Shown here piece after piece: positions 1-64,000 of a stretch of 64,000 nt of DNA. The position numbers and the translations under genes are program-made. The stretch covers positions 62,001-126,000 of the forward strand of contig JAKVLB010000006.1 in the NCBI GenBank assembly GCA_022484595.1, in the 5' to 3' direction. The number at the start of each line of letters is the position of its first letter. The stretch's first letter is position 1. The stretch is from Mageeibacillus sp. Its GTDB lineage: Bacteria; Bacillota; Clostridia; Saccharofermentanales; Saccharofermentanaceae. Under the pieces are notes generated by a model. It searched no databases. It was given only the letters and a program-made list of their open reading frames with translations, and was not told the origin of the DNA.

Positions 1-1037
1 GCCGCCGAAAAAACAACTCCTGAATTACCGCCGCTTCTTCTGATAAGAATCTTTCCTTCAGAACTTGCCATATACGCCGCAGCCGTAGCTATGTCACTTA
101 GTCTGTCCGGCGCGAAGGTCATCTTGAGAGGCAGTCTTACATCGGCTATCTGTCTTGCTGAATACGCTGTGACCGAAGCACCGAGATCATCGGCTATACA
201 TCTGATTATATCGCTGTCACGCGCATTGCTCGAGACTGCGATTGTAGAAACAGAGGCCGGATTTATAAGATGATTCTCAAGAGATGTACGGACAACGCCT
301 GCACTGTATTGCGGATCAAGCTTGGTCTTAAGCTCGATTCCCAGACACAGAAGTCTCGGCGTAAGCACCAGTATCGACGATGTGTCATAAGTGTCCGGAA
401 GTTTGCGGCAGGTTATGAAGACAGCCGGAATGATTGATTTTAATGACGCTGTATCCTTATATGCCTGAATGAATGAGTCGTGTGTCTCAGGAGTATAGCG
501 ATGAAGCTCAAACAGCATGGAATCGAGAACCGGTTCACCAAACACAACAGGCATGTCTGTATAAAGACTCACTCTGCCTCCTGCGGCGATATGGTGTTTT
601 ACTCTGTCGCAGAGTACGTCATCGCTGACTGTCATTGAATATGAGCGAATCATTCCGCCGATGTCCGGCGCAATATCAGCGTTGCTTCCGAATGAAGTGA
701 AGCAGTAATTTCCGAGTTCATCTGCAATTGCCTTTACTATCACCGAACACTGTTCAGAACTCAGGGAACCGCGCTTCACAGTCGCGGCAAATTTGCCTTC
801 CGGAGAAACGCAGACAACCGGGATATTTCCCAAAGGCTGAGAAATTGATGACGCAATCTCGCACGCAGCCTCGAGCGGAAGCAGCATTACGAAAGCCGTG
901 GTATCATCGGAAGAAGGACAGGATATTGATGAGGCGAAAAAGTCCTCGCTGTATATCCATCGTCCGCCGATAGAATCCATCAGCAGTTTTCCGGTTCTCT
1001 TCGCATTATCCGATCGTCCATAGCAGAGTAAATACAT
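1..1037 (-). CDS. cbiG: Cobalt-precorrin-5A hydrolase-like protein CbiG, cut by the left window edge
   Basis: Reading leftward from an ATG at 1037 with GGAGGC just upstream, the frame stays open for 345 codons to the edge, so the stop lies outside. CbiG opens the delta-lactone of cobalt-precorrin-5A in anaerobic cobalamin synthesis. Residues about 45-130 resemble the CbiG N-terminal and central region (FVMLLPLEAACE, then PVVCVSPEGKFAATVKRG). Residues 229-345 resemble the CobE/CbiG C-terminal domain (LGIELKTK, TIAVSSNARDSD, a YSARQIADV segment), ending at VVFSA, so only a few residues should be missing. The usual Cys of the GIGC-type motif is not present in GIELKTK, so this is a divergent member. 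Other cobalamin genes would be expected just left of the window. The family call rests on recalled motif spacing, not on an alignment. Confidence 0.72.
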   Translation of the reverse strand, partial: MYLLCYGRSDNAKRTGKLLMDSIGGRWIYSEDFFASSISCPSSDDTTAFVMLLPLEAACEIASSISQPLGNIPVVCVSPEGKFAATVKRGSLSSEQCSVIVKAIADELGNYCFTSFGSNADIAPDIGGMIRSYSMTVSDDVLCDRVKHHIAAGGRVSLYTDMPVVFGEPVLDSMLFELHRYTPETHDSFIQAYKDTASLKSIIPAVFITCRKLPDTYDTSSILVLTPRLLCLGIELKTKLDPQYSAGVVRTSLENHLINPASVSTIAVSSNARDSDIIRCIADDLGASVTAYSARQIADVRLPLKMTFAPDRLSDIATAAAYMASSEGKILIRRSGGNSGVVFSA

Positions 1038-1221
1038 AAAGCCTCCGAACAAAATACCGTTTTGCCTGTTTATAAAACATTATCACACTTTGTATGAAAA
1101 GAATAAGACAAAGATTCCGGGAAGCCCGGTCAGATTGCGATTCTGTGCCGTACTTGTTGTGATAAACTTTTCTTAAAGAATGCTTTTCGATGACATAGAA
1201 AAGCACCAAAAGGAGCAGGTT

Positions 1222-2187
1222 ATGAATATTGTGATACTTGACGCACTCGCAGCAAATCCCGGAGACATCTCATGGGATCCTTTCTCCCGGTACGGGAACG
1301 TCACCGCCTATGATGTTACTCCCCCCGGGCTTGTGGCTGAACGCGCCCGTGACTGCGAGATATGCATAACAAACAAGACGCGTTTCGACGCGGACGTTAT
1401 ATCACAGCTGCCAAAGCTCAAATACATAGGAGTTCTTGCCACGGGATATAACGTAGTGGACCTTGATGCCTGCGCCGCGCGCGGTATAGTCGTGACAAAC
1501 GTCCCGGAATACGGAACCTTTGCGACTGCACAGATGACTATAGCGCTGCTGCTGGAGCTTTGCGACCGCGTCGGACTGCACAGCAGTTCGGTCATGAACG
1601 GCGATTGGTGCAAAGCACCTCAATTCAGCTATTTCCTCTCTCCGCTTACCGAACTTGCGGGCAAGAGGCTTCACATTATCGGTTTCGGGAAAATAGGACG
1701 ACGCGTCGCGGCGATAGCCTCGGCACTCGGCATGACCGTAACCGCAACGCCTCATTCGCTGACCTCTTCAAAAGAATTATGCGACGGTTATGAAGTTGCG
1801 CTTCTTCCTCTCGAAAAAGGACTGTCAGAAGCAGATGTCGTAACTCTTCACTGCCCGCTCACCGCCGCAACCTCAGAACTGATAAATGCCAGGACCCTGG
1901 CAATGATGCATGACGGTGCGCTGCTCATCAACTGTTCGAGAGGCGGCGTCATAAACGAGCAGGATGTCGCAGATGCGCTCAGAAACGGAAGACTCGGCGG
2001 ATTCGGTGCGGACGTTGTCGCGACAGAACCGATGCTTCCGGATAATCCGCTTCTCGGCGCTCCTAACGCTTTCATCACTCCCCACATAGCATGGGCACCC
2101 GTTGAGACGCGGCGCAGGCTGATTGACGCGGCAGCCGCAAATCTCGGATCATTCCTTGAAGGCAGGCCCGTCAATATGGTGAACTGA
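1222..2187 (+). CDS. D-2-hydroxyacid dehydrogenase, glycerate/hydroxypyruvate dehydrogenase type
   Basis: A 321-residue NAD(P)-dependent D-isomer 2-hydroxyacid dehydrogenase. The start at 1222 (MNIVILDA) is preferred over the upstream ATG at 1180 because AAGGAG lies right before it and the family begins this way. Visible features are the N-terminal LKYIGVLATGYNVVD segment, the nucleotide-binding GFGKIG (about residues 154-159), and the catalytic triad: Arg in NCSRGG (about 240), Glu in ATEP (about 269) and His in THIAW-like PHIAW (about 288). The NPGD-SWD opening and PVNMVN ending resemble hydroxypyruvate/glycerate dehydrogenases, which interconvert hydroxypyruvate and D-glycerate. It is a single-gene unit divergent from the cbiG-like gene. 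Exact substrate cannot be read from sequence; it might act on another 2-oxoacid. Confidence 0.9.
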   Translation: MNIVILDALAANPGDISWDPFSRYGNVTAYDVTPPGLVAERARDCEICITNKTRFDADVISQLPKLKYIGVLATGYNVVDLDACAARGIVVTNVPEYGTFATAQMTIALLLELCDRVGLHSSSVMNGDWCKAPQFSYFLSPLTELAGKRLHIIGFGKIGRRVAAIASALGMTVTATPHSLTSSKELCDGYEVALLPLEKGLSEADVVTLHCPLTAATSELINARTLAMMHDGALLINCSRGGVINEQDVADALRNGRLGGFGADVVATEPMLPDNPLLGAPNAFITPHIAWAPVETRRRLIDAAAANLGSFLEGRPVNMVN

Positions 2188-2209
2188 TGCATTTATACGC
2201 CCGAAAATA

Positions 2210-2245
2210 TTACCGGAGGCATCTGGGAAATGACGCCTCCGGTAA
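2210..2245. terminator. Hairpin between convergent genes
   Basis: A perfect 11-bp inverted repeat (TTACCGGAGGC / GCCTCCGGTAA) with a 14-nt loop sits between two convergent genes. On the minus strand it is followed by a short T-rich run (TATTTT); on the plus strand there is no T-tract. It may stop transcripts arriving from the right; its efficiency in the other direction is doubtful. Confidence 0.5.
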
Positions 2246-2361
2246 GGAATAAGGGATAGATTAAGAAAAATGTCATAATAAAAAACGTTCACGAACACGT
2301 ATAGGTTGATAATATCAACCAAACCCGTTTTGGTCAAATAGTAAATAAGAGTTTTTTTGAG

Positions 2362-2994
2362 TTATTTTCCTGATGTTTTTAGCTGAATTGCAAACCCGGC
2401 ACCTGCCAGGAGTACTATAACGAGTGCAGAGGTCAGTGCGTATTCTCCGGAAAAGCTCGCGCCGAGGATTAACTGTTCAAAATTTGACGCGCAGGTTCCG
2501 GCAAGAAACGAATTCCAAAGAAGCGGCGCAATGACCGATGCCATTATTTTCGCGCCGTACAAAGCCGTGAAAAGACTTATGCTCCATTTCTGGGCAAAAT
2601 AGACCAGGGCGCCTATCAATGCCCCCGCAGCCAGCCCAGTGAGAACAAGTATGACCCGTCCCGATGATTCACCGGCAATTCTGCCTACTCCGCTGTAATC
2701 GTTATATACCCAGTAGGCGCAGACAACCGCAGATATCAGCACCAGAGCCTTCATGTACAGGACAAATGCACCGATTGCAAATCCAAGGGTAAAGATTGCG
2801 AGAATTACCAGTCTGAGCGTCAGGGATGGGGCGGAATCAATATTTGCGGCGATAAGCCGGTTTACATATGAACCTGTTACAAAACCGGCGACACCGCCTA
2901 TCAGGGCGAGACTCAGTCTGAAGAACCTGTATCCCGCGAAGCAGACGATTGCGCCAAGTACAAGAGTCAGTATGGAGACAACAACATTACTCAT
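2362..2994 (-). CDS. Polytopic membrane protein, DUF4203/TMEM198-like
   Basis: A 210-residue very hydrophobic protein with about six or seven predicted membrane segments, starting with VVVSILTLVLGAIVCFAGY and with Gly-rich helices (LALIGGVAGFVTGSYV). The arrangement of small-residue-rich helices resembles DUF4203 proteins, whose function is unknown. Its start overlaps the end of the dihydrouridine synthase gene by 8 nt, so the two are probably co-transcribed, but no functional link is evident. AGGGAG lies about ten bases before the ATG. The family assignment is tentative; the membrane nature is clear. Confidence 0.65.
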   Translation of the reverse strand: MSNVVVSILTLVLGAIVCFAGYRFFRLSLALIGGVAGFVTGSYVNRLIAANIDSAPSLTLRLVILAIFTLGFAIGAFVLYMKALVLISAVVCAYWVYNDYSGVGRIAGESSGRVILVLTGLAAGALIGALVYFAQKWSISLFTALYGAKIMASVIAPLLWNSFLAGTCASNFEQLILGASFSGEYALTSALVIVLLAGAGFAIQLKTSGK

Positions 2995-3985
2995 CGAACA
3001 GAATCTCCCTTACCTGAGACAGGCTGACCGCGCCGCACAGGGCAACTTTGAGCTGTGCCGCACCCGGCGTGCCTTTAATGTAGAAGGTCATGACTCCCCG
3101 CATCTCCCTTACGGCAATATCTTCGCGCGCGTAAAGGCATCTGCCTTCAAGCTCTTTAATCAGCATCCGTTTGCGTTCATCAAGAGTGACCGGCGCGGCT
3201 TCTCTTCCGTCAAGCTCTCTCCTTATCTTATCGAATACCCACGGATTTCCTGTGGCGGCTCGCCCGACCATCAGCCCGTCTGCGCCTGTCTCATCAAGCA
3301 TTCTGCGCGCCGACAGACCGTCAGATATGTCACCGTTTGCGAAAAAAGCCAGGTCATAATCCTCGACACTCCGACGCATCAAGGCAATTGCCCCGATATC
3401 CGCATTTCCGCTGTACATGTCAGCCTGCGTCCTTCCGTGAACGCAGATCATCCGGGCACCGCTGTCCGCGAGCATTCGGGCGAAGTCCGGACTGCCCTTC
3501 TCGTTTCTGTCGAATCCTATTCTCGTCTTGACTGTAACAGGAATCTGTCTTCCGGCACCGCTTAGCGCCGCCACCGCCGCTTTGACTATAGCCGATGCCC
3601 TGCCAGGATCCTTAAGCAGCGCGGATCCCGCTCCGGTCTTGATAACCTTGGCGACCGGGCAGCCCATATTGATATCTATCATTGATACGCCGTTAAGTCT
3701 GTCGTCATCAAGTATTCTCTCTATTGCACAGGTAAAATCTTCCGGTTCGCTTCCGAACAGCTGAATAGCGGTAATTCCTTCACTTGCGGGATCTATCCGC
3801 ATATACTGCATACTCTTTTCTATGCCGTTATAACGGATTGAACGCGCACTCGTAAGTTCCGTCGGCGAATAAGTCGCACCGAGACTCCGGCATATCACCC
3901 TGAACGGCAGCGATGACACACCTGCCATCGGCGACAGACAGATGGGGCTTGCAAGCTCTATATCACCGATTCTGACCAAATTCAT
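2987..3985 (-). CDS. dusB: tRNA-dihydrouridine synthase, DusB-like
   Basis: A 332-residue FMN enzyme that reduces uridine to dihydrouridine in tRNA. Diagnostic segments are LSPMAGVSSLPFR near residue 20, a PTEL stretch, IDINMGCPVAKV with the catalytic Cys (about residue 108), the SALLKDP motif, TVKTRIGFD, the substrate-binding VHGRTQADMYSG, and DGLMVGRAATGNPW near the C-terminus. Length and motifs match the bacterial DusB class. GGAGA precedes the ATG. It is first in a two-gene unit with the DUF4203-like membrane protein. Divergent from the G3E GTPase genes. Confidence 0.93.
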   Translation of the reverse strand: MNLVRIGDIELASPICLSPMAGVSSLPFRVICRSLGATYSPTELTSARSIRYNGIEKSMQYMRIDPASEGITAIQLFGSEPEDFTCAIERILDDDRLNGVSMIDINMGCPVAKVIKTGAGSALLKDPGRASAIVKAAVAALSGAGRQIPVTVKTRIGFDRNEKGSPDFARMLADSGARMICVHGRTQADMYSGNADIGAIALMRRSVEDYDLAFFANGDISDGLSARRMLDETGADGLMVGRAATGNPWVFDKIRRELDGREAAPVTLDERKRMLIKELEGRCLYAREDIAVREMRGVMTFYIKGTPGAAQLKVALCGAVSLSQVREILFDE

Positions 3986-4092
3986 AAAATCTCCAATTAA
4001 TCTTCGTCGTTGCCTTTGATTTTATACCTTTTTAATGTTGAAATAATAACAATTAGGGGACAAAATAGTATTCTGAAAAAGAGGTGTAATTT

Positions 4093-5031
4093 ATGGAAGA
4101 TTGTCTTGTTTATTTTTTTACAGGTTTTCTGGACAGCGGAAAAACTTCTGTCATCAGTTCATGGCTCGGAAGCGAGAACCTTAAGGGACGTACCGCCGTC
4201 ATTATCTGCACTGAAGAAGGCGAGACCGAATATCCTGAGAATGCAACCGTCATCAATTGCGAGACCACAGATGTCACAAAGGAGATGGCATTTGAACTTG
4301 AGCGCAAATACAAACCGGATTTCATCTTTATCGAATGGAACGGATCGGTATCGCCGAAGGAATTTTTCGATGTCGTGGACGTGCCTGAACGATGGGCCCT
4401 TGCAGCAACAGTAATTGTGGTCGACTGCTCGACTTACGGTGAATACTATAAGAACATGCAGACCTTTTTCGCCGACTACTACAGATTCGGAGACATGGTG
4501 ATTTTCAACAGAGTCGACGAGTCAAAAGACAACCTCCCGAAGCTTCGCGGCTCGGTAAAGGCAGTCAATCCCGGAGTCAATATTTCTTTCTTCAACAAGA
4601 ACAACGAGGTCATGAGGATAGAAGACCACCTTCCTTATGATCTTTCTGCAAATCCCTGCGCGATAACAGCCGATGATTTCGGGCTCTTTTATACCGACGC
4701 ACTCGACAACGCAGAACGCTATTCCGGCAAAAGAGTGTCTCTTATCGGACAGGCCGGCTTGCTTGAGATGCGCGAATTCCGCGGCAAAGCGTTCATACTC
4801 GAACGCAAAGCATACACATGTTGTGCCGCTGATGTCGGCAAGATGGGAATTCTCTGCATGTATAACTACAAGTCGAACTTTCCGGCAGGTCAGTGGCTGA
4901 AGGTGACGGGAACACTGTCGTACTACGAAGATGACGACGGAAGCGGTCAGAAGGTTGAGGTTCCGTGTCTGAACGTCGAAGACTACGCAGTTACTTCAAA
5001 GCCCGACAACGACATTATTTATTTCAACTGA
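4093..5031 (+). CDS. G3E (CobW-type) GTPase domain fused to a DUF1980-like C-terminal domain
   Basis: A 312-residue protein. Residues 1-190 form a G3E P-loop GTPase: Walker A GFLDSGKTS at 11-19, a divergent switch region (IEWNGSVSP at 80-88 where family members have ESSG-like motifs), and NRVD at 139-142 as the guanine-specificity motif. The metal-chaperone CxCC motif of COG0523 proteins is absent. Residues about 205-312 resemble the C-terminal domain of DUF1980/TIGR03943 proteins (SGKRVSLIGQ, then TCCAADVGKMG, GQWLKVTGTL, and a DIIYFN end). GAGGTG precedes the start. It is followed after 24 nt by a second, canonical CobW-type gene, so the pair is probably an operon involved in metal delivery or metal-dependent assembly. 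The role is inferred; the metal is unknown. Confidence 0.75.
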   Translation: MEDCLVYFFTGFLDSGKTSVISSWLGSENLKGRTAVIICTEEGETEYPENATVINCETTDVTKEMAFELERKYKPDFIFIEWNGSVSPKEFFDVVDVPERWALAATVIVVDCSTYGEYYKNMQTFFADYYRFGDMVIFNRVDESKDNLPKLRGSVKAVNPGVNISFFNKNNEVMRIEDHLPYDLSANPCAITADDFGLFYTDALDNAERYSGKRVSLIGQAGLLEMREFRGKAFILERKAYTCCAADVGKMGILCMYNYKSNFPAGQWLKVTGTLSYYEDDDGSGQKVEVPCLNVEDYAVTSKPDNDIIYFN

Positions 5032-5055
5032 TTCTAATTATAAGGAGTGAATAAC

Positions 5056-6237
5056 ATGACAAAAGTAGACATTTTCTCCGGCTTTCTCGGAGCCGGCAAG
5101 ACAACGCTGATCAAGAAGCTCATCGCAGACGGCTATAACGGCGCCAAGCTCGTTCTCATCGAGAATGAATTCGGACAGATCGGAATTGACGGAGGCTTTC
5201 TCAAAGAATCCGGAATAGAGATAACCGAGATGAATTCCGGCTGTATATGCTGCTCTCTCGTAGGCGATTTCGGCACCGCGCTAAAGGACGTGATTGACCG
5301 TTTCTCACCTGACAGAATACTCATAGAACCGTCCGGCGTCGGAAAACTCTCAGACGTAGTCGCCGCCGTCAAGCGTGTCGGGAACACCGATATATGCGGA
5401 ACAGTCACGGTCATAGATGCTTCAAAGTGCAAGATTTATCTCAAGAACTTCAAGGAGTTTTACGAGAATCAGATCAAATACGCAGGAACAATAATTCTGA
5501 GCCGCACAGGCAACGTTTCAGCAGCAAAGCTTGAAGAAGCCGTTGCTTTGATACGCGCAATCAATTCCGGTGCGCAGATAATCACAACACCATGGGAACA
5601 GCTCTCGGGAGTTCAGATTCTCAAGGCTATCGAAGAGCCTCTGACAGCTGCCGATATGGCGGCGGCTCTTCTTGAAGCCGAAGAACACGAGCATGAACAT
5701 CATCACCAGCATCACCATGATGAAGACGACGACGACGATGACGATGAGTGCTGCTGCCATCACCACCATGATGATGACGATGACGACGATGACGATGAGT
5801 GCTGCTGCCATCACCACCATGATGATGACGATGACGACGATGACGATGAGTGCTGCTGCCATCACCACCATGATGATGACGATGACGACGATGAAGGAGA
5901 AGACGAAGAGTGCTCCTGCGGACACCATCATCACCATCACGGACACGATGCGGATGAGATTTTCGACAGCATCGGATTTGAAACAACAAAGATTTTCAAG
6001 GAAGATGAGATCAGAAACGCTCTGACAATGCTTGATGACAGCGCAAGATTCGGTCAGCTTCTCCGCGCTAAGGGCATAGTTGCCTCGGAGAACGGAAAGT
6101 GGATTCACTTTGACTATGTTCCCGGCGAATCCGACGTCAGATTCGGACCTTCGGATGTAACCGGCAAACTCGTTGTTATCGGTTCAAACGTGAACAAGAA
6201 AGCTATATCGGAGCTGTTCGGACTTGTAACAGCATGA
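5056..6237 (+). CDS. CobW/COG0523 GTPase with long Asp/Cys/His metal-binding insert
   Basis: A 393-residue G3E GTPase. The ATG at 5056 is chosen because AAGGAG sits nine bases upstream; a GTG at 5047 overlaps that site. Visible motifs are Walker A GFLGAGKTT (residues 9-17), the metal-binding GCICCSL (CxCC at about 63-66) and EPSGVGK (about 91-97). The expected S/TKxD guanine motif is degenerate (SRTG, about 149-152). Residues about 210-297 are an extreme His/Asp/Cys tract built partly from exact 17-residue repeats with CCCHHHH and a run of nine or ten acidic residues. The C-terminal CobW_C domain follows. Such proteins load or store Zn, Co or Ni; the tract suggests a metal reservoir. The tract is highly acidic, so codon use there differs from the rest of the gene. 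Confidence 0.9.
   Translation: MTKVDIFSGFLGAGKTTLIKKLIADGYNGAKLVLIENEFGQIGIDGGFLKESGIEITEMNSGCICCSLVGDFGTALKDVIDRFSPDRILIEPSGVGKLSDVVAAVKRVGNTDICGTVTVIDASKCKIYLKNFKEFYENQIKYAGTIILSRTGNVSAAKLEEAVALIRAINSGAQIITTPWEQLSGVQILKAIEEPLTAADMAAALLEAEEHEHEHHHQHHHDEDDDDDDDECCCHHHHDDDDDDDDDECCCHHHHDDDDDDDDDECCCHHHHDDDDDDDEGEDEECSCGHHHHHHGHDADEIFDSIGFETTKIFKEDEIRNALTMLDDSARFGQLLRAKGIVASENGKWIHFDYVPGESDVRFGPSDVTGKLVVIGSNVNKKAISELFGLVTA
5749..5894 (+). repeat. 51-bp in-frame tandem repeat encoding CCCHHHH plus acidic run
   Basis: TGCTGCTGC blocks begin at 5749, 5800 and 5851, exactly 51 nt apart, and the intervening sequence is identical between the copies. The third copy holds until about 5892-5894, then diverges into GAAGGAGAAGAC. 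Identity at the DNA level, including synonymous positions, indicates recent slippage or unequal recombination and predicts copy-number variation between strains. Confidence 0.92.
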
Positions 6238-6275
6238 CCTGATGCGGCGTCTCGCGCTGCATTGACTGAAAAAAC

Positions 6276-6312
6276 AACGGCGAAGCCTTATTGAAAGACT
6301 CCGCCGTTTTTT
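6276..6312 (+). terminator. Intrinsic terminator after the CobW-type gene
   Basis: AACGGCG (6276-6282) pairs with CGCCGTT (6302-6308), followed on the plus strand by a T-run. It lies between the convergent GTPase and DEAD-box helicase genes; the minus strand also carries A/T-rich flank (TTTTTTCAG), so it may work in both directions. Confidence 0.75.
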
Positions 6313-6333
6313 ATATGCTATATCAGGATACCG

Positions 6334-7467
6334 TTAAGCCTCGCCGGAATCCATTTCATACGGCTTGGGATCGACCTTTGTGTAGCGGATAATCTCATCC
6401 ATTCTCTGTCGGTCAAGATACGCGACCAGCGAAAAGGCTTTGCCGGATTTTCCCGCTCTCGCGGTTCTTCCGATGCGATGAAGGTAGAGCTCATTCTCCT
6501 TCGGAATATTATAATTGAAGATTCCTTCAACATCGTCAACGTCTATTCCGCGAGCGACGACATCGGTCGCAACAAGAACATCAAATTTGCTGCTCCGGTA
6601 GTCATCCATGACGCGGTTGCGCGCACCCTGACCTATATCACCGTGAAGTGCTTCAGCTTTAAGTCCCTGCCTTGAGAGCTTCTCACATACCCGGGAAGCT
6701 TCATTTTTTGTGTTGCAGAACACAATGACCTTATGAAGGTTCTCCTTCTTCATTATCTTCGTCACCGCGCACAGCTTGTCCTTCTCAGGACACGAGACAA
6801 TGTACTGGTCAATATTCGGATGATCTTCAGCCTTAGGCATGACATCTATCTCTGCGGCCCCGGTCATGAACTCCCATGTGATGTCCTGAATCTCACGCGG
6901 CATCGTAGCTGAAAAAAGCGCAGTCTGTCTGTCTTCCGGCGTCAGCGCGATTATTCTCTTGATATCCTTTATAAAGCCCATCTTGAGCATTTCATCGGCC
7001 TCGTCCAGCACAAGCGTATAAATCTGCGAAATATCGCACAGTCTGCGCGATACCATGTCGAGAAGCCGTCCCGGCGTCGCGACAATTATCTGCGGGTTCT
7101 TCGCAAGCTTCTCTTCCTGGATACGCATGCTCTGTCCGCCGATAAGCGGTGCCACTTTGAAGCCTTCAATATACTTCCCCAGTCCCTTAAGCTCGGCAGT
7201 AATCTGAAGCGCAAGTTCTCTTGTAGGAGACAGAATCAATGCCTGAACATATTTTGAATTTAAGTTGAGATACTCTATTATCGGTATTCCGAAAGCAAAA
7301 GTCTTTCCGGTCCCCGTAGGTGCCTTCGCTATGACACTCATGTTGTCCATCATCAGCGGAATTGCCTTCTGCTGTACCGTGGTCGGACGCGTAACGCCCA
7401 TCTTGTCAAGGGCCTCCATCACCTCAGGTGACAGCCCCAAATCCTTAAAAGTTATTTCTTCGCTCAT
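6334..7467 (-). CDS. DEAD-box ATP-dependent RNA helicase
   Basis: A 377-residue helicase core with all signature motifs: Q motif region (FKDLGLSPEVMEAL, PTTVQQKAIP), motif I APTGTGKT, Ia PTRELALQ, Ib TPGRL, II DEAD, III SAT, IV VIVFCNT, V ATDVVARGID and VI HRIGRTARAGK. The protein stops soon after motif VI at SGEA, with no RNA-binding or basic C-terminal extension, so it is a minimal core similar in size to the shortest CshA/RhlE-type members. Role: ATP-driven RNA unwinding in ribosome assembly, mRNA turnover or cold adaptation; the specific target is not deducible. AAGGAC lies before the ATG. Divergent from deoBC with a palindrome between the two. Confidence 0.95.
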   Translation of the reverse strand: MSEEITFKDLGLSPEVMEALDKMGVTRPTTVQQKAIPLMMDNMSVIAKAPTGTGKTFAFGIPIIEYLNLNSKYVQALILSPTRELALQITAELKGLGKYIEGFKVAPLIGGQSMRIQEEKLAKNPQIIVATPGRLLDMVSRRLCDISQIYTLVLDEADEMLKMGFIKDIKRIIALTPEDRQTALFSATMPREIQDITWEFMTGAAEIDVMPKAEDHPNIDQYIVSCPEKDKLCAVTKIMKKENLHKVIVFCNTKNEASRVCEKLSRQGLKAEALHGDIGQGARNRVMDDYRSSKFDVLVATDVVARGIDVDDVEGIFNYNIPKENELYLHRIGRTARAGKSGKAFSLVAYLDRQRMDEIIRYTKVDPKPYEMDSGEA

Positions 7468-7516
7468 GCTAGTCCTTTATCTGTTAAAATCTCTGATACC
7501 CGCAAACTATACCACA

Positions 7517-7530
7517 AAACGCCGGCGTTT
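7517..7530. promoter_or_regulatory. 14-bp perfect palindrome between divergent promoters
   Basis: AAACGCCGGCGTTT is a perfect palindrome in the 114-bp space between the helicase and deoBC starts. A TATAAT hexamer lies at 7546-7551 for the deoBC direction and a TATAGT on the minus strand for the helicase. The position fits an operator affecting one or both genes; the binding protein is unknown. Confidence 0.4.
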
Positions 7531-7581
7531 ACCGCTTAAGGCTGATATAATGGTTAAAAAGTTTTCGTTCGGAGGCATTTT

Positions 7582-9417
7582 ATGGCAAAAAGAGTGTTTT
7601 TAATTGTTCTGGACAGCTTCGGTATCGGAGAAGCTCCCGATGCTGCGGAATTCGGCGACTCCGGGAGCAACACGCTTGCCGCAGTCCTGTCTTATTCTGA
7701 CGCACCGTTCACAAACCTCGCGCGAATGGGTCTTCTGTCGATAGACGGCGAAAATGATGCCAGAATAACAGCTTACAAACGCGCTCAGCAATGCCTGCCG
7801 CCGCCTATCGGCTCGTACGGACGTGTGCGCGAATTATCACGCGGCAAAGACTCAACCGTCGGACACTGGGAGATGTGCGGCATAATATCCGAGGCTCCCC
7901 AACCGACTTATCCGAACGGCTTCCCGGACAAGATCCTGAATCAGATAAAACAGATTACCGGTAGAGACATACTTTGCAACAGACCTTACAGCGGTACCGA
8001 CGTAATCCGCGACTATGGCGACGAACACGTGGCGACGGGCTCTCTCATAGTTTACACTTCTGCTGACAGTGTCCTTCAGGTTGCTGCGCACGAGGACGTA
8101 ATTCCCGTTGACGAATTATACAGGATCTGCGGCGGCATACGGGAGATCATGACAGACGACAATGCCGTCGGACGTGTTATCGCGCGCCCGTTCACAGGCA
8201 CTTCCGGAAACTATACAAGAACTCCTCGCCGACACGACTTTTCTCTGCCCGCACCGTCATCTACAGCCCTTGACGCTCTCAAAGTCGAGGGCTTTGACGT
8301 GATATCAATAGGGAAAATATCAGATTTGTTCGCCGGACGCGGCATCACAGAAACATACCCGACCCACGGAAACACAGAAGGCATTGCCAGAATCAAAGAG
8401 ATGATGAACCGCGATTTTACAGGACTCTGTTTTGCAAATCTCGTGGATTTCGATATGCTTTACGGACATCGTAACAACATCGAAGGTTACGCACTCGCCA
8501 TGCACGAATTCGACAGCGCTCTCGGTGATATCATATCGTCGCTCAAAGATGACGATCTGCTGATGATAACAGCCGACCACGGCTGCGACCCGTCGACCGC
8601 ATCGACCGACCATTCGCGCGAGTGCATCCCGCTTCTTATGTTCGGCGATAATCACAGAGTCGCGCATAACCTTGGTGAGCTTATAGGTTTCGGAAACATC
8701 TCAGACTATGTGATAAACGCGCTGATGGAACGCAGAGAGCCGCATATATATGAACCGGAGACAGACTCTCATAAAACAGTGCCCTCGGACATTATGAGTT
8801 ATGTAGATCTCACAAATCTCAAGGTCACCGCTACAAAGAAAGATATAGAGACTCTCATTACTAAGGCTGTCAGCGAGGGCTGTGCAAGCGTATGCATCCC
8901 CCCATGCTTCGTCCCGGAGGCAAAACAGATTTCTGCCGGACGCATAGCCATATGCACAGTAATCGGTTTCCCTAACGGCTACCAGACCACAGCCGCCAAG
9001 TTGTTCGAGGCCGCGGACGCCTGCGACAACGGAGCATCTGAAATTGATATGGTTATAAACACCTGCTTCCTGAAGTCACACCTGACTGCACAGGTGCAGA
9101 ATGAAATAGAGCTTATCGCACAGGTTGTACATGATAAAGGCGCAATTCTTAAAGTAATAATCGAGACCTGCAACCTCTCCCGTGACGAGATCTCCGATAT
9201 GTGCAAAATCGTCTCAGAAAGCGGCGCTGACTTCATCAAGACTTCCACCGGTTTCGGTTCGGAAGGCGCAACTGTTGAGAACGTAAGACTTATGGCTGAA
9301 GAATGTTCCGGAAACATCAGAATCAAGGCTGCCGGCGGTATAAGAACCAGAGATACGGCAGCTGCGATGATTGAAGCAGGTGCTTCAAGAATCGGTGCGT
9401 CAAAACTGGGAGACTGA
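7582..9417 (+). CDS. deoB-deoC: Fused phosphopentomutase (DeoB) - deoxyribose-phosphate aldolase (DeoC)
   Basis: One uninterrupted 611-codon frame encodes two consecutive enzymes of deoxyribose catabolism. Residues 1 to about 385 are DeoB, which interconverts (deoxy)ribose 1- and 5-phosphate: LDSFGIG with metal-binding Asp 11, DSGSNTL, KDSTVGHWEM, NLVDFDMLYGHR, and TADHGCDP plus TDHSRE. Residues about 404-611 are DeoC, which cleaves deoxyribose 5-phosphate to glyceraldehyde 3-phosphate and acetaldehyde: EIDMVIN (Asp 489), Schiff-base Lys 553 in FIKTSTGF and Lys 582 in IKAAGG. The usual DHTLLK start of DeoC reads DLTNLK here. GGAGG precedes the ATG. Fusion would let the intermediate pass directly between sites. 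The residues needed in both halves are present, so both are probably active. Confidence 0.94.
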   Translation: MAKRVFLIVLDSFGIGEAPDAAEFGDSGSNTLAAVLSYSDAPFTNLARMGLLSIDGENDARITAYKRAQQCLPPPIGSYGRVRELSRGKDSTVGHWEMCGIISEAPQPTYPNGFPDKILNQIKQITGRDILCNRPYSGTDVIRDYGDEHVATGSLIVYTSADSVLQVAAHEDVIPVDELYRICGGIREIMTDDNAVGRVIARPFTGTSGNYTRTPRRHDFSLPAPSSTALDALKVEGFDVISIGKISDLFAGRGITETYPTHGNTEGIARIKEMMNRDFTGLCFANLVDFDMLYGHRNNIEGYALAMHEFDSALGDIISSLKDDDLLMITADHGCDPSTASTDHSRECIPLLMFGDNHRVAHNLGELIGFGNISDYVINALMERREPHIYEPETDSHKTVPSDIMSYVDLTNLKVTATKKDIETLITKAVSEGCASVCIPPCFVPEAKQISAGRIAICTVIGFPNGYQTTAAKLFEAADACDNGASEIDMVINTCFLKSHLTAQVQNEIELIAQVVHDKGAILKVIIETCNLSRDEISDMCKIVSESGADFIKTSTGFGSEGATVENVRLMAEECSGNIRIKAAGGIRTRDTAAAMIEAGASRIGASKLGD

Positions 9418-9571
9418 GCAGTTTTCCGTAAGAGCATCCTCCGGGGACTTGAGAAATTTTGTTCTTTTTTGTGATTTTTTGTACTTAAGTCCTATTATTG
9501 TCGCAAGTCTTGTGATATAGTATCCTCATTAACGAACATATGAACGCTTTTAGCGTTTACAGGAGGATTCT

Positions 9572-9877
9572 ATGTCACCTTTGGATATGATTATCTTTTT
9601 ATTTTTTATTCTTGTTACGATACGTGCCGCTCTTATGAACATTGACTTCTGGAAGCAGTTTGACGAAGAATGTGCCGAAGAATCAGCTGTTGACATGAGA
9701 AGGTGCTCCGCACAGGCCTCACGTCCCGTCAGTCGAAGATCAGCCTGCCGTACTGTCGAGAAGGTACGTGTCATTCCTGCAGGAATAACGTCCGCAAGAC
9801 CTTGCAGACGTCACGTTATTACTTCTATACCTGAATACACCAATAAGCCAACACATCCGGCAAAGCGCGCAGCATAA
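9572..9877 (+). CDS. Small protein with one membrane segment, uncertain
   Basis: A 101-codon frame preceded by AGGAGG at a good distance (9561-9566). The N-terminus (DMIIFLFFILVTIRAAL) is a likely membrane helix, followed by an acidic patch (DEECAEESA) and an Arg-rich tail with no recognisable domain. A small hairpin (AACGCT-TTT-AGCGTT, 9543-9557) lies just ahead of the ribosome site. Against it: the second half of the frame contains a nested inverted repeat (9784-9820) and the region downstream is also strongly structured, so part of this stretch may be a structured RNA rather than coding sequence. No homologue is recognised. Confidence 0.42.
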   Translation: MSPLDMIIFLFFILVTIRAALMNIDFWKQFDEECAEESAVDMRRCSAQASRPVSRRSACRTVEKVRVIPAGITSARPCRRHVITSIPEYTNKPTHPAKRAA

Positions 9878-9920
9878 GCCCGACCAAGGATTGCTGATTT
9901 GCTTTCCCGTTCTCTTTATA

Positions 9921-10011
9921 ATCCGCCGGATACCCCAGCGATTTGACGTTCCTCCGTAATTATTAACCACACACATACTTATACGTCAAAAGCGCGGGGT
10001 AGCCTACGGAT
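9921..10011. other. Long imperfect inverted repeat (possible structured RNA)
   Basis: The arms 9921-9949 and 9983-10011 can pair over about 24 positions: ATCCG, GG, TACCCC, GCG and TTTGACGT blocks pair with their partners, interrupted by small mismatches and bulges, around a 33-nt loop. There is no T-tract on either side, so a simple terminator is unlikely. It lies between convergent genes. Mismatches in both arms with retained pairing suggest selection on structure, but a decayed mobile repeat is also possible. Confidence 0.5.
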
Positions 10012-10032
10012 TCTTACCAATATGCATAGTTT

Positions 10033-10971
10033 TCAGAACGAGACCTGGTTTTTCCCTTCGCGCTTCGACTTGTTCAATTTGCGTTCAGTGATTGACAGAA
10101 GCTCTGATACATCGGGATTGGTCTTGTCAAATGTTGCAAGACCGACAGATATTGTGACTTTCTCGCGCTTACCGTCAAGAATAATAGGAGTGCCGGCAAT
10201 AAGGTCAACTAATCTTTTCGCTGCTCCGAGCGCCTTCATCTTGTCCGAATCAAGAAGCAGAATAGCAAACTCATCTCCGCCGGTTCTGAAGCACGTGTCC
10301 GACTTCTTTGTGTTGGACAGCAGAATCTCGGCGATTGTCTTAAGCACAATGTCACCGTTCTGCTGCCCGTATTGGTCGTTTATCGTCTTCATATCATCTA
10401 CATCAATTACCGCAAGCGAGAAAGTACTGTCGTCCTCACGTTCTTCGTAGAGACTGACAAGCTTGTCTATCTTCTCGTAGAAGTGCCTTCTGTTGTAAAG
10501 TCCGCTCATATCATCAACGCGGGCAAGAAGTTCCATCTTACGGTAAGAACGCTCAAGTTCCTTCTCAAGAAGCTTCTGGTTGGTGACATCCTTGCTGGTG
10601 CCCCATGTGCCGATAATATCACCGTTATCATCGTAAAGCGGGTACTTCGATGCCAGAAAATATCTTACATTATCATCGTCCAGGACAAGTTCTTCGGTAA
10701 CATTGAGGATCGCCTGGCCGGAAGCCATGACAGTGATTTCTGTATCACGTGCCGACTGAGCAAAGTCCTTCGGGAAAAAGTCAAAATCCGTCTTTCCGAT
10801 TACATCCTCCGGCTTTCTCATTCCAAGCTGCTGAACATGTCCAAGACTGTTCCAGATGAATCTCGAATTGCAATCCTTGAAATACACTGTGTCCATTGAG
10901 TACTTGCAGATTGTATTTAATACTATCTTGTCAATTTCTTTTCTGTTGGCCGGATCGGTGTAATCTGTCAT
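10033..10971 (-). CDS. PAS-GGDEF diguanylate cyclase
   Basis: A 312-residue soluble signalling protein. The ATG at 10971 is preferred: GGAGGG lies directly before it, whereas an ATG at 10983 contains that site. A PAS domain spans about residues 15-125 (VYFKDCNSRFIWNS, GKTDFDFFP, DDDNVRYFLASKYPLYDD and the PAC-like IIGTWGTSKDVT). A GGDEF domain spans about 150-312 with DDMSGLYNRRHF and an intact GGDEF in RTGGDEFAI, consistent with cyclic di-GMP synthesis from GTP. No RxxD-type inhibitory motif is obvious upstream of GGDEF. No membrane segment, so the PAS domain senses a cytoplasmic cue. It directly follows the saccharopine-dehydrogenase-like gene (14-nt gap). Confidence 0.92.
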   Translation of the reverse strand: MTDYTDPANRKEIDKIVLNTICKYSMDTVYFKDCNSRFIWNSLGHVQQLGMRKPEDVIGKTDFDFFPKDFAQSARDTEITVMASGQAILNVTEELVLDDDNVRYFLASKYPLYDDNGDIIGTWGTSKDVTNQKLLEKELERSYRKMELLARVDDMSGLYNRRHFYEKIDKLVSLYEEREDDSTFSLAVIDVDDMKTINDQYGQQNGDIVLKTIAEILLSNTKKSDTCFRTGGDEFAILLLDSDKMKALGAAKRLVDLIAGTPIILDGKREKVTISVGLATFDKTNPDVSELLSITERKLNKSKREGKNQVSF

Positions 10972-10985
10972 AGTTCCCTCCATTA

Positions 10986-12248
10986 TCAGAGCATTGAGCT
11001 GTCTGATTCCTTAATCTCTATGCCGGCTGATATCATTGCATTGTAGAGAAGCTCACTGTTGAAAGCCGCCGGCGTATACACACCGGACTTCATCCATTTA
11101 TCATTACACATAAGCTTCACCGCTTCGATTATCACAGTGCCTTCTATATAATCCGATGCACTTACTCCGTATTCTTTCCTGTAAAAATCGTTGTCAAGGG
11201 CAATCTTGAACAGTCTGGTTGAGATATCACCGCCATTCTCGCCGGTTATGTAAATCTCATAGCAAGCTTCACCGCTGAGCACTTCTGATGTCCTGTCTTT
11301 CAACCGTGCCGGAGCACTCATCTTCGGGAGCACTTCAGCCACCAGATCTATCGGTGCAATGCTTACGCTTCCCACCTTGACCGGATTGTCGGACAGGAGT
11401 CCGAGATCACGGAGAATATCTATCTTTGCCTTTGGCGCCACATGTTCATCAGGCTTGATACCCGGTTCAAAAAATCTTGCGTTTCCTACCTCGGGAATTT
11501 CCTTTATCAGATCACTGATAATCGGGCTGTTTGAAAGGAAAACCGAAGTTCCGTTTGAAGACTTCTTCTCGACCGAGAATGCTTCAGCGGCCTTGGGAAG
11601 ATTGTTCTCGACATAAAATACCGGATGCTTTGTTCCTATTGAAAGATTTGACGTCAATGGTCTGATGTCCTCCGAGTACAAAACGTCGCTGTCATCTATT
11701 TCTTCTGTTCTGACGCCTGATCCGGATACACCCTTCACCACACAGATATCGACGTTCTTAACCCTGCTGAATGTCTGTTTCCCGAGTTTCTTGACAATCG
11801 TTGCAATCGCTCCCGGCATCATTCCCGCGCCGCATACCGCAGTCTTCTGAATCTTCTGAAAATCGCTGAACTTTGTAAACTGTTCTGAAAGAAGAGATGT
11901 CGATGACGGCTCTGGCGGAACACCGAAAAGCTTGCCGTCGATATATGACGCATTGGCCTTTATCGCGAGATTCATGGCATCAATCGACAGTTCAGGCGGC
12001 AGAAGATTGATTACGACCTCCGGCGCGATGATCTTAATCATCATCATGGCGCCTTCCGCGTTGGATACATCTATTCCTGAAGTCGTAACTCTTACGCCCT
12101 TACTCTCGGCAAGCTTCTTAAGCTCGTCACATTCTTCCTTGTGTCTGGAAGCAAGGCATATGCCGGATGCATATGTCTTGTTCTCGCAAAGTTCCAAAAG
12201 CAATCGCTTTGTTATCTCATTACATCCCAATATAAGTAAGCGCTTCAT
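10986..12248 (-). CDS. Saccharopine dehydrogenase-family oxidoreductase
   Basis: A 420-residue protein beginning with a Rossmann fold (RLLILGCNEITKRLL; the glycine pattern is GCNEI rather than GxGxxG), followed by VVINLLPPELS and YIDGKLFG, and a middle segment AVCGAGMMPGAIA typical of the Lys1/LYS9-like fold. The C-terminal half (DKWMKSGVYTPAAFN) also fits this superfamily, in which a Pro near the end closes the substrate site. Members make or oxidise secondary amines such as saccharopine or carboxynorspermidine; which substrate applies here cannot be told. Located upstream of, and probably co-transcribed with, the PAS-GGDEF gene. Confidence 0.8.
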   Translation of the reverse strand: MKRLLILGCNEITKRLLLELCENKTYASGICLASRHKEECDELKKLAESKGVRVTTSGIDVSNAEGAMMMIKIIAPEVVINLLPPELSIDAMNLAIKANASYIDGKLFGVPPEPSSTSLLSEQFTKFSDFQKIQKTAVCGAGMMPGAIATIVKKLGKQTFSRVKNVDICVVKGVSGSGVRTEEIDDSDVLYSEDIRPLTSNLSIGTKHPVFYVENNLPKAAEAFSVEKKSSNGTSVFLSNSPIISDLIKEIPEVGNARFFEPGIKPDEHVAPKAKIDILRDLGLLSDNPVKVGSVSIAPIDLVAEVLPKMSAPARLKDRTSEVLSGEACYEIYITGENGGDISTRLFKIALDNDFYRKEYGVSASDYIEGTVIIEAVKLMCNDKWMKSGVYTPAAFNSELLYNAMISAGIEIKESDSSML

Positions 12249-12510
12249 AGTAAATCGCCTTTCAAAAATTATTTATTTATTTTACTTAAGGCAGGACAAT
12301 TCATCAACTCGAAATAAGTATATTTTTCGCATAAAAATAACGTGCCAATATGTAACAATTCATTAGTTCGGATAAACACGCCGTTAAGCTGCATAACATA
12401 AACGGCATTTCTGCGAAAGATTCTGAATGTTTGAATCATTTACCGCAATGTCCGTCCGGCGTAGTATAATTATGTTTTCACTTAGAACATGAAACAGTAA
12501 GGAGAATGTT

Positions 12511-13302
12511 ATGAACAAGATTGTAAAGAGATTACTTTCAACTGCACTTATCGGAGCACTTACGCTCGGAATGTGCGCGTGCTCAACAAAGAGCAACTCA
12601 CTGACAGTTGAAGATGGCAAGCTGATTATGGCCACAAACGCTTTCTTCCCGCCTTATGAGTATCACGATGACAATGATGCCATCACGGGTATTGATGTCG
12701 AGATTGCACAGGCAGTAGCAGACAAGCTCGGTCTTGAGCTTGTTATCGAGGATGTTGAGTTTGATTCCATCATCGCAGGCGTTCAGTCAGGCAAGTACGA
12801 TATCGGCTGCGCAGGAATGACTGTTACTGAAGACAGACTTAAGTCTGTAAACTTCTCAACACCTTACGCTACAGGAATCCAGTCGGTAATTGTTGCCGAT
12901 GATTCCGCGATTACAGACATTGATACTCTGTTGTCTGGCGATTACATCGTAGGCGTTCAGTCAGGAACTACAGGAGACATCTATATGTCTGCTTCCGCTG
13001 AAGACGGCGGTGTCGGTGAAGACAGAGTCGACCGTTATTCAAAAGGCAACGATGCGGTTGTAGCTCTGATGAGCGGCAAGGTTGATGCGGTCGTTATCGA
13101 TAATCAGCCGGCCCAGGCTTTCGTCGCTGCCAACGACGGACTTAAGATTCTTGACACACCTTATGCTCAGGAAGATTACGCAATGGCTGTAAACAAGGAC
13201 AACGAAGAACTCTTGGATAAGATCAACGCTGCATTGGCAGAACTTCAGTCTGACGGAACAATCGATTCCATCATCAACAAGTACATTCCCGCGCAGAGCT
13301 GA
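12511..13302 (+). CDS. Polar amino acid ABC transporter, substrate-binding lipoprotein
   Basis: A 263-residue family 3 solute-binding protein. The N-terminus has a basic start, a hydrophobic core (LLSTALIGALTLG) and Cys residues in MCACS suited to lipid attachment, so it is anchored to the outer face of the membrane. The mature part has ATNAFFPPYEY, GIDVEIAQAVADKLGL, DSIIAGVQSGKYDIGCAGM and DAVVIDNQPAQ, the usual sequence of a polar amino acid binder (glutamine/cystine/arginine class). AAGGAG lies before the ATG. First gene of an importer operon; a strong hairpin between it and the permease gene fits the usual excess of binding protein over membrane parts. Confidence 0.93.
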   Translation: MNKIVKRLLSTALIGALTLGMCACSTKSNSLTVEDGKLIMATNAFFPPYEYHDDNDAITGIDVEIAQAVADKLGLELVIEDVEFDSIIAGVQSGKYDIGCAGMTVTEDRLKSVNFSTPYATGIQSVIVADDSAITDIDTLLSGDYIVGVQSGTTGDIYMSASAEDGGVGEDRVDRYSKGNDAVVALMSGKVDAVVIDNQPAQAFVAANDGLKILDTPYAQEDYAMAVNKDNEELLDKINAALAELQSDGTIDSIINKYIPAQS

Positions 13303-13343
13303 TGATTCGGCAGCGGGCAGTACAGCTCACATAAAAGCTTAAC

Positions 13344-13381
13344 AAAAGAGACGGAAATAGTGCTTTATTTCCGTCTCTTTT
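13344..13381 (+). terminator. Intra-operon hairpin between binding protein and permease genes
   Basis: AAAAGAGACGGAAATA (13344-13359) pairs perfectly with 13366-13381 over 16 bp around a 6-nt loop, with T's at the 3' end. It would act as a partial terminator or as a 3' stabilising structure for the binding-protein message. Confidence 0.8.
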
Positions 13382-13429
13382 CTTTATAAAATAGATTAGG
13401 CTTTTATGGCCCGCAAACGGAGGACACAG

Positions 13430-14179
13430 ATGGACTGTATTTCACTGTCAATAACTGAATGGTTTCAGAATCTTAAGGATGATTTCCTTTTGAATTTTGT
13501 CGAGGAAGGACGATATATGTATATCGTCAAGGGCCTTGGAATAACGCTTGAGGTAACGTTTTTCGCTACTCTGATCGGAATTCTGCTTGGCGTAGTCGTT
13601 GCAATGATAAGGTCATCTCACGATAAGCTTGAAGAGGAGATGCGTCCGGGATTCGGGAGAAGCGTGCTGGCGTTGCTTAACGCAATCGCGAGAATATATC
13701 TTACAATCATTCGCGGCACCCCTACCGTCGTACAGCTGATGATTGCCTATTTCATCATTTTCGCGTCATCAAACAATAAGGTTCTTATTGCGATACTGGC
13801 ATTCGGCATAAACTCCGGCGCGTACGTTGCTGAGATAATCAGATCCGGAATAATGAGCATAGACCCCGGACAGTTCGAAGCCGGAAGATCTCTGGGATTC
13901 AATTACCTTCAGACAATGCTTTACATAGTCATTCCGCAGGCTTTCAAGACTGTGCTTCCTGCGCTCGCAAACGAGTTCATCGTTCTGATAAAAGAGACTT
14001 CTGTATCCGGCTACGTCGGACTTCAGGATCTCACCAAGGGCGGAGATATCATCAGGTCGCGCACCTATTCCGCCTTTATGCCGCTGCTTGCCGTGGCCTT
14101 TATATATCTTGTAATCGTAATGTTCTTCACCAAGCTGGTGACAATTCTCGAGAGGAGGCTGCGTAACAGTGAGCGCTGA
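13430..14179 (+). CDS. Polar amino acid ABC transporter permease (HisM/GlnP type)
   Basis: A 249-residue inner membrane component. The start at 13430 is chosen because CGGAGG lies seven bases upstream; a longer frame from 13406 would include that site. It has about five membrane segments and the EAA-type coupling loop ([21 protein letters not shown]) which contacts the ATPase. [13 protein letters not shown] and [14 protein letters not shown] are hallmark segments of the polar amino acid permease family. It overlaps the ATPase gene by 11 nt. Confidence 0.94.
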
Positions 14180-14921
14180 CAGCAATGACATTCTTATATC
14201 CGTAAAGGATTTGAAGAAATACTACAACGGCGAAGCAATCAAAGCTCTGGATGGAATTACCGATGACATCCGGCGCGGAGAGGTGGTTGTTATTATCGGA
14301 CCTTCAGGCTCCGGCAAATCAACTTATCTTCGTTCGCTCAACCTTCTGGAGCGTCCTACAGACGGCACAATTACATTTGACGGGATTGATATAACCTCGC
14401 CCAAGACAGACATCAACAATCTGAGGCAGAAGATGGGAATGGTTTTCCAGCACTTCAATCTCTTCCCGCACCTTACAATAATGCGCAACATGACTCTGGC
14501 GCCTATGAAGCTGCTTGGTCTGTCCGGAGAAGAAGCCGAGAAGCGGGCAATGGAACTTCTCACCAAGGTGAATCTGCAGGACAGGGCGCAGTCTTATCCG
14601 TCTCAGCTTTCCGGCGGGCAGAAGCAGCGTATAGCTATTGTACGTGCACTGATGATGCAGCCTGAAGTAATGCTTTTCGATGAGCCGACGAGTGCCCTTG
14701 ACCCTGAAATGGTCGGTGAAGTTCTTGAGGTAATGAAGCAGCTCGCAACTGACGGCATGACGATGGTCTGTGTCACTCATGAGATGGGCTTCGCGAAAGA
14801 AGTAGCCTCACGGGTGATTTTTATGGACAGCGGAACTGTGATCGAGCAGAACACGCCGGCAGAGATTTTCTCCAATCCTAAGAATGAGAGACTCCGCTCC
14901 TTTCTTTTAAAAGTGCTCTGA
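14169..14921 (+). CDS. Polar amino acid ABC transporter ATPase (GlnQ/HisP type)
   Basis: A 250-residue ATPase starting at a GTG (14169) preceded by GAGGAGG. Motifs: Walker [11 protein letters not shown]-loop [11 protein letters not shown], signature [15 protein letters not shown], Walker [14 protein letters not shown], and the H-loop in [10 protein letters not shown]. This matches the GlnQ family in length and sequence. Overlaps the permease gene, so the two are translationally coupled. Confidence 0.96.
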
Positions 14922-14950
14922 GCTTTGTGTCAGCGACACGAATTACCGGA

Positions 14951-15511
14951 TCATTCCAGCGGTGCTTTCAAAGTAGCGTCGTATGAGTAATTTTCGAGAT
15001 AGTCCGGCCCTTTCTGGATTTCGGTTCCGGACAGTCCCGGGTATCCGAGCTGTCTCATAACTTCGTATATGACTATGGCACAGGCGTTGGACAGATTCAG
15101 ACATCTGCAGTCCGGTGTCATCGGTATCCTGAAACACCTGTCCATATTGGCGCGCAGAATCTCGCACGGTATTCCTGTACTCTCCTTGCCAAAGACAAGG
15201 TATATTCTGCGGTCAGGGGCGATTGAACCGAATCTTATGTCTGACGGTGCCGTTTTGCCGTATCTCGTCATAAAGAAGTACGCTCCGTCTGAGTTATCCT
15301 CTATGAAATCTTCATAATTCTCATAAAGCGCATAATCCGCCCATGTTATATGATTTGTTGTCGCACGTTTAAACCGCCTGTCCTCGATATCGAAGCCAAG
15401 CGGTTTTATTATGTGAAGTCCGCAGCCGGCGGCAACACATGTTCTCATTATATTTCCTGTGTTCTGCGGTATCTCTGGCTCGAAAAGAACCACATTTACT
15501 CTCTCATTCAT
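14951..15511 (-). CDS. trmL: tRNA (cytidine/uridine-34 2'-O)-methyltransferase TrmL
   Basis: A 186-residue SPOUT-class enzyme that methylates the wobble 2'-hydroxyl of certain leucine tRNAs using S-adenosylmethionine. It shows the knot-forming motifs EPEIPQNTGNIMRTC at the start, YLVFGKESTGIP in the middle and RIPMTPDCRCLNLSNACAI at the end. Slightly longer than E. coli TrmL because of a C-terminal tail. It begins eight bases after the stop of the Na/phosphate transporter gene and is probably translated from the same message. Confidence 0.93.
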   Translation of the reverse strand: MNERVNVVLFEPEIPQNTGNIMRTCVAAGCGLHIIKPLGFDIEDRRFKRATTNHITWADYALYENYEDFIEDNSDGAYFFMTRYGKTAPSDIRFGSIAPDRRIYLVFGKESTGIPCEILRANMDRCFRIPMTPDCRCLNLSNACAIVIYEVMRQLGYPGLSGTEIQKGPDYLENYSYDATLKAPLE

Positions 15512-15518
15512 CCTTTGC

Positions 15519-17213
15519 TTATGCCTGTACCGCTGCCGTCGCTATCTCTACGCCTTCAGTTCCGAACGACTGTATCTCGGTCTCAGCGGCCGCTTCAGCG
15601 ATGTTGAGCATATGATCGCCAAGACGTTCAAAGTCTGTGAGCATCTCAGAATACACGACGCAGGCATCGCCTGAACAATGACCGGTCTTGAGTCTCTCGA
15701 GCTGATGTTCGCGATAATCATCGGTCATGTCATCTATCTTCTGCTCAATCTGTGCCATCTTTATGAGGACAGAACTCGGTTTTGCACTGATAAGCGTCGA
15801 GTACGCTTCGCTTGTGACTTTCTTCATCTGACCGACTTCTTCCTGAGCCTTCTCTGACAATTTGAGTCCCTTCTCTTCAAGCATCTTCGCATATCCTGCA
15901 ATATTTGTCGCATGGTCTCCCATTCTCTCAATATTGCCGGTTATCTTGAACAGCGCGCTCATCGTAGCAGCATCTTTCTCATCAAGTTCAAACATCATCA
16001 CATGTGATATATAGAACGATATCTCCTTATTAAGATAGTCGATATATTCCTCTGTATCATCTATTGAAGTCTGTACACTGTCACTGTTGTTTAATACTGC
16101 CTCAAGGCTGTCTTTGACGTTCTCGCCGGCAAGTACAAGCATACGTCCGATTTCATTTGTCAGCGCCATAATCAGAACAGATGTGCCTAACTGCAGATCC
16201 TGTGAAAGCATACTCGGCTTAAGGTACTTGAGGTACTTTCTTCCCTCTCCTTCGCCGCCCTTGTCAGGAAGTATCAGATTCACGAGCCTTACAATAAGCG
16301 ATCCGCACGGAAGCAGAATTATTGTCGAGACAACATTGAAAATCAAATGCATGTTTGCGAACTGTCTTGCGACATTATCCGGACTCATCGCCTTGACCCA
16401 GTCCGATATCGGAAGGATAAAAGATGCTGTCGTAAAAATTATAGTTCCGATTATATTGAACGTCAGATGCATCAGCGCAGCTCTAATTGCAATTCTTGAA
16501 GCTCCTATCGACGCGAGCATTGCGGTGACGCATGTTCCGATATTCATACCGAAAATCATGAACATCGCCTGATCGAGATCGATGATTCCTGCACCGGACG
16601 CCGCCATTGCCATTGCCTGCAAAACACCGATACCGGCCGCAGAGCTCTGGATAAGTGCGACGAATCCCATTCCTACAAGAATTCCAAGGAACGGGTTGTT
16701 AATGCTGGCAAACAGGTGTTTTACACTGTCGAGTTCACACAGCGGCGCCATCGCTTTGCTCATTATCGACATCGAGACAAAAATAAAGCCTAAGCCTGTG
16801 ATAGCCTCGCCCACATTCCTAAGCTTCTTGTCCTTCGCGAAAATGCAGATAAAAGCACCTGCCAGAGCTACTATCGGTGCAAATGCTCCTACATCAAATG
16901 CAATGAGCTGTGTTGTTATGTTGGTACCGATGTTGGCTCCCATGATTATCCACAGTGCCTGATAAAGATTCATAAGTCCGGCATTTACAAAGCCGATAAC
17001 CATTACTGTTGTTGCCGACGATGACTGAATAAGTGCTGTTATTCCCGCACCCACTGCTATCCCGGCGAATCGGTTGCTCGTAAGCTTCGCAAGTATACCT
17101 TTGAGTTTGTTTCCGGCGAGAGCCTCGAGGCTTCCGCTGGTCATCTTCATACTGTACAGAAAAATTGCAAGTCCGCTTGCAAGTCCCAAAATTGCTGTCC
17201 AAACATCATTCAT
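15519..17213 (-). CDS. Na+/phosphate cotransporter family protein with C-terminal PhoU domain
   Basis: A 564-residue protein; the start MNDVWTAI at 17213 follows GAGGAG, whereas a longer frame from 17270 has none. Residues about 1-310 hold two inverted Na/Pi repeats with the signature GAGITALIQSSSATTVMVIGFVNAGL and its repeat FVALIQSSAAGIGVLQAMA; QSSA motifs line the substrate path. The C-terminal about 200 residues form PhoU-like helices (GRMLVLAGENVKDSLEAVL, NIERMGDHATNIA, DFERLGDHMLNIAEA) likely to regulate the transporter. Imports phosphate with sodium. Twin palindromes lie upstream. Confidence 0.93.
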   Translation of the reverse strand: MNDVWTAILGLASGLAIFLYSMKMTSGSLEALAGNKLKGILAKLTSNRFAGIAVGAGITALIQSSSATTVMVIGFVNAGLMNLYQALWIIMGANIGTNITTQLIAFDVGAFAPIVALAGAFICIFAKDKKLRNVGEAITGLGFIFVSMSIMSKAMAPLCELDSVKHLFASINNPFLGILVGMGFVALIQSSAAGIGVLQAMAMAASGAGIIDLDQAMFMIFGMNIGTCVTAMLASIGASRIAIRAALMHLTFNIIGTIIFTTASFILPISDWVKAMSPDNVARQFANMHLIFNVVSTIILLPCGSLIVRLVNLILPDKGGEGEGRKYLKYLKPSMLSQDLQLGTSVLIMALTNEIGRMLVLAGENVKDSLEAVLNNSDSVQTSIDDTEEYIDYLNKEISFYISHVMMFELDEKDAATMSALFKITGNIERMGDHATNIAGYAKMLEEKGLKLSEKAQEEVGQMKKVTSEAYSTLISAKPSSVLIKMAQIEQKIDDMTDDYREHQLERLKTGHCSGDACVVYSEMLTDFERLGDHMLNIAEAAAETEIQSFGTEGVEIATAAVQA

Positions 17214-17296
17214 TGTTATATCTCTCCTCGTACATAACACTATGATATTAACCTTGTGCGGCAATGTCAAAGCAAAATCCGGTTTTTACGTTATAC

Positions 17297-17418
17297 ATAG
17301 ATAAGAATCTATATATAACTTTATATCTTTCTGCGGCCGGCAGAGCCGTCATTGGCGGAGCAGGTCCCGTTTCGGTGCTGATGCCGATATTTCAGATTTA
17401 ACATAGATGTATATCTAT
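17297..17418. promoter_or_regulatory. Two matching ATAGAT-N4-ATCTAT palindromes
   Basis: ATAGAT-AAGA-ATCTAT at 17297-17312 and ATAGAT-GTAT-ATCTAT at 17403-17418 share both arms and their flanks (AC before, AT after). Both lie within the 246-bp space upstream of the Na/phosphate symporter gene, 106 bp apart. Two copies of one dyad in one promoter region suggest binding sites of a dimeric regulator, possibly with looping. The region is otherwise without a gene. Confidence 0.45.
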
Positions 17419-17459
17419 ATATTTATTACAGCTGTTTTACTGTCATCCGGTTGAAAAAT

Positions 17460-17891
17460 TTACATTTTGGTGTTCAGAAACCGGATTGCCTCAATATAGC
17501 CGTCAAAACCTTTACCCATTATAGTTCTGCTGCAGTACAGCGAGACATATGATTTCTGTCTGAAGTCTTCACGCTCCGACACCTGTGATATATGTACCTC
17601 GACCGCAGGGACAGACACAGCCTTGAGCGCGTCAAGAAGTGCCACTGAAGTATGAGTGTACGCGCCCGGATTAATAACTATGCCGTCGACTTTATCGAAA
17701 TATGCCTGCTGGATGTAATCTACCAGGTCTCCTTCGTGGTTGCTCTGCAGGCACTTCACTTCAATGCCGTTTCGCTCACAGAAGTCCGAGATCATATTTA
17801 CCAGGTCGTTATATGTGGAATAGCCGTAGATTCCGGGTTCTCTGATGCCAAGCATGTTCAGATTCGGACCGTTGATTACCAGAATTTTCAT
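17460..17891 (-). CDS. aroQ: Type II 3-dehydroquinate dehydratase
   Basis: A 143-residue dodecamer-type dehydratase that converts 3-dehydroquinate to 3-dehydroshikimate. It has INGPNLNMLGIREPGIYG with the catalytic Tyr, SNHEGDLVDYIQ, NPGAYTHTSVALLDAL and VEVHISQ with the catalytic His. Note HISQVSERE where most members have HLSNxxxRE. Last gene of the aromatic operon; 12 nt separate it from the trifunctional gene. Its product feeds the AroE domain of that neighbour. Confidence 0.96.
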   Translation of the reverse strand: MKILVINGPNLNMLGIREPGIYGYSTYNDLVNMISDFCERNGIEVKCLQSNHEGDLVDYIQQAYFDKVDGIVINPGAYTHTSVALLDALKAVSVPAVEVHISQVSEREDFRQKSYVSLYCSRTIMGKGFDGYIEAIRFLNTKM

Positions 17892-17903
17892 TGCATAAAT
17901 GCC

Positions 17904-19463
17904 TCACTTCAGTAAATTGAGTATATCGGCGGTAGCCTTGTCAAGAAACTCCTGCTTATCGTCGAACTTGTCGTATGTGACCTTGAAGTCACACCACGAT
18001 TCGTATTTATCCCTGCGCATATCGTATAGCTTTGCTGCGCCGTTTGCAATCGACAAAGGACGATTCTTGTCAGTAAGGCAGTCTATCGGCCTTTCAAGGT
18101 AGAACACATTTGAATTGCATCTTACAAAGAATTTATTGACGTCACGGCACACCACCCCGCCGCCGCACGATATCACCATCCCGCTGCCGGAAAGTACCTC
18201 GGCGGCAACAGCACTCTCGCGTTCGCGAAAACATTCTTCACCTGCCTCCGAGATCGTATCGGAAGCATTCTGGCCGTAACGTTCAAAGTATTCGGCATCG
18301 AGATCAACAAGCCTGCGTCCTGTTGCCTCCGCGATGCTTGCGGCGAGTATAGATTTGCCGCAGCCCGGCATTCCTATAAGCGTGATGTTACGCATACGGT
18401 TCGAAAGCACACCTGTAACCTCTTCAATAATTGCACAGTCCCTGTCAGTAAAAATGTCACCATATTCAGGTGCCTCGTCACGGCAGATCAGGCTTTTCCC
18501 GGCAGATGCCGCGGCAAACAGCTCTGATGCCTTATATGCCTGAGCTACAAGCATCGTAAGTCCCGTGCAGGTCTTGATTCCAAGAGCTGAAGCTTCAGCC
18601 GTAAGGCGTGTTCTCGAAGGGTTGTATACAATATCAAGGCATGCCTCAAGTTCTTTGAATCCGGCCGGGTTGATTGCTGAGCTGCCGGAATCGGGATACA
18701 TCCCGACCGGCGTGCAGTTTACGATAATCTGTGCTGAAGCGCACTTATCATATACATTCTCATAATTGATTTCGGTACTTCGTGAACATTGGAAAATCCG
18801 GGAAGCGCCGTTCGTCCTCAGAACATGACAGATTGAAGCCGCCGCCCCGCCTTTGCCGAGTACAAGAACACTCTTGCCGTGCACATCCGTATCAGTGCGG
18901 TGAAGCATATACGCGAAACCCGAGCAGTCGGTATTATAGCCGTAAGTCTTTCCGTCCGTTCCGAACACGACTGTATTTACGCTTCCTGTGGCTCTGGCAT
19001 CGCCGTCAAGAACGTCGCATCTCATAGCCGCGTCGCGCTTGTATGGAATCGTGACGTTGAAGCCGCGATAAACGCTGCCGGTAAACAGAGAATCAAGTTC
19101 TTCGGGCTCCTTTTCGATCACTGAATATGTGTACGACGAGTCCAGCATGTTATGTATTTCCGGTGAGTATGTGTGCCTGAGCGTTTGTCCCAGCACGCCG
19201 AATGCCGGTTTGTCCTGATGCTGCTTTGCCAGATCCATGACGGTCCTGTAGAGCTCTCTGACATATGGCCTGCTTTCATAACCCGCCTGTGCATAAACCT
19301 GCGCAAGCTTGGCTTCTTCGCGCGCTTCATCAAATACCTCAAGCCCATGCTCGCGCTTGACGTTCCCGATCTCCCGGCTCACCGCGGTCCTCTTCTCGAA
19401 CAGCTCAAGAATCTGTCTGTCGATAGTGTCTATCCTGCCCCGCAGTTCTCCCAAATCACCCAT
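17904..19463 (-). CDS. Trifunctional chorismate mutase - shikimate dehydrogenase (AroE) - shikimate kinase (AroK)
   Basis: One 519-residue frame; the ATG at 19463 follows GGAGG and overlaps the aroC stop by 8 nt. Residues 1-82: AroQ-class helical chorismate mutase (LRGRIDTIDRQILELFEKR, IGNVKREHGLEVFD). Residues about 86-345: AroE with SPEIHN, NVTIPYK (Lys about 142), GYNTDCSGF (Asp about 179), the NADP site LGKGGAAAS, NCTPVGMYP and GLTMLVAQA. Residues about 357-519: AroK with P-loop GMPGCGKS (364-371), DLDAEYFE, FRERE, CGGGVV and NRPLS. All three active sites look intact. Two consecutive steps (dehydroshikimate to shikimate to shikimate 3-phosphate) are thus joined with a later step (chorismate to prephenate). 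Confidence 0.95.
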   Translation of the reverse strand: MGDLGELRGRIDTIDRQILELFEKRTAVSREIGNVKREHGLEVFDEAREEAKLAQVYAQAGYESRPYVRELYRTVMDLAKQHQDKPAFGVLGQTLRHTYSPEIHNMLDSSYTYSVIEKEPEELDSLFTGSVYRGFNVTIPYKRDAAMRCDVLDGDARATGSVNTVVFGTDGKTYGYNTDCSGFAYMLHRTDTDVHGKSVLVLGKGGAAASICHVLRTNGASRIFQCSRSTEINYENVYDKCASAQIIVNCTPVGMYPDSGSSAINPAGFKELEACLDIVYNPSRTRLTAEASALGIKTCTGLTMLVAQAYKASELFAAASAGKSLICRDEAPEYGDIFTDRDCAIIEEVTGVLSNRMRNITLIGMPGCGKSILAASIAEATGRRLVDLDAEYFERYGQNASDTISEAGEECFRERESAVAAEVLSGSGMVISCGGGVVCRDVNKFFVRCNSNVFYLERPIDCLTDKNRPLSIANGAAKLYDMRRDKYESWCDFKVTYDKFDDKQEFLDKATADILNLLK

Positions 19464-20559
19464 CGCACGCCTCCGTATCAAGTATCATGTCGTAAAGTGC
19501 CAGTGCGCCGGCCGCCTCTATCACAGGGACACATCGCGGCACTATACACGGGTCGTGTCTGCCGTGAACTGATATCTCGGTATTGGTTTTCATTGCAAGA
19601 TTTACGGTCTCCTGCGTTTTTGCGATAGACGGTGTTGGCTTTACCGCGCAGGCGAAAACGATCGGCGCCGCGTCCCCGACGCTGATTCCGCCGAGTATTC
19701 CGCCGCTGTGATTGGTTTTAAGCCTTACGGTTCCCTTATCATCATAGCGGAACGCATCATTGTTCTCAGATCCGCGAAGCCCGGACCCTGCAAACCCGTT
19801 GCCGAATTCCACACCCTTGACGGCAGGCACCGCATAAAGCATCTGCGCCATTTTTCCTTCTATCCCGTCGAAAATCGGTCCCCCGACGCCGGCCGGCATT
19901 CCGTATACAACGCACTCGACAACACCTCCGACGGAGTCTTCTTCCATTCTCGCGCTCTCAATGACGCCTTTCATTCTCTCGCCGGCCTCCTGAGATATCG
20001 CCGGGAAATCATTGCCGGCGCACTTCTCGAGTGCCTTCATAAACTCGATATCCATGGGCTCGTGATCAAAATACATATCGTCTCTGACATCGCCTATCTG
20101 TCTTATGTGAGCGTGAATATCAATGCCCCGTTTCTTCAGTTCGCAAATTGCAATGGCTCCTGCTATGCAAAGAGGCGCCGTCATTCTTCCCGAAAAAATA
20201 CCGCCGCCGGATTTTGCCGCCTCATCACCATAGAGTATACCTGCCGTGTAATCCGCGTGCGACGGCCTGGGGCAGTTCATAATCGAGGCGTAGTCACCGG
20301 GTTTGGTGTTGTTGTTTACAATATATCCGTGAAGGGTTTTGCCCGCACGCTCGAAGAATACTTCATCATTCTCTTTGCGCGGCGTAGACCATGCGTTGCG
20401 CCCCGGCGCACGGCGCGCCATAAAGCTTCTTATAAAGTTCTCATCGGGTTCAACACCTTCCGGCAATCCGCTTATGTACACACCTATTGTCTCGCTGTGA
20501 GACTGTCCGTAGATCAAAAGTCCGAGCTTGCTGCCCCTGTACGCACTGTCCATACTCAT
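19456..20559 (-). CDS. aroC: Chorismate synthase
   Basis: A 367-residue FMN-dependent enzyme making chorismate from EPSP. Signatures: YGQSHSETIGV with a conserved His, RRAPGRNAWSTPRKE, the SGGGIFSGRMTAPL stretch, GNGFAGSGLRG and the C-terminal RHDPCIVPRCVPVIEA. Starts at ATG 20559 overlapping the aroA stop by 4 nt (ATGA) and ends overlapping the trifunctional gene, so translation is coupled along the operon. Confidence 0.97.
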   Translation of the reverse strand: MSMDSAYRGSKLGLLIYGQSHSETIGVYISGLPEGVEPDENFIRSFMARRAPGRNAWSTPRKENDEVFFERAGKTLHGYIVNNNTKPGDYASIMNCPRPSHADYTAGILYGDEAAKSGGGIFSGRMTAPLCIAGAIAICELKKRGIDIHAHIRQIGDVRDDMYFDHEPMDIEFMKALEKCAGNDFPAISQEAGERMKGVIESARMEEDSVGGVVECVVYGMPAGVGGPIFDGIEGKMAQMLYAVPAVKGVEFGNGFAGSGLRGSENNDAFRYDDKGTVRLKTNHSGGILGGISVGDAAPIVFACAVKPTPSIAKTQETVNLAMKTNTEISVHGRHDPCIVPRCVPVIEAAGALALYDMILDTEACDG

Positions 20560-21824
20560 AGCCTCATCTCCTCAGCGATTATTCCTTTCATCTCCGGAAA
20601 AGACTTGTCGAGACATTCTATGTCGTCTATCTCGATTTCTCTGCCGAGCCCCGCCGCAAGAAGTACCGCTGTCATGCACATTCTGTGGTCGTTTGATGAA
20701 GTAAGTGATATTTCTTCCGGTATATCATCATAATTTATACCGTATACCGTAATGGAATTCTTGTCAGCACACGCCTTAATTCCGCACGAACCGAGCATCT
20801 CGCACACGCTTCTGACACGATCCGACTCCTTCAGACGAAGGCGTGATATTCCGGTAAGAACCGTTTTCGATGCGAAAAAAGCACCGAGAACCGCCATATA
20901 AGGAACAATATCAGGAGTATCATTGCAGTCGCGCGTTATCAGAGCGCAGCGTTCATTTCTGACGGCACACCCGACATGAATGCAGTTTGAAGCCGCGTCG
21001 TTATCAATTCTGATTCCGAGTTCTGACATAAAGCCAAGAATTGCGACATCGCCCTGAGCTGACTGAATATTGAGACCGCTGCAGGTTACTCCGCCGTCCC
21101 TGATGAGACTGCCCAGCGCCAGCAGAAAAGCACCGTTGGACCAGTCGCCTTCCACGGTGAAGCTGCCGTCCGCGCAGTTTCCTCCTTCCGCGTTTTTCCG
21201 CAGCGCGGGAACATGGAATACGCCGCCCTCGCGAACAATCTCTGTTCCGTACTTTCTCAGCACCTCGGTTGTAAGTTCAATATAGTGAACCGATGACAGC
21301 GAACTTGTCACCTCTACTTCCGAATCTTCCTTCAAAGCTGAGAGCGCCATAAGCAGCCCGGAGATATACTGCGACGAGACGCTTCCGTCAATCACATATT
21401 TCCCCGGCGCAAGTGTTCCTGTTACCGCCACCTGCGACTTGTCATATTCTTTCACTATACTGATATTGTGAGATCTGAGGCAATCCGCCAGTTCTTCAAT
21501 CGGTCGGTCTATCAGTCTTCCTTCCGTCCCGAAAATTAGCCTGCGGCCCGGCGATCCCGCCAATGCGAGTGCCACAGGTATCATAAATCTTATTGTCGAC
21601 CCGCTCTCATGGCACGGCAGGACAATATCACTGTTCAAGGCAGCGCTGTCTATCGCTCTCAGGCATTCTTTTGTCGCCGTCACATCGACGCTGTCACCGC
21701 ATTGCGATTCAAGGTAACTGCCCCTGGCACCTCTTATATAGTTAACTATAAGCTCTCGGTGATATATTGATTTGGAGGGCGGAGCGGATAGCTCCAGTCT
21801 CAGATTGTCACATCGTATTCTCAT
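20556..21824 (-). CDS. aroA: 3-phosphoshikimate 1-carboxyvinyltransferase (EPSP synthase)
   Basis: A 422-residue two-domain enzyme joining phosphoenolpyruvate to shikimate 3-phosphate. It has PPSKSIYHR (usual SKSxSxR region, with Tyr in place of the second Ser), ESGSTIRFMIPVALA, DGSVSSQYISGLLMAL, VEGDWSNGAFLL, DTPDIVPYMAVLGAFF, RLKESDRV and SSNDHRMCMTAVLLA near the C-terminus. Motifs needed for catalysis (Lys, Asp and Glu of the sets above) are present. 4-nt ATGA overlaps on both sides. The Gly-rich NAGT-type loop reads ESGST, which suggests a class II-like enzyme; inference only. Confidence 0.96.
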   Translation of the reverse strand: MRIRCDNLRLELSAPPSKSIYHRELIVNYIRGARGSYLESQCGDSVDVTATKECLRAIDSAALNSDIVLPCHESGSTIRFMIPVALALAGSPGRRLIFGTEGRLIDRPIEELADCLRSHNISIVKEYDKSQVAVTGTLAPGKYVIDGSVSSQYISGLLMALSALKEDSEVEVTSSLSSVHYIELTTEVLRKYGTEIVREGGVFHVPALRKNAEGGNCADGSFTVEGDWSNGAFLLALGSLIRDGGVTCSGLNIQSAQGDVAILGFMSELGIRIDNDAASNCIHVGCAVRNERCALITRDCNDTPDIVPYMAVLGAFFASKTVLTGISRLRLKESDRVRSVCEMLGSCGIKACADKNSITVYGINYDDIPEEISLTSSNDHRMCMTAVLLAAGLGREIEIDDIECLDKSFPEMKGIIAEEMRL

Positions 21825-22900
21825 GTCTTAAGGAACTCCAGCAATTCTTCGGTACTCATTCTGCATATCTCGGCGGAACCGATTTTATTGACCAGTATAA
21901 CCGATATCGTATCTCCGCGCTTCTTCTTGTCGTTTCTCGCGCCTTCCGCCGCCTGTTCAGGTGTGATTTTGTCCTCGGTCGGAAGATTGTACGCTCTGAT
22001 AAGTTCCGTCATCATATCCGCGGACTTTGACTCAAGACTTCCGCTTCTTCTGCACGCTCTTATGATTATCCCCATGCCCTTGGCAACACAGACGCCGTGA
22101 GACAGGCTGTAGTTGCTGTCACGCTCTATCACATGACCGATTGTGTGTCCGTAATTGAGTATCTGCCTTATACCGTTGTCATGCTCATCCTGGGCAATTA
22201 TCATCGCTTTGTCACGGACACAGCGGCAGACTATATCGGTGAGAGCTTCCGCATCGGTCTGAAGTGAACCGGCGCTTCCGCTTTCCGCTCTTGACGACAG
22301 TATTCTGAAGAGCGTGCCGTCCATAATAAATGCATACTTGATGACTTCTGCCATTCCCTCGGTAAAATGTTCGGTCGAGAGGCTTCTCAGGCATCCGGTA
22401 TCCTCAATCACGAGCGCAGGCTGGCAGAAAGCTCCTACGAGATTCTTTCCCTGCGGAAGATCTATCCCGGTCTTGCCGCCTACCGAAGCATCCACCATGG
22501 AAAGCAATGAAGTCGATATCTGCACAACCCTTATTCCGCGAAGAAATGTTGCCGCCGCAAAGCCGCCCATGTCGCCTGTCACGCCGCCTCCCAGGGCTGC
22601 TACGATATCTGTTCTTGTAAATCCTTCGCGCGCCATCTCAGACCACATTCCTGCAACAGAGCTGATATTTTTCTCTTCTTCTCCGGCAGGGAAAATATAT
22701 TCACTTACAATAAAGCCTTCGCCCTCAAGCGAAGACTTCACCGTGTCCATATATAAAGGAGCGACATTTGTATCACTTACAATAAGGACCTTCCGGGCCG
22801 CAGAACAGGCCTGCCTTATAAGCCTGCCGCACTGTTCGAGAAGTCCGTCGCCTATAAGCACATCATATGGCTGTGCCGCTTCAACCGTTATCTTATTCAC
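21821..22900 (-). CDS. aroB: 3-dehydroquinate synthase
   Basis: A 359-residue NAD- and metal-dependent enzyme cyclising DAHP. Motifs: GGGVTGDMGGFAAATFLRGI binding NAD, SLLSMVDASVGGKTGID, QGKNLVGAF, and the metal ligands in EVIKYAFIMD and NYGHTIGHVIE plus SHGVCVAKGM. Overlaps tyrA by 8 nt upstream and aroA by 4 nt downstream. Confidence 0.97.
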   Translation of the reverse strand: MNKITVEAAQPYDVLIGDGLLEQCGRLIRQACSAARKVLIVSDTNVAPLYMDTVKSSLEGEGFIVSEYIFPAGEEEKNISSVAGMWSEMAREGFTRTDIVAALGGGVTGDMGGFAAATFLRGIRVVQISTSLLSMVDASVGGKTGIDLPQGKNLVGAFCQPALVIEDTGCLRSLSTEHFTEGMAEVIKYAFIMDGTLFRILSSRAESGSAGSLQTDAEALTDIVCRCVRDKAMIIAQDEHDNGIRQILNYGHTIGHVIERDSNYSLSHGVCVAKGMGIIIRACRRSGSLESKSADMMTELIRAYNLPTEDKITPEQAAEGARNDKKKRGDTISVILVNKIGSAEICRMSTEELLEFLKT

Positions 22901-23753
22901 TCTTTATCACCTCTTTAAGCGCCCTTCCCTCGTCTAAAAGTCTGCAGAGTTCCTTGGCGTCGCCGTTTGCTATTGCAGTCCTGACTTTCTCAAGTTCGCC
23001 CTGTATCGCCTCTATCTCCGCCGTCAGATTGTCGGCATTAGCGAGGAACAGTTCCGTCCACATCTCGGGATTGAGATACGCGACTCTCGTCATATCTCCG
23101 AACGATCCCCCTGTGAACCCTTTGCAGTCAATCGCTCCGGGGCTCTTTATATAGCAGCTTGCAAGCACATGCGCCATCTGAGATGTAAACGCAATCATGA
23201 AGTCATGCTTTTCGGGAGTCGTCACGACAAAGCTTCCGAACTTCACGGGCGCAAGCAGGCTCTCCGCCTCAAAGACCTGAGCATCGCGGACATCATCAGG
23301 CAGCTTTGGGTCAGGCACGAGTATCATCGACGCGCCAAGGAACATATCTGCCTTTGAGTTGGAATATCCCGAGAACTGCGTACCGGCCATCGGGTGCCCT
23401 CCTACAAAGGAGAAACCTTCACCGGCCGATGCTTCATATCCCGCCTTGCATATCATTCTCTTGTTGCCGCAGCAATCAATCACGAGAGCGCCTTTCCTGA
23501 AGCTCCCCCTGTGTGCCCTTATGTACTCTGCCGAAGCTTCGGGATACAGGCTTACAATAATGAAATCACACTCACAGACATTATCGTCGTCAAGCTCCCC
23601 GTCAATTACACCGTCCTCTATGGCTCTGTCGCACACGCTCTTAGTCCGGTTTGCGCCGAGTACCATGATATCCGGCGCGTTCTTTTTGTATGCGCGCGCG
23701 AACGACGCGCCCATCAGACCGAGTCCTACTATTCCTACAGTTGTTTTTTCCAT
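22893..23753 (-). CDS. tyrA: Prephenate dehydrogenase
   Basis: A 286-residue single-domain TyrA oxidising prephenate to 4-hydroxyphenylpyruvate. N-terminal Rossmann motif GLGLMGASFARAY; FVGGHPMAGTQFSGYSN with the catalytic His; TPEKHDFMIAFTSQMAHVLA; and GGSFGDMTRVAYLNPEMW. No C-terminal ACT domain is present, so tyrosine feedback at this enzyme may be weak, leaving control to the leader and to DAHP synthase. Starts two bases after the aroF stop. Confidence 0.95.
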   Translation of the reverse strand: MEKTTVGIVGLGLMGASFARAYKKNAPDIMVLGANRTKSVCDRAIEDGVIDGELDDDNVCECDFIIVSLYPEASAEYIRAHRGSFRKGALVIDCCGNKRMICKAGYEASAGEGFSFVGGHPMAGTQFSGYSNSKADMFLGASMILVPDPKLPDDVRDAQVFEAESLLAPVKFGSFVVTTPEKHDFMIAFTSQMAHVLASCYIKSPGAIDCKGFTGGSFGDMTRVAYLNPEMWTELFLANADNLTAEIEAIQGELEKVRTAIANGDAKELCRLLDEGRALKEVIKSE

Positions 23754-23755
23754 AA

Positions 23756-24754
23756 TCAGAGTATACCGCGAACCTTGTTAATCTGTTCCATAACTTCTTT
23801 AAACATATCCGGTGTCAGGCTCTGCGCACCGTCTGAGAAGGCCTTCGACGGATTGGGGTGAACCTCAATCTCAAGGGCATCCGCACCGCAGGCCGTAGCC
23901 GCCATCGACATAGGTCTGATGAGCGATCTTCTTCCTGTCGCGTGCGACGGATCCGCCACAACCGGCAGATGCGTCAGTTCATGAAGCATAGGTATTGCCG
24001 ACAGGTCAAAGGTATTTCTTGTGTATGTCTCGTAGGTTCTGATGCCGCGCTCGCAAAGAATTACGTTCTCATTGCCTTCGCTCATAATATACTCGGCACT
24101 CATAAGAAGCTCCTTCATCGTCGCAGAAAGCCCGCGCTTGAGCAGAATCGGCTTGTTTGTCTTTCCGAGGGCCTTAAGCAGCTCAAAATTCTGCATGTTG
24201 CGGGCGCCGACCTGAATCACATCTATGTCGGCGAAAAGCGGAATATGCTCCTCGTTCATTATCTCGGTAACTATCGGAAGTCCCGTAACCGCCTTAGCTT
24301 CAAGAAGCAGCTCTATTCCCTTCTCTTTCAGGCCCTGGAAATCATAAGGAGACGTTCTCGGTTTGAAAGCTCCGCCGCGAAGCATCGTAGCACCGGCATC
24401 CTTGACGGCCTTTGCTGTCTCTATAATCTGTTCTCTCGATTCAACTGAGCATGGGCCTGCCATTACCGCAAAATTACCGCCGCCGATCAACACTCCGCCG
24501 CAGTCTATGACAGTATCCTCCGGATGGAACTTCCTGTTGGCCTTCTTGAACGGCTCCGACACACGCGTCACCGAATCAATGATGTCAAGTCCCTGCAGCA
24601 TCTCTATGTCAATCTTGGTTGTATCACCGATTAATCCTATGACCGTACAATAGTCGCCCTTGGATTCATTAACCTTCAGACCCTGGTCTTCGAACCAGCC
24701 TACCAGATTATCAATCTGTTCTTTCGTCGCCGTGTTCTTCAATACTGCAATCAT
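23756..24754 (-). CDS. aroF: 3-deoxy-7-phosphoheptulonate (DAHP) synthase
   Basis: A 332-residue type I-beta DAHP synthase, first enzyme of the shikimate pathway. Residues 1-70 form the ferredoxin-like extension known from this class to mediate aromatic amino acid feedback in Thermotoga; the barrel follows with [60 protein letters not shown], and [13 protein letters not shown]. First structural gene after the Phe/Tyr leader region. GGAGAAAAAG precedes the ATG. Confidence 0.97.
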
Positions 24755-24780
24755 TTCTTTTTCTCCTTTGTTTTCTGTTC

Positions 24781-24819
24781 AAACAAAAACGCTGCACGTT
24801 CCTTGGGGTTCGTGCAGCG
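24781..24819 (-). terminator. Attenuator terminator before aroF
   Basis: On the minus strand CGCTGCACG (24819-24811) pairs perfectly with CGTGCAGCG (24798-24790), then TTTTTGTTT. It lies between the leader peptide stop and the aroF start, so it would stop transcription before the operon. Its 5' arm can also pair with CAGTGC inside the leader-peptide coding region (one G-U pair), giving an alternative antiterminator. Confidence 0.88.
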
Positions 24820-24865
24820 CATCTATTCAAAACAATTGGTTAACTAATTCTCGTTTTGCTTTGTA

Positions 24866-24943
24866 TCACACACAAACCGCTTCGGCACTGTTGCTAAAGT
24901 AGTAATAATAGTTAAATGCGTAATAAAAAGCCGCAGTCTTCAT
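24866..24943 (-). CDS. Phe/Tyr-rich leader peptide of the aro operon
   Basis: A 25-residue reading frame with AGGAGA eight bases before its ATG. It begins MKTAAFYYAFN and carries Phe at 6, 10 and 16 and Tyr at 7, 8 and 12-15: nine aromatic residues in eleven positions (6-16). The stop is followed by an intrinsic terminator and then aroF. This is the classical form of a ribosome-mediated attenuator: stalling at Phe/Tyr codons when charged tRNA is scarce would free the transcript to form an antiterminator. Both translation signals and the terminator are visible; the switch itself is inferred. Confidence 0.9.
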   Translation of the reverse strand: MKTAAFYYAFNYYYYFSNSAEAVCV

Positions 24944-24972
24944 CAAATATCTCCTAGTGAAAAACTGCGGTT

Positions 24973-25002
24973 ATTAAAGCACAAAACGTCTTATGTTGTC
25001 AA
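24973..25002 (-). promoter_or_regulatory. Promoter of the aro operon
   Basis: TTGACA (25002-24997) and TTTAAT (24978-24973) are separated by 18 bp, close to the sigma-70/SigA consensus. Transcription would begin near 24966, about 20 nt before the leader peptide ATG. Confidence 0.8.
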
Positions 25003-25008
25003 GTGAAT

Positions 25009-25530
25009 TCAGGCAAAATCTTCAATTCCCGTCTTCTCATGAATCATCTCGTAAACGCCATCGGGCTCAATCTCAAGCGCAACCGCAAATTCATTGTTGA
25101 TTCTGTTCTTCGCATCAGCCAGAACTCTCTCATCCTGTGCATTGAGATGCTTTCCGTCCTTCGACAGCTCCGAAGCCTTCGTATTGATAAGGTTGATAAG
25201 TCCGAGAATTTCCTCGCACGCGCCGTTGGCAACAATATCGGAGAACATCTCCTTGCGCTCATTGCGGTCCTCTATCCACGCTCCGGTCTTAATAGGAAGT
25301 GCGTCAATCAGGGCAATAGCCTCCTTCTTTGACAATACAGGCTGGATTCTGCTCACCTGAGCCTTGTTCTCAAAAGGCACATAAACAACCGCAGCCTGCT
25401 TTACAAACAACGGCTTAAGCACATAATACTTCTGCGGCTGTTCGTGGAAGAAGCTGATGTCCTTAATATCGTCTATCTGACAGACTCCGTTGCCGCCATA
25501 AACGATGTTATCCCCGATTTTAAACTCCAT
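25009..25530 (-). CDS. CarD-family transcription regulator
   Basis: A 173-residue protein; the ATG at 25530 follows GAGGT. The N-terminal CarD/CdnL Tudor-like RNA-polymerase interaction domain is visible (FKIGDNIVYGGNGVCQIDDI, YYVLKPLF, VVYVPFENK), followed by a helical C-terminal part (KKEAIALIDALP, RNERKEMFSDIV). CarD-like proteins bind the RNA polymerase beta subunit and stabilise open complexes at selected promoters. Its stop lies only a few bases upstream of the aro promoter. The 222 bp between it and the RloB-like gene are AT-rich and hold no other gene. Confidence 0.9.
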   Translation of the reverse strand: MEFKIGDNIVYGGNGVCQIDDIKDISFFHEQPQKYYVLKPLFVKQAAVVYVPFENKAQVSRIQPVLSKKEAIALIDALPIKTGAWIEDRNERKEMFSDIVANGACEEILGLINLINTKASELSKDGKHLNAQDERVLADAKNRINNEFAVALEIEPDGVYEMIHEKTGIEDFA

Positions 25531-25752
25531 AGCATACCTCACTGAAAAAAAATATCAATAATTTCTTAAAAAAGTATTTGAAAATTATAATAAATGGTAT
25601 AAAATTACTGGTTATATTTTAACACGCATAAGCTACGTTGTATCGTTGGCAAATTCGACAAAATTTATTTTTTCCTTTGATTTTTTGTGGTAAAAGCGTT
25701 GTCGGATCTCATGTCAGATCTTACTTTGGTATAAAATCCGGTAATAGGAAAC

Positions 25753-26400
25753 TTAATTGGCGCGCGAAACGTTCTTTCTGATCTTACTCACAAGATCATG
25801 AACTGTTGTACACGGACACATTTCTGACGGCTTGATTTTCCCGGCATCAATCTGCTGGTTTCGCTTTGACTCAGCAACTTCAATAGCCCTGTCTTCGTCC
25901 CCTGTCTCTTTAATCCTTCTGTAGATAGCCTTATCTGCCTTATCGTATTTCTGACCGGTCTTATTCTCATAAAGCTGCGAAAACTTACTGCAGCAATTCC
26001 AAGATTCCGGAATTACCGGCATTTTTCCATAATAGGCAAACATCCAGATCTCAAAACATGGATTTGACCAGCCCACATTAATCTGATTCTTATGTGCTTG
26101 ACTGATGATCTGATCAAAATCTTTTACCTGATCCCTGTCAAGTACAATCCAAGGCTCCCTATACTGAGCATCATATGCCGTATATTTGACACATTTTCCA
26201 ATCAAATCAACCGTCTTTGTTTCAATCACCTTCACGACGAGTCTATCCTGAATTTCTGCCGGCAGATTCTCATGAAGCCCATTGAAATAGCAACGTTCGG
26301 TTCCTTCCGTATCAGTCACAATAAGATAATATCCAAGATCAGGAATCCTTCGCCGTTGCTGTCTTGGTTTTCGTTCTCCCGTTCTGTCTTTTCTTGCCAT
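25753..26400 (-). CDS. RloB-like protein of a two-gene defence module
   Basis: A 215-residue protein resembling the RloB family (also lactococcal AbiLii). After a basic start (RKPRQQRRR) come an acidic TEGTERCYFNGL motif, WIVLDRDQVKDFD and NPCFEIWMFAYY, the pattern of a TOPRIM-like metal-dependent fold. RloB proteins are partners of RloA ATPases in abortive-infection-type phage defence. Starts three bases after the stop of the ATPase gene. Base composition is more AT-rich than flanking housekeeping genes, a sign of transfer. Confidence 0.82.
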   Translation of the reverse strand: MARKDRTGERKPRQQRRRIPDLGYYLIVTDTEGTERCYFNGLHENLPAEIQDRLVVKVIETKTVDLIGKCVKYTAYDAQYREPWIVLDRDQVKDFDQIISQAHKNQINVGWSNPCFEIWMFAYYGKMPVIPESWNCCSKFSQLYENKTGQKYDKADKAIYRRIKETGDEDRAIEVAESKRNQQIDAGKIKPSEMCPCTTVHDLVSKIRKNVSRAN

Positions 26401-26403
26401 GAA

Positions 26404-27666
26404 TCATTTCTCCCCCAGAATATCAATTATCTTGAGAGTCGGAATAGCTCCATACTTGCCAAGAAGATAATTCTTCTCATAGCTTTCATCCTTACGGATT
26501 CTGACACCATCTTCATCAACAAAGTCTGCCAGAGAATATAAGTTTGAAATACCATTATTATCTTTCTCCGTAAACCAAATTTCATCTCTACGAAGCAGCT
26601 GATTAGAAAGCTGCCATGTATCATGCGTTGTAAAAAACAACTGAGCATGATTTACATTGATTTCCGGATTCAGGAATATCAAAATAAAATTTCTTACCAA
26701 AAGAGGATGTAACCTGGCATTCAATTCATCAATAAAGTATACGCTACCCTTCTGAAGGACTTCCTGAAGTTCCTGGTAAAGAGCAAACATCTTCAATGTA
26801 CCGGCAGACTCCATTCCTAAAGGAATTTCAACCTCCTCATTTGATCCGATCTTATTATGCAAAGCATTAATCTTATATGTAACCCCCTTAGACTCACCCT
26901 CCGGAGGAACTTCTTCAACATGAAATCCCTTAATGTTTTCATCAAATGAGCCAAAGTACTTAACAACCTTTTCCTGAATTGCCTTATCCTCTACAAATCC
27001 AGCCGGAAGCATTCTCGATAAAAACAAATTGGAAATAGCATCGCCAAAATCCGCAAATTCATTTGCCACAAACCAATCTCTTACCAGCTTGCACTTTTCC
27101 ACCTTGAGCTTTGCTCCAAGAGAAACAATCAAGACTTCCTTATCCAGGGCTATCTCCAGATTTTCTCCTGCCTTCTTCGGAAGTCCCGGCATATCCAGCT
27201 CATTATTCCCTGCTGAACGATAGAATATCGGCTTATACTTTCTCGCAGTCCTGGCCTTATAATTCATCCATTCTTCCGTAACTCCTTCTTTTCCAAGGCA
27301 AAAACCATAATTATATGACTTTTCAGATGCATCTCCGGGAACTGTAAAATACACCTCAAAGCTTGATTCGGCATTTTCAGATACATCATCAAACATAAAT
27401 GGTGTCGGCCTATGCTCAACATACTTTTCAGGATCATCACCAAAATGCAACGAATCAACCACATACTGCGCCATATACTCAAATGCGTTATATACATTTG
27501 ATTTTCCACTCGCATTTGCGCCATATATGGCTGCAACAGGAAGTATGCGCTCACCTCCCACACTAATAACCCTGTCATTAAACTCTGACATCTTAGCTGC
27601 AGACAAATCCAGCGTTGCATCATCTCTAAATGACTTAAAGTTCTTAAAATTGAATTGAATCAGCAT
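26404..27666 (-). CDS. RloA-like AAA/ABC-type ATPase (COG1106) of a defence module
   Basis: A 420-residue SMC/ABC-like ATPase of the RloA/AbiLi class. N-terminus FNFKNFKSFRDD, Walker A YGANASGKSNV (about 49-58), ABC signature-like PLGMESAGTLKMFAL, Walker B SVYFIDELNARLHP, and a switch His in FFTTHDTWQLS. These proteins control a toxic effector in phage defence; here the downstream RloB-like protein is the expected effector. GGAAGGATG lies before the ATG. The two genes form a compact pair between carD and nrdD. Confidence 0.85.
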   Translation of the reverse strand: MLIQFNFKNFKSFRDDATLDLSAAKMSEFNDRVISVGGERILPVAAIYGANASGKSNVYNAFEYMAQYVVDSLHFGDDPEKYVEHRPTPFMFDDVSENAESSFEVYFTVPGDASEKSYNYGFCLGKEGVTEEWMNYKARTARKYKPIFYRSAGNNELDMPGLPKKAGENLEIALDKEVLIVSLGAKLKVEKCKLVRDWFVANEFADFGDAISNLFLSRMLPAGFVEDKAIQEKVVKYFGSFDENIKGFHVEEVPPEGESKGVTYKINALHNKIGSNEEVEIPLGMESAGTLKMFALYQELQEVLQKGSVYFIDELNARLHPLLVRNFILIFLNPEINVNHAQLFFTTHDTWQLSNQLLRRDEIWFTEKDNNGISNLYSLADFVDEDGVRIRKDESYEKNYLLGKYGAIPTLKIIDILGEK

Positions 27667-27991
27667 AGCTCATCCTTCCTTTCTGAAGATAAGTATACTC
27701 CCTAAATTCCGATTTTTTCAACGTCAAACTACAAATTTTGCTCATTTAGATGTATTTCTTGAGCCGCTATCCCGAATTTTTTGACAAATTCCGTGCGGCT
27801 ATTCCATCGACAACGTAACTTTTCATAATCTGGTATAAAAGGCATAAATCGATTTCCAAATTCTGAAAGTCTTGATTCTTCTTGGTTTTCAGAGGCCTAT
27901 ATAGCGACATTGCCGCGGCAGATTGTATTATCTGCCAAATTACTGCGTCAGCATGCAATGCTGAATTCATTTCTATCCTCAATATCCAGAC
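27667..27991. other. AT-rich gap between nrdD terminator and the defence pair
   Basis: About 325 bp without a convincing gene. A minus-strand frame of 81 codons (27767-28012) overlaps the nrdD terminator and has no recognisable domain, so it is not called. The region should contain the promoter of the RloA-like gene. It could be remnant DNA at the edge of the acquired defence pair; nothing further is visible. Confidence 0.4.
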
Positions 27992-28022
27992 AAAAAAACT
28001 TCGCCGGAACATACCGGCGAAG
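27992..28022 (-). terminator. Terminator of the nrdGD operon
   Basis: On the minus strand CTTCGCCGG pairs with CCGGCGAAG (28022-28014 with 28007-27999) around a 6-nt loop and is followed by a run of T's. It stands about 40 nt after the nrdD stop. Confidence 0.9.
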
Positions 28023-28063
28023 CTTTGCTGTGAATTTAATAAATGTCCTTATTATGCTTTTAA

Positions 28064-30463
28064 TTATGCTTTAATTTCGTTTACGAACTTACGGATAGGC
28101 GCCATATCGGTATACATGCCTTCACCGTCATTTACAATCAGCGTCGGTACATTTACAATATCGAACTTTCTGGCAAATTCCGGATCGTCATCAGCATATA
28201 CCAGATCATATTCAATTGAACGTTCATCAAGCATTGCCTTTACCATCTTGCACTTCGGGCAGGTATGGGTTGTAACAAGAGTAAGCTTTCCGGACAGATC
28301 AGGCGCCTCTTGCTTCCGGTCCGATGTCTCAGACGTGCTGCCCTTGGCATATTCGCCGAGCGTAACCGTAGAAGTCCTGGGTCTCATCGTTGACATCTCG
28401 ATGTCATAGGTTTTTCTGTCCTTGAACTCCTGAGTCTTTCCGTCGTTCCAGTTCTGAATCGGTCTGTAATATCCCGTTATTCTGCTGTATGTCTCAGTCG
28501 GTTTTCCGCAGACCGGGCATATCTTCTGTTCGCCTGCGAGATATCCGTGTGCGGCGCAGATAGAGTAGGTCGGTGACATGGTATAGTACGGCAGTCTGTA
28601 ATTCTCGGCAATCTTTCTTACAAGTGACGCCGCAGCCTTCCAGTCCGGAAGTCTCTCGCCTAAGAACGCGTGGAACACGGTTCCCGAAGTATACAGAGTC
28701 TGAAGGTCATCCTGAACATCAAGCGCGTCGAAAATATCCGAAGTAAAGCCGACGGGAAGATGTGAGCTGTTGGTGTAATAATATACTCCGCTCGCATCGT
28801 TCGCCGTGATGATATCGTGGAATTTCTCCTTGTCGTGTCTTGCAAGCCTGTATGACGTTGACTCGGCAGGTGTAGCCTCAAGGTTATAGAGGTCTCCGTA
28901 TTTTTCCTGGTAATCTGAGAGCTTGCCTCTCATGTGGTTCAATACGTCCTTGGTAAATTCCTGTGCTTCCTTGTCCGTCAGATCTTTTCTTATCCACTTC
29001 GCGTTGAGGCATGCTTCATTCATTCCCACAAGACCTATCGTAGAGAAATGATTGTTGAATGTGCCGAGGTAATGCTTTGTATAAGGATACAGACCTTCAT
29101 CAAGCAGCTTGGTTATGGTGTTTCTCTTTACCTTGAGCGATCTTGCGGAAATATCCATCAGATAGTCGAGTCTCTTGTAGAAATCAGCCTCATCGCCGGA
29201 AAGATATGCAATTCTCGGAATGTTGATTGTAACCACGCCGACTGAGCCGGTTGACTCGCCGCTTCCGAAGAAGCCGCCGCTCTTCTTGCGAAGCTCACGC
29301 AAATCAAGTCTTAATCTGCAGCACATCGAGCGGACATCGGAAGGCTCCATATCGGAGTTTATGTAGTTGGAGAAATACGGGATTCCGTATTTTGCCGTCA
29401 TCTCGAAAAGAAGTTTGTTGTTCTCCGTCTCCGACCAGTCGAAATTCTTTGTTATTGAATATGTAGGAATCGGGTACTGGAATCCGCGCCCGTTGGCATC
29501 GCCCTCGATCATAATCTCTATGAAAGCCTTGTTTACCATATCCATCTCGGCCTTGCAGTCCTTATACTTGAAGTCCGCTTCGGTTCCTCCGATGATGCAG
29601 TTCTGCTCGGCAAGATCCTGCGGGACAGTCCAGTCAAGTGTAATGTTGGTAAAGGGGCTCTGTGTTCCCCATCTTGACGGTGTGTTTACGCCGTATATAA
29701 ATGACTGGATATCCTGCTTTACCTGCTTGTAATTAAGATTGTCGATTTTTACAAACGGTGCGAGATATGTATCGAACGATGAGAACGCCTGAGCGCCTGC
29801 CCACTCGTTCTGCATTATTCCGAGGAAGTTGACCATCTGATTGCAAAGCGTAGACAGATGCTTTGCAGGAGCAGAAGTAATCTTGCCGGGAATGCCGCCA
29901 AGGCCTTCCTGAATAAGCTGCTTGAGTGACCATCCTGCGCAGTATCCCGTGAGCATTGACAGGTCGTGGATGTGAATCTCAGCGTTTCTGTGAGCTTCCG
30001 CTATCTCTTTGTCGTAAATCTCAGACAGCCAGTAATTTGCCGTAATCGCACCGGAGTTGCTTAGGATAAGTCCTCCGACAGAATAAGTTACCGTCGAATT
30101 CTCCTTGACTCTCCAGTCTTCTACCTTTACATAGCTGTCTACAAGACTCTTATAGTTAAGGAGCGCGGAATTCATGTTGCGGATCTTCTCACGCTGGTTG
30201 CGATAGAGAATGTATGACTTGGCTACGTCCTCATAGCCCATTCTCTGAAGCGTCACCTCGACGCTGTCCTGAATGGCCTCGACATCAACCTTGCCGTCAG
30301 TCGCGTTCTGCTCGCAGCCGGACACCGCGTTGAGAGCAAGCATATCGATAATCTGCTTGTTGTACTCTCTCTTCTGCGCAATAAACGCCTTCTCAATAGC
30401 TCCTGAGATTTTGCTCAGGTCAAACTCAACTTCCTTGCCGTCCCTCTTGATAATCTTGTACAT
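28064..30463 (-). CDS. nrdD: Anaerobic ribonucleoside-triphosphate reductase NrdD with C-terminal glutaredoxin-like domain
   Basis: A 799-residue class III ribonucleotide reductase, reducing ribonucleotides to deoxyribonucleotides by a glycyl radical. Residues 1-90 form an ATP-cone (YKIIKRDGKEVEFDLSKI). The catalytic barrel has GYCAGWSLKQL, FFGSGESTGSVGVVTIN and NSSHLPV. The zinc/radical region shows CAAHGY, CPVCG and RITGYYR, with the radical Gly at about 664. Residues about 726-799 form a glutaredoxin/thioredoxin-like domain with a CPKC redox motif (735-738) and NVPTLIV cis-Pro. This extra domain may reduce the active-site disulfide directly. Preceded by nrdG with a 12-nt gap. AAAGGAG precedes the ATG. 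Confidence 0.96.
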   Translation of the reverse strand: MYKIIKRDGKEVEFDLSKISGAIEKAFIAQKREYNKQIIDMLALNAVSGCEQNATDGKVDVEAIQDSVEVTLQRMGYEDVAKSYILYRNQREKIRNMNSALLNYKSLVDSYVKVEDWRVKENSTVTYSVGGLILSNSGAITANYWLSEIYDKEIAEAHRNAEIHIHDLSMLTGYCAGWSLKQLIQEGLGGIPGKITSAPAKHLSTLCNQMVNFLGIMQNEWAGAQAFSSFDTYLAPFVKIDNLNYKQVKQDIQSFIYGVNTPSRWGTQSPFTNITLDWTVPQDLAEQNCIIGGTEADFKYKDCKAEMDMVNKAFIEIMIEGDANGRGFQYPIPTYSITKNFDWSETENNKLLFEMTAKYGIPYFSNYINSDMEPSDVRSMCCRLRLDLRELRKKSGGFFGSGESTGSVGVVTINIPRIAYLSGDEADFYKRLDYLMDISARSLKVKRNTITKLLDEGLYPYTKHYLGTFNNHFSTIGLVGMNEACLNAKWIRKDLTDKEAQEFTKDVLNHMRGKLSDYQEKYGDLYNLEATPAESTSYRLARHDKEKFHDIITANDASGVYYYTNSSHLPVGFTSDIFDALDVQDDLQTLYTSGTVFHAFLGERLPDWKAAASLVRKIAENYRLPYYTMSPTYSICAAHGYLAGEQKICPVCGKPTETYSRITGYYRPIQNWNDGKTQEFKDRKTYDIEMSTMRPRTSTVTLGEYAKGSTSETSDRKQEAPDLSGKLTLVTTHTCPKCKMVKAMLDERSIEYDLVYADDDPEFARKFDIVNVPTLIVNDGEGMYTDMAPIRKFVNEIKA

Positions 30464-30475
30464 GCAGTTGCTCCT

Positions 30476-31174
30476 TTATTCTTCTCCGCGGATCTTAGCC
30501 TGCGGAATAATAACCCTTGTGTTTTCCAATGCCTTTGCCAGTTCATCTTCGCCAAGTTCAGTCAGTCCCCCGCCCGATACCAGATCTCCGGAATCCACAA
30601 AATTCTGGAGGTAATACCTTGGAGCAAACGGGATCAGTCTCGCAATCTCTTCGAAATCCGATGCCCGATGAAGCGGTGACACCACTGTAGTGCGGAATTC
30701 ATAGTCGACGCCGCTCTCCTTTATGATGCCGATGCTCTCAATGACTCTCGCCACATCGAAATCCGCTATTCCGACCGTCATGCCGTATCGTTCCGGTATG
30801 TTCTTAAGGTCCATTGCGACATAATCGATGTTTCCTGACTCAAGGAGTCGCCTGAGAACGTCCGGGAAGCTTCCGTTGGTATCAAGTTTGACCTTAAACC
30901 CCATACCCTTTATCTTCGCCACGAAGTTCTCTATATCAGGCTGCAGAGTAGGTTCTCCGCCGGATACGCAAACTCCGTCAAGTATTCCGCGGCGTTTGCG
31001 CAGAAAGGCGAAAAACTCTTCTTCATCAAGTCCTCCCTGCGCGTCCGTGTGACTCACCAGAGCGGCGTTATGGCAGAACGGACATCTCATGTTGCAGCCG
31101 ACTGTAAATACGGTGCAGGCTACAAGCCCGGGGTAATCGAGAAGCGTAAGTTTCTGTATTCCCCCAAGTACCAT
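30476..31174 (-). CDS. nrdG: Anaerobic ribonucleotide reductase activating enzyme NrdG
   Basis: A 232-residue radical SAM protein. GCNMRCPFCHN gives the iron-sulfur Cys at 27, 31 and 34. CVSGGEPTLQ binds S-adenosylmethionine. It generates the glycyl radical on NrdD. Longer than the E. coli enzyme, and resembling the clostridial NrdG2-type with LLDYPGLVACTVF at the start. First gene of the nrdG-nrdD operon, with NrdR-like boxes at its promoter. AAGGAG precedes the ATG. Confidence 0.95.
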   Translation of the reverse strand: MVLGGIQKLTLLDYPGLVACTVFTVGCNMRCPFCHNAALVSHTDAQGGLDEEEFFAFLRKRRGILDGVCVSGGEPTLQPDIENFVAKIKGMGFKVKLDTNGSFPDVLRRLLESGNIDYVAMDLKNIPERYGMTVGIADFDVARVIESIGIIKESGVDYEFRTTVVSPLHRASDFEEIARLIPFAPRYYLQNFVDSGDLVSGGGLTELGEDELAKALENTRVIIPQAKIRGEE

Positions 31175-31238
31175 GATCTGTCTCCTTCGAATTGATTTGC
31201 AAGGTGCATTTGCTTCGGCTCTTGCCTGTTGCTCTTAA

Positions 31239-31290
31239 AGAATAACCATATGTTGTGGTTAAGTCAAGGGGTAGGCACAATATGTAGTGT
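31239..31290 (-). promoter_or_regulatory. nrdGD promoter with two NrdR-box-like sites
   Basis: On the minus strand TTGACT (31267-31262) and TATTCT (31244-31239) are 17 bp apart. A box GCACAATATGTAGTGT (31275-31290) and a weaker TAACCATATGTTGTGG (31243-31258) resemble the NrdR consensus (ACACWATATAT-type). They are 32 bp apart start to start, three helical turns as in known NrdR operators, and bracket the -35. This predicts repression by NrdR when dNTP levels are high. Confidence 0.78.
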
Positions 31291-31294
31291 TTTG

Positions 31295-31310
31295 TATTAC
31301 AGGCGTAATA
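31295..31310. promoter_or_regulatory. Dyad TATTAC-N4-GTAATA next to the upstream NrdR box
   Basis: A perfect inverted repeat with a 4-bp spacer, starting 5 bp from the upstream NrdR-like box. The spacing is like that of CRP/FNR-family half-sites, though the sequence does not match the FNR consensus. It may be a second operator of the nrd promoter. The 150 bp beyond it, up to the membrane protein gene end, show no gene. Confidence 0.4.
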
Positions 31311-31463
31311 TGACCGTAATTAACTGCTTTTCGCGCGGAAATCTTCGCAGTGTTCGGAAAAAGGCACTTAAAGTATGTTTTTGACCTCAAAAGGTTCGGA
31401 CAGATTTTTCAGCTTTGTAACACAAGTGTCAACTCAATAATAAAGAATTATCCCGCGGCGCAA

Positions 31464-33554
31464 TCATCCGGCAGAAACAATCTTCCATGTCTGCTCAGGA
31501 TGAGAAGCGATGTATTCTCCGTAATACTCCGTGCTGAAGTTGCCGAGATAGTCCGTAAACTCCGACAGACCGAACATGTGGCCTTCCGGCTCATAGCAGA
31601 GAGCTTTGCCGTCGCCTGTCACTATGCTGTATGTATCATCGCTGTTCTTCAGAATGACAAAAGACTGATCTTCTGAATAGCTGAAGTCTGTTATCCCGAT
31701 TCCGTCTTCTTCGCTGTCTGACTCCGTAAGATAGAGGCCGCTGTCCATAATCTCGATTCTGGATCTCGAACACCTGCCGGTTATACTCACCGTGACTCCT
31801 TCGCCTTGATAAGCTTCGTCGGCAGGTTTGATGATATATGTCCCGTCACTGATAACATTCCGTAAATCACTGCAGTTGTCGGCAAGATACTGTTTATAAA
31901 GACTTCTGTTCTGCGCCAGCATGGTTCGCATGGTTCCGAGTCCCGCGCACGCAAGAAGAAAGACCGCACCCGCACCGAGGCAATAAAACACGGCCGCGCC
32001 GGAAACCCTGGTGTTGCCGGCTTTGAGGTGTTTCAGATCAATACCGGCGATGCTTTTTGACATCCGGAGCAGCCCCGTGAGTGCCACAGGCAAAAGCAGG
32101 ATAACATACGGTGTGGCATAGGTGCTTCCGGCTTCCCAGATAAGGTGAAAGGTATAACCACCGACGAAAATCAGCATCGGCAGAACCGCGTCGCGAAGAA
32201 GCTTCTCTTTTCGCGATGCTATTACAAATGCCGCTGTGCCCAGATATACAAGTGACAGAAAAACGTCTTCTGCGGATGTAATAGCAGCGATTCCGCGCGG
32301 ACTGAGCGTATACCAGACCCACTCCGGGATATTGTCGGACTCGTAGAGCAGCGATGCCACCGGTTCAAAGGCATTGAACAGAGGGTTTGTCCATTCGATT
32401 GCGACCTTTCGCGTATAAAAATTCAAGGCGTACGTGGGAGACTGGGTAAATTCGTTTATCCGCTCCCTGATATCTCCTGACGCGAGGGCTGCTTCCCTGT
32501 CAGCATCAAAGTCGCAGAGAACATAGTTATCGCTGTTGTAGCCGTTGTAAGTGCCGGACGATTCCTGCATTCCCATTGCAATCCAGGACAGCTTCGCCGC
32601 TCCGCCGGAAATGTCACAGCCTGTTACCGATCGGGCAATAATCTTCATCCCGGAAGACATCACAAGAAATGAGACAACCATTACGGCTATCGGGATCAAA
32701 GTGGCCGCCCGTCCGGTCCGAAGCGCTTCAAAAGCGAGATAGATGACGAACGCAATAATGAAAATAATGTAGTTGTTCTTTATAACCGTGGCAAGAGCAA
32801 TAAGAAGCGCGGCAATTACAGCCGATTTGCGCGAGTGCGTTGAGGAATAATCCATAATAAATCTTAGTGATCTTACTGCGAGAAAAAGTCCCGGAACCGT
32901 TCCGTACACCAGCACAGAAAGACCTGTCACCGGGAGGAAAAATATACCTGCCGCGAGGACTGCAAGCCCAAGCTTGCGTGAGCCGGTCATTTTCACTGTG
33001 ATTTTGGACAGGTCGTAATAAACGAGTGCTATAAAGACACTGTTAAGAAGCATCAGCGCAAGGTAGTTATAAACACCGCAGAATTTGCTGAAAACGTAGA
33101 AAATCATCGTCGTTCCGATGTTGTTCGGATAGATTGAGAAATAGTCTTTCGCGCCGAATTTGGTAAAATCGTTCCACGACATTCCGTAGACCGCCTGCAT
33201 TATCTCAAGACTGTCGAAATGCTGTCCGCAGCTGTATATCGCCACAGACCACAGCGCGCCTATGGCAAATATTAAGTATATGAGAATCCGGCTTACCCTG
33301 TCATATTTTTCCGGCGAAGTCAGTCTGTCGGCAAAGGCTCTTACTCGGGAAGATCTTACAGCAAAGACAATAGCCGCGATTACTGCAGCTGTCGCGGCTA
33401 TATTGCCTGCCACGAAGTCGAGCACAAAGTTGCTCTGTGAAGGAAGCACACCGGTCAGTGCTACGGTAATCACGGTGTTGAGAATAAACAGATAGCAGCA
33501 GATTAAAAAAACCAGGGCCGCAATCGCGCCCTTGTATATCTTATATGCTTTCAT
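31464..33554 (-). CDS. Large polytopic membrane protein, possible GT-C-type glycosyltransferase
   Basis: About 696 residues with roughly a dozen membrane helices in the first 540 residues and a soluble extracellular C-terminal domain (about 545-696). An acidic loop after the third helix region (SCGQHFDSLEIMQAVYGMSW) recalls the catalytic Asp/Glu loop of GT-C lipid-linked sugar transferases, and IYPNNIGTTMIFYVFSKF resembles PMT-2 family segments. The C-terminal part is beta-rich. The start at 33554 (MKAYK) is chosen over 33575 because of GGGA upstream; evidence is weak. The sugar and acceptor are unknown. It stands alone between nrdG and the GH16 gene. Confidence 0.65.
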   Translation of the reverse strand: MKAYKIYKGAIAALVFLICCYLFILNTVITVALTGVLPSQSNFVLDFVAGNIAATAAVIAAIVFAVRSSRVRAFADRLTSPEKYDRVSRILIYLIFAIGALWSVAIYSCGQHFDSLEIMQAVYGMSWNDFTKFGAKDYFSIYPNNIGTTMIFYVFSKFCGVYNYLALMLLNSVFIALVYYDLSKITVKMTGSRKLGLAVLAAGIFFLPVTGLSVLVYGTVPGLFLAVRSLRFIMDYSSTHSRKSAVIAALLIALATVIKNNYIIFIIAFVIYLAFEALRTGRAATLIPIAVMVVSFLVMSSGMKIIARSVTGCDISGGAAKLSWIAMGMQESSGTYNGYNSDNYVLCDFDADREAALASGDIRERINEFTQSPTYALNFYTRKVAIEWTNPLFNAFEPVASLLYESDNIPEWVWYTLSPRGIAAITSAEDVFLSLVYLGTAAFVIASRKEKLLRDAVLPMLIFVGGYTFHLIWEAGSTYATPYVILLLPVALTGLLRMSKSIAGIDLKHLKAGNTRVSGAAVFYCLGAGAVFLLACAGLGTMRTMLAQNRSLYKQYLADNCSDLRNVISDGTYIIKPADEAYQGEGVTVSITGRCSRSRIEIMDSGLYLTESDSEEDGIGITDFSYSEDQSFVILKNSDDTYSIVTGDGKALCYEPEGHMFGLSEFTDYLGNFSTEYYGEYIASHPEQTWKIVSAG

Positions 33555-33660
33555 TGTTCCCGTTATCCTGCTCATAAAAGCGATAATAGCTTAATAAAAG
33601 CTCTGTTGCAAGTGCGCGGGCCATATACACAAAGCAGCAAATTCTCGATGAAGCGAAGAT

Positions 33661-33700
33661 AAAAAGCGGGAAGCCGCCCCACTGCGACTTCCCGCTCTTT
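33661..33700. terminator. Bidirectional intrinsic terminator
   Basis: AGCGGGAAG (33665-33673) pairs with CTTCCCGCT (33688-33696), flanked by A5 on the left and CTTTTT on the right, so both strands have a T-tract. It would stop the GH16 message on the minus strand. The rest of the 33583-33861 space shows no gene. Confidence 0.85.
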
Positions 33701-33861
33701 TTGCCTCATGGGACGTAATCCCAAAATCGAGTAAGGAGGTTACTCAACCGTTTCGGCCCTTTGCCCTGTCTGATTTTATCTGTAAAACCATCTGACCAAT
33801 CCGGCTTTCACATTCTTCTATTCCATGACTGCATGGCTTTATGATCTAATCCTCTCAAGTC

Positions 33862-35292
33862 CTATTCAACTACCTCTATTCTCACGTTCTTAATCTTGAT
33901 CTGCGCGGTTGAGCCCTGCGCACCCATGTTGAATTCAAGCCTTCCGGCATTGTCGTCACGATCGTTCATTGTGAAATCATAGCTGTATGTCTGGTAATCT
34001 GTGGTAAGGTCAAGCGACGTGTCAGGAAGATACCTGATCCAGTCCATCTTCGGTGCCGAAACACAGACAATCATCTTGCGGTCCTCGGCAGCGCAGGCGT
34101 CAAAGGTCAGCCTGTAGGTTTTCCCTTTCTCCATCGGCAGATCCGGCTGCACAAGCTGAACCGAATACTGTTCCGTCCCTTCGGAGGTTGAATCTATTAC
34201 CATCTCGTTATCGCTGATCCGGGCACTGCCTTCACCGCCCTCAAAAAGGAGAAAATTCCAGTTTGAGGTGCCGTCAAGACTGTCCTGTTCAGAGAAGTCT
34301 CCGTTATAGATGAGGTTGCCGTCTTCCGTAGGATCTCTGAAAACCATCGGCGGTTTTGTGACATTCGTATCGTATTCAGGCTTCTGATATACGCGTACAT
34401 AATCAATCTGAAGCTCTGCATTATCAAAATCTGTTGTTGCATCTGGGTTCCCCGGCCATGTTCCGCCAACGGCAAGATTCATCTGCACATAGAAATTCTG
34501 GTTGAACGGTGCCGGATACGGCACATCGTCTCCGCCCTCTTCTCCCGTAAACCAGTCGTTTACCGTGTAATATAATTCATCATCAACATAATATCTGATC
34601 TCGCCCGGTTCCCATTCAACGCTGTAGTCGTGGAAATCATCCGCAAGACTTCCGCTTGCAAGAGTATAAATTCCCTGCTGCTGGGCGTGCGGGTTGCCGT
34701 AGTGAATTGTCCCGTAGGCTATGTTCGGCTGATTGCCCAGAACTTCCATGATGTCAATCTCACCGCACTTCGGCCACGATCCGTATAACCGTTCATCTGT
34801 CGGCATCATCCATACAGCCGGCCATAAGCCCTGACCTTCCGGAACCTTGGCGCGGACGACTACTTTGCCGTACATGAAATCTGTCTTGCCGAATCCTGTT
34901 ACCTTGCCGGAAGTGTAATAAGGATTTCCGTTCTCGTCCTCTGTCTTGATTGCCTTTATAACCAGATCACCGTCGCGCACGAAAACGTTGTCCGCTGAAT
35001 CCGTGTACTCCTGAAGTTCTTCATTTGTCCACCCGGGCTGCCTCAGCTCAACATTCCACAAATCGGGATTAAGCGTATTCCCGTCAAATTCATCACTCCA
35101 CAGAAGATTGTAGCCGTCAAGTGACGGAGTCTGTGTCGCTGGCTGCTCACTTGCCACCGAAGGCTGAACCGACGGCCCGGGCGCGGCAGACGCTGACCCT
35201 TCTGAGTTGCTGACTGCGCTGTTGCAGCCTGACAAAGCCGCTGAAAGCAGAATTGAAGTCATAATTGTTGCGATGTGTTTGCGTGCCTTCAT
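33862..35292 (-). CDS. GH16 endo-beta-glucanase lipoprotein with C-terminal carbohydrate-binding-like domain
   Basis: A 476-residue secreted enzyme. Signal peptide with lipobox LSGC (Cys 23), then a Ser/Pro-rich linker to residue about 58. The GH16 domain spans about 62-315: WSDEFDGNTLNPDLWN, WPAVWMMP, catalytic GEIDIMEVLG (Glu 178 nucleophile and Glu 183 acid/base), and YVRVYQ at its end. Residues about 328-476 resemble CBM4/9-type beta-sandwich modules (NLIYNGDFSEQDSLDGTSNW). Substrate is probably a beta-1,3 or mixed-linked glucan such as laminarin or cereal beta-glucan. Divergent from an AraC regulator, which may control it. Confidence 0.93.
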   Translation of the reverse strand: MKARKHIATIMTSILLSAALSGCNSAVSNSEGSASAAPGPSVQPSVASEQPATQTPSLDGYNLLWSDEFDGNTLNPDLWNVELRQPGWTNEELQEYTDSADNVFVRDGDLVIKAIKTEDENGNPYYTSGKVTGFGKTDFMYGKVVVRAKVPEGQGLWPAVWMMPTDERLYGSWPKCGEIDIMEVLGNQPNIAYGTIHYGNPHAQQQGIYTLASGSLADDFHDYSVEWEPGEIRYYVDDELYYTVNDWFTGEEGGDDVPYPAPFNQNFYVQMNLAVGGTWPGNPDATTDFDNAELQIDYVRVYQKPEYDTNVTKPPMVFRDPTEDGNLIYNGDFSEQDSLDGTSNWNFLLFEGGEGSARISDNEMVIDSTSEGTEQYSVQLVQPDLPMEKGKTYRLTFDACAAEDRKMIVCVSAPKMDWIRYLPDTSLDLTTDYQTYSYDFTMNDRDDNAGRLEFNMGAQGSTAQIKIKNVRIEVVE

Positions 35293-35460
35293 AGGTTACC
35301 CCCCGTTGTTCTGTGATTGCAGGCGTGTTCCTGCGTCTGATTCTTGTAATACTAAGTTAACATCTTGTGCAGTCTTATAATATCGTTTTATTATCTTTTT
35401 TTATGTTATTATGACATTAAACAGCAATGGATTTTCGGGACATAATGGCAGGTGAACACG

Positions 35461-36258
35461 ATGGATTACGGCAAGGAAATTTTCTATCAGCAATACATAC
35501 GGCGTGAGAATGATCTGCTCCGGGCGCCTCTTAACCCCGAGCTTGAATTCTATGCGGCTATCGGGAACGGAGATGTCGCCAAGGTCAAACATCTGCTGGC
35601 CGTTCCTCTTCACAAAAAGCCCGGCCTCGGCAGGCTGTCGGAAGATACGCTTCGTAACATCAAGTACCATTTCACCATAACAGCGGCGCTTTCCGCGAGA
35701 AACTGCATAGCGTGCGGCATGGAGATGTCTTCTGCCTACGACGTAAGTGATTTCTATATTATGGCCGCAGACAGATGCCGGAATACCGAAGACATATCAA
35801 AGCTTCACGAAGCGATGTGCCTTGACTACGCCGGCAAGATGAGAAGACTTCGCAAGAAAAAAATAACATCTCCGCATATCGCCGGATGCATCGACTTCAT
35901 ATATGACAATCTCCACACAAGAATCACCGTGCAGAAGCTGTCATCAGTCTGCAATCTGTCTCCTGCGTATCTGTCAAGGCTGTTCAGGCAGCAGACCGGC
36001 AGAACGATAAGCGAATATATCAATATCTGCAAGATAGAGACGGCGAAAAATATGCTTATCTACTCGGACTATTCGCCGGCAGTAATCTCCGCCACTCTGG
36101 CTTTTCCCAGCCAGAGCTATTTTACGTCCGTCTTCAGAAAATACACAGCTCAGACACCCGGCGGATACAGAGCCCGGTATCACGCGTCTTCTCCGGCAAC
36201 TTCGCAGACCGGGGACGGCACAGACGATAACCGTCTTCTGCCCGGAAGCGTAACCTGA
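35461..36258 (+). CDS. AraC-family transcription regulator
   Basis: A 265-residue regulator; the ATG at 35461 follows AGGTG, and an upstream GTG at 35452 is less likely. The C-terminal about 100 residues form the two helix-turn-helix motifs (ITVQKLSSVCNLSPAYLSRL and SPAVISATLAFPSQSYFTSV, then FRKYTAQTPGGYR). The N-terminal 160 residues (NPELEFYAAIGNGDVAKVKH) resemble a helical domain found in clostridial AraC regulators rather than a cupin. It shares a 168-bp intergenic space with the GH16 gene, suggesting local control. Confidence 0.9.
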   Translation: MDYGKEIFYQQYIRRENDLLRAPLNPELEFYAAIGNGDVAKVKHLLAVPLHKKPGLGRLSEDTLRNIKYHFTITAALSARNCIACGMEMSSAYDVSDFYIMAADRCRNTEDISKLHEAMCLDYAGKMRRLRKKKITSPHIAGCIDFIYDNLHTRITVQKLSSVCNLSPAYLSRLFRQQTGRTISEYINICKIETAKNMLIYSDYSPAVISATLAFPSQSYFTSVFRKYTAQTPGGYRARYHASSPATSQTGDGTDDNRLLPGSVT

Positions 36259-36286
36259 CAAAAGCACCGCCGCTTTTTCCGGAAAG

Positions 36287-36979
36287 TCATTTTTTGCTTA
36301 TCCGGTTGTACTGGGGTCTGATCTCCATCTCGGTTATAGCCGCACCTTCACGCATGCAGACGCAGGTTCTGACACACTCGGCGACATCTTCAGGATACAG
36401 TGAACATCCTTCCGCTCTGTCTGCTTCAAAAGACGCGTTACGATACAGACCGGTACCGCTTGTCAGGTCAGGGCAGATTGTAACAACCCTCACTCCATGC
36501 TTGCGGACCTCCTCATAAAGACTCCTGCCGAAGCTCAGCAGTCCGGCTTTGAGCGCTCCGTAGCACGCGCCGTGCGTGTTTATCCGCGTCGCCGTCACTG
36601 AAGCAATATTAATAATCATTCCGCGGCTCATTCGAAGATACGGAAGACACCTGCACGAAGCTATCATCGGCGCTTCAAGATCGACGCGGCACATACTGCT
36701 TATCTGCTCAGTATCAAGACTCTCGCTCAGTCCGTAGAAAGCCTCCCCCGCACAGTTGACCATGCAGTCTATCCCGCCGTTTCTTCCTATGTCATCTATC
36801 GCTTCGACAAGTGCTCCGGTATCGGTTATATCAATAACCATCCTGTGCATTGAAGATTCTCCGCCGTCAAAATTTCTTCCTATTCCGAAAACTTCATAAC
36901 CCTGTGTTTCCAGCATTTTCGCTATCGCCTGACCTATGCCGGACGATGCGCCTGTAACTATCGCGCGTTTCAGTTCCAT
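36287..36979 (-). CDS. Short-chain dehydrogenase/reductase
   Basis: A 230-residue SDR with VTGASSGIG (TGxxxGxG), VNCAGEA (NAG-type motif), NIASVTA with catalytic Ser and YGALK (YxxxK). It ends right after the catalytic core with a short tail. GGGAG precedes the start, which overlaps the spore-photolyase-like gene by 10 nt. Third gene of a small operon. The substrate is unknown. Confidence 0.93.
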   Translation of the reverse strand: MELKRAIVTGASSGIGQAIAKMLETQGYEVFGIGRNFDGGESSMHRMVIDITDTGALVEAIDDIGRNGGIDCMVNCAGEAFYGLSESLDTEQISSMCRVDLEAPMIASCRCLPYLRMSRGMIINIASVTATRINTHGACYGALKAGLLSFGRSLYEEVRKHGVRVVTICPDLTSGTGLYRNASFEADRAEGCSLYPEDVAECVRTCVCMREGAAITEMEIRPQYNRISKK

Positions 36980-37944
36980 TTGAATATTCTCCCTGTGCAG
37001 TTATAGCTTTCCAACTTATCCACTATCAGATTCTGCATAGCCGCGTCAGTCTGCTGCGGATACTGACAGACATTGTCCTTCGTGACATACGGATACCAGG
37101 CAATCTGAGAATCCGGACAGTTCCTGCGCATGCGGCCCAGATAGTCTTTCGATATTCTGAACGTGCCGACACTGAAATCAATGACTCTGTCAAGATCAAT
37201 ATTTCGTGCAACTTCATCGATAAAATCCGGATATATTCGCTCCCAACCGTCAACTTTTATCATGGGATCAAAGCAGAGTCTCACCCTGCATCCGGTTTCC
37301 TGCGCGCGTCTTACTGCGGCAAGCCTTGCGCCTAAGGGCGGCGTCATATGCTCAAATTTTTCCGCGACAATTTCCGGTGAAAGCGTAAATGCATATATCA
37401 CATTGCCGCATGGTTCAAGCCTCTGCGGTGCCGATTTGGTTCTGATCTCGATCTGGAGCCCCTCGGAAGACTCCGCGAGCTTAATCCATTCATCCGCTAT
37501 ACCGGTAAGTCCGTTCAGCGCCAGAAGGTCAGTATCGTAAGAAACGCACAGATAACAGTTCCCGGAACGAAGCCTGTCTCTGACCTCTTCGGCATAGTCT
37601 TCGAAGTTCACGAAAACCACTGTATACGGTGTCTGATACATTCCTTTAAGATAGCAGTACTCGCAGTCAAACGGACAGTTCATAACGCTGCTCGCGTAAA
37701 AGAAATTCTGCTGTCCGAACGACTGACAAACCGGCGCGCCGGCGAAAATTCTGTTGCCATGTCTGACTGCCAGTATCAGAGCCGGACTTCTCTTCTGCAT
37801 CCGGTAATCCTGATGCGCCCTGTTAAAAATGTCCTTGTAGTGATTGATTGTGATAACCCCGGCCGAAGTGTTCCGTTCAAGAATCCGCTTCGCTATAGGA
37901 TAATCTGCCGCCTCTTTTTCAACGTAGATATGAGTATACAGCAT
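36970..37944 (-). CDS. Spore photoproduct lyase-like radical SAM protein
   Basis: A 324-residue radical SAM protein; the ATG at 37944 follows GGGAGG and overlaps the preceding gene by 26 nt. Residues 1-60 (YVEKEAADYPIAKRILERN) match the SplB N-terminus. NCPFDCEYCYLKGMY places the cluster Cys at 90, 94 and 97, the same spacing and almost the same positions as in spore photoproduct lyases. A Cys pair at about 130 and 133 (NCYLCVSYDTDLL) lies near where SplB carries its hydrogen-donor Cys. SplB repairs thymine dimers in spore DNA. The link with an SDR and a phosphorylase-like gene suggests this family branch may act on something else. Confidence 0.82.
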   Translation of the reverse strand: MLYTHIYVEKEAADYPIAKRILERNTSAGVITINHYKDIFNRAHQDYRMQKRSPALILAVRHGNRIFAGAPVCQSFGQQNFFYASSVMNCPFDCEYCYLKGMYQTPYTVVFVNFEDYAEEVRDRLRSGNCYLCVSYDTDLLALNGLTGIADEWIKLAESSEGLQIEIRTKSAPQRLEPCGNVIYAFTLSPEIVAEKFEHMTPPLGARLAAVRRAQETGCRVRLCFDPMIKVDGWERIYPDFIDEVARNIDLDRVIDFSVGTFRISKDYLGRMRRNCPDSQIAWYPYVTKDNVCQYPQQTDAAMQNLIVDKLESYNCTGRIFKWN

Positions 37945-38671
37945 CAAGCACCTCCCTGCCCATCGCCTTGGTTGTACACGGAATAACACCCTGTTCACGA
38001 AGCTTCCCGAGAATCTCATAAAGTTCGCCGACCCGTCCCGCGCATACGCAGTAGTGTTCTATCTCTTCAAGTTCGTTATTCATATATTCGGTAAGTCTGA
38101 GCTGTTCTGTGAGTTTCCTGTCAAGCGGAAGGTAATCGCGCTCGGGGTCCTGTGCGGCAAATACATCCGCCGTACGCTTAATTTCCGGCAGCCTCGCTCT
38201 GATAAGCTCTGACACCTGTGATGCGGAAGGAATACTGCTTCCGTCATCTGACACAACTTTTATCGCCATAAATGAGGATGGAGGCAGATATCTGAACGCA
38301 TATCCGGCAATATATCCGGCTTCCATGTCATACATACAGCCTTCCCGCGGTTCATGCTCAATTTCTGTCACAGTTACAAGCGGAAGTTCATCAATAAGTA
38401 TGCCTGCGGGAATATCCGGATAAAACCGCCTTCCGGCCCCGTCACCGTCATCAGGCATCAAGACGGATTGCGCCGCGAAAATATCACCTGCCGCGGCTGT
38501 CTTGCGGTTGGCGGCACATACTCCGATATTCATAATCCTGTCTCCTTTTGCAAGATTGATTCCGTCCAGGACATTCCTGCAGGATTGTGACACTCCCGTT
38601 ACGATAATCTCGCCGGGAAGCCTCTGAAGCTGTGAAGCTTCGCACCTGAGAGCCGTCAGAATATATAGCAT
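37919..38671 (-). CDS. Nucleoside phosphorylase/nucleosidase-like protein
   Basis: A 250-residue protein; the ATG at 38671 is preceded by GGGGG, which sits across an alternative ATG at 38677. It starts MLYILTALRCEASQL, typical of MTA/SAH nucleosidase and purine phosphorylase folds, and has IMNIGVCAANR, GCMYDMEAGYIAGYAF (the Met-Glu ribose-binding pair) and FMAIKVVSDDGS. The last 90 residues are an added helical region. First gene in an operon with the spore-photolyase-like and SDR genes. Its activity is not certain. Confidence 0.75.
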   Translation of the reverse strand: MLYILTALRCEASQLQRLPGEIIVTGVSQSCRNVLDGINLAKGDRIMNIGVCAANRKTAAAGDIFAAQSVLMPDDGDGAGRRFYPDIPAGILIDELPLVTVTEIEHEPREGCMYDMEAGYIAGYAFRYLPPSSFMAIKVVSDDGSSIPSASQVSELIRARLPEIKRTADVFAAQDPERDYLPLDRKLTEQLRLTEYMNNELEEIEHYCVCAGRVGELYEILGKLREQGVIPCTTKAMGREVLDAVYSYLR

Positions 38672-38743
38672 TGCCATCCCCCTTTTTTTGATAATTATAG
38701 TATAACGTGTTAAGATTAGTCGTCAAAATGCGGAGGTATATTT

Positions 38744-39733
38744 ATGGACAGATTACTTACAGGCCTGCAGCCGAGCGGCGCGCTGACTATCGGAAACTAT
38801 TGCGGCGGAATCAGCCAGATCGTCAATTATCAGAACGAGTACGAGACTTTTCTTTTTGTTCCGGACATGCACGCCATCACAGTACCTCAGGATCCTGAAG
38901 CTTTGCATCGCAACATAATAAATGCAATAGCGATGTATATCGCCTGCGGTGTCAATCCTGATCTTCCGAATATGCATATCTATATACAGTCGGAGAATCT
39001 CTATCACGCCAATCTGTCATGGATTTTCGAATGCTTTACACCGCACGGAGACCTCACCAGAATGCACCAGTTTAAAGCAAAATCAGCACTTCACGAGACT
39101 TTCACCGAAGGTCTTGTAACATATCCGGATCTTATGGCCGCTGATATTCTGCTCTATGACCCCAAATATGTTCCTACCGGAATAGACCAGAAACAGCATG
39201 TGGAACTGGCCCGCAATATCGCGATCAGATTCAACAACCGTTTCGGCGAGCTTTTCCGCGTTCCTGAACCCTTGATTCCGTCTGTCGGTGCCAAGATAAG
39301 GGATCTTCAGTCACCTGAGAACAAGATGAGCAAATCCAGCACAAATCCTAAGGCTTCCGTTTTTCTGTCCGACAGCGAGAAGGATATCCGCAAGAAGATA
39401 ATGTCAGCCGTTACCGATTCTGACGGTGTAATAAGCTTCGACGAGCAGAACAAGCCGGGCGTATCAAACCTGCTTACTATCTACTCTGTTTTCGCGGGAG
39501 TAAATCTTGAAGACGCAGTCACGCAGTTTGACGGCGCCGGTTACGGTGATCTCAAGAAGGCCGCTGCCGAAGCTGTCGTCTCCAAAGTAATTCCGTTCCG
39601 GGACAAGTATAACGAAGTAATATCTTCGGGAATAATTAATGATATCCTGAACAGCGGACGCGAGTATTCAACCGAGATTGCACGGGAGAAGTACGAACTC
39701 GTACGCCGCGCGGTAGGATTCGGGAGGATCTGA
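38744..39733 (+). CDS. trpS: Tryptophanyl-tRNA synthetase
   Basis: A 329-residue class I synthetase. The HIGH-equivalent TIGNY (residues 15-19), the tRNA/Trp site residues in CGVNPDLPN, VTYPDLMAADILLYDPKYVPTGIDQKQH and the KMSKS loop (194-198) are all present. Attaches tryptophan to its tRNA. GGAGG precedes the ATG. No T-box leader is visible in the short upstream region. Confidence 0.97.
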   Translation: MDRLLTGLQPSGALTIGNYCGGISQIVNYQNEYETFLFVPDMHAITVPQDPEALHRNIINAIAMYIACGVNPDLPNMHIYIQSENLYHANLSWIFECFTPHGDLTRMHQFKAKSALHETFTEGLVTYPDLMAADILLYDPKYVPTGIDQKQHVELARNIAIRFNNRFGELFRVPEPLIPSVGAKIRDLQSPENKMSKSSTNPKASVFLSDSEKDIRKKIMSAVTDSDGVISFDEQNKPGVSNLLTIYSVFAGVNLEDAVTQFDGAGYGDLKKAAAEAVVSKVIPFRDKYNEVISSGIINDILNSGREYSTEIAREKYELVRRAVGFGRI

Positions 39734-39744
39734 CCGTCCTGCTC

Positions 39745-41340
39745 TCACTGTCCGTAGAATTTGCACGCGCTCTTCTCTGACTTGTGCTTTACCGAATACA
39801 TGGCGCTGTCGGCGAACCTGAGAAGCTCCTCTGTATTTCCGGTCTGTTCCGGAAATGTCGCCGCACCGCAGCTCACCGATACAGCAAAGCTGACAGTGCC
39901 TCGGTCTTGTCCGGCAGCCCGTGCTTCAACAGGAATGTCGCAGGCTTCGCATATTGCGTCCGCCACTTTCTTTGAAGACAGAGCAATATCTGCGTCGCCT
40001 TCCATTTTGTGATGCAGTATGATCATAAACTCATCTCCGCCCATTCTGTACGCACTGCACACATCCGGATATATAGCCTGAAGTCTTCTTCCCACTTCCT
40101 TGAGAACAAAATCTCCCATATCGTGACCGTAGTTATCGTTGATCGGTTTGAATCTGTTAAGATCCATGGCGAAAACAGTAAAACTTTCGCCTTCGTCCGT
40201 GAGTTTCTTTATCATTTCCGAACAATACCGTCTGTTGTAAAGGCCTGTAAGTTCGTCAACTGTTGAGATAAAGCTCAGCCGGCAGTTTGCTTCACGAAGC
40301 TCATGAGTCTTCTCGTCTACAAGCTCAGAAAGCCTTTTGTTCTCACCTTGCTGGGCTTCAAGAAGCTTTACATACAAGTCTCTGGACTCCATGCTCTTCT
40401 GAATTACGATATATGCAAGCGCGACAATCAGGACGCTGTAGATTTCTGTTACGGATAATACTGATTTGACAAACAGTATCAACCCTGTACCCGCCACAAG
40501 AATGCTGTTGATCCAGACGGCGAACGGTCCTGTACGGAAGCTTATCTTCATAAAAGGATGATCTGAATTCGCACCGCCTGCAAATGCAAGCGTTGGATCC
40601 GACAATGCAATTGATATCACGGCAATGCAGTCCAGATAGATGATATCCAGATATACACTCTCGGCATCCATGCCATGATTCATATAATAGGTATATCTGA
40701 CTTCAAGAATACTGTATACAAGAACCGCGATTCCCATCATATACCAGGCCTTTGTGTGTCTCAGAAGTCCTGTCTGGAAGATTATCAGAATCTGAAGACA
40801 CAGTGTAAACAGAACTATGAAGAAATACAGTGTAGTTCCGAGCATCTCTATATTTATTTTATCGGTCATGCCTGTTGTTGCTCCGAACATACCGGCTGAT
40901 AAGATAAACACCAGAAACGCCAGAACAAAAGCGTCTGCCATCATCCTTGTAAAGTCGGTTCTCCTGAACGACACTCTCGTATAATCGCATACTGCCATAC
41001 AGAACATGGCTTGCGGCATCATGTACAGCTTATCGGTAATAATTATCAGAATGGAACAGTCTCTGACAAAATATGTATAGATGATAACAAGAATATCCGA
41101 TATAACCCAGAAGATAAATCCGCTCATAAAGAACAGCCCGGTCCACTTATACTCGCCTATTGTCCTGTAGGATTTGAGGGCAAGAATCATTGCAGCGATT
41201 GCTGTAACCGGCGATAGAAAATTGTAGGCTTTGTCATATCCCGTAAAAACGCATACAGAATAAATAGCCCACAGAAGACTCACTGCAATTCTTAAGGCTA
41301 TAACTGAAGACTCAGTATGTCTCAAATCGGTTCTGTCCAT
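39745..41340 (-). CDS. Membrane diguanylate cyclase with N-terminal membrane domain
   Basis: A 531-residue protein. Residues about 12-330 hold eight to ten membrane helices with no recognised sensor domain. A short coiled segment (LLEAQQGENKRLSELVDEKTHEL) leads to a C-terminal GGDEF domain (about 365-531) with VDELTGLYNRRYCSEM, YGHDMGDFVLKE and an intact GGDEF in RMGGDEFM. Expected to make cyclic di-GMP. Together with the PAS-GGDEF gene at about 10 kb this gives two potential cyclases in the window and no EAL partner. Confidence 0.9.
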   Translation of the reverse strand: MDRTDLRHTESSVIALRIAVSLLWAIYSVCVFTGYDKAYNFLSPVTAIAAMILALKSYRTIGEYKWTGLFFMSGFIFWVISDILVIIYTYFVRDCSILIIITDKLYMMPQAMFCMAVCDYTRVSFRRTDFTRMMADAFVLAFLVFILSAGMFGATTGMTDKINIEMLGTTLYFFIVLFTLCLQILIIFQTGLLRHTKAWYMMGIAVLVYSILEVRYTYYMNHGMDAESVYLDIIYLDCIAVISIALSDPTLAFAGGANSDHPFMKISFRTGPFAVWINSILVAGTGLILFVKSVLSVTEIYSVLIVALAYIVIQKSMESRDLYVKLLEAQQGENKRLSELVDEKTHELREANCRLSFISTVDELTGLYNRRYCSEMIKKLTDEGESFTVFAMDLNRFKPINDNYGHDMGDFVLKEVGRRLQAIYPDVCSAYRMGGDEFMIILHHKMEGDADIALSSKKVADAICEACDIPVEARAAGQDRGTVSFAVSVSCGAATFPEQTGNTEELLRFADSAMYSVKHKSEKSACKFYGQ

Positions 41341-41453
41341 GTCACACCCGCCGCATACGGCAAATAAGCATCATCTTCTGCGTTAACAATAGCACTAATG
41401 TTTTACACTCTCTTTAACTCTGTTGTAACTAACTGTAAATTTGGTATAGCAAA

Positions 41454-41489
41454 AATAAGACCGCTGCAAGCAGGCGCAGCGGTCTTATT
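41454..41489. terminator. Terminator of the sugar ABC operon
   Basis: AATAAGACCGCTG pairs with CAGCGGTCTTATT over 13 bp around a 10-nt loop, followed on the minus strand by TTTTGC. It stands after the last permease gene, between it and the GGDEF gene. Confidence 0.85.
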
Positions 41490-41537
41490 CATATTTTGTT
41501 ATCGGACCTTAAGGTAAGGTTAGGGTTTGGAGATAAG

Positions 41538-42713
41538 TTATTTTTTGTTATTACCCTTTTTGGTCCAGATATCAAACACTACTGCTGCCAGAAGGACAGC
41601 GCCCTTTACAACCTTCTGCCAGTTCTGGTCAATACCCATAAGTGACATTCCGAGGTTGATTACGCCGATAAGCGTAGCACCGATTGCCATTCCGAATACT
41701 GTACCGGCTCCGCCGTATGCGGATACACCGCCGACTACACAGGCTGAGATTGCATCCATCTCGAAGTTTGTTCCTGCGGTAGAATTTGCCGCTTTGAATC
41801 TTGAAGTAACCATCAGAGCTGCAATTACCGTAAGAACAGCCATGTTGAGATATGCTCCGAACATAACAAGCTTATTGTTGATTCCTGACAGTCTCGCTGT
41901 CTCGGAAGATCCGCCGACTGTGAGAAAATGTCTGCCGATCGTTGTCTTCTCAGTAATAAAACCGTATATCAGCATTATTACGATAATCCAGACAAGAACC
42001 GTAGGAAGTCCGCCGTCTAGCGCAAGCTTCACTGTAACAAGAATTATAAGCGCAGCCTCAACAATACTCTTGACCAGTACGATGATAAATGCGTCAGCCT
42101 CATATCCCTTCTTGAGTTTGCGTGATCTTGCACGGAAGTTCATAAAAACCGTAACTACTGCCGCAGCTATACCGACAACCAGACAAACGATGTTAAGCTG
42201 TCCGCTCGGTGTTCTGAAAAGCTGACCTGAAAAAATATTGAGGAAGCTGTCCGGGAAACCCGAGATAGCGCTCGTGTCCGAAACACTTGTAAGAATCTCT
42301 GTACCCGCTCCGCGGAAAGCAAGATAACCTGCGAGTGTAGCGATCCACGGCGGAATGTTGAGGAAAGCGATGAGATATCCCAGGATTACGCCGTATGCTA
42401 TGCCTATCAGTACAACCAGAACAATAGAAAGCGGCGTGCTGAGCTTATTAAGAACCGAGAACACACCTGCAACCGCACCCAGCAGACAGATGAACGAGCC
42501 GCACGACAGGTCGATGTTGCCGCCTGTCAGCATGCACATCAGCATGCCTACACCGAGAACGAATACATAAGCATTCTGGGTAATCAGCGCTGTAAAATTC
42601 GAAGGAAGGAACATACTTCCGCTTGTCATTATGGTAAAGAACACATAGACAACCAACAGAACGATTACCATCGTATTTTTCTTCAAAATGCCTTTAATAT
42701 CGATGCTATTCAT
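41538..42713 (-). CDS. Monosaccharide ABC transporter permease, second paralogue
   Basis: A 391-residue BPD_transp_2-type permease with about ten membrane helices. Motifs LTGGNIDLSCGS, PPWIATLAGYLAFRG and GGVSAYGGAGTVFGMAIGA place it with MmsB/GguB/XylH. It is a paralogue of the permease just upstream, with the same motifs in the same order, so the importer may use a heterodimeric membrane channel. GGGGAGGAT precedes the ATG. Last gene of the operon. Confidence 0.92.
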   Translation of the reverse strand: MNSIDIKGILKKNTMVIVLLVVYVFFTIMTSGSMFLPSNFTALITQNAYVFVLGVGMLMCMLTGGNIDLSCGSFICLLGAVAGVFSVLNKLSTPLSIVLVVLIGIAYGVILGYLIAFLNIPPWIATLAGYLAFRGAGTEILTSVSDTSAISGFPDSFLNIFSGQLFRTPSGQLNIVCLVVGIAAAVVTVFMNFRARSRKLKKGYEADAFIIVLVKSIVEAALIILVTVKLALDGGLPTVLVWIIVIMLIYGFITEKTTIGRHFLTVGGSSETARLSGINNKLVMFGAYLNMAVLTVIAALMVTSRFKAANSTAGTNFEMDAISACVVGGVSAYGGAGTVFGMAIGATLIGVINLGMSLMGIDQNWQKVVKGAVLLAAVVFDIWTKKGNNKK

Positions 42714-42730
42714 AATTTGATCCTCCCCGC

Positions 42731-43933
42731 TTACTTCTTGCGCTTCTTGGAAAGAACATCAAAGAGAACGGCAAAGAGAAGAACCAAACCCTTGACTATC
42801 TTCTGATAGTTTGAGCTGGTACCCATGATGCTCATGCCCTGATTGATGACACCAAGAAGTGATGCGCCGATAATTACTCCGCCGATGCTGCCTGTTCCGC
42901 CGTATGCCGAAGCTCCGCCGATGAAGCATGCGGCGATGGCGTCCATTTCATAGCCCTGACCGAATGTCGGCTGTGCTCCTACGTTTCTGGCGATATTAAG
43001 AATTCCTGCAAATCCGGCAAGAAGTCCCATCATCGTATAAGCCGAGAACATTACCTTCTTTGTATTAATGCCTGAAAGCCTTGTTGCCTTCTCATTTCCA
43101 CCGACAGCGTAGAGATTGCGGCCGAAAGTTGTCTTCGTCGTAATGTAAGCGAATACACAGAGAATAACAGCAATCCAGATAAGTGATGTAGGAATTCCCT
43201 TGTATGTTGCAAGCTTATAGAAAATCCAGACAAGTACCGCACAGATCAGCACTGTCTTTACAATCACTGACGTGAGAGATTCAAGCTTGTATCCGTTTTT
43301 GCGGAGATTGCTGCGGTTGATTACCGTATAAACAACAACAATAGCAGCAATCAGAACTCCCGCAAATAAGCAGGTTTTGTTGATGAGAACTCCGTCAGGT
43401 GAAGTAAATGACGGGCCGACCTTGGCGAGGAAATCCGGAACATAGCAGTCCGAACCGCCTCCGAAGACGTTTAAGAATGTCGTATTCTCTACAGGGTGCG
43501 TAATGCCGCCCATGAGGACATTTGACAGACCTCTGAACGCAAGCATTCCTGCAAGTGTGGCAATGAACGGAGGAACCTTGACATATGCTATCCAGAAGCC
43601 CTGCCACATACCGATAAGCAAACCCATTACGAGCATTACTATCACTGCAAGTCCCCATGGAAGTTTGTTCTCCATTATGATTGCACCGGCACCGCCCGCG
43701 AAGCAGACTACAGAACCTACAGCGAGGTCGATGTTGCCGCCGGTCAGGATACATAGGAGCATACCGGTCGCGAGAACGAAAACGTATGCGTTCTGCGAGA
43801 TAAGGTTGTTTATATTCTGCGAATACAGAGCCTTGCCGCCGGTCGCGAAATAGAAGAATATAAAAACCGCTACCAAGGCAATCAGCATGGCGTATTTCTT
43901 AAGTACGCCCACAATTTTTCCGGTCGTATCCAT
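42731..43933 (-). CDS. Monosaccharide ABC transporter permease, first paralogue
   Basis: A 400-residue permease with about ten membrane helices. LTGGNIDLAVGS, PPFIATLAGMLAFRG and GGASAYGGTGSIGGVIIGA correspond to those of the downstream paralogue. Longer in the periplasmic loop after the fifth helix region (FGGGSDCYVPDFLAKVG). AAAGGGGGAG precedes the ATG. Sits three bases after the ATPase gene. Confidence 0.93.
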   Translation of the reverse strand: MDTTGKIVGVLKKYAMLIALVAVFIFFYFATGGKALYSQNINNLISQNAYVFVLATGMLLCILTGGNIDLAVGSVVCFAGGAGAIIMENKLPWGLAVIVMLVMGLLIGMWQGFWIAYVKVPPFIATLAGMLAFRGLSNVLMGGITHPVENTTFLNVFGGGSDCYVPDFLAKVGPSFTSPDGVLINKTCLFAGVLIAAIVVVYTVINRSNLRKNGYKLESLTSVIVKTVLICAVLVWIFYKLATYKGIPTSLIWIAVILCVFAYITTKTTFGRNLYAVGGNEKATRLSGINTKKVMFSAYTMMGLLAGFAGILNIARNVGAQPTFGQGYEMDAIAACFIGGASAYGGTGSIGGVIIGASLLGVINQGMSIMGTSSNYQKIVKGLVLLFAVLFDVLSKKRKK

Positions 43934-43936
43934 GTC

Positions 43937-45475
43937 TTACTCCCCCTTTCCCGATTTAACGATGCATGCCATTATGTTCTCCTGTGTTGCGTCACAGGCC
44001 TTCATCTCACCGACTATCTTCGCCGCATTCATAATATAGATGCGGTCGCTCATTCCGAGAACCTCCGGAAGTTCCGATGATATCATTATCACCGACTTGC
44101 CCGCTGCCACCAGGTCATTGATTATGCAGTAAATCTCGTACTTGGCGCCAACATCGATACCTCTTGTAGGTTCATCAAGAATCAACACATCCGGATCCGC
44201 GAACATCCACTTTGCCAGAAGAACCTTCTGCTGGTTTCCGCCTGAAAGATTTCCGACATTCTGTTCTACTGAAGGTGTCTTTGTGTTTAGTTTCTTAACG
44301 TATTCCTTGGCCACCGCGTACTCTGCATCCTTATCGATAACAAGCCTCTTGCTCAGTGCTTTGAGGTTTGCAAGCGATGTATTGGTCTTAATGGAATTTG
44401 ACAGAACCAGTCCGTTGCCTTTTCTGTCCTCGGTTACGTAAGCTATCTTGTTCTCTATTGCAGCCTTCGGGCTCTTAAGATGTAATTCCTTGCCGCGAAG
44501 CTTCAACGTTCCTGATATACCGATTCCGTATGATCTTCCGAAAATACTCATCGCCAGCTCGGTTCTTCCGGCACCCATAAGGCCGTAAATTCCGACAACT
44601 TCGCCTCTCTTGACGTTCATCGAAACATCGTCTACCACCTTGCGTTCCGTGAACTCAGGATGATATACGGTCCAATTGTCGACTTCCATCATGACATCGC
44701 CGACTTCCACATCATGTCTCTTTGGGAAACGGTCTGTCATCGCGCGGTTAACCATGCCCTTGATGATTCTGTCCTCCGAGATCTCATCGGTCTTGCAATC
44801 GAGAGTCTCAATGGTGGAACCGTCTCTCACTATGGTTATCTTATCTGAAATATATGCAACTTCATTGAGCTTGTGGGAAATGATAATCATTGTCATTCCC
44901 TGCTTCTTGAATTCCTTCATGAGATCGAGTAACGCCCGTGAATCAGTCTCGTTAAGTGACGATGTAGGTTCGTCAAGGATCAGAAGCTTCGCATGCTTCG
45001 CGAGTGCCTTGGCAATCTCAACGAGCTGCTGTTTACCTGTACCTATATCTTTAATCAATGTCTTCGAGGAATCGCTGAGACCAACCATCTTAAGATACTT
45101 GTCTGCTTCAGCATATGTGAGATTCCAGTCGATATTGTATTTCTTTCCTCTTTCATTTCCAAGAAACATGTTCTCGCCTATAGTCATATAGGGAACGAGT
45201 GCAAGTTCCTGATGAATTATGACGATGCCCTTGTTCTCCGAGTCCTTGATTTTATGGAACTGGCAGACTTCGCCATTATAGATAATATCGCCTTCATAGG
45301 TGCCGAACGGATATATACCGCTCAGGACGTTCATCAGCGTTGACTTACCTGCTCCGTTCTCGCCGACGAGAGCATGTATCTCTCCCTCTTCGACCTTGAG
45401 ATTTACGTTGTCAAGTGCTTTAACGCCGGGGAAGGTCTTTGTTATGTTCTTCATTTCCAACAAAACATTTGCCAT
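43937..45475 (-). CDS. Monosaccharide ABC transporter ATPase with two nucleotide-binding domains
   Basis: A 512-residue MglA/XylG/MmsA-type ATPase. First domain: [12 protein letters not shown], a degenerate signature [14 protein letters not shown], and [11 protein letters not shown]. Second domain: [10 protein letters not shown] (Walker A with Arg), [14 protein letters not shown], and [16 protein letters not shown]. The mix of one full and one altered site is usual for this class. GGAGG precedes the ATG. Preceded by a hairpin after the binding-protein gene. Confidence 0.95.
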
Positions 45476-45511
45476 GTGCTTTCCTCCGTTTCAACCGGCT
45501 GCCAAAAATAA

Positions 45512-45541
45512 CATACAGGCGGGCAGATACCCGCCTGTATG
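45512..45541 (-). terminator. Hairpin between binding protein and ATPase genes
   Basis: CATACAGGCGGG pairs with CCCGCCTGTATG (12 bp, 6-nt loop); on the minus strand it is followed by TTATTTTT. A partial terminator here would give more binding protein than membrane components. Confidence 0.82.
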
Positions 45542-45556
45542 AAATGTCGACAGAAC

Positions 45557-46615
45557 TTATTTAAGCTGATCTGCTGTGTAGTATCCGGAAGTAATAAGGA
45601 TTTCCTCGTAGTTGTTTACATCTGCGAATACAGGATCGCAAAGGTAAGAAGGAACAACCTTGGCACCGTTGTCATATGTCTTTGTATCGTTAACGTCAAC
45701 TGTCTCGCCCTTAACGATCTGTGTAACCATCTTGACAACCTGGCTTGCAAGTGTACGTGTATCCTTAAATACTGACATTGACTGAAGTCCGGCGATCATG
45801 TTCTTAACGTTAGCTACGTCGCAGTCCTGACCTGTGATGATCGGGTACTTGCCTGTGTAGTTTGCGGCAAGAGCATTCTCAACGCCTAAAGCAGTAGAGT
45901 CATTGGAGCAGAGCCAAGCATCAACGTTTGTGCCGTCAGCATAGTAAGAAGAAAGAATATTCTCAGCTCTTGACTGTGCTGTCTCTGTTGCCCATGAAGC
46001 TGTTGCTACGTCCGCAAATGCTGTCTGGCCTGAGACTACAACAAGCTTGCCTGAATCGATATACTGCTGGAGAACATCCATAGCGCCCTGATAGAAATAG
46101 CTTGCGTTATTGTCGCCCGGGTCGCCTGCTGTAATCTCAAGATTGAACGGGCCTGCCGCATTCTCAAGATCAAGAGTATCAGCAATATACTGTCCCTGAA
46201 CTGTACCAACCTTGTAGTTGTCGAATGTTGCGTAATAATCAACTGAATCAGAATCCATAAGGAGACGGTCATAAGCGATAACCGGAACATCCTTATCTTC
46301 TGCCATGTCGAGAGCCTCACCGAGTGAAGAACCATCGATAGCAGCGATAACGAGAACCTTGCAGCCTGATGAAATCATATTCTCAATCTGTGAAAGCTGT
46401 GTCTGCGGATCGTTTGAAGCATACTGCAAATCTACCGAGTAGCCGGCATCTTCAAGCTGACTCTGCATGTTGGATCCATCCTGGTTCCATCTCTGGAGAT
46501 CCTTTGTAGGCATTGATACGCCAACCTTTGTTCCTCCGGAAGTAGCTGTCGAACAACCGGCAAAGCAGCCAAGAACCATGGCCGAGCACATAAGAGCGCT
46601 AACTAACTTTTTCAT
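45557..46615 (-). CDS. ChvE-type multiple-monosaccharide binding lipoprotein
   Basis: A 352-residue family 2 periplasmic-binding-protein fold. Lipobox in LGCFAGCS (Cys 21). Mature part: GVSMPTKDLQRWNQDG, PVIAYDRLLMDSD, and GQDCDVANVKNMIAG resembling ChvE/MmsE sugar binders. It feeds the ATPase and the two permeases downstream. The 179 bp upstream should carry its promoter. Substrates of ChvE-type proteins include galactose, glucose, xylose and arabinose; which apply here is not known. Confidence 0.93.
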   Translation of the reverse strand: MKKLVSALMCSAMVLGCFAGCSTATSGGTKVGVSMPTKDLQRWNQDGSNMQSQLEDAGYSVDLQYASNDPQTQLSQIENMISSGCKVLVIAAIDGSSLGEALDMAEDKDVPVIAYDRLLMDSDSVDYYATFDNYKVGTVQGQYIADTLDLENAAGPFNLEITAGDPGDNNASYFYQGAMDVLQQYIDSGKLVVVSGQTAFADVATASWATETAQSRAENILSSYYADGTNVDAWLCSNDSTALGVENALAANYTGKYPIITGQDCDVANVKNMIAGLQSMSVFKDTRTLASQVVKMVTQIVKGETVDVNDTKTYDNGAKVVPSYLCDPVFADVNNYEEILITSGYYTADQLK

Positions 46616-46794
46616 CTGAAAATCCTCCTATATAATGTTTTGAATTGGCGATTGCTCGCTACGGTTATACTAACATTACCCATACAGGAGAAACATATCG
46701 AGGTTCTTCATATTTTGGATAGACAAGTCCGGAGAAAATCCTTCTGATAGCACTTTTCGGGTTTTGTCAAAAAGCACTGGTTGAAATTGTGCTA

Positions 46795-47829
46795 TTATCC
46801 GTCAACGTTCATATAAACATCATCATGTGTATGGAATCCGCTGTCGATAATCACATCATCAATATTTTCCTTGGTGACAGCCACCGGCTCAATCGCAATA
46901 TAAGGAATGTCACTTGTTCCGTCATTGAAATAATCATAATCGCCGAGGGAAATTCCTTTTGCAAGCTTAACCGCACACTCGGCGGCAAGTGAAGCAAGCT
47001 TCTCAACAGGTTTAAACACCGTCATAAGCTGGGTGTCCTCAACTATTCTCTGGCAGGCCTCAAGCTCGGCATCCTGTCCGACTACGCATATTTTTCCTGC
47101 GAGTCCGCGTTCGGCAAGCGCATGGACTACCTCTCCCGCAAGAGAATCATTGCCGCACATTATGGCATCTGCTTCGGTTATCGTATCTATGTTATCGTTG
47201 ACAAAATCGTAGGCAAGTTCAGGTCTCCACTCATCACAGTTGCAGCTGAGAACTATATTCTCGCTGTGCTCGCCCATCACGGCATTGAATCCGCCCATAA
47301 CCTGTTCGACATTGTAATCGCTCTGCGGTCCGCAGATTTCGACGACATCGCCGTCGTCTCCGATTTTGTCGCAGATTGCCTCTCCCATCTGATCCCCGAC
47401 TGCCTCGTTATCAAATGAGATATATAGGTCGGCTCCGGCATTCCTTACTATGCGGTCGTAGCATATTACCGGAATTCCTGCTTCCTTGGCCTGTTTAATT
47501 ACCGCTGTCAGCGCGTCGGAATCGATAGTCACAACAACAATACAGTCAACTTTTATATCGATAAAATACTCAATCTGAGATATCTGCGTGTCAATATCAC
47601 CGTTTGCAGACTGAACATTGACCTCCGCGCCGAGATCGTTCGCAGTCGCCACGAAAACGTCGCGATCTCGCGTCCATCTCTCGATTACAAAAGAATCAAA
47701 GCTCATACCGATGGTGCAGCTGCCGGTCTGTGAAGCTTTGGGCCTCTCACTCGACGCAGCTGTGCCGTTACATGACACCATAAGAAACAGCATTGCAACA
47801 ATGAGAATACAGGCTGTAATTCGTTTCAT
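46795..47829 (-). CDS. Sugar-binding lipoprotein (XylF-like) joined to a two-component operon
   Basis: A 344-residue binding protein with a lipobox (FLMVSC, Cys 20). GMSFDSFVIERWTRDRD, ICYDRIVRNAGADLYISFDN and VVGQDAELEACQRIVEDTQ resemble XylF-type sugar binders. Its ATG overlaps the response-regulator stop by 4 nt, so it belongs to the sensing operon, not to the ABC importer that follows. It may serve as sensor input or as a second binder for the importer. A 179-bp space lies between it and the ChvE-like gene. Confidence 0.85.
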   Translation of the reverse strand: MKRITACILIVAMLFLMVSCNGTAASSERPKASQTGSCTIGMSFDSFVIERWTRDRDVFVATANDLGAEVNVQSANGDIDTQISQIEYFIDIKVDCIVVVTIDSDALTAVIKQAKEAGIPVICYDRIVRNAGADLYISFDNEAVGDQMGEAICDKIGDDGDVVEICGPQSDYNVEQVMGGFNAVMGEHSENIVLSCNCDEWRPELAYDFVNDNIDTITEADAIMCGNDSLAGEVVHALAERGLAGKICVVGQDAELEACQRIVEDTQLMTVFKPVEKLASLAAECAVKLAKGISLGDYDYFNDGTSDIPYIAIEPVAVTKENIDDVIIDSGFHTHDDVYMNVDG

Positions 47830-49424
47830 CTGCAGTTCGCCTCCTTATATTCCGTGGGCGTAACACCGGTTACTTTCTTGAAAATTCTGCTGAAGTAATT
47901 AGGGTCAGAGTACCCGACCGTCACGCAGATTTCCTTCATCGATTTATCAGAATCGGCAAGCAGCGTTTTCGCCTTCTCTATTCTTATATTGGTCAGATAA
48001 TCGATGAAATTTACACCTGTTTTATTCTTGAACAGTTTGCTGAAATAATACGGACTGATATCAACCTCGCGCGAAATATCATCCAGTGAAAGATCTTTAT
48101 CGTAATTTTTATCAATATAGTTTTTCGCCTGATCAACGGCACTCACCGACTTGTCTTCAAAGGTTGAGTCTATTATGCGCACAGAACGCTCAATATGCTT
48201 TATGAACCACAGACGAAGCTCATCCAGGCTGTCAATTGAACATACCTCGGGCAGGTACTCACTTCTGGACAGAAAATGGTAGACATGTCCGCCTTTACTG
48301 TATACCAGATGCTCCGACCACAGAACAAACTCAAGAGCCTTGAGCCTTATATCCGACAGCGTTCCGCCCGAACCGTGCTCAAGCCAGTCGAAAAATCTGC
48401 TGGCCTCCTCGGTCGATTTAACGACGTCTCCGTTCTCTACGGCGTCGAAAAGTCTTTTCTCATCTTTGAGCGGATAATTCTCCTCATACTCACACCCGAC
48501 ATGGACATCATCAGCATGTGCCACGCGCTCGGACGACCTCACAAGCACAGCGAGTGCCTCGCTGTAAGACTCTGAAAGAAACTCGACCGGTCTTACGGCA
48601 CCTATGCCTATTCTGCAATTAATTCCCAATTTGTCCGAAAGCCTGTGTGAGAGTATTCGCGCCTGTTCAACTATCTCGGAACGCTTTTCGTAAGGCAGCT
48701 CGTCATGCTCATAAGGCACCATAACCGGAAGTTTATTTCCCATTATAGTTCCGATTATTCCCTTGAAATAATCTTCGATTATAAGCCTCACTTCCGTGTA
48801 GTTCTTCTGTATCGTGATGCTCGCCGGCACCGCACCCTTCATGTAATTGCCTACCTGTTCCTGCCCGGACACAATGACAACCATATAAGCATACTTCTCT
48901 TTGATCCCGAGAAGCGCCATATAGTTATCGATATCCTCTTTGAAATGTTCATGAGACAGAAGGCTCTGGATGAGACCGTTCTCAATAATCGGCATAATCG
49001 TCTCAAGCTTCTCTTTTATTTCAAGTTCCTCGCGCCTCTTATCCTTCTCACAGTCGACCACCGACATTGCTTTCTTAAGAACTTCACAGATACGGTTCTT
49101 ATCGAACGGTTTATTGATGTATTCGAGCACGCCGAGATTTATGGCTTCCTTGGCGTAGTCAAATTTGTCGTAAGCTGACAGCACAATAAAAACAACGTTT
49201 GAGTTTGTATTCTTGATTTCACGCATAGCCTCTATGCCGTTTATACCCGGCATCTGTATGTCCATAAACGCTATATCCGGTCTGAAAGAATCGGCGAGTT
49301 CTATCACGCTTCTTCCGGTCTTTGCAGATGCAATCTCACACTGCCCCGGAAAGCTCTTTTCGATAATAAACTTCAGTGAATCAATCACGATTCCTTCGTC
49401 ATCTGCAAGCATTACTTTGTACAT
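47826..49424 (-). CDS. YesN-type response regulator, REC plus AraC DNA-binding domain
   Basis: A 532-residue regulator. The ATG at 49424 follows GGAG and starts four bases after the kinase stop; a much longer frame upstream is not real. REC domain 1-120 with ADDEG, phospho-acceptor Asp 55 in AFMDIQMPG and INKPF. A middle region (about 130-420) of unknown fold, and a C-terminal AraC-type double helix-turn-helix (LSLDDISREVDISPYYFSKL, MKEICVTVGYSDPNYFSRI). Expected to activate sugar uptake genes next to it. Confidence 0.95.
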   Translation of the reverse strand: MYKVMLADDEGIVIDSLKFIIEKSFPGQCEIASAKTGRSVIELADSFRPDIAFMDIQMPGINGIEAMREIKNTNSNVVFIVLSAYDKFDYAKEAINLGVLEYINKPFDKNRICEVLKKAMSVVDCEKDKRREELEIKEKLETIMPIIENGLIQSLLSHEHFKEDIDNYMALLGIKEKYAYMVVIVSGQEQVGNYMKGAVPASITIQKNYTEVRLIIEDYFKGIIGTIMGNKLPVMVPYEHDELPYEKRSEIVEQARILSHRLSDKLGINCRIGIGAVRPVEFLSESYSEALAVLVRSSERVAHADDVHVGCEYEENYPLKDEKRLFDAVENGDVVKSTEEASRFFDWLEHGSGGTLSDIRLKALEFVLWSEHLVYSKGGHVYHFLSRSEYLPEVCSIDSLDELRLWFIKHIERSVRIIDSTFEDKSVSAVDQAKNYIDKNYDKDLSLDDISREVDISPYYFSKLFKNKTGVNFIDYLTNIRIEKAKTLLADSDKSMKEICVTVGYSDPNYFSRIFKKVTGVTPTEYKEANCR

Positions 49425-49428
49425 ATCA

Positions 49429-50910
49429 TTACTCCATAGGAATTTTAATAATAACGTCAGTTCCCTGACCGATTGCGCTGTGAATCTCAAATCTGTCTCT
49501 GCCGCCGTAGAAAAGACTGAGCCGTGACATAACATTTGACACTCCGATGCCCTTTGGCTCCGGACTGCTCTCATCAAACTGCTCGTTGGCCATTATCTTG
49601 TCTATCACTTCCTGCTCCATGCCTATGCCGTTGTCAGAGACTTTGATGCAGGCCATATCGTCTTCCCTGTATAGTGCGAGTGATATTTCACCCGGACTCT
49701 CATCAAGATTGCAAAGACCGTGCTTGACCGAGTTCTCGACCAGGGGCTGAATAATCATACTTGGCATCCTGATGTTCAGAAGTTCCGCGTCAATCTGTTT
49801 GCTGAATTTTATGTCACCCGAGAACCGCACATCGAGTATATATATATAATTGTCAACCAGTTCTATCTCCTCTGACACCGTGACAACATCGTTGTTCTTC
49901 TTGACGTTGTATCTGAAGAAATCAGCCATATTCTGAATATACTCATTGGTCCTGTCAGCGCCCTCCATCATCGCCAGCTGCGCTCCCGCGTTGAGCGTGT
50001 TGAACAGGAAATGCGGGTTAATCTGTGCCTGGAGATATTTGAGCTGCGCGTCCTTGAGGTGCGTCTCCATAAGAAGGCTCTTCTCCTTCATGATACTCTC
50101 GTTCTCCATCTGTGTACGAATTTTCTCGATATATTCCTTTATGCTCGCAAGCATCTGGTTGAAAGCACGCGTGACGTTTCCTATCTCATCGTTATACTTG
50201 GCCTTCAGCGGTTCCACATTCTCCGGGCTGGAATTTGATATCTCGTTCGCCTTCTCCGAGAGCCTCGTCAAAGGCAGCGTGATTGTGCTGGTTGTCATCA
50301 CAATAAGCAGAATGTTCATAATAGATACAATAACAAAAATTGACAGGCAGAGTATCTCTGAATACTGCATTGAAGTCAGCAGCGTAGAATAACTGCTGGA
50401 ATTGCTCTTGAACTGTTCATTGTTCAGGCTGTAGATATAGGCGCTCAGATAGTTATACAGCTTCTGGCACTCGTTGTATTTCTGCGTATACTCCGATATA
50501 TTGCGCCCGCGCTTATATTCAACCGCCGCGTCAGCAGTCGCGAGATAGTTCTCCATCATATTTCTGATGTTGCACTCCATAAGCTTCATAGGATTGTTAG
50601 TCGGGCTGTCATTAAGCCCGGAAATCTGATTTGACATATACTGTGATGACTTATAGTACATCTCAAGCTCATCCGTGCCTTTGGTCTCCAGATACCCGAC
50701 AAGATTCGTCTGTATGGAGTCAAGGTTGTCGGACAGATCGTTAAGACTTATATTCGTTGAATAAACTGCATCTATTCTCTTGATTACGCGATTGAGATTG
50801 ATGTACACAAACAGATTTACGCCAAAAGCAATGATCGATGTCACAAGGAAAACGGCAACGAGCTTCTGCTTGATTCTCATGTTCTTATAGTATAATTTCA
50901 GCCTGCCCAT
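49429..50910 (-). CDS. YesM/LytS-type sensor histidine kinase
   Basis: A 493-residue kinase. Membrane segments at about 15-37 and 186-206 bracket a helical extracellular domain. HAMP follows (207-262), then the HisKA_7TM-like dimerisation stretch with His 300 in INPHFLFN, and a HATPase domain with QPLVENSVKHGL, DNGIGM and GIGVSNV. GGAGG precedes the ATG. It lies between the anchored binding protein and the response regulator, consistent with a three-part receptor. Confidence 0.95.
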   Translation of the reverse strand: MGRLKLYYKNMRIKQKLVAVFLVTSIIAFGVNLFVYINLNRVIKRIDAVYSTNISLNDLSDNLDSIQTNLVGYLETKGTDELEMYYKSSQYMSNQISGLNDSPTNNPMKLMECNIRNMMENYLATADAAVEYKRGRNISEYTQKYNECQKLYNYLSAYIYSLNNEQFKSNSSSYSTLLTSMQYSEILCLSIFVIVSIMNILLIVMTTSTITLPLTRLSEKANEISNSSPENVEPLKAKYNDEIGNVTRAFNQMLASIKEYIEKIRTQMENESIMKEKSLLMETHLKDAQLKYLQAQINPHFLFNTLNAGAQLAMMEGADRTNEYIQNMADFFRYNVKKNNDVVTVSEEIELVDNYIYILDVRFSGDIKFSKQIDAELLNIRMPSMIIQPLVENSVKHGLCNLDESPGEISLALYREDDMACIKVSDNGIGMEQEVIDKIMANEQFDESSPEPKGIGVSNVMSRLSLFYGGRDRFEIHSAIGQGTDVIIKIPME

Positions 50911-50913
50911 CGG

Positions 50914-51948
50914 TTAATCCTCCTGCAGATAGTCAGAGACATTATCCTTGTTTATAAGGATATAGTCCGCACTGAAATACTCACTTACGTTTCCGCTGCT
51001 GATATACTCATTGAGCGCATCGACACTGCGTGTCGCCATCTGCTTTGTATCTACGGTAATGGTCGCATAGACAGCTCCGCGTTCAATGGCTCTCAGCACC
51101 GTATCAGAGTCAAAATAGCCTATGATCGTGGTCTCTCCGACCTTGTTTCGGTCAACAATACTCTGATATACCGCTCTTGTGTTTATGTCGCTCAGACAGA
51201 TTATAATATCCGGAAAATCGTCAAGATCTCTGAACATGTTTCTGACATTCTCTTCGACATTGAATGCCAATGTACTCTCGATAACCTTGGAAGATACTGA
51301 CATATTGCCAAACTGCTCACCGGCATCTCCAAGAGTCTCCTGTATTGCCGTAAGCATAACATTCTCACTGCTGTATTCGGAATCCATAAGCACCAGAGCT
51401 GAGATTTTGCCGTCATCCGTGGTAATTCCATCCGCGGCGCTCATAATCATATTGCCGTATTCGACTCCGATGTTGTAGTTGCTGACTCCGACAAAACACT
51501 TTCTTTCCGACGAAGGATTGTCTGCGAAAACAGTAACCACAGGAATTCCCCTGTCCGTAGCCTCTGCAATAAGATTATCAGTTTCTTCCGTTCCGTCACC
51601 GACGAGAATTATTCCTGAGACTCCGGAATTAATAGCTATCTCAAGCAGCTCCTGTTTCGAATATCTGGTGACAAGATTCGCGCCGATGTTCTCTATGTAA
51701 CAGTCATTCTCCATACCGTAAGCGGCAAGTTCACCATATAGTGTATCGGACAGCGCACTGTCATCTTCATCGGCTATGAACGCATAGAGATTTGAATACT
51801 CATTGTAATCTTCAATACCGACGCCGTTATAGCTGTCAACGCGATGGCTGAAGAAAACAAGTCCAACGACCGTCGCAAGAAGCAGCAGTACCGTAGCAGT
51901 AGCCATAATTGCCATCAGTATTTTATTACGGTCCGCATGTGTCTTCAT
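50914..51948 (-). CDS. Membrane-anchored sugar-binding-like protein, probable co-receptor
   Basis: A 344-residue binding-protein fold with an uncleaved N-terminal membrane helix (ILMAIMATATVLLLLATVVGL) and no lipobox. The ATG at 51948 follows AAGGAG; a TTG six bases upstream is less likely. GVSGIILVGDGTEE, GIPVVTVFADNP and GYFDSDTVLRAIERGAVYATI fit the LacI/RbsB-like ligand fold. Its place before a YesM-type kinase matches the XylFII-LytS arrangement in clostridia, where the binding protein docks on the kinase and signals the sugar. Confidence 0.88.
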   Translation of the reverse strand: MKTHADRNKILMAIMATATVLLLLATVVGLVFFSHRVDSYNGVGIEDYNEYSNLYAFIADEDDSALSDTLYGELAAYGMENDCYIENIGANLVTRYSKQELLEIAINSGVSGIILVGDGTEETDNLIAEATDRGIPVVTVFADNPSSERKCFVGVSNYNIGVEYGNMIMSAADGITTDDGKISALVLMDSEYSSENVMLTAIQETLGDAGEQFGNMSVSSKVIESTLAFNVEENVRNMFRDLDDFPDIIICLSDINTRAVYQSIVDRNKVGETTIIGYFDSDTVLRAIERGAVYATITVDTKQMATRSVDALNEYISSGNVSEYFSADYILINKDNVSDYLQED

Positions 51949-52067
51949 CGACAATACTCCTTGCTTTTATCCCCATGTGTATTCTATCCGTTCGGACACG
52001 TTTATTCAATCTCGGAAATTTGACCGTTTTGCGTTAATATAGACTAAATATTTAACAGGAGCATCTG

Positions 52068-52859
52068 ATGATACCTTTACTAAATGATTATCCATACCTT
52101 TACGAGACACACCTTCACACGTCACAATCAAGCAGGTGTGCAAAAAACACCGGCGCGCAGATGGCAAGAGCCGCAAAGGCCGCCGGTTACACCGGAATTT
52201 TTGTAACTGACCACCACTGGGGCGGCAACACCGCGGCAGACCGTTCTCTGCCGTGGGCAGACTGGGTGCATGCTTTCTCTGCCGGATACCGCGATGCCAG
52301 GAAGGAAGGCGACCGTATAGGTCTTGATGTTTTCTTCGGCTGGGAAGCCGGCTTCAGCGGAACCGAATTTCTTATATACGGTCTTACTCCGGATTGGATG
52401 ATTGATCACCCGGAGCTTCGCACATTCTGTGAACCGGAAAATGAAGAAGGCTTTACTCCGTTAACCCCTGAGCTTCAGTATCAGCTGGTTCACTCTGCCG
52501 GCGGAATGGTAATACACGCCCATCCGTTCAGGGAAGAGAGCTATATTCCTGAGATAAGACTTTATCCCGAATGTGTCGACGGAGTGGAGGTCATCAACGC
52601 GACTCACTCTAATCCCATGTCAAAGGCACACAATGACCCTGCATTTGACGAACGGGCCAGAGCATACGCCCGCAAATATTCTCTGCCTGCCACCGCCGGC
52701 TCAGACATGCATTGGACAGAGCTGTTCGGCGGCGGGATGGCATTTTCCCACCCGCTTTGTTCACCCGACGAATACATTGCCGAAGTTATATCGGGCGGAA
52801 ATTATGTAATGACAAACGGCGTGGAGTGGTTCGACCGCTACGGCAATCCGGTTGCCTGA
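52068..52859 (+). CDS. PHP-domain metal-dependent phosphoesterase
   Basis: A 263-residue PHP protein. Metal ligand motifs in order: ETHLHTSQSS, VTDHHWGG, WEAGFSG, HAHPFREES and GSDMHW. These are the sites of a trinuclear metal centre as in histidinol phosphatase and related phosphoesterases. AGGAG precedes the ATG. Divergent from the sugar-sensing operon. Substrate unknown. Confidence 0.92.
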   Translation: MIPLLNDYPYLYETHLHTSQSSRCAKNTGAQMARAAKAAGYTGIFVTDHHWGGNTAADRSLPWADWVHAFSAGYRDARKEGDRIGLDVFFGWEAGFSGTEFLIYGLTPDWMIDHPELRTFCEPENEEGFTPLTPELQYQLVHSAGGMVIHAHPFREESYIPEIRLYPECVDGVEVINATHSNPMSKAHNDPAFDERARAYARKYSLPATAGSDMHWTELFGGGMAFSHPLCSPDEYIAEVISGGNYVMTNGVEWFDRYGNPVA

Positions 52860-52880
52860 TCTCCTTACTATCAGTCAAAA

Positions 52881-52914
52881 AAGCGGCGTTGCAGGGATTT
52901 ATGCAGCGCCGCTT
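52881..52914. terminator. Terminator between PHP and surface-protein genes
   Basis: AAGCGGCG pairs with CGCCGCTT, with inner TGCA/TGCA pairing. A T6 tract follows on the minus strand, so it mainly ends the surface-protein message; the plus side is AT-rich. Confidence 0.82.
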
Positions 52915-52939
52915 AATTATTTAATGTCTATCCTGATTA

Positions 52940-55867
52940 TCAATGAATATCAGGCTTTCTTATCGCCGGTCTGTCAGACTCAAGTTTCTCTTCCTCTCTT
53001 CTCTTGTGCACGAGCAGGAAATACAGGAATGCGCTTACCGCGCCGCTTAATATCAGAATGCCGGAAGCTATACTCGCCGCGGCAATACCTTCGCCCGTGG
53101 CAGTAACCGCTGAAGCCTGAACTACAGTTGAAGCTGCTGCGGCTGAACGCTCCGCTCCGGCAACAACCGTTGCTGCCTGCACAGGAGCAGATGTAGGAGA
53201 CGGCGTAGCTGCCGCTGCCGTACCCGCGTTTGACGTCGGAGATGCCGTAGGGACAGCAGTCGGTGCTGCCGTCGGTGCTGCCGTCGGTGTTGCCGTCGGT
53301 GTTGCTGTCGGTGTTGCCGTCGGTATCGGTGCGTAGACAGCTGAAAGCACTATGTTGCCGGTTGCCTTTACAAATGTTGCAGAAACTCCTGACGGGTCTG
53401 ATAATAACGCACTGCCGCTTCCGATCGACCAGCCTGTGAACATCATGCCCGCCGCCGGCGAATCGGCAGTAACCGTTACGATGTCACCGTCCGAATAATA
53501 TCCAGTACCGGTTCCGCCGTTGACCGTGACATTATAAGCATTCCACTTGGCATAGATTGTCCTCGGCGCGTAGACCGAGTTGCTGAAGACATATTGTGAA
53601 GACAAAGCCGGATCAGAATACCAGCCGCCAAACTCTGCGTTGCTGAGCGTCGGTTCCGCCGGCAGAGCCGCAGACTGTCCGTACTGAACATCCTGAGAAG
53701 CAACGGCGCTTCCTCCGTTGCTGTCGAAGGTAACAACCATAACAGCAGGAGCAGAAGCCGTTCCGCGGTTGTTATATGCTGCAAGTACATTCCTGAATGT
53801 GCGGCAGAATCTGCCTCCGTTGACTGTGCCTTTGTTATACACATTGCCGGAGAATTCTCCCGCAGATACCGTGCCCGAATTATTTAAAGTTCCGCTGAAG
53901 GATCCTCCTGCAATTGTTCGATATGAATTAACCGTACCGCTGTAGGTCCCCCCGTTAATTGTTCCATCATTGGTTACTGTTCCGGTGAAAGTTCCGTTGC
54001 TGACGGTTCCGCTATTATTAAATGTACCGCTGAAGCTGCCGCCCGAGACAGTGCCTCCTGACCTCACCGCGCCGGTGAAGCTGCCTGCCGATATACTTGA
54101 CGTTGAATTATATATATTTACACCGCCATTGAATGTACCGCCTTCTATATTGCCATAACCTTCGACCGTCCCGTTAAACGTTCCTTCGCTTATGGTTGAT
54201 ATTTCTGCCGGATTACTGCTGCATCTGAAATCAACAAATGATGTCCCGGTAAAGGTTCCGCCGTTGATATTTGATTTGTTACATAGAGTTACTGTGCCGC
54301 TGAAGGTTCCGTCGTTGATGGTGCCGCCGTCAGAACATCCGACGTAGCCGCCGTAGCTGCCGCCGCCAATTACTCCGCCATTATTAACAACATATGACTT
54401 GTAATTGCCTCCGCTTAATTTGCAATTCTGATAGTTGGTTACTTCTTCAATAAATTCTCCGCCTGTTATCTCATTGTGGTTGTCGACATTGCATTTGAAC
54501 CTGCCGGCCTTGATTACGCCTGAAGGCTCGTTATTCACATAATTGGTATAGCATCCGCCGCTGATCACTCCGTAATTATACATTAGTCCATTGTATCTCC
54601 CGCCTGTCACCGTGCCATAGTTTATAAGGCAGACGCCAGTGGTAATATTCTGCAAGATATAATTCTCTTTAATTGTCAGTTTACCGTTGCTGTAAGTCCA
54701 GCCCGCACCTGACGCAGCCGTCGGCACTCCGCTGCTGTCGAGAACAAGATCAGTTATCACAGCTGAGACAGAAGGTGTCGGTGTCGAAGTTGAGGAAGCA
54801 GATTCATCCCACTTGGCGTAAAGCGTCATAGGAGATGTTACATGCGCTGTCATATCCCATTTTTCTTCAAATGATGAATCGGCGTACCAGCCTGAGAATA
54901 CAGCGCCTGACTTCACCGGATCAGTCATTGGCGACAACATTGTTCCGTAAGGCACCGGAATTGACGTAACAGCCGATCCGCCGTTGGTATCGAAGCTTAC
55001 CATCATCATTGCAGAAGAATTTACTGTACCCTTTGAAATAAAACTCCCGCTGAAGACACCTCCTGCAATCAACCCAGATCCATTATCAACAGGACCTTCA
55101 ATATTGCCTCCGGCTATCGTTCCGCTGTTAGTAATAGTTACATTACTGCCGAAATTGCCGTTGGCAATAATTGCTCTTGAATAAATTTTAAAATTCCCGG
55201 TAAAATCTCCGCCGTTTATAACGGAACCATCAGAGATATAGATAAGCGAGCTGTCATTGTTTGTTCCTGTAAATGTACCGCCGGATATGGAGCAGTTGCC
55301 ACCGCAGTATATGTGAATATCAAAATTGCCTCCGGTAATCTGCGAATTATATAATGATACAGTATTTCTAGCACTGCTGAAAGTTCCGCCGCTGATTACT
55401 GTTCCGTTTGCTGTACTGACGTCCGAAGTAAATGTCCCTCCTGATATAGTTCCTCCGTTACAGCTTGTATAACAGTCAATGGTTCCTCCGGTTATAGCGG
55501 CATTATTCTTAACGGAAGCCATTGAATTTATGCATCCGCCTGAGATTGTTCCGTTATTGGTAATAAATCCGAAGAACAGGCCGTCGGCAATGGTACCGTT
55601 ATTGACAACTGATGCGCATATCGGCACGTCCTCAGGCTGACTTAAAACATAGTCGGCGTTAATCGTTAAAGTCTCCGTTGTGTCGTCATATGTCCAGCCT
55701 GTTCCGGAAGATGCCGACGGAAAGCCATCTTCCGTAAAAGACAGATCCGTAATTGCAGTTGTGTCCGCCTTGACAGTGTTCCCTGTGACAGCCAGCGATA
55801 CTGTCACGGACAAAAACAGCGCTGCCGCCGTGACGCAGCTTATCAGACTTCTCTTGATACTGTGCAT
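52940..55867 (-). CDS. Repetitive surface protein with InlB-type repeats and membrane anchor
   Basis: About 975 residues. The ATG at 55867 follows GGGAGG; longer frames upstream include that site. Signal peptide (about 1-36), then many short G-rich units with GGTFSG/NSGTVSGG patterns (a likely parallel beta-helix), two InlB/Listeria-Bacteroides repeats (MVSFDTNGGSAV..., MVVTFDSNGGSAV...) each ending in TLYAKW or TIYAKW, a third Gly-rich module (TVNGGTGTGYYSDGD), a PTATPTA stalk, and a C-terminal membrane helix (ASGILILSGAVSAFLYFLL) with a charged tail RREEE. No LPXTG motif, so anchoring is by the membrane helix. Host or substrate contact is inferred. Confidence 0.9.
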   Translation of the reverse strand: MHSIKRSLISCVTAAALFLSVTVSLAVTGNTVKADTTAITDLSFTEDGFPSASSGTGWTYDDTTETLTINADYVLSQPEDVPICASVVNNGTIADGLFFGFITNNGTISGGCINSMASVKNNAAITGGTIDCYTSCNGGTISGGTFTSDVSTANGTVISGGTFSSARNTVSLYNSQITGGNFDIHIYCGGNCSISGGTFTGTNNDSSLIYISDGSVINGGDFTGNFKIYSRAIIANGNFGSNVTITNSGTIAGGNIEGPVDNGSGLIAGGVFSGSFISKGTVNSSAMMMVSFDTNGGSAVTSIPVPYGTMLSPMTDPVKSGAVFSGWYADSSFEEKWDMTAHVTSPMTLYAKWDESASSTSTPTPSVSAVITDLVLDSSGVPTAASGAGWTYSNGKLTIKENYILQNITTGVCLINYGTVTGGRYNGLMYNYGVISGGCYTNYVNNEPSGVIKAGRFKCNVDNHNEITGGEFIEEVTNYQNCKLSGGNYKSYVVNNGGVIGGGSYGGYVGCSDGGTINDGTFSGTVTLCNKSNINGGTFTGTSFVDFRCSSNPAEISTISEGTFNGTVEGYGNIEGGTFNGGVNIYNSTSSISAGSFTGAVRSGGTVSGGSFSGTFNNSGTVSNGTFTGTVTNDGTINGGTYSGTVNSYRTIAGGSFSGTLNNSGTVSAGEFSGNVYNKGTVNGGRFCRTFRNVLAAYNNRGTASAPAVMVVTFDSNGGSAVASQDVQYGQSAALPAEPTLSNAEFGGWYSDPALSSQYVFSNSVYAPRTIYAKWNAYNVTVNGGTGTGYYSDGDIVTVTADSPAAGMMFTGWSIGSGSALLSDPSGVSATFVKATGNIVLSAVYAPIPTATPTATPTATPTAAPTAAPTAVPTASPTSNAGTAAAATPSPTSAPVQAATVVAGAERSAAAASTVVQASAVTATGEGIAAASIASGILILSGAVSAFLYFLLVHKRREEEKLESDRPAIRKPDIH
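53252..53325 (-). repeat. 12-bp repeats coding a Pro-Thr-Ala stalk
   Basis: About six copies of a 12-nt unit close to GTCGGTGTTGCC, coding P-T-A-T/A on the minus strand. Copies differ by one or two bases. It is a flexible spacer near the wall or membrane; copy number may vary between strains. Confidence 0.8.
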
Positions 55868-56103
55868 AATGAATAGTCCCTCCCACATATGTTCCTTGAC
55901 CGGCATACAACAATGCCATATTAATTCTCAACTTTACATTATTTATGAACAAACTGTTAATGACATAATGTTCATATTTTTTATCTTTTTCTGTGGAAAA
56001 TGCACAGCAATGTTGCATCGTTTTACTGACTCTGAGACTTCAGATGACCTGTTCGCCTGACGGACAACAAGCTTCTCTGAATTAAAAAAATTTTGAAATA
56101 TAC
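55868..56103. other. Divergent promoter region of surface protein and cold-shock gene
   Basis: AT-rich, no gene. It contains an ATGAAC ... GTTCAT dyad with 19 bp between the arms at about 55945-55975, and should hold the promoter for the surface protein gene. No further structure seen. Confidence 0.4.
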
Positions 56104-56132
56104 TTGCTTTGTTTCCGGAAACATGTTAAGGT
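56104..56132 (+). promoter_or_regulatory. Candidate csp promoter with palindrome in its spacer
   Basis: TTGCTT (56104-56109) and TAAGGT (56127-56132) are 17 bp apart. The perfect 14-bp palindrome TGTTTCCGGAAACA (56110-56123) fills most of the spacer, a place where a bound protein would block or reshape the promoter. The -10 is weak. Confidence 0.5.
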
Positions 56133-56163
56133 GAATTGCTTAATATTACTGATTGATTGCCAC

Positions 56164-56208
56164 GCCGTTGAAAGTCAATTTCATGACTTGCAACCGCGCG
56201 GCTTTTTT
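56164..56208 (+). other. Terminator-like hairpin in the csp 5' leader
   Basis: GTTG-A-AAGTCA (56167-56177) pairs with TGACTT-G-CAAC (56184-56194) around a 6-nt loop, possibly extended by GCC with GGC (56164 and 56200 regions), and is followed by T6 at 56203-56208. It lies about 40 nt before the cold-shock gene start. It could be an attenuator or a temperature-sensitive leader element. Confidence 0.6.
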
Positions 56209-56249
56209 ATTTGCGCGATTTAGGTAATTTAAACAGGAGGTACAAAATC

Positions 56250-56462
56250 ATGAACAATGGTACTGTAAAGTGGTTCAACGAGACAAAAGGCTACGGCTTT
56301 ATTGCTAATGACGACGGCGGCGACGATGTATTCGTACATTTCTCTGCAATCAGAGCTACTGGTCAAAGATCTCTCAATGAGGGCCAGAAGGTCACATTCG
56401 ATATTGAGTCTGATCCTAAGAACAGTTCAAAGGTTCACGCTGTCAACGTTCATTTGGCTTAA
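56250..56462 (+). CDS. Cold-shock protein (CspA family)
   Basis: A 70-residue OB-fold RNA/DNA chaperone with both RNP motifs: KGYGFIAN and VFVHFSAI. The start [14 protein letters not shown] at 56250 follows CAGGAGG. Slightly divergent in having DDGGDD and GQRSL. Typical single gene with a long structured leader and its own terminator; it probably helps translation in cold or stationary phase. Confidence 0.97.
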
Positions 56463-56503
56463 TGCTGAGTGCTTGTGACACTGAAGAACTTTTAGAGTGA
56501 GTT

Positions 56504-56541
56504 ACGATGCAATCCTTAACAGGGTTGCATCGTTTCTTTTT
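56504..56541 (+). terminator. Terminator of the cold-shock gene
   Basis: ACGATGCAA (56504-56512) pairs with TTGCATCGT (56525-56533), followed by TTCTTTTT. Confidence 0.85.
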
Positions 56542-56590
56542 GCCTGCTTTTCGGGCGCTCATATCTGCCGACGTATAAAAGCGAGGAACA

Positions 56591-56622
56591 AAAAAAAACA
56601 GAGGCGTTGATACCGCCTCTGT
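56591..56622 (-). terminator. Terminator of gpmI
   Basis: On the minus strand ACAGAGGCG (56622-56614) pairs with CGCCTCTGT (56606-56598), followed by a long T run. It stands just beyond the gpmI stop. Confidence 0.92.
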
Positions 56623-56645
56623 CATTTTATGAATCATTTTGTCAG

Positions 56646-58238
56646 TTACTTTCTCCTGAGCAGTGACTCGCCGGTCATCTCAGCAGGCTGCGGCAATCCC
56701 ATAATCTCAAGAAGTGTCGGCGCTATATCGCAAAGCCTTCCGCCCTCCCTGAGAGTGTACGAAGGATCGTAGTTATAAAGAATAAAAGGTACAGGATTCG
56801 TTGTGTGCGCCGTATATGGCTGTCTGGTCTCATAATCAAGCATCTGCTCGGCATTGCCGTGGTCTGCGCATATAAAGAGCACGCCGTTCATTTTCTTGAC
56901 TGCCTGAACAGCCGCGCCGACACAGGCATCAACTCTCTCGACAGCCTTGATCGCCGCCTCGAGAACTCCGGTGTGACCCACCATGTCAGGATTTGCAAAG
57001 TTTATGACAACGACATCATACTTATCGGAACATATAGCGGCATCGAGCTTCTCGCTGACTTCAGGCGCACTCATCTCAGGCTTCAGGTCATATGTGGCGA
57101 CCGCCGGTGAAGCGACAAGAGTTCTGTCCTCGTTCTTGTTCGGTTCCTCGAGTCCGCCGTTGAAGAAAAACGTTACATGCGCGTACTTCTCTGTCTCGGC
57201 GATACGAAGCTGCTTCAGTCCGTTGTCCGCAAGATACTGACCGAGTGTGTTGCTGATAGACTGCTTCTTGAACGCAATGAGCTTGTTAGGTATAGTCTCG
57301 TCGTAATCTTTGAAACATACGTATGTCAGCGGGAAATATCCGTTGGCGCGCTTAAGATACTTGATGCACTTGGTGTTTGAAGCATCTCCGTCAAGCTTGC
57401 TTATATCTTCGTCGGTGAAGCAGAACGCCTTTGTTATCTCTCTCGCGCGATCCGGGCGGAAATTGAAGAAAATCACAGAGTCATTCGGCTTCACAGTGCT
57501 GACAGGCTTTCCGGCCTCGTCCGTTATTACTGTCGGAAGAACAAACTCATCGGTCACACCGGCATCGTAAGACGCCTGCATCGCCGCAACCGCGTCGGTT
57601 GCCTTGACTCCCTCGCCCTTGACAAGCGAATCATAGGCGAGCTGTATTCTGTCCCAGTTGTTGTCTCTGTCCATTGCATAGTATCGGCCTGACATTGAAG
57701 CCACCTTGCCGACGCCAAGTTCGGTCATTTTCGCGATCAGCGCCTCAAGATAGCTCTTGCCGGATGCCGGGGGAGTGTCACGGCCGTCGAAAAACGGGTG
57801 CACATAGACTCTGTCAAAATTATGCTGCCTGCAAAGCTCAAGAATTGCATACAGATGCGTGATGTGCGAATGAACACCGCCGTCGGAAAGGAGTCCCCAG
57901 ACATGGAGGTCGGTTTTATTCTTCCTGCAGTTCTCAATGGCTGCGAGAAGCTCTTCATTCCTGAAGAAATCGCCATCTTCTATATATTTCGTTATAAGCG
58001 TCAAATCCTGATAGATAATTCTTCCGGAGCCGATATTCATATGTCCGACTTCTGAGTTGCCCATCTGTCCGTCAGGAAGACCAACAGCAAGACCGGAGGC
58101 ATATCCCTTCCGGAACGGGCATGTAGCCTCAAGTTCATCAATTACCGGAGTCTTTGCCATATAAACGGCGTTATACTCCTTGTTGTCTGAAAGACCGAAG
58201 CCGTCAAGTACCATAAGCACAACAGGTCTGCGATTCAT
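56646..58238 (-). CDS. gpmI: 2,3-bisphosphoglycerate-independent phosphoglycerate mutase
   Basis: A 530-residue Mn-dependent enzyme interconverting 3- and 2-phosphoglycerate. MVLDGFGL metal site, MGNSEVGHMNIGSGRIIYQDL with the catalytic Ser, HVWGLLSDGGVHSH, RDTPP, and the second metal site ICADHGNAEQM plus HTTNPVPF. Full length for the family. AAAGGAG precedes the start. Confidence 0.97.
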   Translation of the reverse strand: MNRRPVVLMVLDGFGLSDNKEYNAVYMAKTPVIDELEATCPFRKGYASGLAVGLPDGQMGNSEVGHMNIGSGRIIYQDLTLITKYIEDGDFFRNEELLAAIENCRKNKTDLHVWGLLSDGGVHSHITHLYAILELCRQHNFDRVYVHPFFDGRDTPPASGKSYLEALIAKMTELGVGKVASMSGRYYAMDRDNNWDRIQLAYDSLVKGEGVKATDAVAAMQASYDAGVTDEFVLPTVITDEAGKPVSTVKPNDSVIFFNFRPDRAREITKAFCFTDEDISKLDGDASNTKCIKYLKRANGYFPLTYVCFKDYDETIPNKLIAFKKQSISNTLGQYLADNGLKQLRIAETEKYAHVTFFFNGGLEEPNKNEDRTLVASPAVATYDLKPEMSAPEVSEKLDAAICSDKYDVVVINFANPDMVGHTGVLEAAIKAVERVDACVGAAVQAVKKMNGVLFICADHGNAEQMLDYETRQPYTAHTTNPVPFILYNYDPSYTLREGGRLCDIAPTLLEIMGLPQPAEMTGESLLRRK

Positions 58239-58277
58239 AATATTTCTCCTTTAATATTTAAATACTCATTAGATTGC

Positions 58278-58457
58278 TCAGCCGACAGGAATAAATCTGT
58301 TCTGTTCTTCGCTGTACTGATAACCGATTCCGGCAAGCTTCTGCCTGATCTCGTCCTCGTCAAGTCCTAACGACTTGCACATATCATCAAGCGAATCGTA
58401 GTTATCTCTCAGCTGGGTATTGACGTAGCTGAATAAAATGTTGGGATCTCCGGACAA
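58278..58457 (-). CDS. DUF4250-family small protein
   Basis: A 59-residue frame starting at TTG 58457, with AAGGAG ten bases upstream. It reads MSGDPNILFSYVNT at the start, LRDNYDSLDDMCKSLGLDEDE in two overlapping stretches and IGYQYSEEQNRF near the end, the form of DUF4250 proteins (about 60 residues, unknown function, common in Firmicutes). An ATG a few bases away is in another frame and stops after 17 codons. It stands between gpmI and the membrane protein; no partner is evident. Confidence 0.78.
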   Translation of the reverse strand: MSGDPNILFSYVNTQLRDNYDSLDDMCKSLGLDEDEIRQKLAGIGYQYSEEQNRFIPVG

Positions 58458-58633
58458 AACATCTCATCTCCTTAGCTGATTTACGGCGTAATTATAGCAC
58501 ATGTAAGAGCATATTTCTAAAACGCTCAGGGCATATCATTTCCGATATTGTTAAAATAATATAAATTGCGTTCTTATCGATGTAACAGATCTCTTTTCTG
58601 TCAATTATCAAAATAATATGCTAATATTCATGC

Positions 58634-59827
58634 ATGCCTAATAACAGCAAGATACAGACTGCCACAACGAGATATTCCTCAGTCATAATCATTCTGATTG
58701 TGGCGGTCGGAGTCATACTTCGTTTTATGTTGGCAATGTTTCCCTATAATTATGATTTTGGATCTTACCTGATAGTCGGAGACCTCGTGTCAAAGGGCAG
58801 AAATGTCTATGCTCATACATTTCGATATAACTATTCACCTTTGTTTTCGCTGATACAGGGGCTGTTTTACAATATATCGGGGTCTTCTGCTGTCAGCGCC
58901 GGTATTTACCGGACGCTGTTTGTTCTATTAATGACTTCAGCAGATATTATTGCTTTTATCTATATCATCAGAAAGAGAAATCTTTTATGCGGCGCCTTTT
59001 TCTTTCTCAATCCCATTACCATAATCACATCAGGCTATCTTTTACAGTTTGACATCCTTGCTGTTGTACCGGCTTTTATGGCAGCCGAATATATGCGTCA
59101 TAACACTTCCGGGAAGATAAACCGCAAAGATGCTGCTGCAGTGATTCTGCTGTCTCTTTCATTAACCGTGAAGCACCTGCTGTTTGTTTTTCCTGCCTGG
59201 ATACTGATGTCGAAAAGGTTATCCATGAAGCGAAAAGCTTTATTTGCTTTTGTTCCCCCCGCGGTCTTTCTGGCTTCTTTTCTTCCATACGTTTCTACAG
59301 GCATGGGAGGAATCATCAGGAACGTCTTTCTTTACAGGTCATTTGCAAATTTTCCGATCATGTTTTCGGGTCTGATAAAGACCCTCACCGGCACAGACAA
59401 TCCATTCTCGTTTCCCCTCTTTGTCGTTCTGATGGTGATAACCGGCTACCTTCTGAGAAATGAAGAAACAGACAAACTCATGGCCTGCTATTTCATAGCT
59501 CTGGTATGCTTCAGTTCTGCAGTCGCAAACCATTATCTTGCCATCCCCTGTATAGCCATAGCCATACTTGCCGGCCCGACATTGCTTCCTGATTTGTATT
59601 CGATACTTCTCGGAATATTCCTGCTTCTCAATTTCGACGGTCTCAATCTCTTTGACGTGATAATCAGCGAAATTGATAATAAATACCTGGGAAATCTGAT
59701 CACCGGACTGTCCATAAGGGACATCATGTATCCGATTGCCTGTTATCTGCTCTTGGGAATATTGATTTCTTACATGAAAGAGAAGAGAATCATTGATCCG
59801 CCTGCAAAGCAAATGAAGAAGAATTAA
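58634..59827 (+). CDS. Polytopic membrane protein, GT-C glycosyltransferase-like
   Basis: A 397-residue protein with about ten membrane helices. The first external loop (FPYNYDFGSYLIVGDLVSKG) carries an Asp like the catalytic loop of GT-C mannosyltransferases, and FFLNPITIITSGYLLQFDIL resembles ALG6/DUF2029-type proteins. The C-terminus is short and basic (AKQMKKN). No ribosome site is visible before the ATG, and AT-rich -10-like sequence comes very close, so translation may be leaderless or start elsewhere. Sugar and acceptor unknown. Confidence 0.75.
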   Translation: MPNNSKIQTATTRYSSVIIILIVAVGVILRFMLAMFPYNYDFGSYLIVGDLVSKGRNVYAHTFRYNYSPLFSLIQGLFYNISGSSAVSAGIYRTLFVLLMTSADIIAFIYIIRKRNLLCGAFFFLNPITIITSGYLLQFDILAVVPAFMAAEYMRHNTSGKINRKDAAAVILLSLSLTVKHLLFVFPAWILMSKRLSMKRKALFAFVPPAVFLASFLPYVSTGMGGIIRNVFLYRSFANFPIMFSGLIKTLTGTDNPFSFPLFVVLMVITGYLLRNEETDKLMACYFIALVCFSSAVANHYLAIPCIAIAILAGPTLLPDLYSILLGIFLLLNFDGLNLFDVIISEIDNKYLGNLITGLSIRDIMYPIACYLLLGILISYMKEKRIIDPPAKQMKKN

Positions 59828-59848
59828 GAATCGATATGCAGCAGCGCC

Positions 59849-60322
59849 TTAGCCATTCATGATTGCTTCTCCGAATGCCTCAATCTTCGCATCATTATCC
59901 CCGGCAGTCTCGTGTGCCCTGTCTGCGAGTGCAACAACGTTTCTAAGCGCGGGAAGTTTTTTCCTTAACACGGCAATGCACTTGTCATTATCTCCGCCGC
60001 CGCTTAATGTGAATACAGAAGTGACTTTACCGCGCACACTCATATCTTTCAATACAGTATTAATTGGCGATGCATTCTTACCGGCCCAGATTGGAAAACC
60101 GAGAATTATCTCATCATAAGAACTTAAGTCACTGTATTCCTTAAGCTTCGGCGCCACACCAAAGGTCGCCTCTCTTCCGCCATGAACAAACTGCGCTGCC
60201 TTGGACTTCGACATCGGCTTCAGAAAGTCCACTCTCAGAAGTTCTGCTCCCGTAATTGCAGCTATTCTCTCAGCCGCTTCCTTTGTGTTCTCTGACAGCG
60301 AATAATAAACAATAATTCTCAT
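59849..60322 (-). CDS. Flavodoxin-like protein
   Basis: A 157-residue flavodoxin fold. The FMN phosphate loop YYSLSENTKE at 6-15, GFPIWAGKNASP at the isoalloxazine site, and TLSGGGDND near the C-terminus. Redox partner or quinone-reductase-like role. GGGGAT and AAGGA precede the start. A single gene. Confidence 0.9.
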   Translation of the reverse strand: MRIIVYYSLSENTKEAAERIAAITGAELLRVDFLKPMSKSKAAQFVHGGREATFGVAPKLKEYSDLSSYDEIILGFPIWAGKNASPINTVLKDMSVRGKVTSVFTLSGGGDNDKCIAVLRKKLPALRNVVALADRAHETAGDNDAKIEAFGEAIMNG

Positions 60323-60508
60323 TCCTTTATCCCCTTCGCATATTCCGCTATTATTTCTACTGATTTTATCTCATTTTTCTCCATAAAACATCCATAGATT
60401 GCTCAGCAAAATACAGCCATCCTAACACAACAAACCGGAATTAAGCAGACACTTCACATAACGCAAAAATGAAAAAAGACAATGTGAAATGATAAATGCA
60501 ATATATAT

Positions 60509-60537
60509 TTGACATTATGTTATTGAATTGGTATTGT
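60509..60537 (+). promoter_or_regulatory. Promoter for the membrane protein/XRE pair
   Basis: TTGACA (60509-60514) and TATTGT (60532-60537) with a 17-bp spacer. It sits about 50-70 bp before the small membrane gene. The rest of 60323-60508 has no gene. Confidence 0.75.
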
Positions 60538-60584
60538 AACTTCAGAAGCTGAAAAGAGGAAAAGGATATAGGATCTCATTCTTT

Positions 60585-60965
60585 TTGTATTCGTTTGAAT
60601 TTGCACTCCTTATGTTCATGGATAACATGGATGATTCTCTGCCGATGACTTATGGTGCTTTTTATGCAATCGCTTTTATGCTTCCTATCTGTGTATTTGT
60701 CATCTATTGCATCAGCAAGGATGCATTCGTTGGTATAACTACTAATATCATTCAATATATTCTTCTTGTTGCTTTCATAGCACTGGTAGATATTGCGGTT
60801 ACTATAGTTATGATCATACAAGGGAAACTGATAGTCGGAGGAAAACTCACGAGCGCCTGCATTACACCTGTATGCGGAGTCCTTTTCCTGATTGTGCTGG
60901 TTATGCTTCTGGTAAGAAACAGCAACGTCCAAGCTGAGAAGGGAACCGACAATGAAGAATCTTAA
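60585..60965 (+). CDS. Small membrane protein with an XRE-regulator partner
   Basis: About 126 residues from a TTG at 60585; the start is uncertain (ATGs at 60612 or 60618 lack a ribosome site). Three or four membrane helices (GAFYAIAFMLPICVFVIYC, NIIQYILLVAFIALVDIAVTI, ITPVCGVLFLIVLVMLLV). It overlaps the next gene by 14 nt. Such membrane protein plus small XRE pairs are common in Firmicutes; function is unknown. Confidence 0.6.
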   Translation: MYSFEFALLMFMDNMDDSLPMTYGAFYAIAFMLPICVFVIYCISKDAFVGITTNIIQYILLVAFIALVDIAVTIVMIIQGKLIVGGKLTSACITPVCGVLFLIVLVMLLVRNSNVQAEKGTDNEES

Positions 60966-61164
60966 AATGAAGGCAGCCCGTGCGGGCAAAGACTATTCCC
61001 AGCAGCAACTGGCTGATATCTGCGGGGTGTCCAGACAGACAATCAGTGCGATAGAGAAAGGCGAATACAATCCTACGGTTTCTTTATGCATAAGGATTTG
61101 TAAAGCACTGGACAGAACCCTTAATGACCTGTTCTGGGAGGAACAGACAGATGCAATAAACTGA
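60952..61164 (+). CDS. Small XRE-family transcription regulator
   Basis: A 70-residue single helix-turn-helix protein of the YozG type (KMKAARAGKDYSQQQLADIC, GVSRQTISAIEKGEYNPTVSL, ICKALDRTLNDLFW). AAGGGA precedes its ATG, which lies inside the end of the membrane gene, so translation is coupled. Probably autoregulates the pair. Confidence 0.93.
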   Translation: MKNLKMKAARAGKDYSQQQLADICGVSRQTISAIEKGEYNPTVSLCIRICKALDRTLNDLFWEEQTDAIN

Positions 61165-61169
61165 CATAT

Positions 61170-61372
61170 TTACGGAACGATTTGATACCCTGCTTTTTCC
61201 AATGCTTTCAGCGCTTGTTCATAGTCAGCTTCATGAACAAGAATATAGTCTGTATTGAAAGAAAACTCATCGTCTGTTTTTCCGATAAATACAAATTCAT
61301 CATTCAAATCTGTTTCTCTGTAATCATTGACCTTGCACACCGACATTCTCTGGTTATACCTTTTATTTCCAT
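61170..61372 (-). pseudogene. ACT-domain protein (COG3603-like), broken by frameshift and internal deletion
   Basis: An ATG at 61372 with GAGGTG upstream starts MEIKGITRE and soon runs out of frame. In the next frame MSVCKVNDY continues to DEFVFIGKTDDE, matching the N-terminal part of COG3603-like ACT proteins, and then jumps directly to FNTDYILVHEADYEQAL and EKAGYQIV, their C-terminal end. The middle (normally about 50-60 residues with the GW and SLxGIL segments) is missing. So the gene has a frameshift near 61345 and an in-frame deletion near 61260. Family recognition is from memory of conserved segments. Confidence 0.75.
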
Positions 61373-61418
61373 TATCTACACCTCTGCGGATTAAAATTGA
61401 TCGGGCCGGGGATTATGC

Positions 61419-62495
61419 TCATTTTGTTTGCCTTGCAATACCGACTGCAGTACGTAGATATGGAATTCGTCGCACTACTTCGTATAGTAAAACCGTAATA
61501 CCAAAGGAAGCTATGACAATAATTATAAATTGACTTGCAATATTTAGCTGAAGTTTCAAAACAAAATACCCAACTACCACCAAAATCGATAGATGTAAAA
61601 TATATATAGGAAACGAAGCCTTAGACATATATTGACTAAACTTATTGGTGAAATTTAGTATGGTCTGTCCAATTCCCAAAAGAGCCAGTATGCCCATCCA
61701 ACCGAAGAAAACATAAAGCCCTGTGCCCAATTCGTTTCTCATTTCACCAAAGCAGTAAAGATAAGTGTAGACACCACCAGACGATAGCCATATACCCAAA
61801 CTAATTAAACGATATTTTTTAAGCTTTTCAAGGACCTTATCATCTGCCAAAATATAGTAACCGACGATAAATAAAAATAAATATTGCCCTATGCTTTTTC
61901 CACCAATGTTAAGGATATATTGCATTAACCATTCGGGTATAAACAACAGTATGATTGCCATGTATGGCATCTTGCTAAAAGATAAACTGGGGAATTTTCT
62001 TTTCTGAATATAAACAAGCAACAATGCAATTAGTGAGATTACAAACAGATACAACAAAAACCAAAGGTGTGCGGGAGTAAACCCGCCAGAGTAACCTGTC
62101 AAATCGGTTTGCTTTGTGAAAAAGAGAATGTACTGGTTTAGGTATGTTCCCGTATATCCATTAAAAAATATTTCTGCCACATATGTCATAATTGGAACAA
62201 GAACTAAAACGCCAAAAACAAACGGTATCATTAGCTTGTTAACCCGCTCTACAATAATTTGTTTGGGTGTTCTTTTTTGAAGTGCGAATTTAAGGCTCAT
62301 TCCAGAAATTGCAAAAAGCAATGTCATATACCAAGGGTATACAAATGTTGAAAAAGCATACATAAAGTCATTTGTGTGCGACCAAATATAAAAACCACTA
62401 TATTCGCCACCATTCCAAATCTGTGCAGTATGAAACGGAAACAACATCAGAATTGCCAGCCAACGCAAATTGTCTATGTAGTATTTACGTGTCAT
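61419..62495 (-). CDS. Acyltransferase 3-family membrane protein
   Basis: A 358-residue protein with about ten helices; the ATG at 62495 follows GAGGAGG. The start RKYYIDNLRWLAILMLFPFHT carries the conserved Arg and His of acyltransferase 3 (OafA-like) enzymes, which move acyl groups to sugars or lipids. PAHLWFLLYLFVI and FPIYILHLSILVV are further marks. Composition is AT-rich relative to the left part of the window, pointing to acquisition. Followed upstream by a small membrane gene likely in the same unit. Confidence 0.88.
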   Translation of the reverse strand: MTRKYYIDNLRWLAILMLFPFHTAQIWNGGEYSGFYIWSHTNDFMYAFSTFVYPWYMTLLFAISGMSLKFALQKRTPKQIIVERVNKLMIPFVFGVLVLVPIMTYVAEIFFNGYTGTYLNQYILFFTKQTDLTGYSGGFTPAHLWFLLYLFVISLIALLLVYIQKRKFPSLSFSKMPYMAIILLFIPEWLMQYILNIGGKSIGQYLFLFIVGYYILADDKVLEKLKKYRLISLGIWLSSGGVYTYLYCFGEMRNELGTGLYVFFGWMGILALLGIGQTILNFTNKFSQYMSKASFPIYILHLSILVVVGYFVLKLQLNIASQFIIIVIASFGITVLLYEVVRRIPYLRTAVGIARQTK

Positions 62496-62505
62496 ATATA
62501 CCTCC

Positions 62506-62748
62506 TCACAAAATATAAATAATCTTGCTTGACAGCTTCCGGTTTTGAAACTCGGCAAGAGTCAGAACTAAGTATTCAAAAGTATTTGCCGTATGCTCAA
62601 CGAAGAAATAACCGACTGTCATTTTTCCATACTCTGTATAGGCAACGGAATACGGCATGAGTAAAAGCTTCAGCGTTACAAAGCAGAAGGTCCATAATCC
62701 GACAACCAACAGTAAATACAGTAAGATATTTGTGTTTGACTTTTTCAT
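62506..62748 (-). CDS. Small membrane protein next to the acyltransferase
   Basis: An 80-residue frame from the ATG at 62748, preceded by GGGGAG. One strong membrane helix (ILLYLLLVVGLWTFCFVTL) and a polar C-terminal part. A longer frame reaches back into the ATPase gene and is unlikely to be translated as such. It is ten bases upstream of the acyltransferase. No family recognised. The 62749-62932 stretch before it is open but unexplained and may be a gene remnant. Confidence 0.5.
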   Translation of the reverse strand: MKKSNTNILLYLLLVVGLWTFCFVTLKLLLMPYSVAYTEYGKMTVGYFFVEHTANTFEYLVLTLAEFQNRKLSSKIIYIL

Positions 62749-62932
62749 AAACTTTTCTCCCCAAAGCACACTGCACCCATTACTATTCCAACCTTTGGGA
62801 AACTGTTTTTTGTCTTCTCTCAGCCAATTCGCTGCATCGACTGTTTTTATCCCTTCATATTGATAATCCTCATGTCTGGTTCTGGCAACAAAATCGATTT
62901 CTTTTTTATTAGGAATTGCGGCTTGTTCTAAA

Positions 62933-64000
62933 TCACTTGTTGATACTGTCCTGATCCATAAGAAATTCAAACAGGTTTAAAATAAAAATTCCGTTTTCGT
63001 TATAATGCGTAGGCCCGTCTTTCACAATGATTATCTTTTTAAAAGAATCATTTATTTTGCCCAAGGACTGCTGTTCCTGTTCTTCTTTCTCTGTTGTTGG
63101 TAAAGAAAGTGCTGACTGTATATAAATTCTCTTTGATCCCTGGTTACATACAAAATCCACTTCTAATTTTTTCTGCTTTCTCTTATTATCCTCATAATAA
63201 TTGTATTCCACAACTCCTACATCCACATTGTATCCTCTGATAATAAGTTCATTATAAATGATATTCTCCATGATATGAGGCTCTTCAAACTGCCTGAAAT
63301 TTAACCTTGTATTTCTCAGTCCCACATCTGTAAAGTAGTATTTTGCCGGTGTACTGATATACTTTTTTCCTTTTACATCGTATCTGTCTGCTTTCTGAAT
63401 TAAGAATGAATCCTCAAAATAGTCAAGATATGTCTTGATCGTCTCTTGATGGACAGAAATATTTTTTACGCTTTTAAATGTATCTGCAAGCTTTTTGGGA
63501 TTTGTCAAGCCACCTATTGCTGATGCAAGATAATCCAGTAATTCCTCTAATTCTCCCTGATTTCTCACATCATTTCTCTCAAGAATATCCTTCATATATG
63601 TTTCTGAAAAAATACCTTTCAAATAGGCAATCTTATCAGCGGGTTCTTCCATTCCGATCAGCTTTGGCATTCCTCCATACATTGCATAATCCTGCCAGCC
63701 TTGATGTATATCGTTCGGATACACCTGCATAAATTCAGAAAACGACAACGGATACAGATGGACCTGATCTCCACGCCCTCTGAATTCCGTGATAATATCT
63801 TTGGATAAAAACTTCGCATTGCTTCCGGTTACATAGGTGTCTACATTTTCAATATGTAAAAAGCTATTCAATACATCTTCAAATTCGTCAACCATCTGAA
63901 CCTCATCCAAGAGAACATAATACATCTTTTCATCTGTAATCTGCTCATGTACATAACTGCATAATTCATCCGGGTTCCGATATTTTTTGTTCATTCTATC
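62933..64000 (-). CDS. AAA_14/DUF4143 ATPase, cut by the right window edge
   Basis: A frame of 355 residues open to the edge; the N-terminal Walker A part lies outside. Visible: Walker B YVLLDEVQMVDEFE, TGSNAKFLSKD (sensor region), LYPLSFSEFMQ, the DUF4143 part with YMKDILERNDVRNQ, ISVHQETIKTYLDYFEDSF and KYYFTDVGLRN, and the PD-(D/E)XK-like end LEVDFVCNQ. These ATPases are common accessory genes of unknown role, often mobile or toxin-linked. AT-rich. The ATG at 63994 is internal, not the start. Confidence 0.88.
   Translation of the reverse strand, partial: DRMNKKYRNPDELCSYVHEQITDEKMYYVLLDEVQMVDEFEDVLNSFLHIENVDTYVTGSNAKFLSKDIITEFRGRGDQVHLYPLSFSEFMQVYPNDIHQGWQDYAMYGGMPKLIGMEEPADKIAYLKGIFSETYMKDILERNDVRNQGELEELLDYLASAIGGLTNPKKLADTFKSVKNISVHQETIKTYLDYFEDSFLIQKADRYDVKGKKYISTPAKYYFTDVGLRNTRLNFRQFEEPHIMENIIYNELIIRGYNVDVGVVEYNYYEDNKRKQKKLEVDFVCNQGSKRIYIQSALSLPTTEKEEQEQQSLGKINDSFKKIIIVKDGPTHYNENGIFILNLFEFLMDQDSINK

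Follow-up and report, generated by a model that had tools for sequence, protein, structure and literature searches.

The window, that is the whole 64,000-nucleotide stretch of Mageeibacillus sp. DNA analysed here, harbours a row of genes for aromatic amino acid biosynthesis (Table 1). The first of them is aroF, encoding DAHP synthase, and we infer from the close spacing that it is co-transcribed with the genes behind it. One of these (19481-17904, minus strand) encodes a single 525 amino acid protein with chorismate mutase, shikimate dehydrogenase N-terminal and shikimate kinase domains, as assigned by Pfam. The last gene of the row probably encodes an aroQ-type dehydroquinase.

The region upstream of aroF was predicted, from the DNA letters alone, to contain a promoter of the form TTGACA-N18-TTTAAT, a 25-codon frame with a ribosome binding site, nine Phe or Tyr residues among the eleven positions 6-16 of that frame, and a perfect 9-bp terminator with a T-tract. 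All of these are present. The short open reading frame (ORF), with its own start codon and ribosome binding site, lies behind the promoter, and its positions 6-16 read FYYAFNYYYYF. The intrinsic terminator is located between this leader ORF and aroF and consists of nine perfect pairs around a 12-nt loop, followed by TTTTT; its energy is -19.3 kcal/mol when a flanking G.U pair and inner pairs are counted. The 218-nt leader RNA as a whole folds with a z-score of -4.5.

Table 1. Location of the leader elements and operon genes in the window
Feature	Coordinates	Strand	Basis
Promoter TTGACA-N18-TTTAAT	25002-24973 (TTGACA 25002-24997; 18-nt spacer; TTTAAT 24978-24973)	(-)	Sequence
Ribosome binding site AGGAG of the leader ORF, 7 nt 5' of the ATG	24955-24951	(-)	Sequence
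Leader ORF, 25 codons, MKTAAFYYAFNYYYYFSNSAEAVCV, ATG at 24943	24943-24866	(-)	Sequence, conservation, codon pattern
Likely antiterminator arm GGTTTGTGTGTG, overlapping the leader stop codon	24878-24867	(-)	Duplex energy, covariation, pairing compared with shuffles
Accessory hairpin (24858-24851 with 24835-24828), between both antiterminator arms	24858-24828	(-)	Minimum-energy fold, stalled-ribosome model
Intrinsic terminator	5' arm 24819-24811, loop 24810-24799, 3' arm 24798-24790	(-)	Sequence, covariation
T-tract of the terminator	24789-24785	(-)	Sequence
aroF, DAHP synthase, first gene of the operon	24754-23756	(-)	Pfam DAHP_synth_1 (4e-76) and DAHP_snth_FXD
tyrA, aroB, aroA, aroC and fused chorismate mutase/shikimate dehydrogenase/shikimate kinase, all in one direction	23753-17904	(-)	Pfam
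Probable aroQ-type dehydroquinase, last gene of the row	17891-17460	(-)	ORF; name from sequence reading

The leader is conserved within the genus. We compared 30 aroF loci, the window's own included, and found the leader in 29 of them. Of the 29 loci with an upstream region of 300 nt or more, 28 have an ORF before aroF in which seven or more of 12 residues are Phe or Tyr, compared with none of 580 dinucleotide shuffles and none of the 29 reverse strands; the length limit removed one of the 30 genus regions from this test, and two of 80 and two of 120 from the two larger sets described below. In relatives, a TTTAAT-like -10 box and the leader following it stay together. Loss of the aromatic codons with the hairpin kept, a pattern named beforehand as evidence against an attenuator, was seen in a single locus of the 30 (L019), where the leader frame is broken and approximately 29 nt are missing in a by-eye comparison with the near relative L027. 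In this locus, from genome G020, the frame becomes MLLLLL followed by a stop codon, while the hairpin and the promoter remain; the deletion may be genuine or may stem from faulty assembly.

From 35 leaders, belonging to the genus and to the named relatives closest to it, we built a covariance model. It matches 57 of the 59 genomes of the genus, each with one strong match. No match to the model was found in genomes G013, which also lacks an aroF match, and G339. Genome G034 has a second, partial match (E = 0.005). It should be noted that the first 50 candidates per genome were scored, so that weak second copies of the leader could be lost.

Aromatic ORFs upstream of aroF extend well beyond the genus. 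The named set holds 80 loci picked by AroF similarity, being the best 80 among the matches listed and not a random sample; labels of metagenome-assembled genomes in this set, such as Treponema and Bacteroidaceae, were taken as given. Of the 78 regions that could be tested here, 59 contain an ORF reaching seven or more aromatic residues in 12; among 1560 shuffles, 11 do. In the class-level sample the corresponding numbers are 44 of 118 regions, 18 of 2360 shuffles and one of 118 reverse strands. Over all three sets the test is positive for Phe/Tyr in 131 of 225 regions, and other residue pairs tried reach at most 21 of 225 (Leu/Ile). Thus, the aromatic ORF before aroF is far above chance in all three sets. 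Among 40 regions from other classes of the phylum, one per genome and taken from near the top of the list with a few skipped, seven reach the threshold of seven in 12.

The class sample covers 120 upstream regions from 95 genomes, among the matches listed, where at least 109 of 146 genomes have an aroF match; it includes two genomes of the window's genus (G107 and G131), and the window's own genome and G006 were left out. A leader together with an analysed terminator was found for 41 of the 120 aroF copies, in 41 of the 95 genomes and 23 of the 46 families. By the criteria used, 62 of the 120 copies have neither a leader with terminator nor a T-box. In the leader loci, tyrA is found downstream of aroF in 78 of 89, whereas carD, the gene upstream of the leader in the window, precedes it in only 28 of 89. 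The leader therefore travels with the aroF operon and not with carD.

In total, 133 leaders were collected, and a terminator follows 128 of them; the terminator finder used for these counts had looser rules than the strict one used for the genus set. Five of the 133 (L008, L080, L204, L227 and L235) were dropped before the antiterminator was counted; three of them, L204, L227 and L235, may be something other than leaders. Carriers available in culture include Sporobacter termitidis DSM 10068 (L068), Angelakisella massiliensis (L087) and Emergencia sp. 1XD21-10 (L044). Six of the 128 have no ribosome binding site core within 20 nt. In four loci (L030, L034, L037 and L064) a full TTGACA box is followed after 17-18 nt by a -10 box that ends 6-7 nt before the leader ATG. 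L030, L034 and L037 are without a ribosome binding site core, and the motif match of L064 falls at its promoter. Because the -10 box lies so close to the ATG, the sensor ORF in these four loci would start on a leaderless mRNA. A leader peptide without a ribosome binding site has been reported in print for ilvBNC of Corynebacterium glutamicum, judging from a title cited in PMC4046766.

The Phe/Tyr codons are kept in relatives and drift mainly by synonymous change and by exchange of Phe and Tyr. For the final seven codons of the run, codon differences of a single base among the 35 relatives were counted pairwise over related sequences and are thus not independent events: 68.5% are synonymous, 17.9% exchange Phe and Tyr and 13.5% are other changes. 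Random point changes in the same run would give 11.7%, 9.7% and 78.6%, respectively. The codon pattern indicates that the leader ORF is under purifying selection, and the conserved run is one of codons for end products of the pathway encoded downstream. The 128 leaders contain 637 Phe and 590 Tyr codons, with at least two of each in 122. That an aromatic residue is kept while Phe and Tyr swap is what one would expect of a sensor for both amino acids, but it is no proof of Tyr sensing: the aroF leader of C. glutamicum, with the sequence Phe-Tyr-Phe, is reported in a review to respond to Phe and not to Tyr (PMC11802643). Eleven of the 128 leaders (L090, L131, L145, L152, L153, L163, L175, L178, L179, L195 and L197) have a Trp codon inside the Phe/Tyr span, and some lineages might for this reason read all three aromatic amino acids.

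The terminator 5' arm was originally predicted to find its antiterminator partner in the motif CAGTGC within the leader peptide region, pairing with GCGCTG. These 6 bp can form (-9.3 kcal/mol), but the relatives in the alignment have not retained CAGTGC, and a stronger partner was found. The arm GGTTTGTGTGTG pairs with positions 24819-24817 and 24815-24807, that is with the terminator 5' arm and loop, through 12 pairs with one bulged base (-15.8 kcal/mol). We consider this arm the likely antiterminator and have set the CAGTGC pairing aside.

Compensatory changes are seen in the terminator as well as in this alternative helix. The antiterminator helix joins columns 79-89 to columns 145-155 in the alignment of the 35 relatives. 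It is 87.5% paired, three of its pairs have changed on both sides, and its covariation score is 0.306, compared with a mean of 0.168 for shuffles, none of 500 being as high; slid versions of the helix reach at most 0.116. Two further covariation measures for this helix, the number of doubly changed pairs and the number of pair types, were no higher in the 35 relatives than in shuffles. The terminator is 88.4% paired in the same alignment, with six pairs changed on both sides and a covariation score of 0.282 compared with 0.163 for shuffles. Column 148 is shared by the two helices and varies with its partners in both. RNAalifold recovered only the terminator from the genus alignment, which is to be expected since the two folds are mutually exclusive.

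Outside the genus, the arm of each locus pairs better with its own terminator than do the arms of other loci. For 93 loci the energy is -14.45 kcal/mol for the own arm and -9.94 kcal/mol for arms of other loci on the same terminator (Wilcoxon p = 1.6e-16, an optimistic value because the loci are related), and the own arm ranks in the best 5% at 38 of the 93. Compared with shuffled arms, the best pairing between arm and terminator has a mean z-score of -2.4 over the 128 loci, and p = 0.05 is reached in 61% and missed in 39%. The window's own antiterminator has p = 0.06 in this comparison.

The geometry would allow a stalled ribosome to leave the arm free. The arm starts 17 nt past the last aromatic codon in the window; the median is also 17 nt, and the distance is at least 10 nt in 124 of the 128 loci. 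The leader stop codon, TGA, is inside the arm in the window. Assuming a footprint of commonly accepted size, a ribosome that has reached the stop codon would cover the arm in 117 of 128 loci. A pairing of the codon region with the arm, which would act as a protector, is seen in the full-length fold of the window; its mean z-score is -0.02 in the genus, not above shuffles, and -1.8 and -1.6 in the other two sets. When a stalled ribosome is modelled on the window RNA, the terminator keeps its advantage at equilibrium, and the antiterminator is favoured only as long as the terminator 3' arm has yet to be transcribed. A switch between the two would thus have to be kinetic. Attenuators are generally held to act in this way.

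Based on the parts at the locus, their conservation, the constraint on the codons and the covariation of two alternative helices, we suggest that the leader is a ribosome-mediated transcription attenuator, through which the charging state of tRNA-Phe, and probably that of tRNA-Tyr, would set transcription of the shikimate/tyrosine operon. This is the reading first proposed for the locus, and codon conservation together with compensatory changes in both helices supports it; we put its probability at about 0.87. We infer that the leader is translated and that the switch would work as follows. When the tRNAs are charged, the ribosome would run through the aromatic codons to the stop codon and cover the overlapping antiterminator arm, so that the terminator hairpin forms and transcription ends. 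When charging is low, the ribosome would stall in the aromatic run and leave the arm free to pair with the emerging terminator 5' arm and loop, and polymerase would read on into aroF.

Two other explanations deserve consideration, both of which we regard as improbable. The short ORF could encode a functional small aromatic-rich peptide, for example a membrane peptide, with the hairpin being the ordinary terminator of that gene. Purifying selection on the ORF would look alike in this case, but Phe and Tyr exchange freely, and the part past the aromatic run varies or ends early. The covariation of the arm with the terminator also speaks against it, as does a TTTGTG motif in the arm, held by 42 of the 128 loci. 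In 21 of these loci the motif follows the stop codon; in the others it falls within the ORF, in one frame at 14 and in another at 7, so that the RNA and not the peptide appears to be conserved there. Alternatively, the hairpin could govern access to the aroF ribosome binding site. Leader ORFs can indeed work by translational control or reinitiation. Against such a role at this locus stand the T-tract behind the hairpin and the fact that, in the window, the hairpin ends 36 nt 5' of the aroF start and leaves the aroF ribosome binding site outside; a terminator hairpin with a T-tract is likewise the rule among the collected leaders (128 of 133).

Some aroF copies of the class have a T-box before them (14 of 120 regions at the Rfam cut-off), but a T-box, or another tRNA- or metabolite-binding leader beside which the aromatic ORF would be incidental, is a highly improbable explanation for the window. 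Here an Rfam 15 search gave no family at cut-off, T-box (RF00230) included, and no receptor fold with covariation behind it was seen in the leader. The aromatic ORF, moreover, is of a kind found far above chance and accompanied by a T-box, whether by model or by core motif, in none of the 41 class-sample copies with leader and terminator. The preferred reading, a ribosome-mediated attenuator, shares with the T-box the sensing of tRNA charging and an ending in a terminator, whereas the T-box binds the tRNA directly and has no leader ORF. In the same search of the 120 class-sample loci the T-box was the only family to reach its cut-off, and no amino acid leader family did so. An exact T-box core motif added three copies, giving 17 copies in 17 genomes and nine families; as the Rfam cut-off of 93 bits is strict, T-boxes are undercounted. 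Leader and T-box occur together in no copy and in no genome, and one family has both.

The genome of the window has a T-box match of 73.8 bits, below the Rfam cut-off, directly before trpE (C2:95854-94958; loci L115 and L297). As a leader peptide precedes aroF in the same genome, the Trp branch and the Phe/Tyr branch seem to use different sensors. The pheA gene of this genome was also located. A search of the genome for runs of five Phe/Tyr codons gave 20 sites, compared with 45 for a reversed-pattern control; a second leader is possible, since shorter runs would be missed. Around these sites, apart from the aroF leader, short ORFs at three (L245, L246 and L255) pass the threshold of seven in 12 and were judged not to be leader-like.

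Leader-peptide attenuators are textbook knowledge for enteric bacteria; in Firmicutes, the same genes are commonly associated with T-boxes. The attenuator described here is of this known kind, with the same principle as in enteric bacteria, and is unexpectedly widespread in a group for which the principle has rarely been described. A literature search, with subscription literature mostly outside it, found no publication on a Phe/Tyr leader before aroF of Clostridia. The enteric pheA (pheL) and pheST leaders likewise combine Phe codons, a terminator and an antiterminator, whereas their target genes and sequences are different and they read Phe only; they are among the leaders treated in PMC11802643.

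The nearest precedent is the aroR leader before aroF of C. glutamicum (Neshat et al. 2014, as presented in PMC11802643 and PMC4046766). Like the leader described here, it has Phe and Tyr codons in a leader peptide frame upstream of an operon for DAHP synthase, and ribosome stalling relieves attenuation. Unlike the clostridial leaders, it belongs to an actinobacterium and has only Phe-Tyr-Phe, compared with 7-11 aromatic residues in 12 here, and the two are likened by description and not by sequence. The uORFC-13-1 motif before aroF of Acholeplasma is a predicted short ORF that contains one or more Phe codons and comes with a promoter, a ribosome binding site and a terminator; PMC8632094 gives 24 representatives, from Acholeplasma and unknown environmental sequences only. 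Compared by description only, it may be a relative of the clostridial leader. Naville and Gautheret (2010) found His leaders in bacilli and stated that they knew of no earlier demonstration of a leader peptide system outside Proteobacteria and Actinobacteria (PMC2965389). His attenuators were predicted in 17 Firmicutes genomes in 2022 (PMC9413887), and a Leu-rich attenuator peptide is described for Staphylococcus aureus (PMC5794164). These are leader-peptide attenuators in Firmicutes as well, for other amino acids and genes.

The attenuator is found before DAHP synthase in half of the sampled families of the class, and Rfam has no family that covers it at cut-off. It very probably enables many gut and rumen bacteria to turn on the aromatic amino acid pathway when charged tRNA for Phe and Tyr is low. 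The response of many gut and rumen Clostridia to aromatic amino acids would then become predictable from sequence, and a class of small ORFs likely missed by gene callers is added. As one genome has both the T-box match before trpE and the leader before aroF, the class also offers a natural series for asking when evolution picks the ribosome and when direct tRNA binding as the sensor. More tentatively, and as an idea that we hold to be possible rather than probable, we speculate that a single old family, reading Phe and Tyr charging together and including a Trp codon in some lineages, would be a main mode of transcriptional control of the shikimate pathway across much of the Clostridia, where T-boxes would be the alternative. 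In such a family one RNA antiterminator element would have been kept while the peptide frame over it drifted, and a few lineages would have the sensor ORF on a leaderless mRNA.

Two further observations concern the surroundings of the leader. In the window (24970-24931, minus strand) the first transcript bases, CCGCAGT, pair with codons 3-5 (ACTGCGG) of the leader, which is of the MKTA type. The resulting hairpin, of about -15 to -22 kcal/mol, encloses the leader's own ribosome binding site and start codon and is followed by T-rich sequence. It is present in 24 of the 35 relatives and absent from 11, and might slow initiation at the leader or make polymerase pause. Upstream of the carD-like gene, two adjacent genes (27666-25753, minus strand) match the PADLOC models AbiLi (8.8e-90) and AbiLii (3.3e-21) and probably constitute an AbiL-type phage defence pair.
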